Shown here piece by piece: positions 1 to 24,268 of a stretch of DNA of 24,268 nt (positions are counted from its first letter, which is position 1; each line of letters opens with the position of its first letter). The DNA comes from a virus. The position numbers and the translations under genes were made by a program. Location: IMG/VR virus record IMGVR_UViG_3300032235_000067, positions 1-24,268 of that record; one strand, 5' to 3'. The notes below the pieces were generated by a model. That model was not told the origin of the DNA, did not search any database, and saw only the letters and a program-made list of their open reading frames with translations.

Positions 1-89
1 CGGCGCTTTGCCCCTCTCCGACCTCTGCCATGGCGGCACAGCTTGCCAGCCAATTGGCAGGCCTTTGGTTGTATAGGGCGCGCAAAACT

Positions 90-106
90 TCACCACGTTA
101 TGGTGA
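90..106. promoter_or_regulatory. 17-bp operator-like dyad
   Basis: TCACCA-CGTTA-TGGTGA has 6-bp perfect arms around a 5-bp centre. This size and shape is typical of operators bound by dimeric XRE/Cro-type repressors. A 50-residue HTH protein of that class is encoded at 1390-1542 and could be its ligand, but nothing in the sequence proves this. It could also form a small hairpin in RNA. Confidence 0.4.
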
Positions 107-145
107 CGCGGCATTGATTTTGGCCATAAATGTCAAATTATAGGA

Positions 146-173
146 TTGACGCGTCAAAATGCCGTGATAAAAG
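146..173 (+). promoter_or_regulatory. Candidate promoter overlapped by a 12-bp palindrome
   Basis: A TTGACG box at 146-151 is followed after 16 bp by TAAAAG (168-173), with the overlapping alternative GATAAA at 166-171. The -35 box matches consensus well and the -10 box poorly. The -35 box forms half of the perfect palindrome TTGACGCGTCAA (146-157), so a protein bound there would cover it. It lies about 30 bp before the first small gene at 204 and would drive the cassette up to the terminators at 1567 and 1649. Confidence 0.35.
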
Positions 174-203
174 GGACGCATTAACGAATGAGGTAATAAC
201 GCA

Positions 204-284
204 ATGACAATGCAATCGCTCATCTGGCTGGCAATTTTATTCCTGCCTATGCTTCCTATTATAATTGATGAATTAAAGGATTAA
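204..284 (+). CDS. 26-residue single-span membrane peptide
   Basis: A 26-codon frame starts ATG ACA ATG and ends TAA five bases before the next gene. A GAGG-type ribosome site (190-193) lies about 10 bases upstream of the first ATG. Residues 5-21 form one uninterrupted hydrophobic stretch (SLIWLAILFLPMLPIII) followed by the charged tail DELKD, so it would sit in the inner membrane with a single helix. Peptides of this kind in phages can be superinfection-exclusion or toxin-like factors, but no family is recognised. The frame is too short to be certain; tight spacing to the next start and the ribosome site are the support. Confidence 0.4.
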   Translation: MTMQSLIWLAILFLPMLPIIIDELKD

Positions 285-289
285 TCAAA

Positions 290-1147
290 ATGCACTTCCC
301 CCGTATATTCTCCACCGATAGTGCAAAAGCCGCCAAGGCAAGCGGCTACGGCTATCTCAATGCCATTCAATATATGGCTCCGCATTCAAGCGCGGGCGTT
401 GGCAATCTCTGTAGCCATGCAAGCCCGCAATGTATCGCGCTTTGCCTTGGCACCCATAGCGGGCAAGCGGCTATGGTTTCGGACCTTGCCAATGGGACAA
501 ATGCAACACGCGAAAGCCGCAAGAAAAAGGCGCGGCTTTTTATGGCCGATAGGGCCGCTTATATGAATGAGCTTGCTCGCTCCATCATTAAAGTTATTCG
601 CGACGCAAAGCGCGACGGCTTAACGCCTTGCATTCGGTTGAACGGTTCAACCGATATTTCATGGGAACGAATACGATTTAACCTTGACGCAAAAACGATT
701 GCCAAGCTTGAACCGATAACCGGCAAGCTTCGTCGAAACGAAGGCGTTACCTTGCTGGAATTGTTCCATTGGGTGCAATTCGTCGACTACACCAAAAACC
801 CGAACCGCCTTGGCAAGGCCCCCGGTAACCTTGATTTGACGCTATCATATAGCGGAAACAATAGTGACGAATGCGTTAACGCATTGCTTGCGGGCCATAA
901 CGTCGCAATAGTTTTTCATGGCGGATTGCCGGAAAGCTTTGCAGGCTTCCCCGTTATAAATGGCGATTTGCATGATTTACGCCACCTTGACCCGAAAGGC
1001 GGTTTTATAGTTGGATTGACGCCTAAAGGAGTAACCGCAAGGCGCGATAAAAGCGGATTTTGCGTTAATTGGCAAGCGGCTAGCGGATTAGAGCTTGCGC
1101 TTAAGTGGCGCAACTATGTTGAAATAAACCGCATTTTGGCGGCATAA
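290..1147 (+). CDS. GP88-like phage protein (DUF7227-type), function unknown
   Basis: A 285-residue protein whose plan resembles phage proteins annotated as GP88 or DUF7227; the family name is from memory. An N-terminal cysteine cluster (NLCSHASPQCIALCLGT, C-x6-C-x3-C, about residues 40-55) is followed by alternating strand/helix segments. These include CIRLNGSTDISWERI, VQFVDYTKNPNR, NVAIVFHGGLP, VINGDLHDLRHLDP and FIVGLTPKG, in the usual order. The alternating pattern suggests an alpha/beta barrel. The cysteines recall metal or iron-sulfur binding, as in the radical-SAM-like phage proteins of the DUF5131 (Gp37/Gp68) group; that link is inference. AAAGGA at 275-280 precedes the ATG. Its biological job is unknown. 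Rich use of AGG, ATA and TAT codons sets it apart from the structural genes. Confidence 0.7.
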   Translation: MHFPRIFSTDSAKAAKASGYGYLNAIQYMAPHSSAGVGNLCSHASPQCIALCLGTHSGQAAMVSDLANGTNATRESRKKKARLFMADRAAYMNELARSIIKVIRDAKRDGLTPCIRLNGSTDISWERIRFNLDAKTIAKLEPITGKLRRNEGVTLLELFHWVQFVDYTKNPNRLGKAPGNLDLTLSYSGNNSDECVNALLAGHNVAIVFHGGLPESFAGFPVINGDLHDLRHLDPKGGFIVGLTPKGVTARRDKSGFCVNWQAASGLELALKWRNYVEINRILAA

Positions 1148-1162
1148 TTGAAAGGCAAGGCA

Positions 1163-1393
1163 ATGAAAATTGACAATAGCGTAAAGCAATGGCAAGCCTA
1201 TTGCATAACGGAAAGCGGCGATTTTATCCAATGGAGCGGATTGCGCCATAGGCAAGCAAAGTGGAGATATGATTTTTTAATGCGCGGCATGTTATGGCGC
1301 GGGCAAAAGCTTAAGGCTTGCGGCTATCAATTGGATAGGTCCGACAAATATAACATAGGCACAAGCCTTAGCCAGATAGGGGCGAATATATGA
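1163..1393 (+). CDS. 76-residue protein of unknown function
   Basis: I do not recognise this protein. I chose ATG 1163 because AAAGG and AAGG (1151-1160) lie just upstream; an in-frame TTG at 1148 would add five residues but has no clear ribosome site. The product is basic and rich in aromatics (QWQAYC, FIQWSGLRHRQAKWRYDF, GMLWRGQ), with two cysteines and no membrane span. Its stop overlaps the start of the HTH gene (ATGA at 1390-1393), so the two are translationally coupled and probably work together. It shares the AGG/ATA/TAT-rich codon use of the neighbouring cassette genes. Confidence 0.6.
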   Translation: MKIDNSVKQWQAYCITESGDFIQWSGLRHRQAKWRYDFLMRGMLWRGQKLKACGYQLDRSDKYNIGTSLSQIGANI

Positions 1394-1542
1394 TAAGCCT
1401 TAAGCAATGGCGCAAAGCCAGAAACCTAACGCAAGAGCGGGCCGCACAAGCCCTAGGCCTTAGCTATAGGCACTATCAGAAACTAGAAGCGGGCCATTGC
1501 CCGCTAACGGATAGGACAATGCTTTTGATGCAATTGCTTTGA
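1390..1542 (+). CDS. 50-residue XRE/Cro-type helix-turn-helix protein
   Basis: This short frame encodes a minimal Cro/C1-type DNA-binding domain. Residues 4-12 give the first helix (LKQWRKARN). LTQERAAQALGLSYRHYQKLEAG at about 13-35 matches the classic XRE signature, with a Gln-Glu start to helix 2, the Ala-x-x-Leu-Gly-Leu turn, and a recognition helix ending in the usual K-L-E-x-G. There is no dimerisation or ligand domain, so it is about 20 residues shorter than most members. It starts inside the stop of the upstream gene (ATGA) and is the last gene before two terminators. It may autoregulate the cassette through the dyads at 90-106 or 146-157; that is inference. Confidence 0.75.
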   Translation: MISLKQWRKARNLTQERAAQALGLSYRHYQKLEAGHCPLTDRTMLLMQLL

Positions 1543-1566
1543 CGTTGCGAACAATCGAATAGACTA

Positions 1567-1593
1567 GGCGGCCTTTTGTGCCGCCTTTCTTTT
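1567..1593 (+). terminator. Rho-independent terminator after the HTH gene
   Basis: A 6-bp all-GC stem, GGCGGC (1567-1572) and GCCGCC (1580-1585), encloses a 7-base loop CTTTTGT and is followed by the T-rich run TTTCTTTT (1586-1593). It starts 25 bases after the HTH stop codon, where the small-gene transcript should end. Confidence 0.75.
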
Positions 1594-1605
1594 GCCCGCG
1601 CTTTG

Positions 1606-1643
1606 CCCCTATGCCCCTGCCCCTTGCCCCTTGCCCCTTGCCC
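1606..1643 (-). repeat. Cytosine-run repeat; minus-strand G-quadruplex motif
   Basis: Five CCCC runs start at 1606, 1614, 1620, 1627 and 1634, separated by TATG, TG, TTG and TTG, with a CCC at 1641. On the minus strand this reads as five GGGG runs with loops of 2-4 bases, which satisfies the pattern for a four-tetrad intramolecular G-quadruplex. TTGCCCC is the repeating unit on the plus strand. It lies between two hairpin terminators in non-coding DNA. The minus strand is the template for rightward transcription. Confidence 0.7.
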
Positions 1644-1648
1644 GCATT

Positions 1649-1670
1649 GCCCGTGCTTTGCGGGCTTTTC
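1649..1670 (+). terminator. Second terminator-like hairpin
   Basis: GCCCG (1649-1653) pairs with CGGGC (1661-1665) around the loop TGCTTTG and is followed by TTTTC. It is 80 bases beyond the first terminator and the G-rich motif, giving a tandem stop before the packaging region. The stem is only 5 bp and the T-run short, so it may be a backup. Confidence 0.5.
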
Positions 1671-1723
1671 TGTGCAAGCTTCATAGGGCCGTTTTAAGCA
1701 TAGGCGCAAAGCCAATGGGGTAA

Positions 1724-1777
1724 CCCTAGGGGAAGGCTTGTTTTGCGCTTGTGCGGGCTTGTGGCGCGGCCCTAGGG
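1724..1777. repeat. Pair of CCCTAGGG palindromes
   Basis: The palindrome CCCTAGGG occurs at 1724-1731 and again at 1770-1777, 46 bp apart, each followed by at least one more G. Both lie in non-coding DNA upstream of the terminase genes. They could be binding sites for the small terminase subunit or another dimeric protein. The repeats are seen; the role is inferred. Confidence 0.4.
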
Positions 1778-1952
1778 GGTTGTTTAGAGGGGTGGCAGGT
1801 CGGGTCCTTCCAGCCGATCCAGCCCCACGGGTGATTAGGAGCCCAATAAATTTGCAGAGAGAGCAATTTCCAGACCCATTTGTGAAATATTGTTACCAAA
1901 GCCCGAAATAACAAAAGCCTAGACAAAAACGCTGGCAGGTGTCATTTAATGG

Positions 1953-2038
1953 AAGTGCCGCCGACGAAGACCGTATCTGGGGGAAATCGGGGACAAATAC
2001 GCCATTAAAACACCGGAGATATATGGCGGGCGGCACTT
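1953..2038. other. Nested inverted repeat upstream of terminase
   Basis: AAGTGCCGCC (1953-1962) is the exact reverse complement of GGCGGCACTT (2029-2038). Nested against the right arm is a second perfect pair, CGCCAT (2000-2005) with ATGGCG (2023-2028); a weak GTAT/ATAC pair (1973-1976/1997-2000) could form a third helix. As RNA this would fold as a closed multi-branch structure whose two main helices stack. It ends 47 bases before the terminase small-subunit ATG. It may be a packaging site, a leader RNA controlling terminase translation, or an undescribed RNA. Confidence 0.45.
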
Positions 2039-2084
2039 TATAGAATTGGGGAATAAAAATTTTGATGCAATTTCGGAACCCATT

Positions 2085-2531
2085 ATGAAGCAGGAAAGAA
2101 AGCCCACCACTGGCGGTGTTCTCATAGGATCGTCTTATGACGAGGCCCGCACCCGTAAAATTAATGCCGAGGCCGAGATCGCTGAACTGGAACTGGCGAA
2201 GATACGCGGCACCCTATGCCTGACCGACGATGTGGTGAAGGCATGGGAGACAGTTCTTCACGCCTGCAAGGCCAAATTCTTATCGCTCCCCACCAAGGTC
2301 GCCCCAGTCGTGGCGAACGAGAGCGATGTCGCTGTGGTAAAAGACCACATGGAAAATGCTATCAGGGAGGCATTGCTTGAACTCTCCAATTATCAACCAG
2401 CAATTGATCCAGTCAACACGGGTTCCGCTGCTGTCGAACCTATCGCGGGCGATGAAGCGCCTGACGCCCCCGCCAAGAATGTCAGTCGCAGAGTGGGCCG
2501 ACCAAGAAAGGCGGCTGGACTCTCAAAGTAG
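2085..2531 (+). CDS. Terminase small subunit, Nu1-like
   Basis: This is the DNA-recognition subunit of the packaging enzyme. The protein has the usual arrangement of the Nu1-like group: a charged helix (ARTRKINAEAEIAELELAKI), then CLTDDVVKAWETVLHACKAKFLSLPTKVAP and a second helical block ending EALLELSN. I prefer ATG 2085 (148 residues), which has CGGAA upstream; an in-frame TTG at 2046 would add 13 residues but lacks a clear ribosome site. A canonical N-terminal winged-HTH is not obvious. The C-terminus is basic and AT-hook-like (RRVGRPRKAAG), a possible DNA contact. The last 80 bases are shared with the large-subunit gene in another frame. The directly following GpA-type large subunit supports the call. 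Confidence 0.75.
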   Translation: MKQERKPTTGGVLIGSSYDEARTRKINAEAEIAELELAKIRGTLCLTDDVVKAWETVLHACKAKFLSLPTKVAPVVANESDVAVVKDHMENAIREALLELSNYQPAIDPVNTGSAAVEPIAGDEAPDAPAKNVSRRVGRPRKAAGLSK

Positions 2532-4257
2532 CGCAGAGCCGGGGCGCTGGGTTACTGCTCGCGCCGAGTATCAACGCGGCATTATGGATGCCTGCTCCGA
2601 TCCCCTGATTAAAGAGGTGGTTGTCATGTGCGGGGCGCAGCTTGGCAAGTCCGAGATGCTGCTTAACACGATTGGCTATCACATGGCGCACGATCCTGCG
2701 CCGATCCTGATGATGCAGCCTACCGTCGATATGGCGCAGGCGTTCTCGAAGGACCGTATCACTGCGGGCCTGCTTCGCTCAACTCCCTGCCTGCGGGAAA
2801 AGGTAAAGGATTCGAAGGCCAAAGATGCGAACAATACAACTCTGCACAAGGTATTTGCTGGCGGCGCTCTGTCTCTTGTTGGCGCTAACAGTCCATCTTC
2901 CCTTGCTTCTCGCCCGATCCGTGTCGTTCTGTGTGACGAAGTTGATCGATATCCCCCTTCGGCTGGTGAGGAAGGCGATCCAATATCTCTGGCTAAAAAG
3001 CGAGCGGCTACCTTCTGGAATAGGAAGGTAATCCTAGTCTCGACTCCAACCAACCGGAATGCTAGCCGGATCGAGTCGGCTTATCAGGAAAGCGACCAGC
3101 GCAAGTTCATGGTGCCTTGCAAGGATTGCGGCCACGAACAGGAACTGAGGTGGGCCAACGTTCAGTGGACGGACGAAAATCCGCACACGGCTTATTATAG
3201 CTGCGCCGAATGTGGTTCGATCTGGAGTGATTCCGACCGGCATAAGGCTGTGTCGAAGGGGAAATGGGTGGCGCACAGTCCGTTCAATGGCGTGGCTGGG
3301 TTCCATCTCAACTCACTTTACTCGCCTTGGACGGTGCTATCGGATGCGGTCGAGGACTTTCTGGCTGCTCGCAAAGACCCAATGCGGCTTAAAACCTTCG
3401 TCAACACCTTTTTTGGTGAGACGTGGGAGGATCAGGGCGAGGGTGTGGACGATTATGCCGTTGCCCAGAGAAAGGAAGATTATGAAGGCATTCCTGATGA
3501 GGTTGTGGTTCTCACTTGCGGCGTTGACGTTCAGGATGACCGTCTGGAGGTCGAGATTGTCGGCTGGGGAGCCGGTGAAGAAAGCTGGCAGATAGAATAT
3601 CATGTCCTCTACGGCGATCCATCCACGCCAAGCCTATGGGCCAAGCTGGATGAGATTATTCTGGCGACCTATGAGCATCCGTCCGGCGAGCCTATGCTGA
3701 TCCGCGCCACTTGCATTGACTCTGGTGGTCACCACACGCGGGCAGTTTACAATTACGCTAAGACTAGGGCGGGCCACAGGGTCTACGCCATCAAGGGCGT
3801 CGGCGGAGAGGGTAAGCCTATCGTTGGCCGTCCGTCTCGGAACAATATTGGCAAGGTGCCGCTCTATCCAATTGGCGTCGACACGGCCAAGGAGTTGCAC
3901 TATGCCCGTCTAAGGATAGATGAGGCTGGCGGTGGCTATTGTCACTTTCAGGCCAAGCGGGATGACGAATATTTCAAGCAGTTGACTGCGGAGAAACAGG
4001 TAATCCGCTATCATAAGGGCTATCCAGTGCGGACTTGGGTCAAAAACCGGACCAGAAACGAGGCGCTTGACGTTCGCGTTTACGCCATTGCGGCTTTTCA
4101 TATCCTCAATATTAATATAGATAGCATTGTGAAGCGGTTCTATGCTAATATCGAACGAAGGTCGGACACTCCGGCCAAGGTTGAGGATGCTAGGCCGCAT
4201 CCGTTGGTTCCAAAAAGGGGGCCAAAGCGTGGTGGCTTTGCTAATAACTGGCGTTGA
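2452..4257 (+). CDS. Terminase large subunit, lambda GpA family
   Basis: The packaging ATPase-nuclease moves DNA into the prohead and cuts it. I chose ATG 2452 because the family signature PPPRMSVAEWADQERRL begins right after it; the frame is open from 2356, and ATG 2479 is possible. With this start it has 601 residues (lambda gpA has 641). Seen: a Walker A-like CGAQLGKSE (about 60-68), Walker B VLCDEVD (about 159-165), two CxxC pairs (CKDC at 223, CAEC at 251) likely to bind zinc, and the nuclease motif GVDVQDDRLEVEIVGWG around Asp359, with CIDSGGHHT near 421. The GpA type implies cohesive-end (cos) packaging. It overlaps the small subunit by 80 bases. Confidence 0.95.
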   Translation: MKRLTPPPRMSVAEWADQERRLDSQSSAEPGRWVTARAEYQRGIMDACSDPLIKEVVVMCGAQLGKSEMLLNTIGYHMAHDPAPILMMQPTVDMAQAFSKDRITAGLLRSTPCLREKVKDSKAKDANNTTLHKVFAGGALSLVGANSPSSLASRPIRVVLCDEVDRYPPSAGEEGDPISLAKKRAATFWNRKVILVSTPTNRNASRIESAYQESDQRKFMVPCKDCGHEQELRWANVQWTDENPHTAYYSCAECGSIWSDSDRHKAVSKGKWVAHSPFNGVAGFHLNSLYSPWTVLSDAVEDFLAARKDPMRLKTFVNTFFGETWEDQGEGVDDYAVAQRKEDYEGIPDEVVVLTCGVDVQDDRLEVEIVGWGAGEESWQIEYHVLYGDPSTPSLWAKLDEIILATYEHPSGEPMLIRATCIDSGGHHTRAVYNYAKTRAGHRVYAIKGVGGEGKPIVGRPSRNNIGKVPLYPIGVDTAKELHYARLRIDEAGGGYCHFQAKRDDEYFKQLTAEKQVIRYHKGYPVRTWVKNRTRNEALDVRVYAIAAFHILNINIDSIVKRFYANIERRSDTPAKVEDARPHPLVPKRGPKRGGFANNWR

Positions 4258-4263
4258 GGGGTA

Positions 4264-4851
4264 ATGGCAAATCTTTTTGATGAAAGCAATGCCCCAGAGG
4301 GCGAGCCGGTAAAGATCGTTGTCGGCGATTTTATCCAATGGAAGAAGACCGATTTGGCGGCTAGCTACCCGCCTGCGACCCATAGTGCTGAGTATGTGGC
4401 GCGGATTGCGTCGGGCCAGAGCGGCGAAATTAAGATACCAGCCATTGAGCGCACAGGTTATTATCTCTTTCAAGCGTCAAGCGCCACAACCGCTGCTTTT
4501 GAAACTGGTTATTACCATTGGCAGCTTGAGATTACGCAAACCTCGACCAACAACCGGATCGTTGTCGAGCGCGGCGAGTTCGAAGCCATCGCCGATCTCG
4601 ACAATAACGGTGCCGACCCGCGCACTCATGCAGAGATCATGCTTGACAAGATCGAGGGGCTGCTGATTGGTCGTGCTGACAAGGATGTTTCGTCCTACAG
4701 CATCCAAGGTCGCTCGATCTCCAAAATGACGATTGCCGATTTGCTCCAGTGGCGCGATTATTATCGCAAAGAAGTCAACCGTGAGCGTAGAGAAAACGAT
4801 ATTGCTCTTGGCAAGACCACTAAAACCACGATGAAGGTTAGGTTCCTATGA
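4264..4851 (+). CDS. Head-tail joining protein with gpW-like C-terminus
   Basis: This 195-residue protein lies between large terminase and portal, where lambda has gpW (68 residues). Its last 75 residues fit the gpW plan: a helix (HAEIMLDKIEGLLIGRA), a hairpin centred on SYSIQGRSISKM, a second helix (IADLLQWRDYYRKEVNRERR) and a basic end. The first 115 residues form a separate, probably beta-sandwich domain (GDFIQWKKTDL, GYYLFQASSA, GYYHWQLEITQ, RIVVERGEFEAI) absent from lambda gpW. The likely role is to sit below the portal after packaging and start the tail-binding surface. The extra domain's job is unknown. It overlaps the portal start by ATGA (4848-4851). Confidence 0.6.
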   Translation: MANLFDESNAPEGEPVKIVVGDFIQWKKTDLAASYPPATHSAEYVARIASGQSGEIKIPAIERTGYYLFQASSATTAAFETGYYHWQLEITQTSTNNRIVVERGEFEAIADLDNNGADPRTHAEIMLDKIEGLLIGRADKDVSSYSIQGRSISKMTIADLLQWRDYYRKEVNRERRENDIALGKTTKTTMKVRFL

Positions 4852-6509
4852 GTCTGTGGCGCGATATACTGGGTTTGCCTGAAAAGAGCGGCAAAGTTTC
4901 GAAGCGTTCTTATCACGCGGCGAACACTGGTCGGCTTTTCGCCGATTTTCTTGCGTCTAGCCGCAGCCCTGACAGCGAAATTAAGTCCGATCTTGTCACC
5001 ATGCGCAACCGTTCGCGGGCGCTGGCGCGGGATGATGTATATGTAAAACGCTATTTGACACTCCTTAAGACCAACGTGGTTGGCGACAAGGGCATGGTGC
5101 TACAGGTGAAAGCCCGTAACACCAATAACACGATGGACACCATCGGTAACCAGATTATCGAGGATGCTTGGACGCAGTTTGGCCTGAAAGGCAATTGTAC
5201 CGCAGATGGACGCCTTAGCTGGGTCGATCTACAGAAGTACGTCATCGAGGCTACGGCGCGTGATGGCGAGGCTTTCATTCAGGTGGTCCGCAATCGTGCA
5301 TTCATTCATGGCGTTGCGTTCCATCCGATTGAAGCCGATCTGATCGATGAGCAGAAGAATCAGCGCCTGAAGGATGGCCGCGAAATTCGCATGGGCATCG
5401 AGGTTGACCAGTATCAGCGGCCTGTCGCTTACTGGGTCAAGAAGCGCCACCCCGGCGATTATGACTTTTCTACGGTTACCATTAACGAATCTACGCGGAT
5501 CGAAGCCAAGAACATAATTCATGTTTACGATCCGATCCGCGCTGGTCAGACCCGTGGCGAGCCTTGGATGCACTCGGCAATCAGCCAGCTTAAGATGCTG
5601 AACGCGCACCGTGAAGCAGAGTTGGTTGCAAGCCGCATGGCTGCATCGAAGATGGGTTTCTTTACGTCTGAGAGCGGCGAGGATGCCCCTGCGGACGATT
5701 ACGAGAATAACGTCCCGATCATTGATGCGGAGCCGGGTACGTTTCATCAGCTTCCGGCTGGTGTTGATTTCAAGCCGTTTGATCCCAGCCATCCGGCGAC
5801 TGCTTTCTCGGATTTCCAGAAGGGCATCCTGCGCGGGATCGCATCTGGCTTGAACGTATCTTATGCCTCTCTATCTAACGATCTTGAGGGAACCTCTTAC
5901 AGTTCGATCCGACAGGGGGCGCTGGAGGAGCGTGACGCTTATAAGATGATGCAGCAGTTCCTGCTGGATCACTTCGTGCTTCAAGCCTACGGGGTGTGGC
6001 TGATGCACGTTATGGAGTTCGGCTATATTCCGATCCCAGCGTCACGCTTCCCCAAATTCTTCACAGCCAGCCATTTCCGTGGACGCGGTTGGCAGTGGGT
6101 TGACCCGCAGAAGGAAGTCAACGCTGCTGTCGAGGCGATGCATAACGGCATCATGTCGATGCAAGATGTTTCGACCCAGTATGGCCGCGACATCGAGGAA
6201 ACTCTGAGCCAGTGGCAGCGCGATAAGGAACTGGCTGACCAGTTCGGCCTTGAATTGGCCTTCTTCCCATTCGGCGGCAACAAGGCTGCTAAGGGGATGG
6301 ATGTCGAGGATAGCGACAGCAGTGACGATCAGGATGAGGATGATGCACCTGTGCGTTCGATGGCTCCAACCTTTATTCAGGCACCTCCGGTTGAGGTTCA
6401 GGTCAAGCACATTGAATTGGCACCGGCCAGGCGGTCAATCAAGCTGGTTCGGGATGCAGAAGGCGTTGTGATCGGCGCTGAGATTGCGGAGGACGAAGAT
6501 GGCAATTGA
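4848..6509 (+). CDS. Portal protein, lambda gpB family
   Basis: The dodecameric portal forms the vertex through which DNA enters and leaves the head. The 553-residue length is close to lambda gpB. Family-like segments include RNRSRALARDDVYVKRYLTLLKTNVVGDKG near the start, GEAFIQVVRNR, the RIEAKNIIHVYDPIRAGQTRGEPWMHSAI block and ISGLNVSYASLSNDLEGTSYSSIRQG-type residues in the second half. The end is acidic (DVEDSDSSDDQDEDD) with a short basic tail. It starts inside the joining-protein stop codon and ends 11 bases inside the next gene, so the three are co-translated. Confidence 0.92.
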   Translation: MSLWRDILGLPEKSGKVSKRSYHAANTGRLFADFLASSRSPDSEIKSDLVTMRNRSRALARDDVYVKRYLTLLKTNVVGDKGMVLQVKARNTNNTMDTIGNQIIEDAWTQFGLKGNCTADGRLSWVDLQKYVIEATARDGEAFIQVVRNRAFIHGVAFHPIEADLIDEQKNQRLKDGREIRMGIEVDQYQRPVAYWVKKRHPGDYDFSTVTINESTRIEAKNIIHVYDPIRAGQTRGEPWMHSAISQLKMLNAHREAELVASRMAASKMGFFTSESGEDAPADDYENNVPIIDAEPGTFHQLPAGVDFKPFDPSHPATAFSDFQKGILRGIASGLNVSYASLSNDLEGTSYSSIRQGALEERDAYKMMQQFLLDHFVLQAYGVWLMHVMEFGYIPIPASRFPKFFTASHFRGRGWQWVDPQKEVNAAVEAMHNGIMSMQDVSTQYGRDIEETLSQWQRDKELADQFGLELAFFPFGGNKAAKGMDVEDSDSSDDQDEDDAPVRSMAPTFIQAPPVEVQVKHIELAPARRSIKLVRDAEGVVIGAEIAEDEDGN

Positions 6510-6909
6510 GACTGCGCTTTGCCGGTCGTACAAGGCCGAGGTGATGGACGGGGTTCATAGCCGGTCTGATGAGTATCGCATGGCTCTTTATACCGAAGCT
6601 GCCGTCCTCGATGGGGAAACCCAAGCCTATACGGCTGATGGCGAGGTCGAAGGACGCGGTTATGAGGCTGGCGGCATTGTCCTGACTGGCATTGCCTCTG
6701 GCTTTTCTGGCAATGCGGCGATCATCAACTTTGACCAGCCAGAGTGGCGACAGGCCACCTTCGAAGCGGCTGGGGCGCTGGTTTATAACGCCAGCAAGGA
6801 CAATAGGGCCGTTGCGGCCCTAAGCTTTGGTGGCAATGTCGTTTGCAGAAATGGACGCTTTGCTGTAAACATGCCGAGTGACGGCAATGGACTTATAAGG
6901 ATCAGGTAA
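6499..6909 (+). CDS. Small beta-rich virion protein
   Basis: ATG 6499 is chosen because GGAGG (6488-6492) sits six bases upstream; an in-frame TTG at 6484 would add five residues. The 136-residue protein resembles a widespread but unnamed phage group: a helical start (LCRSYKAEVMDGVH), then YRMALYTEAAVL, GRGYEAGGIVLTGI, FDQPEWRQATFEAAGALVYN, RAVAALSFGGNV, and NGRFAVNMP ending GLIRIR. The pattern predicts a compact beta sandwich. Position between portal and capsid, where lambda carries head genes, suggests a capsid or neck component. The next gene has the same segment order and may be a distant paralogue. The exact role is not known. Confidence 0.6.
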   Translation: MAIETALCRSYKAEVMDGVHSRSDEYRMALYTEAAVLDGETQAYTADGEVEGRGYEAGGIVLTGIASGFSGNAAIINFDQPEWRQATFEAAGALVYNASKDNRAVAALSFGGNVVCRNGRFAVNMPSDGNGLIRIR

Positions 6910-7316
6910 TGGCCAACGCAATTTATCCGCTTTACAAGCAAGCCCTGCTTGATGGTGCTGCAAACACCGACATTAATGATCTGACCGTCAAGGTTGCGCT
7001 GGTTGATACTGGCGCTGGTGGCTACACCTACTCAGCAGCGCATGAATTTCTGACTTCGCTTACCGGCGTTGTTGGAACGGCACAGACCATCGCTGCCACC
7101 ACGGTAGCCAATGGCCTATTTGATGGTGATAACGTGACTTATACCGGCGTGACTGGTAACTCGGTTGAGGCTCTGGTTATCTATATTGACACCACGGTAG
7201 CTGCTACTTCGCGCCTTGTGGCTTACATTGACAGTGGAGTTACCGGCCTTCCTGTCACACCGAATGGCGGGGATATCACTGTCACTTGGAGCGTTTCTGG
7301 TATCTTCCAACTTTAA
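6909..7316 (+). CDS. Small beta-rich virion protein, likely relative of its neighbour
   Basis: A 135-residue protein starting at a TAATG overlap, with AGGATCAGG just upstream. Seen segments are LYKQALLDG, LTVKVALVDTGAGGYTYS, a variable middle with FDGDNVTYTGVTG, EALVIYIDTT, SRLVAYIDSG, then NGGDITVTWSVSGIFQL. These match, in order, the plan of the 6499 gene (ALY/ALVD strand, Tyr-Ser turn, D-x-TW strand, ALVIY/ALVY strand, final ITVTW/FAVNM strand), although few residues are identical. It is probably a structural protein on or near the head. No enzymatic motif is present. Confidence 0.6.
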   Translation: MANAIYPLYKQALLDGAANTDINDLTVKVALVDTGAGGYTYSAAHEFLTSLTGVVGTAQTIAATTVANGLFDGDNVTYTGVTGNSVEALVIYIDTTVAATSRLVAYIDSGVTGLPVTPNGGDITVTWSVSGIFQL

Positions 7317-7324
7317 GGCTTGCC

Positions 7325-8227
7325 ATGCTGCTGCTAACTTCAACTTCTGACATTATCCGCATTGTCACTGGCAGCGCGGCTGACGTCGATGTCCATGCTT
7401 CCTATGTGGATATTTCCGGCACGACTGTCACGCCGGGACGCACCAACACGACCCCAATCACTACGGCAACGACAACGACTGTTGTGGCATCGCCCGGTTC
7501 TTCCACGCAGCGTAACGTCAAGGCGCTGTATGTTCACAATGTCAGCAGCACCGTGGCGACAACGGTAACTGTCCAGCATTTTGACGGCACAACTAATATC
7601 GATCTAGTGAACTGTACGCTTTTGCCTGATGAACATCTCAATCTTAACGAAAATGGCGCTTGGGTTCACCGCACGGGCACGCTGGCAGAATATACCTTTC
7701 AGCCGCCTGCGGACGCAAATCTTGGCATCACTGGCACACTTGCCGAAAGCATTCCTCGCGAGATTTGCCCTGAAGTCAATACCACGGTTGCGGCGTCTGG
7801 TACGCTCAACATGCAGCTTATCTATCTGACGGCTGGTCAGTTGGTTTCGAATATCACGATTGCAAGCGCAACGACTGCGGCGGGTACACCAACAAACTAT
7901 TTCTTTGCGCTTTACGATATTAACCGTAACTTGCTTGCGCAGTCCGCAAACCAGACCACTAGTGCTTGGCCTGCCAACACTGTCAAGACGCTTGCTATGA
8001 CCACGCCCTATCGCGTTCCGGTCAGTGGTGCGTATTATATCGGCTACATGATGACCGCGACTACGGTTGCAACGCTCAAGGGCGGCACGGCAAGGACCGG
8101 CGGTCAGTTGGCTAACTCTGCCCCAATCATCTATGGCACTAGCACAACCGGCCTGACAACCAGCTTGCCGACCACGGCGGCTGCAATCACCGGCACGACT
8201 GCGAGCATTTACGCAGCCGTAAGCTAA
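7325..8227 (+). CDS. Beta-sandwich virion protein, possible capsid decoration
   Basis: ATG 7325 is preceded by AAGG (7315-7318) at a suitable distance; it starts eight bases after the previous stop. The 300-residue product is very rich in Thr, Ala and Ser and poor in Lys. The first 140 residues look like one beta domain (VHASYVDISGTTVTPGRT, RNVKALYVHNVSS, NENGAWVHRTGT). Residues 145-300 resemble a sugar-binding-like beta sandwich seen in virion proteins (MQLIYLTAGQLVSNITIA, YFFALYDINRNLLAQSANQT, YRVPVSGAYYIGYMMTA). Such domains often contact host surfaces. Its place between portal and capsid genes, not with the tail, suggests the head surface; that is inference. Confidence 0.5.
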   Translation: MLLLTSTSDIIRIVTGSAADVDVHASYVDISGTTVTPGRTNTTPITTATTTTVVASPGSSTQRNVKALYVHNVSSTVATTVTVQHFDGTTNIDLVNCTLLPDEHLNLNENGAWVHRTGTLAEYTFQPPADANLGITGTLAESIPREICPEVNTTVAASGTLNMQLIYLTAGQLVSNITIASATTAAGTPTNYFFALYDINRNLLAQSANQTTSAWPANTVKTLAMTTPYRVPVSGAYYIGYMMTATTVATLKGGTARTGGQLANSAPIIYGTSTTGLTTSLPTTAAAITGTTASIYAAVS

Positions 8228-9249
8228 TGGCAGGCACTTTTGATCCTCAATTAGTCCCAGTTGCATGGTTTGATCCAGACCTGCAACCGGCTGGCTGGTT
8301 TGACGATGATTCTGTAGCCAATCAAAATTTTGGGGGATTGTCGCCGTCCCTCTATACCAACACTCAAACTTTTTATTCGGCTACTGTTGGTCGTGGCACA
8401 ATAACGCTTGCCCCGAATCTACTGACCAACAGTCAGACTTTTTATGGGGCGACAATCGCGCAAGTCACGGCGCTGACGGCACCATTTTACACCAACACCC
8501 AAACATTCTTCGCGGCCACCGTAACGGCTACGCGGGCGCTAAGTGCGGGCCTGCTTACCAACAGCCAGACCTTTTATGCGCCGACTGTAACGCGGCTAAA
8601 TAGCCTGTCGGCGAGCCTTTATAGCAACGGCCAGACCTTTTATTCTCCTAGCGCCACCCGATCCAATACGCTTGCTCCGGCTCTGGTCAGCAACAGCCAG
8701 ACTTTCTATGCGGCCAGCATATCGGCAACCAGAAGCCTAGCGGCTAGCTTGGTCACTAACGGTCAGACTTTTTATGGCCCAACCGCCAGCAATCTTAATA
8801 TTATTGCTCCGCCAATGTTTGCGGATAGCGAGTTTATATTCCCGCCGACCGTCACAGCCACTGGCGCAGGGCAGACGGTAACCCCGATCCTTTTCGGCAA
8901 TAACAATAGCTTCTTTGCTCCAGTGGTCACAAATGGAAGCATTGCGCCTCCAGCGCCGATCACGGCTGGTTCGGTTATTGGTCCTCGCAGACGCCCATTC
9001 AGACCGGCGATCCTCTGGGATTTTGATGAGGAAGAAAAGCAAGAAGTCGCGATTGATGGCGAGGCCTATGCTCCTGCTGCCATCTCGACCAGTGGCGTTG
9101 GCAGGGTATTTGCAATTGGCGAAGTCAATGCGGAAATTCGTGCGGCATCCGCCGAAGCAAGCGGCTGGGTGAGAAGTGTAGAAGCCAAATCAAGCTGGAA
9201 TGATCCGACTGATGGGGAGCTAATCGCCCTCATTTCTATGGCCTTTTAG
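8227..9249 (+). CDS. Repeat protein with 22-residue QTFY units
   Basis: This 340-residue protein overlaps the previous stop (TAATG). The N-terminus has a doubled aromatic motif (VAWFDPDLQPAGWFDDD). Residues 39-235 hold nine units of about 22 residues of the form L-x-x-x-L-x-[TS]-N-x-QTFY-x-x-[TS]; the QTF(Y/F) core falls at residues 47, 70, 92, 114, 136, 158 and 180, and two degenerate copies follow. A basic proline-rich linker (GPRRRPFRPAILWDFDEEE) and an acidic/Ala-rich end follow. Regular spacing with one aromatic pair per turn suggests a stacked beta-solenoid or elongated fibre. It is likely a virion surface protein. No catalytic motif is seen. Confidence 0.6.
   Translation: MAGTFDPQLVPVAWFDPDLQPAGWFDDDSVANQNFGGLSPSLYTNTQTFYSATVGRGTITLAPNLLTNSQTFYGATIAQVTALTAPFYTNTQTFFAATVTATRALSAGLLTNSQTFYAPTVTRLNSLSASLYSNGQTFYSPSATRSNTLAPALVSNSQTFYAASISATRSLAASLVTNGQTFYGPTASNLNIIAPPMFADSEFIFPPTVTATGAGQTVTPILFGNNNSFFAPVVTNGSIAPPAPITAGSVIGPRRRPFRPAILWDFDEEEKQEVAIDGEAYAPAAISTSGVGRVFAIGEVNAEIRAASAEASGWVRSVEAKSSWNDPTDGELIALISMAF
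8341..8931 (+). repeat. 66-bp periodic coding repeat (nine units)
   Basis: The DNA for the QTFY units repeats every 66-69 bp, with recurring cores such as ACCAACAGYCAGACTTTTTA. The first seven copies keep Asn-x-Gln-Thr-Phe; the last two are degenerate. Copies differ at many wobble positions, so the array is old and held by protein-level selection rather than recent expansion. Confidence 0.75.
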
Positions 9250-9255
9250 TTTCGG

Positions 9256-9284
9256 TTGACCCCTATGGGCTGCCGTGTTATTTT
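9256..9284 (+). promoter_or_regulatory. Candidate promoter of the capsid gene
   Basis: TTGACC at 9256-9261 is followed after exactly 17 bp by TATTTT at 9279-9284, in a short AT-rich gap that interrupts an otherwise gapless late operon. The capsid gene start (GTG 9308) lies about 24 bases downstream. An extra promoter here would fit the high demand for capsid subunits. Confidence 0.4.
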
Positions 9285-9307
9285 ATTTTAAAATTTTGGG
9301 GGTAAAC

Positions 9308-11131
9308 GTGCCTGAAGATACAAACGAAAGCATCGACGTAGAGGCGGTGATTGAGGAGCGGGCAGACCCCGTTACCGTTCATCGCGCTGCTGTTGACATG
9401 GATGTCCGAGGCCGCGACGATAAAAAGCGCACCGTTGACATTGCCGTTTCCTCGGAATTGCCGGTTGAGCGCAGCTTCGGCAAGGAAATTCTGGTTCATG
9501 AAGGCAATGCCATTGATATGGCGTTTCTTGCCTCTGGCCGTGCGCCACTTCTTCTCGATCACGATATGGAGAAGCAAATTGGCGTAATCGAATCTGTTGA
9601 ACTTTCTGCTGATCGAAAGCTACGGGCCAGAGTCCGGTTCGGGCGTTCGGCACTCGCGGAGGAAGTTTATCAGGATGTTGTCGATGGTATTCGGGCGAAC
9701 GTCTCGGTCGGTTATCGCGTCAACAAAATGGAGCGTTCTGCTTCGGGCAAAGATGAATATCTTGTTCGTTCGTGGTCGCCCCTTGAGGTATCCGTCGTTT
9801 CGATCCCTGCCGACCCGTCAGTTGGCGTGGGCCGCAGCGCGGCTGCTCTCGAACCCCAACCTAAAGTTGAACCATCCATCAAAAAGGAAGTCAAAATGAC
9901 TGACGAAGTTAATCTGGATGCGGTTCGGGCCGAAGCTGCTGCTGACGCTGCCCGCAACGTATCTGAAATCCTGTCGCTCGCTGCTCGCCATAACAAGCGC
10001 GATCTGGGCGATGCCGCCATCAAGGCTGGCAAGAGCATTGAACAGTTCCGTGGCGAACTGCTCGACGTAATTGGCAACGACAAGCCGCTCGAAAACGACA
10101 ACATCGGTCTTTCCAAGAAGGAAGTCCGCCAGTTCTCGGTCGTTCGTGCGATTGCCGCACTTGCCAACCCCGGTGACCGCCGCCTGCGCGAAGCTGCTGC
10201 ATTCGAGTTTGAAGCCTCGGAAGCTGCTGCACAGCGTTATGGCCGCTCGGCTCAGGGCGTCATGGTTCCGACCGACGTTCTTGGCGTGTGGAAACAGCGT
10301 GACCTGAACACGTCGGACGATAACGAAATCGTTGCAACCAATCTGCTTGCTAACGAGTTCATCGACGTTCTGCGCAATCAGGCTTCGGTCATGCAGGCTG
10401 GCGCTCGTATGCTCCCCGGTCTGGTTGGCAACGTGGCCATCCCGAAGAAGACCGCTGCTTCGACCGGCGCTTGGATCAGCACTGAAGGTGGTGCGGCTTC
10501 TGAGTCGGAACCGACTTTTGGCACCGTCAGCCTCGCTCCGAAGAACATCGGTGCGTTCACTGACATGACCCGTCAGTTGATCCTTCAGTCAACTCCGGCG
10601 ATTGAAGCCTTGGTTCGTGATGACCTGACGCAGGCTCTGGCTCTGGCCATTGACAAGGGCGCTCTGGAAGGTACGGGCCTGTCGGGTCAGCCGACCGGCA
10701 TCCTGAACACCGTCGGCGTCAACAAGCCGACCAGCTTTGCTGCTGCGGTTCCGACCTTTGCTGAAATGGTTGCACTGGAATCGGCTGTTGCCGAAGACAA
10801 TGCTCTCATGGGCAACCTCGCGTACATCACCGACGCAGCCACCTTCGGTGGTCTCAAGACCAAGACGAAGGATGCTGGTTCGGGCATGTTCGTGATCGAA
10901 AACGGTCAGGCCAACGGCTACCGCGTGATCCGTTCGCAGCAGGCAACTGCTGGTAACGTCTACTTCGGTAACTTCTCCGACTGCCTCATCGGCATGTGGG
11001 GTGGCCTCGATCTCACGGTCGATCCGTACACCGCATCAACGACCGGCACCGTCCGTATCGTCGCACTCCAGACTGTTGACGTTGCCGTCCGCCATGCGGT
11101 CAGCTTCGCCTACAACAACGACGGCGTGTAA
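9308..11131 (+). CDS. Fused prohead protease-major capsid protein, HK97 type
   Basis: One frame encodes protease, scaffold-like segment and capsid. I chose GTG 9308 because GGGGG (9298-9302) is five bases upstream; an in-frame GTG at 9275 would add 11 residues. Residues 20-180 match the HK97-type prohead protease (S78/U35): candidate His85 in LLDHDMEKQIGVIE, Ser133 in RANVSVGYRV, Glu160 in SPLEVSVVSIPAD. Residues 197-300 are helical and Ala-rich, acting as the scaffold-like delta segment. Residues 300-607 are the HK97-fold capsid protein (GVMVPTDVLG, AWISTEGGAASESEP, LEGTGLSGQPTGILNT, GSGMFVIENG, TASTTGTVRI, AVSFAYNNDGV). The capsid part has C-ending codon bias typical of high expression. A nested start at 9896 may give capsid alone. 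Confidence 0.92.
   Translation: MPEDTNESIDVEAVIEERADPVTVHRAAVDMDVRGRDDKKRTVDIAVSSELPVERSFGKEILVHEGNAIDMAFLASGRAPLLLDHDMEKQIGVIESVELSADRKLRARVRFGRSALAEEVYQDVVDGIRANVSVGYRVNKMERSASGKDEYLVRSWSPLEVSVVSIPADPSVGVGRSAAALEPQPKVEPSIKKEVKMTDEVNLDAVRAEAAADAARNVSEILSLAARHNKRDLGDAAIKAGKSIEQFRGELLDVIGNDKPLENDNIGLSKKEVRQFSVVRAIAALANPGDRRLREAAAFEFEASEAAAQRYGRSAQGVMVPTDVLGVWKQRDLNTSDDNEIVATNLLANEFIDVLRNQASVMQAGARMLPGLVGNVAIPKKTAASTGAWISTEGGAASESEPTFGTVSLAPKNIGAFTDMTRQLILQSTPAIEALVRDDLTQALALAIDKGALEGTGLSGQPTGILNTVGVNKPTSFAAAVPTFAEMVALESAVAEDNALMGNLAYITDAATFGGLKTKTKDAGSGMFVIENGQANGYRVIRSQQATAGNVYFGNFSDCLIGMWGGLDLTVDPYTASTTGTVRIVALQTVDVAVRHAVSFAYNNDGV
9896..11131 (+). CDS. Nested start: major capsid protein without protease
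   Basis: Codon 197 of the fused gene is ATG (9896-9898), preceded five bases upstream by AAGGAAG (9884-9890), a better ribosome site than the one at the fused start. Initiation here would give a 411-residue protein (MTDEVNLDAVRAEAAADA...), the normal size for an HK97-type capsid precursor with its scaffold-like delta segment. This would supply capsid in large excess over protease, solving the stoichiometry problem of a fusion. Lambda nests Nu3 in gene C in a similar way. Use of this start is inferred from sequence only. Confidence 0.5.
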   Translation: MTDEVNLDAVRAEAAADAARNVSEILSLAARHNKRDLGDAAIKAGKSIEQFRGELLDVIGNDKPLENDNIGLSKKEVRQFSVVRAIAALANPGDRRLREAAAFEFEASEAAAQRYGRSAQGVMVPTDVLGVWKQRDLNTSDDNEIVATNLLANEFIDVLRNQASVMQAGARMLPGLVGNVAIPKKTAASTGAWISTEGGAASESEPTFGTVSLAPKNIGAFTDMTRQLILQSTPAIEALVRDDLTQALALAIDKGALEGTGLSGQPTGILNTVGVNKPTSFAAAVPTFAEMVALESAVAEDNALMGNLAYITDAATFGGLKTKTKDAGSGMFVIENGQANGYRVIRSQQATAGNVYFGNFSDCLIGMWGGLDLTVDPYTASTTGTVRIVALQTVDVAVRHAVSFAYNNDGV

Positions 11132-11140
11132 TTGAATGTT

Positions 11141-11173
11141 GGGGACCGGGATTTGGAAGTCATCTCGGTCCCC
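11141..11173 (+). other. Stem-loop after the capsid gene
   Basis: GGGGACCG (11141-11148) pairs perfectly with CGGTCCCC (11166-11173) around a 17-base loop, ten bases after the capsid stop codon. No T-run follows, so it is more likely an mRNA-stabilising or attenuating structure than a full terminator. It would help keep capsid mRNA above that of the genes downstream. Confidence 0.55.
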
Positions 11174-11192
11174 GACTTCTATGGGGAATATT

Positions 11193-11408
11193 ATGCAGTA
11201 TAAATGTATTCGCGGCGTTGTTACGTCTCAGGGTCCGTTGCAGGCTGGTGATCTTGTAAGCCTTCCTGCCAACGAAGCAGTGGCATTAGTTGCCGCTGGC
11301 AAGCTGGCAATCGTAACTGAAGAAGCCGTTCGCGTTGCAGAGGCTCCGGTGGTTGAACACCGTGATCCCGTAATGCCCAAGCGCGGTCGCCCGCCCCGTG
11401 CCGGTTGA
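11193..11408 (+). CDS. Small head or neck protein with AT-hook-like tail
   Basis: ATG 11193 has GGGGA (11183-11187) five bases upstream; ATG 11181 is in frame but poorly placed. The 71-residue protein starts with a small beta domain (MQYKCIRGVVTSQGPLQAGDLVSLPANEAVALVAAGKLAIV), a pattern common in little phage proteins directly after the capsid gene. It ends with MPKRGRPPRAG, which contains an AT-hook-like R-G-R-P core. Position suggests a head-completion or accessory role. The overlap with the next gene (11398-11408) shows coupling. No definite family is claimed. Confidence 0.55.
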   Translation: MQYKCIRGVVTSQGPLQAGDLVSLPANEAVALVAAGKLAIVTEEAVRVAEAPVVEHRDPVMPKRGRPPRAG

Positions 11409-11709
11409 ATCACCCGCTGACATACTCGATTTTTTCGAGTTAGATGATTTTGCAGAGGCTGCCACCTACACTCCTGCTGGTGGTAGCGCCTCTACTGTTC
11501 AGGGCATTTTTGATGCTCCACAGGCGAGCCGCAACGCTACCGACCTAATGGACATCACGATCCCTGCGCCGCAGTTTGTTTGCCGCACGGTGGATGTTCC
11601 AAATGCGGCTGACGGCGATGACATTGTGATCCGCACCGTTGCTTATAAGGTGCGTGTCGTGCTAACAGACGGGACCGGCGTTTCTACGCTATTGCTCGAA
11701 AAGGTATGA
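11398..11709 (+). CDS. Head-tail joining protein, gpFII-like
   Basis: The 103-residue protein begins at GTG 11398, overlapping the previous gene by 11 bases. It matches the FII/head-tail attachment plan: an N-terminal helix (DILDFFELDDFAEAATYTPAGG), the strand VQGIFDAPQ, then VCRTVDVPNAADGDDIVIRTVAYKVRVVLTDGTG and a closing strand LLLEKV. Proteins of this family form the ring joining the portal complex to the tail. Position after capsid and before the tail terminators agrees. Confidence 0.7.
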   Translation: MPVESPADILDFFELDDFAEAATYTPAGGSASTVQGIFDAPQASRNATDLMDITIPAPQFVCRTVDVPNAADGDDIVIRTVAYKVRVVLTDGTGVSTLLLEKV

Positions 11710-11710
11710 C

Positions 11711-12220
11711 ATGGCCCATGTGCGGCAGCAAATCAGGGACTATGTTGCCACACTTTTAACCGGATTTATCTATGATAGATTCGGGATTGTTTTGCGCGAC
11801 CGTGCGGGCAATCAATTGACAGACGGAGACAGCATTCTCGGCACCGGCACAATTTACAAGTTCCGGCGTTACTCCCTTGACGAAAGTCAGCTACCGGCGC
11901 TGTGCGTTTACACGACATCAGACATTACCAATCTGGCGACCATTGGCGAGCGCAAGTTAGAGCATAGCCTTGAGTTGCGGGTTGACATTATTAACAAAGG
12001 CTCAAGCCTCAACATATTTGAGAACATCGAGCAGTTTGCAGCCGATCTGGCTCAGGTGGTTGGCGAAGACTATGACTTTGGCGGTCTTGCCAAAAGCTGC
12101 GTTCTGACCAGTTCAGATTTTGCTGTTCAGACCACTGGAGAGAAAGCCGTAGGCACAGGCAAGCTGATATTTGATGTCCGCTACATGACCGCCATAGGCA
12201 ACAGTCAGGTGTCTGTATAA
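11711..12220 (+). CDS. Tail terminator/completion protein, gpU-like, copy 1
   Basis: A 169-residue protein preceded by AAAAGG at about seven bases. It starts RQQIRDYVATLL, has QLPALCVYTTSD, a strand-rich middle (ERKLEHSLELRVDIINKG), a helix (IFENIEQFAADLAQVV) and the block DYDFGGLAKSCVLTSSDF, ending LIFDVRYMTAIG. This order is that of the gpU/minor tail group that caps the tail tube next to the head. The next gene is a clear paralogue (shared IRDxxAT, TNLATIG, LGGLAKSCVL). This copy has an insertion near residues 22-46 (YDRFGIVLRDRAGNQLTDGD) that copy 2 lacks. Confidence 0.6.
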   Translation: MAHVRQQIRDYVATLLTGFIYDRFGIVLRDRAGNQLTDGDSILGTGTIYKFRRYSLDESQLPALCVYTTSDITNLATIGERKLEHSLELRVDIINKGSSLNIFENIEQFAADLAQVVGEDYDFGGLAKSCVLTSSDFAVQTTGEKAVGTGKLIFDVRYMTAIGNSQVSV

Positions 12221-12663
12221 TGTCTCATATCAATAACCAAATCCGCGACCATATTGCCACAGTAATTGGCGCTCTGCCGTTCTTCTCCGGCAGGGTTTAT
12301 AAGATGCGATCCTACGCCATGGATGACGGCAAATTGCCAGCGGCTGTTGTGTACACCAATCGCCTTGACACCAACCTTGCCACAATCGGCTTTAAGACGC
12401 TTATGGGCTCGCTTGGGGTGGTAATTGAGATCCATATCAAGTCTAGCAGCGCCACAATCGTAAATGCCATTGATGACGCCTGCGTTTTGATCGAGGATGC
12501 TCTGGGCGCTGACTTCACTCTCGGCGGACTGGCGAAGAGTTGCGTCCTGCGCGAAAGCAATGTTGACATAAGCGTTGAAGGTGAAAACCCAGTTGCGTCT
12601 GCGCGATTGTCTTATGCCGTCGAATATGTTAGTGTCATTTCTGATTTGGAGACGCCGCGATGA
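12220..12663 (+). CDS. Tail terminator/completion protein, gpU-like, copy 2
   Basis: A 147-residue paralogue of the gene before it, starting at a TAATG overlap. Shared features in order are NNQIRDHIATVI, KMRSYAMDDGKLPAAVVYTN, TNLATIG, GVVIEIHIKSSS, a helix with ACVLIEDALG, then FTLGGLAKSCVLRESN and ARLSYAVEYVSV. By eye about a third of positions are identical. One copy probably ends the tail tube and the other may act in the neck or be specialised. The stop overlaps the next small gene by ATGA. Confidence 0.6.
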   Translation: MSHINNQIRDHIATVIGALPFFSGRVYKMRSYAMDDGKLPAAVVYTNRLDTNLATIGFKTLMGSLGVVIEIHIKSSSATIVNAIDDACVLIEDALGADFTLGGLAKSCVLRESNVDISVEGENPVASARLSYAVEYVSVISDLETPR

Positions 12664-12803
12664 AGATGGTCAAGGTTTATAACGCCAACGGCGACGAAAT
12701 TCTGGCTTGCCATGTCGATCTGGATTATTATGCCAGCATCGGTTGGAAGCCGCATGAAGAGAAACCCAAGGCAAAGGCTAAGGCGAAAGAGGAGTCTGAA
12801 TAA
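12660..12803 (+). CDS. 47-residue protein with Lys-Ala tail
   Basis: A short frame with perfect coupling on both sides: it starts in the ATGA overlap at 12660 and ends in the TAATG of the next gene. It begins MKMVKVYNANGDEILACHVD and continues LDYYASIGWKPHEE, then a KPKAKAKAKEESE tail. The beginning resembles a tiny beta domain like those of small phage neck proteins. No function can be assigned. Overlaps on both ends and tail-operon position make it very likely a real gene. Confidence 0.65.
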   Translation: MKMVKVYNANGDEILACHVDLDYYASIGWKPHEEKPKAKAKAKEESE

Positions 12804-13201
12804 TGGCGACCCATACTGGTTCGGAAGGCACCGTTCGGGTTGGTGCCAATGCTATCGCGGAAATCCGCTCTTATTCTGTTGAAGAGACTTCGGACACTGC
12901 CGAAGATACTTCGATGGGCGATTCTTATCGCACGTTCAAAACGACCCTGAAGGCATGGTCTGGCAGCGTTGACGTGTTCTGGGATGAAACCGATACCAAC
13001 GGTCAGATTGCCCTCGCCCCCGGCTCAGAAGTCACGGTTAACTTCTATCCTGAAGGTGCCTCTGCTGGCGTCTCGGAGCGTTACTACACCGGAACAGCAA
13101 TCGTTACGGGTAAAACCGTTACCGCCAGCTTTGATGGCATGGTGGAGTCCACAATCACGCTTCAGGGCAACGGTGCCTTGACGTTCGCAACCTTGGCTTG
13201 A
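12803..13201 (+). CDS. Major tail tube protein, copy 1
   Basis: This 132-residue protein resembles phage tail tube proteins. Seen: a beta-rich fold with the hallmark IRSYSVEETSDTAEDTSMGD, FKTTLKAWSGSVDVFWDETD, VTVNFYPEGAS, IVTGKTVTASFDGMVESTITLQGNG. Many copies stack as rings around the tape measure to make the tail tube. Its place before the chaperone and tape-measure genes fits. It is followed 11 bases later by a close paralogue with the same first 15 residues and a nearly identical C-terminal half. Confidence 0.8.
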   Translation: MATHTGSEGTVRVGANAIAEIRSYSVEETSDTAEDTSMGDSYRTFKTTLKAWSGSVDVFWDETDTNGQIALAPGSEVTVNFYPEGASAGVSERYYTGTAIVTGKTVTASFDGMVESTITLQGNGALTFATLA

Positions 13202-13212
13202 GGATATAGGGA

Positions 13213-13605
13213 ATGGCTACTCACACTGGTTCAGAAGGCACTGTCCGCGTTGGCGCGTCCAACAGTATTCTTGAAATTCGTTCTTACTCGGTTGAGGAAA
13301 CATCCGACACCGCAGAAGATACCTCGATGGGTGACGCCTATCGCACCTTCAAGACCACGCTGAAGGCTTGGAGCGGTTCGGTAGACGTATTCTGGGACGA
13401 AGCCGACACGACTGGTCAGGGCGCTCTTGTGGTTGGCTCTGAGGTTGCTGTGCGCTTCATGCCTGAAGGCACGACCACTGGCGATGTCTATCTGACCGGC
13501 AACGCCATTGTTACCGGCAAGACTGTCACTGCCAGCTTCGACGGCATGGTGGAATCAACGATCACTATTCAAGGGACTGGTGCGCTGACCTCTGCTACTG
13601 TCTAA
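13213..13605 (+). CDS. Major tail tube protein, copy 2
   Basis: A 130-residue paralogue of the preceding gene, with AGGATATAGGGA upstream of its ATG. By eye about three quarters of residues match, including MATHTGSEGTVRVGA, the IRSYSVEETSDTAEDTSMGD block and VTGKTVTASFDGMVESTIT. Differences cluster in residues 63-97 (ADTTGQGALVVGSEVAVRFMPEGTTTGDVYLTG), a loop region, where copy 1 is longer. The DNA differs at many third positions, so this is an old duplication with both proteins kept under selection. Confidence 0.8.
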   Translation: MATHTGSEGTVRVGASNSILEIRSYSVEETSDTAEDTSMGDAYRTFKTTLKAWSGSVDVFWDEADTTGQGALVVGSEVAVRFMPEGTTTGDVYLTGNAIVTGKTVTASFDGMVESTITIQGTGALTSATV

Positions 13606-13623
13606 TTTTAAGAAAGGAAATAT

Positions 13624-13962
13624 ATGAGCATTGCAAAGCGTATTTCAGAGCGTACCTCGCATAAACGTCATGTCGAGGTTCCTGAGTGGGGTGAGGCGGG
13701 TTCGCCTGAAAAGGTCTATTATGGGCCGCTTCTTGCTGGCGAACTTAATCGCATTCAGCGCAAGCACCCCAATTTTCTGAGTTCAGCATCATTCGAGGCG
13801 ATGGTCGATCTGATCGTTCTGAAGGCCGAAAACGGCCAGGGCGAAAAACTTTTCACGCTTGAGGACAAGGCCGTCCTGATGCGCGAAGAGGTTGGTGTAA
13901 TCTCGACCGTTGCGGCTGCTCTGATGAGTGGCACTAGCGCGGAAGATTCGGAAAAAAACTAA
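13624..13962 (+). CDS. Tail assembly chaperone, gpG-like (unshifted form)
   Basis: A 112-residue protein with AGAAAGGA upstream of its ATG. It lies between tail tube and tape measure, where lambda carries G. It has short beta segments at the N-terminus (HKRHVEVPEWG, KVYYGPLL) then helices (AGELNRIQRKHP, FEAMVDLIVLKAEN, TLEDKAVLMREEVGVISTVAAALM). It ends GAA AAA AAC TAA, with the stop directly on a slippery heptamer. Such proteins coat the tape measure before the tube forms and are absent from the virion. Confidence 0.8.
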   Translation: MSIAKRISERTSHKRHVEVPEWGEAGSPEKVYYGPLLAGELNRIQRKHPNFLSSASFEAMVDLIVLKAENGQGEKLFTLEDKAVLMREEVGVISTVAAALMSGTSAEDSEKN

Positions 13963-14120
13963 GGGAAGATCCGCTGAGGTATAACCTCATTACCTTGGCG
14001 GATCGACTTGGGAAAACCATCGCAGAGATTGAACAAATCTCCATAGACGAGTATAACGAGTGGCTCGCTTATTTTAAGCTGAACGAGGAAAGGCAAAAGC
14101 GTGGCACAGGAAAGAGTTGA
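13624..14120 (+). CDS. Tail assembly chaperone G-T fusion made by -1 frameshift
   Basis: At A AAA AAC (13953-13959) a -1 slip lets ribosomes pass the TAA stop. After the Asn codon the new frame continues from CTA 13959 for 53 codons (LREDPLRYNLITLADRLGKT..., EYNEWLAYFKLNEERQKRG) to TGA at 14118-14120, giving 165 residues. The extension has the usual gpT features, a helix followed by E-x-x-x-W-x-A-Y. It overlaps the tape-measure start at 14101. Lambda uses the same arrangement at gpG-T with a different heptamer, to set a fixed ratio of the two forms. The 53-codon frame has no good start of its own. Confidence 0.85.
13953..14004 (+). promoter_or_regulatory. Programmed -1 ribosomal frameshift signal
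   Basis: The heptamer A-AAA-AAC (13953-13959) precedes the TAA stop. After an 8-base spacer comes a stem-loop: GATCCGC (13968-13974) pairs with GCGGATC (13998-14004), and directly inside it TGAGGT (13975-13980) pairs with ACCTCA (13984-13989) around the loop ATA, leaving an 8-base bulge (13990-13997) on the 3' side. That is 13 base pairs at the distance known to stimulate -1 shifts. Confidence 0.85.
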
Positions 14121-15900
14121 GTTTTTATTCGCTGCTCAGGTCGAAGGCCAGCAGCAGATGCAAAAGCTAATCGCTTCTGTGGACTCGCTTCGTGCCGAGA
14201 CCGAGAAATTAAAGTCGGCCAATGCTGGGCTGGCCTCATCTACTGAGACCGTTATCCGCAACGGTACTCGTTATAATAATGTGGCTGACGCTCAATCTAA
14301 GCAATTGCGCCAGCAGCGCCAAGGCACCCAACAGCTTGGGATGCAGTTTAACGACTTGGCTACGTCGATCTCGACTGGCGCAAGTCCTTTGCAGGCATTC
14401 AACCAGCAGCTTGGTCAAATTGGTTTTGCCATGTCCATGATGAGCGGGACTGCTGGGAAGGTAGGCGCATTTCTTGCTGGGCCTTGGGGCGCTGCCATTC
14501 TGGTGGCGACGATGGTCCTTGGGCCATTAATATCCGGCCTATTCGATACCGGCAGCGCGGCTGAAGAAGCAGCTAAAAAGGCAAAGGATTTAGAGGACGC
14601 CCAAAGAGCTTTAGCCGAGGCAGAGGGTGCTGTTGTTTCTGCGCAAGCTCGGATCGATGAAGCCCTCGGCAAAAACGTAAATAGCTACATTGTTGCGCAG
14701 CGAGTTGCTATTTCCTTGGCAAATGCTGAAATTGCCAGCGGGAAGGCGGCTTTATCAGCGGCCCAAGATCGCATCGAGGCGGCAAAAGCATCGATGATGG
14801 CTAATGCCAAAATGACAGCCACTGGTCGCGGACTTGGCCCTGTTGGTGTTTTGGTTGAGGGATTTGGTCGCGCAAGAGAATATTTTCAGGATAATGAAGC
14901 CGAAATTAATGACGGCATTAAATCACTGACGGCTTTGCAGACAAAGCTAAAAGGCGTTCAGGCTAAGATGCTAAATGTCCAAGCTGACATTATGACAAAA
15001 AAAGACCCCAGCAGTCGCAAGACAGGTGACTCTTCGAGTTCAAAAATTAGCGAAGCGCAAAAAGAAGCCGAGAAAATGCGCGAGGCATACGCCAAAGAGC
15101 AGCAAAAGGCGGTCTTGGATTTCCTTAGCTTCACCTCGAAGTTGGGCCAAGCTGATCTCTCTGGATATCAAAAAGATATAGCTGAAATTCAGCAGAAATT
15201 CGGCGCTATGGGCCTTGATGATCAGGCTCGCTATGCCCAGCAATTTAATGATGCTCTGGCATCCGCGGACATAAAGCAAATCAACAAAGACTATGAAGAT
15301 TTGCAAAAGACTTTGGATGAGGGTCTGCTCCCTGCCATCGCTGAAATGGCATCTAAGCCTACCGAAGCTATGACTGCGATTTCGACAAGAGCAGAGGAAA
15401 TGAAAACCTCTTTTGAGGCGATTGGTAACGCCGTATCGGACGCCTTCCAAGGCATGTTGACTGGTGCTACCTCCTTTAAGGATGGCATGAAGGGCATCAT
15501 CAATAGCGTGATTAGCGAACTGTGGAGGCTTTATGTCGTTCAGCAGATCGTTGGCTTTGTCACCAAGGCCATTGGCGGAATTACGGGCGTCAGCCTGCCT
15601 GGTAGGGCCGTTGGTGGTCCCGTTGCCAGCAACCAGCCGTATATGGTTGGCGAGAAGGGGCCTGAACTTTTCGTCCCTCGCGGCAACGGCACGATCATCC
15701 CTAATCACAATATGAAGGGCGGTGCAGGGGCTGGTGGCATCAATATCACTGTAGACGCTCGCGGATCATCTGATCCTGCGGCTGTCCGCGCACAGGTGCA
15801 GCAGGGCATCCTTGAGGCCGCTCCTGCGATCATCGCTGCGGCAGAGGCCCGTACAACTAGAGGCCTGCGCCGTCCGCGCCTTGCTGGGGTTATGCAATAA
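14101..15900 (+). CDS. Tail tape measure protein
   Basis: The 599-residue protein starts at GTG 14101, with GAGGAAAGG about seven bases upstream, overlapping the chaperone fusion by 20 bases. It contains long coiled-coil stretches (about 10-55, 160-300, 310-430), a hydrophobic segment near 122-147 (GAFLAGPWGAAILVATMVLG), an amphipathic QGMLTGATSFKDGMKGIINS region and the common C-terminal block QPYMVGEKGPELFVPRGNGT. Length sets the tail: at roughly 0.15 nm per residue it predicts about 90 nm. It is likely ejected with DNA to help cross the envelope. Confidence 0.9.
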   Translation: MAQERVEFLFAAQVEGQQQMQKLIASVDSLRAETEKLKSANAGLASSTETVIRNGTRYNNVADAQSKQLRQQRQGTQQLGMQFNDLATSISTGASPLQAFNQQLGQIGFAMSMMSGTAGKVGAFLAGPWGAAILVATMVLGPLISGLFDTGSAAEEAAKKAKDLEDAQRALAEAEGAVVSAQARIDEALGKNVNSYIVAQRVAISLANAEIASGKAALSAAQDRIEAAKASMMANAKMTATGRGLGPVGVLVEGFGRAREYFQDNEAEINDGIKSLTALQTKLKGVQAKMLNVQADIMTKKDPSSRKTGDSSSSKISEAQKEAEKMREAYAKEQQKAVLDFLSFTSKLGQADLSGYQKDIAEIQQKFGAMGLDDQARYAQQFNDALASADIKQINKDYEDLQKTLDEGLLPAIAEMASKPTEAMTAISTRAEEMKTSFEAIGNAVSDAFQGMLTGATSFKDGMKGIINSVISELWRLYVVQQIVGFVTKAIGGITGVSLPGRAVGGPVASNQPYMVGEKGPELFVPRGNGTIIPNHNMKGGAGAGGINITVDARGSSDPAAVRAQVQQGILEAAPAIIAAAEARTTRGLRRPRLAGVMQ

Positions 15901-16490
15901 TGGCTACTATAACTTTGCCTTCAACGCCTAAGCCACAAAGCATGTCTTGGCGCTTTGTCATGCCAAGCCAGACGAACGTATCTGGCTGGACGGGCAAGCG
16001 TCAAACCATCGCCTCTGGCCGTGGTTGGTGGGAATGCCAGATCACGTTTCCGCCCATCGTTGGCACCAGCCTTATCAATCCTTGGCGCTCATTCATTGCG
16101 CAGGCGCGTGGCCGGACCAATGATTTTCAAATTCCGGTCGATCCTACGGCGCAGTCAGCTTCCGGTGCAACTGCACTTGTCAACGGCGCTGGGCAGACTG
16201 GTCGGAGCCTTGCAACAGATGGCTGGCCTGCATCGACCACGGTGCTTCAGGCTGGGCAGTTTGTCACGATCAATAACCAGTTGCTGCAACTTACGGCCAA
16301 TGTCACATCTAACGGCTCTGGGCAGGCAACGATTAGCTTCGAGCCGCCTGTTAGGGTTGCGCCTAGTGACAATGCTGTAATTGAGTTTCGCAATCCGTTT
16401 TGCTTGATGTATATGGTGGAGGAACCGACACTTTCGGTCGAGGCAGGCTATGTGTATAGCCTCTCGCTGAATCTACGGGAGTCCTTCTAA
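15900..16490 (+). CDS. Minor tail/tail tip protein
   Basis: A 196-residue, strand-rich protein directly after the tape measure (TAATG overlap), the place of lambda gpM. Seen segments are SWRFVMPSQTNVSGWTGKRQ, WWECQITFPPI, NPWRSFIAQARGRTNDFQIP, and a domain with QAGQFVTINNQLLQLTANV followed by ISFEPPVRVAPSDNAVIEF. This arrangement is common in phage distal-tail proteins whose exact family I cannot name. It likely forms the first ring at the tip of the tube. No enzymatic motif is present. Confidence 0.6.
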   Translation: MATITLPSTPKPQSMSWRFVMPSQTNVSGWTGKRQTIASGRGWWECQITFPPIVGTSLINPWRSFIAQARGRTNDFQIPVDPTAQSASGATALVNGAGQTGRSLATDGWPASTTVLQAGQFVTINNQLLQLTANVTSNGSGQATISFEPPVRVAPSDNAVIEFRNPFCLMYMVEEPTLSVEAGYVYSLSLNLRESF

Positions 16491-17206
16491 TGGTCGATGC
16501 TACAACTCAGGCTGCTTTGGAAGCGCCGATTGTTCATTGGCGAGTTCTTCTATATGCTGATTTCGACGGTGACGTTTTTCGCGGCACCAGCGGGATTTAT
16601 GATAAAGTAGTTTCTGGTTCTGGCGATTCGGAGTTGGACGGGACATACGAAAGCTACGACCACGATCTCATTCAGGTTTCCTCTGTTCAGCATAATGAAA
16701 CTGGCTCTGATACGGTTTCGATTTCACTTGGCGGGCTGATTGTCAACCTCGACTTTTTACAAGAAAGAGATGGCGATTTTGTAACTGACCGCGAAGGCGA
16801 TTTAATTCGGATGCGGTCTTCTGACTTCCTCAACATGATCGGCGATAAGACACGGTGGCAGGGTCGAGCAGCCCGCCTTTGGTTCTATTGCGTTGATGAG
16901 AACGAGAACCAAGTCGGGTCAATCATTCCTTATTACACCGGCTACATGAATGAGGTTGGCATCTCTGGTGCGCCTGATAGTCAGGTCGTTACGCTTACGA
17001 TTGAGAACTATCTCATCAGCTTGACTGGCGCTCAGAATAAGACGCTCCTCATGCAGAATATCTTTGACCCCGGCGATCTCAGTGGTGAAGCGGCCATCTC
17101 CGCAGCCAACGGGGTGCAAGGCAGCGGTCTGTCAGACGCATCCTTTGGCTGGCGTGGCGGTGCCTATGGCGGCGGTATGGATATGCTCATGCAGGATCAT
17201 AAATAA
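16490..17206 (+). CDS. Minor tail protein, gpL position
   Basis: A 238-residue protein in a chain of TAATG overlaps, in the order of lambda's M-L-K-I-J. It begins VDATTQAALEAPIVHWRVLLYADFDGDVFRGTSG, followed by SVQHNETGSDTVSISLGG, then QGRAARLWFYCVDENENQVG and VVTLTIENYLISLTG, and ends in a Gly-rich FGWRGGAYGGG tail. Predicted as a beta-rich hub or tip component. There is no cysteine pattern of the iron-sulfur type found in lambda gpL, so I make no stronger claim. Confidence 0.6.
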   Translation: MVDATTQAALEAPIVHWRVLLYADFDGDVFRGTSGIYDKVVSGSGDSELDGTYESYDHDLIQVSSVQHNETGSDTVSISLGGLIVNLDFLQERDGDFVTDREGDLIRMRSSDFLNMIGDKTRWQGRAARLWFYCVDENENQVGSIIPYYTGYMNEVGISGAPDSQVVTLTIENYLISLTGAQNKTLLMQNIFDPGDLSGEAAISAANGVQGSGLSDASFGWRGGAYGGGMDMLMQDHK

Positions 17207-17604
17207 TGCGGGTAACGATCTGGGAAGAAGCCTTGTCTGACTATATTGCCAGCAAGCGAGATGAGCCTTTCCAATATGGCGTCAATGACTGCTGCATGTT
17301 CGCTGCGGGGGCTGTTGAGGTCATGACGGGTGTCGACCCCATGCAGGAGTTCAAAGGCTCCTACAGCGATCTACGGGGCAGCATTAAGGCATTGAAGGAG
17401 ATCGGTGAGGGCGATCTTGAAACCACCCTCGACAGCAAGTTTGACGAAATACCTATTAGCCATGCACAAAGAGGCGATCTTGCTTTCTTCGATCAGAGTG
17501 TTGGTGTAATAATGGGTGGCTTCGCATATTTCGTCTCCGACGATGGGCTGGAGCGCGTTCCCCGCGAAATGTGGGATAAGTGCTGGAGCGTTGAGCGTGG
17601 GTAG
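17206..17604 (+). CDS. NlpC/P60-like tail protein (DUF6950 type)
   Basis: A 132-residue protein in the position of the lambda gpK peptidase. It begins IWEEALSDYIASKRDEPFQYGVNDCCMFA, where Asp28-Cys29-Cys30 matches the NlpC/P60 nucleophile site. It continues VMTGVDPMQEFKGSYSDL and ends AQRGDLAFFDQSVGVIMGGFAYFVSDDGLERVP. The family usually named DUF6950 looks like a shortened papain-like peptidase. The histidine expected near the GDLAFFD block is not obvious, so it may be inactive or structural. If active it would cut peptidoglycan for DNA entry. Confidence 0.7.
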   Translation: MRVTIWEEALSDYIASKRDEPFQYGVNDCCMFAAGAVEVMTGVDPMQEFKGSYSDLRGSIKALKEIGEGDLETTLDSKFDEIPISHAQRGDLAFFDQSVGVIMGGFAYFVSDDGLERVPREMWDKCWSVERG

Positions 17605-17616
17605 CCAAAAAATAAT

Positions 17617-17630
17617 AGGAGGCTGTCATC
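17617..17630 (+). promoter_or_regulatory. Ribosome site that points to an AUC start codon
   Basis: AGGAGG (17617-17622) is among the strongest ribosome sites in the window, yet no ATG, GTG or TTG lies within reach in the frame of the tail-tip gene. Five bases later comes ATC (17628-17630). The frame is closed upstream by TAG at 17616-17618. The first usual in-frame start is TTG at 17676, 53 bases away from the site. Confidence 0.6.
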
Positions 17631-20501
17631 GGTAAGATTGTAAAGAGCGTTGCCATTGCCGCAGCCCTTGTCGGCTTGGCAATTGTAACTGGCGGCGTTT
17701 CGCTTGTTCCGACATTCACTGCGGGCAGCTTTGTTAGCGTAACCGCTGCTGGTGCAGCAATGCTCGCTATGGCAGCAACCACTGTCCTGTCTGGTGTTGC
17801 ACAGCAGTTCTTCGGGCCAAGAGCGCCTAAGACGCAGCTCTCCCGCCTAAACGTTAGTCTCGATCCGATCACACCGCGCAAGTCAGTCTTCGGCACGACT
17901 GCCATGAACTTGGACCTTCGCTACCACGAAAGCAGCGGCACCGATCAGGAATTTATTGATTATATTATTGCCGTCGCGGCTCATAAAGTTGCGTCGATTG
18001 ATGAGATTTGGTTTGAAGAAAAGCAGGCTTGGACTGCCACTGGTGGCGTGACCGCAACCTATACCGGCTATCTGACTGTAACGACCCGCACCGAAGGGAC
18101 GGCTGGCAATACCATCGCCGTTAATGGTGGCGCGAAATGGGGTTCATCGCGTCGGCTCACTGGCTGCGCTTATTTGCATATTCGGATCAAGCGTACTGGC
18201 AACACCAAGAAGGCTGAAAGCCCGCTTGTAAACGGCCTGCCTAGCCGCGTGACGATCATTGGCAATGGTGCGCTCCTCTACGACCCCCGCAAGGACAGCA
18301 CAGTTGCTGGCGGCTCTGGAAGCCATCGCTCTAACGATCAGACCACTTGGGGCGTTTACACCGACGCAGACGATTGCGACAATCCGGCGCTCCAGCTTCT
18401 CTGGTGGCTTCTGGGCTGGAAGATCAATGGCAAGCTGTCTGTTGGCTGCGGCGTACCGGCGAACCGGCTTGACATGGCTTCGTTCGTCACTGCGGCCAAT
18501 ATCTGCGACGAAAGTGTGATCCTCGCCACTGGGGGAACCCAAAAGCGTTATCGCACTTCAGGCACGGCTTCAGACGCCGACAGCCGCATGGACATTATCA
18601 ATACCTTCCTCATGTCCATGAACGGTACGCTTCGCGACAATTCCGGCAAGTTGACGCTGACGGTCATGAAGAATGATCTTGGTGAATATGTGCTTGATCT
18701 TGACGAATCGGACATGCTTGGCGAATTCGATTGGCAGCAAACTCGCGGCCTGACAGAAAACTATAATGTGGCCCGTGGCCGCTATGTCGATCCGTCTTAC
18801 ACCAGCCTGTATCAGATGGTGGACTATCCTGAGGTTGGCTTCACCTCTTCGGACGGGATCGAACGCGCCACCACCATTGACTTGGCCTATGTCGAGGATG
18901 GTCGGAGAGCGCAGCGGATCGCCAAGCAAATTTTGCAGCGCAACCAGTATCGCGGCATGTTCAGCGCCACCTTCAACGCCAAGGCGCTTGGCTGTCAGGT
19001 TGGCGACGTTGTGCGTCTTAGCATCGAGGCCCTTGGCTGGTCGAATAAGCCGTTCCGCGTGATCAGTCAGGAAATCCGCTTCGACGGTCAGGTGCCTTTG
19101 GCTCTGGTCGAAGAGAATGCTGCGATCTACGCTTGGGATCGTGAGGACTCGGCTCCGGTAACGCCCACCGCCCCGACTGTTTACGATCCGCTGAACAGCC
19201 CGTTCATTCTTGGCATTGATGATGCTTTGACGGCGGCTCAAAACGCCCAAGCAGAGATCGATATCATATCCTCCGACAACTGGCTCTCTGCCGCTGAGAA
19301 GCCCACGCTTAAGGTTGTCTATGATGCGCTCATCGCCAATTACACGGCGCTCGATGCTAAGGCGGCTGCCCTTGGGGTGGCTTCCACAGAGCGCACCAAC
19401 GCGACCAGCGCCATCAATTCTCTCAACAGCTTCCTTTCGGGGCTGACGCCTTCTTGGACCGACACGGCCCAAGATACACCGTGGACCGGCACAACGGCCA
19501 ACACTCGCTTTGATGATGCACATGAGAAGGTGGCGCTTCTTCAAGCGGCTGTGCAGGGCTTGCCCGGTGCCGATGGAACAGATGGGACTGACGGTACAGA
19601 TGCCATCACTGGCCTGCTCACCAATGAGGCCGTTACGCTTTCCGCAGACAGTTCTGGCGTTGTGTCTAGCTTCACGCCAGCCGATGGCACGTTCAAAGTC
19701 TTTCAGGGTACGACGGACGTTACCACCAGTTCGGCGTTCACCGTGGCATCGTCGAGCAACTGCACGGTGTCCATTGGCGGCAGCGCCGGCATCTATTCGG
19801 TCAGCGCCATGACTGCGGACACGGCTTCGGCCACATTCCAAGCGGTCTACAGCGGCGTTACCATCCAGAAGGTTCTGAGCCTGTCTAAGTCTCGGACTGG
19901 TACTGCTGGTACTGACGGAACAGATGGAACTGACGGCGTTAACGGCAACAAGTTTGTTCCGATCTTCAAGCGTTCGGCCACACTGCCAACCACGCCCACG
20001 GGCAACTTGACGCCTGCCGGATGGTCGACCTCTATTCCTGCGGTCAACGGCCAGCCTGCTTGGCGTAGTGATGGCGAGATTTCTGGCGCATCGACGCTGG
20101 TCGGTAGCTGGACAACGCCAGTATTGTTCGAAGCCGTGGCTCCCTCGCCTGCCTCTCAGACGATCCTCATCACGGCGCAGACGCAAACCACCTCTGCCAT
20201 CACGATCAGTCTGGACAATGGCGAGAGCCGTTCGATTGATGCCCGTGTCCGCGTGACCGGCCTTTCCAGTTCGACCACTCAAAACGTCATTATCGAATGG
20301 CGCGAAATTGGTGGCACTTATGCCCAGCTTGGCTCGACTGGCTCGGATAGCGGTGGCGCAGGCGATACGGTCTTCGCCATTGCACTAGAGACACTCACCA
20401 ATAGTTCTGGCATACCAAAGGCTTATGAAATCAGGGCGGTTGCCTCAAAGTCTGGCGGCACCGGAACCATTGACCAAGCATCCAGCTACCTGAAAGCGTA
20501 A
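17628..20501 (+). CDS. Tail hub/tip protein, J-like, with fibre domains
   Basis: The central tip protein that contacts the host. With an AUC start at 17628 it has 957 residues; a TTG at 17676 would give 941 but lacks a ribosome site. N-terminal 60 residues are hydrophobic (KSVAIAAALVGLAIVTGG...). Residues 60-500 resemble the J/baseplate-hub group (SVFGTTAMNLDLRYHESSG, AVAAHKVASIDEIWFEE, LLGWKINGKLSVGCGVPANR, GLTENYNVARGRYVDP, RIAKQILQRNQYRG). A helical spacer covers about 525-640. Two collagen-like GTD repeats (about 645-660, 757-770) flank a beta domain (LTNEAVTLSADSSGVVSSF...ITIQKVLSLSKSRTG) and a last beta domain follows. Confidence 0.85.
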   Translation: MGKIVKSVAIAAALVGLAIVTGGVSLVPTFTAGSFVSVTAAGAAMLAMAATTVLSGVAQQFFGPRAPKTQLSRLNVSLDPITPRKSVFGTTAMNLDLRYHESSGTDQEFIDYIIAVAAHKVASIDEIWFEEKQAWTATGGVTATYTGYLTVTTRTEGTAGNTIAVNGGAKWGSSRRLTGCAYLHIRIKRTGNTKKAESPLVNGLPSRVTIIGNGALLYDPRKDSTVAGGSGSHRSNDQTTWGVYTDADDCDNPALQLLWWLLGWKINGKLSVGCGVPANRLDMASFVTAANICDESVILATGGTQKRYRTSGTASDADSRMDIINTFLMSMNGTLRDNSGKLTLTVMKNDLGEYVLDLDESDMLGEFDWQQTRGLTENYNVARGRYVDPSYTSLYQMVDYPEVGFTSSDGIERATTIDLAYVEDGRRAQRIAKQILQRNQYRGMFSATFNAKALGCQVGDVVRLSIEALGWSNKPFRVISQEIRFDGQVPLALVEENAAIYAWDREDSAPVTPTAPTVYDPLNSPFILGIDDALTAAQNAQAEIDIISSDNWLSAAEKPTLKVVYDALIANYTALDAKAAALGVASTERTNATSAINSLNSFLSGLTPSWTDTAQDTPWTGTTANTRFDDAHEKVALLQAAVQGLPGADGTDGTDGTDAITGLLTNEAVTLSADSSGVVSSFTPADGTFKVFQGTTDVTTSSAFTVASSSNCTVSIGGSAGIYSVSAMTADTASATFQAVYSGVTIQKVLSLSKSRTGTAGTDGTDGTDGVNGNKFVPIFKRSATLPTTPTGNLTPAGWSTSIPAVNGQPAWRSDGEISGASTLVGSWTTPVLFEAVAPSPASQTILITAQTQTTSAITISLDNGESRSIDARVRVTGLSSSTTQNVIIEWREIGGTYAQLGSTGSDSGGAGDTVFAIALETLTNSSGIPKAYEIRAVASKSGGTGTIDQASSYLKA
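19575..19936 (+). repeat. 20-bp direct repeats flanking a tip-protein domain
   Basis: GGAACAGATGGGACTGACGG (19575-19594) recurs with one change at 19917-19936. Both encode Gly-Thr-Asp collagen-like turns on either side of a roughly 320-bp segment encoding a beta domain. Homologous repeats in this position would allow the domain between them to be exchanged or lost by recombination. Confidence 0.55.
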
Positions 20502-20542
20502 AGTAAATTGCTTTTTGCCGCCAGAAATGATAGGAGTTCGAA

Positions 20543-22402
20543 ATGGCCTATATCTACGACCTAACCGATACTTGGAACGCTGGCGGAACTACGTTCAACG
20601 CCATCAAGATGAATGTCACCGATAGCGCGTCGGCTTCGGCCTCGAAGCTGGTGACGCTTCAGACCAATGGCACTGAGCGTTTTAGTGTTACCAAGGGTGG
20701 TCAGGGATATTTTAGTGGGAATGTTGGGATTGGTACGACTTCGCCTCCGCTGAAATTTGTTGTCTCTAACGCTGGCGCAGCAGGGTTGGAAATTGACCCG
20801 ACCGCAGTGGCTTCTGCACCCGTCATCCAGTCCTACAACCGCAGCGGTGCTGCGTACACCCAACTGACCTACAGCGCTCTTCAGCATGTCTGGCAGATTA
20901 GCGGTACTGAGCAGATGCGCATCGACAGCTCGGGCAACGTCGGGATTGGCATAACCCCTACGGCTAGACTGCACGTTGCGGGCACTATTCAATCCTCTTC
21001 TGGCTCGACTACGGCGCAAATGTTTGCCGATGGTAGCGCAGCGTACTTCACCAGTGTAGGCGCTTTCCCCTCCATCTTCAGCACTAACGGCACCGAGCGC
21101 ATGCGCATTGACAGCTCGGGCAACGTCGGGGTTAATTGCACCCCCAGCCCGTGGGTGTCTTCGTGGCGCGCTATTGATATAACCACTGGCGGCGGTGCGC
21201 TTTTTGGTAGCCTTGCTATTTCGGGTATTGCGAACAACGCCTACCTCGATAGCGGTGTAGATTGGCGCTACAAATCCAGTTTCGGCGCGGCCCAGATATA
21301 CATGGGCTCGAATGGGGCCACCACGTTCTACAACGCCGCTGCAGGTACCGCAGGTAACGTAATCAGCTTTGTAGAAAGCATGCGCATCGACGCAAGCGGT
21401 AACGTCGGGATCGGTACGGCTACGCCTTCTTATAAGTTGGAAACTCGCACAGACGCGGTATCCGGTTTCAATTGGGTTGCCTCGTTTAACAACACCGCTA
21501 CCGGTGGTTTTGGTGCTGGGTTTCTAGCCCGCTCAAGCGTTGGTTCTGCATATTTTTATATGCGTGGTGATGGGGTTGCGTATGTAGAAAACTCGACCAA
21601 TAACGCGCTTGGTTTTGCTACTAACGCTACCGAACGCGCCCGTATCGACGGCGCAGGTAACGTCGGGATTGGTACCACCACACCGCAGGCGAAAGTTGAA
21701 GTAAATGGTGGTTTGGACGGCGTATATAACGCCAACGTACTCGTAACTAGCACGGCCAACACGGCTAAACTGGCCTTTAACCCCACCGGAGTTAGCTCGT
21801 CTGGGGTGGGCAATGTAGGTGGCGGCCTCGTCTTCTACGCCAGCGGCGCTAACACCGAACGCGCCCGTATCGACGCCAGCGGCAATCTGATGGTCGGCAA
21901 AAGCACTATGGCAGACACGACAGTCGGGGTCTCCGTCGTCGGTAATACTTCGTCGTCTCAATATGGTGCCATCACCAGCACATTGGCGGCCTCAACCAAC
22001 GCGAACCAAACTCTACAGGTCTACTCGACGGGCGCTTCGGCATACCGCTTCTACGTCGACATGGCGGGTACCGTGTTCGCCACAAGCACGACGATCAGTG
22101 CCATCTCTGATATTCGCTTCAAGGAAAATGTGCGGGAGCTGGATGCTGGTCTGGATACGATCCTTGCCCTTAAGCCTCGCCGGTTCGACTGGAAACAGGG
22201 TAAGGGTAAAGACGTACGCGACGACATGGGCTTCATTGCGCAGGAAGTCGAAGAAGTGCTGCCCGAGCTGATCGGCGGTTGGAAAGCCGGTGAAGGTGAG
22301 CCTGACGACCTCAAGTCTGTCAAGGCAGGTGACCTCATCCCCGTGCTGGTAAAGGCGATCCAAGAACTTACCGCCCGTGTGGCGCAACTCGAAGGAAACT
22401 AA
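20543..22402 (+). CDS. Tail fibre with S74 self-cleaving chaperone domain
   Basis: A 619-residue fibre with TAGGAG upstream of its ATG. Six units of the form E-R-M-R-I-D-S-S-G-N-V-G-I-G-T recur along the shaft, separated by variable beta segments of different length. The last 97 residues are the intramolecular chaperone: SDIRFKENVRELDAG, LKPRRFDWK, MGFIAQEVEEVLPEL and a final helix (LVKAIQELTARVAQLEG). The candidate catalytic pair is Ser522 and Lys527, by analogy with endosialidase-type S74 domains, which cut themselves off after trimer folding. It probably binds a surface receptor on the host cell. Confidence 0.88.
   Translation: MAYIYDLTDTWNAGGTTFNAIKMNVTDSASASASKLVTLQTNGTERFSVTKGGQGYFSGNVGIGTTSPPLKFVVSNAGAAGLEIDPTAVASAPVIQSYNRSGAAYTQLTYSALQHVWQISGTEQMRIDSSGNVGIGITPTARLHVAGTIQSSSGSTTAQMFADGSAAYFTSVGAFPSIFSTNGTERMRIDSSGNVGVNCTPSPWVSSWRAIDITTGGGALFGSLAISGIANNAYLDSGVDWRYKSSFGAAQIYMGSNGATTFYNAAAGTAGNVISFVESMRIDASGNVGIGTATPSYKLETRTDAVSGFNWVASFNNTATGGFGAGFLARSSVGSAYFYMRGDGVAYVENSTNNALGFATNATERARIDGAGNVGIGTTTPQAKVEVNGGLDGVYNANVLVTSTANTAKLAFNPTGVSSSGVGNVGGGLVFYASGANTERARIDASGNLMVGKSTMADTTVGVSVVGNTSSSQYGAITSTLAASTNANQTLQVYSTGASAYRFYVDMAGTVFATSTTISAISDIRFKENVRELDAGLDTILALKPRRFDWKQGKGKDVRDDMGFIAQEVEEVLPELIGGWKAGEGEPDDLKSVKAGDLIPVLVKAIQELTARVAQLEGN
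20915..21887 (+). repeat. Dispersed 30-bp fibre repeats
   Basis: Near-identical copies of ATGCGCATCGACAGCTCGGG and the ten bases after it (GCAACGTCGGG region) are found at 20915-20944 and 21101-21130, differing at one base. A third, more diverged copy is at 21380-21409, with related ones near 21634-21667 and 21857-21887. They encode the MRIDSSGNVGIG units. Their high DNA identity, unlike the rest of the fibre, could support recombination among fibre genes. Confidence 0.65.
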
Positions 22403-22403
22403 A

Positions 22404-22718
22404 ATGGACTGGAAAATCGTAAGTCTCGAATGCTATCCTGAATATGAAGGTCAGGAAAATGTCGTGTTCACCGCGCACTGGACGCTCGCTCACGAAGAAG
22501 ATGGCTTCAGCGGCTATGCCTATGGCTCTGCTGGTTTGACGCTTGATCCTGAAGCTGAGTTCATTGCCTTTGATGCTCTGAGCGAAGACACTGTCGTTGG
22601 TTGGGTAAAAGATGCACTTGGTCAAGAAGGTGTTGATAGATACGAAGCATCCATCATGAAACAAATCGAGGATCAGAAAAATCCGCCTGTTATCAGGCCT
22701 GAACTTCCTTGGATTTAA
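22404..22718 (+). CDS. Small fibre-linked protein (DUF7936-type)
   Basis: ATG 22404 follows the fibre stop by one base with AAGGAAA just upstream; an in-frame GTG at 22377 lies inside the fibre gene and is unlikely. The 104-residue protein has a beta-rich body (WKIVSLECYPEYEGQENVVFTAHWTLAHEEDG, YAYGSAGLTLDP, FDALSEDTVVGWVKDALG) and a C-terminal tail RYEASIMKQIEDQKNPPVIRPELPW. That plan is widespread in phages as an unnamed family, which I recall as DUF7936, usually beside the fibre. It may act in fibre assembly or be a minor virion part. Confidence 0.6.
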   Translation: MDWKIVSLECYPEYEGQENVVFTAHWTLAHEEDGFSGYAYGSAGLTLDPEAEFIAFDALSEDTVVGWVKDALGQEGVDRYEASIMKQIEDQKNPPVIRPELPWI

Positions 22719-22727
22719 GGTGCTGAG

Positions 22728-22928
22728 ATGAGCGTCCACAAAGCAATTCACGCACTGGGGGATAACGTGAAGCATATTGCCGACTGGTTTTCTGTTGCGG
22801 TTGCTGCGGGGGCGCTCTCTCAAATCCTGCCGCCTTTGGCGTCTTTACTCACTATAGTCTGGATGAGCCTTCGCATTTACGATTGGTTCGAAGCCAGATT
22901 TAACGGGGAGCGGCTACCTAAAGATTAG
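22728..22928 (+). CDS. Holin candidate
   Basis: A 66-residue protein with a charged N-terminus (about 1-19), a hydrophobic region 20-50 (WFSVAVAAGALSQILPPLASLLTIVWMSLRIY) that a Pro-Pro at 35-36 splits into two short spans, and a charged C-terminus (DWFEARFNGERLPKD). This fits small class-II phage holins that open the inner membrane for endolysin. The endolysin begins 1,050 bases downstream, with one gene between. AAGG at 22716-22719 is near the start. Confidence 0.65.
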   Translation: MSVHKAIHALGDNVKHIADWFSVAVAAGALSQILPPLASLLTIVWMSLRIYDWFEARFNGERLPKD

Positions 22929-22950
22929 CCGTAATTATACGAGGTGATTA

Positions 22951-23976
22951 ATGCCGCCACCCGGCCCATCTGAAGAAGAACTGCTAAAGTTCATTAGAGC
23001 CTATGAAGCCTGCGGGCATAATCTGACGCAGACCGCAAGGTTTCTGAACAGATCGAGGCCGACGCTCCAGCACTGGCTCAATCACTACGTCCCCAACATG
23101 ACGGCAAAGCCAGAGGCCGAGGAACTGCCTCCCTCTGATCTGCCATTCGAGGAACGCCTCGAAACCATGAAGAAGCGCAACTCGCTTCGGATCGCACATG
23201 CCAAGGCCTTGGCGTGGCAAACGATCAGGGTACCGGTCGAGGGTCCATATGGCCTTTGCTGGTTCGGCGATCCCCATCTTGACGATCCTTTCTGCGATCT
23301 AAACCTGGTCGAGGAACATGCTGCGATCTGCCGCGAGACTGAAGCCCTCTACGGCTGCAATGGTGGCGACAGCATCAATAACTGGGTTGGTCGCCTAGAA
23401 CGGCTTTATGCAGAGCAGTCAGCCACCTCATCTGAGGCGTGGGAACTGGTCGATTGGTTCATGAACGATCTCGGCATCAACTGGCTGCTTTGGATACTCG
23501 GCAATCACGATGTCTGGAACTACGGCTCTCGCATCTTCGAGCGCATGAACACCCAGAAGGTTCTGATGCGCGACTGGGATGCGAAGCTGAAGCTTGTCTC
23601 TCCATCTGGTGAAGCCACAGTCTGGGCGCGGCACGATTTCAAGGGCCACTCCATGTATAACGAGATGCACGGCCTCAAACGTGCCTCGATGATGGATGAG
23701 CAGGCTGATATCTATGCGGCGTTCCACCGGCATACTTGGGGTGTGGCTCAGGGCGAGATGGAGAACGGTCGCGATTATTGCTTGATCCGCGCTCGCGGAT
23801 ATAAGATGAGCGATGACTATGCGCTGAAAAAGCAGTTCACTGAGCAGCTTCGAGGGCAGTCCGTTGTGACTGTGATCGAGCCTCGCTTTGGTGATAAGCC
23901 GCTCGTTCATGCGTTTAAGGATGTAGAAACTGGTGCAGACTTTTTGACATTCCTGCGCCAAAAAGGAGGCTATTAA
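22951..23976 (+). CDS. HTH-metallophosphoesterase fusion
   Basis: A 341-residue protein with GAGGTG six bases before its ATG. Residues 10-46 form a helix-turn-helix (KFIRAYEACGHNLTQTARFL, then SRPTLQHWLNHY). Residues 95-330 are a calcineurin-type phosphoesterase with all metal motifs: GDPHLD (Asp107, His109), GGDSINN (Asp140), GNHD (Asn185, His186), His228 in ARHDFKGHS, and H-R-H at 259-261. Substrates could be DNA ends, nucleotides or cyclic signals. It lies between holin and endolysin, which is an odd place for a DNA enzyme. It could process packaging ends, regulate late genes or counter host defence; none is proven. Confidence 0.8.
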   Translation: MPPPGPSEEELLKFIRAYEACGHNLTQTARFLNRSRPTLQHWLNHYVPNMTAKPEAEELPPSDLPFEERLETMKKRNSLRIAHAKALAWQTIRVPVEGPYGLCWFGDPHLDDPFCDLNLVEEHAAICRETEALYGCNGGDSINNWVGRLERLYAEQSATSSEAWELVDWFMNDLGINWLLWILGNHDVWNYGSRIFERMNTQKVLMRDWDAKLKLVSPSGEATVWARHDFKGHSMYNEMHGLKRASMMDEQADIYAAFHRHTWGVAQGEMENGRDYCLIRARGYKMSDDYALKKQFTEQLRGQSVVTVIEPRFGDKPLVHAFKDVETGADFLTFLRQKGGY

Positions 23977-24268
23977 TGAATACGAATTTTGATGAAGCAC
24001 TGAAGATGGTTCTGGCTCACGAAGGCGGGTTCGTAAACGATCCGCACGATAGGGGCGGTGCTACCAATAAGGGCGTCACCCAGAAGGTCTATGATGCCTA
24101 CCGGCAGACCCGTGCGCGTCCGATCCAGTCTGTGAAATTTATCACCGAGGATGAAACCAAGGCGATCTACAAATTTCAATACTGGGATCGGGTGCAGGGT
24201 GACTTTCTGCCTCGCGGTCTCGACTATGCTGTTTTCGACTATGCGGTCAATTCTGGCGTGGCGAGAGC
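23976..24268 (+). CDS. Endolysin, glycoside hydrolase 108 family (partial)
   Basis: The first 97 codons of a peptidoglycan hydrolase; the window ends inside it. Start at a TAATG overlap with AAAGGAGG upstream. The sequence AHEGGFVNDPHDRGGATNKGVTQ (about 14-35) is the GH108 signature with Glu16 as the candidate acid catalyst; AIYKFQYWDRVQGDFLPRGLDYAVFDYAVNSG follows in the family order. A C-terminal peptidoglycan-binding domain is expected beyond the window. Cytoplasmic release would need the upstream holin. No signal peptide is seen. Confidence 0.9.
   Translation, partial: MNTNFDEALKMVLAHEGGFVNDPHDRGGATNKGVTQKVYDAYRQTRARPIQSVKFITEDETKAIYKFQYWDRVQGDFLPRGLDYAVFDYAVNSGVAR

Follow-up and report, generated by a model that had tools for sequence, protein, structure and literature searches.

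A candidate structured leader RNA between the cohesive-end site and the terminase genes in a group of uncultured phages

The window, by which we mean the whole stretch of DNA analyzed here, is a phage contig of 24,268 bases. It carries the genes of the small (terS) and large (terL) terminase subunits and, upstream of these, a cos site and an inverted repeat to which an earlier note had drawn attention (Table 1). For comparison, related loci were taken from viral contigs, approximately 130 initially with further ones added; one contig may give several loci. In other relatives (L008, L027, L031, L036, L038, L073, L097 and L098) an HNH endonuclease-like ORF was located directly before terS, where the window has the cos-leader region. 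Directly 5' of the cos site of the window two terminator-like hairpins were found (1566-1586 and 1649-1665), which probably end the right-end transcript. Additionally, short C-rich tandem repeats consisting of CCCCTTG units (1606-1645) were present near the right end of the genome.

Table 1. Positions of the features between the cos site and the terminase genes of the window
Feature	Position	Strand	Basis
cosQ-like GGGTCCTTCC (lambda: GGGTCCTTTCC)	1802-1811	.	comparison with the lambda right end
cosN, 12-nt cohesive end GGTGATTAGGAG, true virion end	1830-1841	.	contig ends of relatives and sequencing adapters
R3-like direct repeat, putative TerS site	1859-1880	.	direct repeats; binding inferred
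-35-like TAGACA	1920-1925	+	hexamer type and 17-bp spacer recur in 9/9 element-bearing leaders
-10-like CATTTA	1943-1948	+	mostly CACAAT in relatives; predicted start approximately 1953-1955
Whole structured RNA element, 86 nt (three-way junction P1/P2/P3 and L2-L3 pseudoknot)	1953-2038	+	R1 model match, covariation
P1 5' strand, AAGTGCCGCC	1953-1962	+	inverted repeat; 5/10 P1 pairs vary on both sides
P2 5' strand, CCG (3 core pairs, a fourth in some relatives)	1971-1973	+	alignment A6
Pseudoknot strand in loop 2, UCUGG	1976-1980	+	loop-loop complementarity
P2 3' strand, CGG	1988-1990	+	alignment A6
P3 5' strand, CGCCAT	2000-2005	+	folding; 5/7 P3 pairs vary on both sides
Pseudoknot strand in loop 3, CCGGA	2013-2017	+	loop-loop complementarity
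P3 3' strand, ATGGCG, adjoins P1 3' strand	2023-2028	+	folding, covariation
P1 3' strand, GGCGGCACTT	2029-2038	+	inverted repeat, covariation
R1-like direct repeat, putative TerS site, overlaps the terS ribosome-binding site	2067-2084	.	direct repeats; binding inferred
terS, small terminase subunit	2085-2531	+	phrog_57, E 1e-19; ATG at 2085; start position conserved
terL, lambda gpA-type large terminase	2479-4257, start approximate	+	phrog_15, E 6e-254

The contigs of many relatives start at GGTGATTAGGAG or variants of it, six of them with identical offsets to terL. In the complete contigs G001, G002, G003 and G011 the right end repeats the contig's own version of the 12 nt found at its left end (e.g. 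GGTGATTAGGAG, GGTAATAGCGAC or GGTGATTCGGAC); on the left, G003 lacks the first three of these bases. Additionally, at the right end of G004 and at the left ends of L113 and L114 the 12-nt boundary is joined directly to a sequence which we take to be Illumina adapter. This pattern of termini is that of 12-nt cohesive ends filled in at library preparation, and the fill-in suggests a 5' polarity. In the window the cos site is internal to the contig, whereas many contigs of relatives stop there; the assembly of the window thus spans joined ends (circular, concatemeric or integrated form).

The sequence GGGTCCTTCC, the counterpart of GGGTCCTTTCC in lambda, sits 28-30 nt upstream of the cut. The region 1802-1841 and its surroundings resemble lambda cos in the 12-nt cohesive ends, in the cosQ motif GGGTCCT upstream of cosN and in the repeats between cosN and terS. 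Of the R-type TerS sites and IHF bend expected in a lambda-type cosB, the direct repeats of the window are putative TerS sites. Furthermore, the left half of the 12 nt is conserved in this group and the right half is variable, as has been described for lambda-like phages (PMC4669245). In Roseobacter phage CRP-406 (L425, PV211008), whose record was deposited as circular, what looks like a cos of this type (GGTTCTTCTGG ... GGTAATTCGGACC) is located upstream of terS at approximately 885-930.

The earlier note had described a perfect 10-nt inverted repeat with 66 nt between its arms, a second pair of 6 bp directly adjoining the right arm and a possible third helix. All three are present and correspond to P1, P3 and P2, respectively. 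The pairing between loops 2 and 3 had been missed. Single-sequence statistics of this structure are modest, with folding z-scores on the + strand of -2.7 to -3.3. A 10-bp repeat with a gap of up to 100 nt occurred in 74 of 3000 dinucleotide shuffles of the leader (1842-2084), and since such a repeat thus arises in ~ 2.5% of shuffled leaders, the sequence of the window by itself is only suggestive.

The decisive evidence is comparative and consists of matches to a structure model and covariation among nine members, as computed from their sequences. A covariance model (R1), trained on four relatives with the window left out, matched the window at exactly 1953-2038 (55.5 bits, E 7e-11) and also found L096, L180, L178 and L110, all of which are far more diverged. 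The model-based alignment A6 comprises nine distinct members, each located between cos and terS, which have P1, the hairpins P2 and P3 and a loop-loop pseudoknot of 5-6 bp in common. In this alignment 83% of the cells pair. Changes on both sides were found in 11 of the 22 nested pairs, a count equalled in 1 of 500 shuffles, and in 26 cells as compared to 7.7 in the shuffles; these counts are inflated by fitting the alignment to the structure, but P1 and P3 show a wide range of pair types. The covariation score was 0.408 (shuffles: 0.15; none of 500 as high), and the signal was gone, with scores of 0.03-0.095, when the pairing partner was slid by 1-3 columns.

Loops 2 and 3 retain 5-6 bp of complementarity in each member despite sequence change, with variants such as UUUCGG/CCGAAA, UCGGC/GCCGA and CCAGCA/UGCUGG. 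The loop-loop complementarity score of seven members was 99 compared to 68 ± 5.7 (maximum 93 in 5000) for shuffles, which ignore shared ancestry. On the + strand 10 G-U pairs stand against 4 A-C cells, which weakly favours this strand. The branched RNA fold just 5' of the terminase genes that the earlier note had envisaged, and for which it had proposed to look for covariation across relatives, was borne out by these compensatory changes. Based on the alignment, the element is almost certainly a structured RNA in which P1 encloses P2 and P3 and the loops form a pseudoknot. An intrinsic terminator was rejected, as no U-tract is present past the 3' strand of P1. A self-cleaving ribozyme was rejected as well, given the lack of an Rfam match and a predicted transcript start that coincides with P1.

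Each of the genomes checked carried one copy of the element, always in the interval from cos to terS. The fold of the window begins 123 bp to the right of the cosN site; the cohesive end lies 112-123 bp upstream of the element in most members and 89-107 bp in the others. In contrast to the neighbouring lambda-like cos, which is a DNA site, the inverted repeat is not a cohesive end, as had been suggested from the resemblance of GGGCGGC to the cohesive end of lambda. The virion ends map to 1830-1841 and not to the element, so that this match is a coincidence. Of the idea that the repeat belongs to cos as DNA only the location holds: the element is not cos, but it falls within what is probably cosB, with a direct repeat resembling a terminase-binding site on either side. 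These repeats, GCAATTTCNNNACCCATT (1859-1880 and 2067-2084), flank both promoter and RNA. Their spacings among relatives correspond to 9.8-9.9, 12.9, 17.9, 18.9 and 19.9 helical turns, with one exception of 12.4, and are near whole turns in most length classes (Rayleigh p ~ 0.03). This helical phasing is suggestive, and it hints that cosB limits which lengths can be inserted. Both the phasing and the location between repeats of the R-site type would suit a DNA-level part of cos, acting as a spacer or cruciform that positions the TerS-binding repeats in cosB. However, we consider this very improbable: DNA spacing does not explain covarying helices and a pseudoknot, the same cos is found in relatives without the element, and in the window over 100 bp separate the element from the virion end. 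The spacing may limit the length of the element without being its function.

The stretch from cos to terS varies in length among the relatives and the motif is common to the longer ones. L015, which carries the element, and L016, which lacks it, are identical in 104 of 105 upstream columns; what differs is the sequence from the -10 hexamer to the AT-rich stretch that precedes terS. When presence of the element was mapped onto a tree of 39 terL sequences, 8 gain/loss changes were needed, at least 7 of them forced by well-supported branches; recombination can occur between terL and its leader, so that exchanges are counted here along with losses. As an accessory module, the element is often lost, gained or exchanged in a cassette-like manner. 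Given the near-identical relatives without it and the changes on the terminase tree, it cannot be essential in this group. A packaging RNA that is part of the motor, similar to the pRNA of phi29, would be favoured only by the position beside the terminase genes. It is extremely improbable, as the element is missing from relatives with nearly the same terminase, and no lambda-type gpA motor is known to need an RNA.

In some relatives strong hairpins replace the motif between cos and terS, namely in L102 and L104 (GGGCGAGCGG..CCGCTCGCCC) and in L099, L101 and L103 (GGGGTCAGCG..CGCTGACCCC). In L025 a strong hairpin (GGCTGGGTGG..CCACCCAGCC) is located after the motif. Two kinds of these hairpins have pyrimidine-rich loops.

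The element is a previously uncatalogued RNA module, and no member beyond this phage group turned up in the collections examined. No Rfam family matched the window, L063, L110 or L096, permissive thresholds included. Phage records contained no near-identical match to the region, and three exact-pattern scans of the viral collection returned the known members only. In 80 TerL-related bacterial (prophage) loci matches to the model were at chance level only. Of 783 alphaproteobacterial genomes sampled, 398 came from the order to which a Sphingomonas belongs and 385 from the class that includes a Roseobacter. They yielded no convincing member; the few matches, of 23-28 bits and mostly without one hairpin, were judged to be chance because of the number of genomes. 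Among cultured phages the nearest TerL (57-62%) belong to the Roseobacter phages CRP-8xx and CRP-406, and the three cultured Roseobacter phages closest by terminase were all without the RNA. Five genomes carrying the element were compared in gene content with five lacking it (functions unassigned), which revealed nothing convincing and no antiterminator that swaps with it.

All nine element-bearing leaders carry a sigma70-like promoter with TTGACA, TAGACA or TGGACA, a spacer of 17 bp and a weaker -10 hexamer (CACAAT, CATTTA, CAGTAA, CAGGAT or TACTCA). The element begins approximately 4-8 nt past the -10 hexamer, and most relatives without the element carry the same promoter. The -10 hexamer of the window is poor, which counts against a leader, and the transcript start is only predicted, since a generic/strict consensus scan did not report the promoter at 1920/1943. 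Judged from the placement of the hexamers, the transcript very likely starts at the 5' arm of the element. The terS start follows 130-132 nt after the start of the element (132 nt in the window) and a constant 45-46 nt after its end in eight of the nine members; in L110 the former distance is 218 nt.

We therefore regard the element as probably a structured leader RNA of the late transcript that acts in cis, by acting on the polymerase or on the 5' end of the mRNA, which it would protect or tune. Fold, covariation, position, patchiness and the separate cos were computed; we infer the place at the head of the late transcript, the action in cis and the action on the polymerase. From the promoter within the cos region, transcription would begin at the left arm, and the terminase/late message would fold over its first 86 nt at once into the P1-P2-P3 three-way junction, locked by the loop-loop pseudoknot. 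A 46-nt spacer and terS would follow, and the element would act upon its own transcript. The terminator-like hairpins at 1566 and 1649 would isolate the terminase unit from transcription upstream, which we count in favour of a leader.

The nascent RNA could work on the RNA polymerase leaving the late promoter by anti-pausing or antitermination, as put of HK022 does on early transcripts via the zinc-binding domain of the polymerase beta' subunit. This is the most likely single mechanism, although we propose it tentatively. The putL RNA of HK022 is located just downstream of its promoter, is ~ 70 nt in size and modifies the polymerase (PMC9378689). Similarly, the element would be a compact cis-acting phage RNA (~ 70-86 nt for the two) near a promoter, at the start of a long phage transcript. 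As to the location immediately downstream of a promoter, promoter-like hexamers are rightly placed in the nine members, the start being predicted from sequence. However, put consists of two stem-loops without an enclosing helix or a loop-loop pseudoknot and acts on early transcripts, whereas here P1 encloses P2 and P3, the loops pair and the element is at the predicted start of the terminase/late transcript. Because the secondary structures differ, the likeness is one of place and size and not of membership. Against this mechanism, 28 terminator-like sites were counted in the late region vs 20.5 ± 5.1 by chance, which is no clear excess that would call for antitermination. It is somewhat more speculative still that the RNA emerging first from a late promoter in cosB modifies the polymerase such that it reads through the entire packaging and morphogenesis operon with no protein antiterminator, which would make it a new, cassette-exchanged class of phage RNA.

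The next mechanism, protection or tuning of the 5' end of the late mRNA, is about as likely as a put-like action and thus likewise possible. A compact 5' fold would here block decay or set the access to the terS ribosome-binding site, possibly via a bound protein or ligand. Three-way junctions with touching loops and conserved junction bases are a common architecture for the binding of ligands or proteins, and the purine riboswitch, a three-way junction with a loop-loop contact, has the same general topology. The element shares this architecture with its conserved junction bases, lies at the predicted 5' end and keeps its constant distance to terS. On the other hand, predicted pairing of the ribosome-binding site shifts little or inconsistently with the element, and we saw no alternative pairing of the kind that riboswitch expression platforms typically show. 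In difference to purine-riboswitch-like RNAs it has neither a match in Rfam nor a visible expression platform; a terminator after P1 and a consistent effect on the predicted access to the ribosome-binding site were both lacking.

An accessory RNA acting in trans, either as a small RNA freed from the leader or as a decoy or trigger in host defence, appears unlikely. The patchy presence with 8 gain/loss changes and the clean cassette exchange would suit an arms-race or accessory trait, and CBASS is triggered by structured RNAs (cabRNAs) from the terS-terL region of staphylococcal phages (PMC10686824). The element is likewise a structured phage RNA of the terminase region. However, cabRNAs, which activate a CBASS cyclase, originate within terS/terL and can reach ~ 400 nt, whereas the element is an untranslated leader with a conserved covarying structure. 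Furthermore, no terminator after P1 would release it, and the fixed spacing to terS suggests a role in cis. In the lambda cos literature examined, no structured RNA of this kind was found.

Leader RNAs of phages are mostly unknown beyond a few model phages. The element described here adds a defined fold at a defined place, the predicted first nucleotide of the late transcript. Natural pairs with and without it have nearly identical flanks, so that its effect is directly testable between sister alleles. Additionally, a real cohesive end is fixed for an uncultured phage group, and the locus is a clear example of an RNA module nested within a DNA packaging site.
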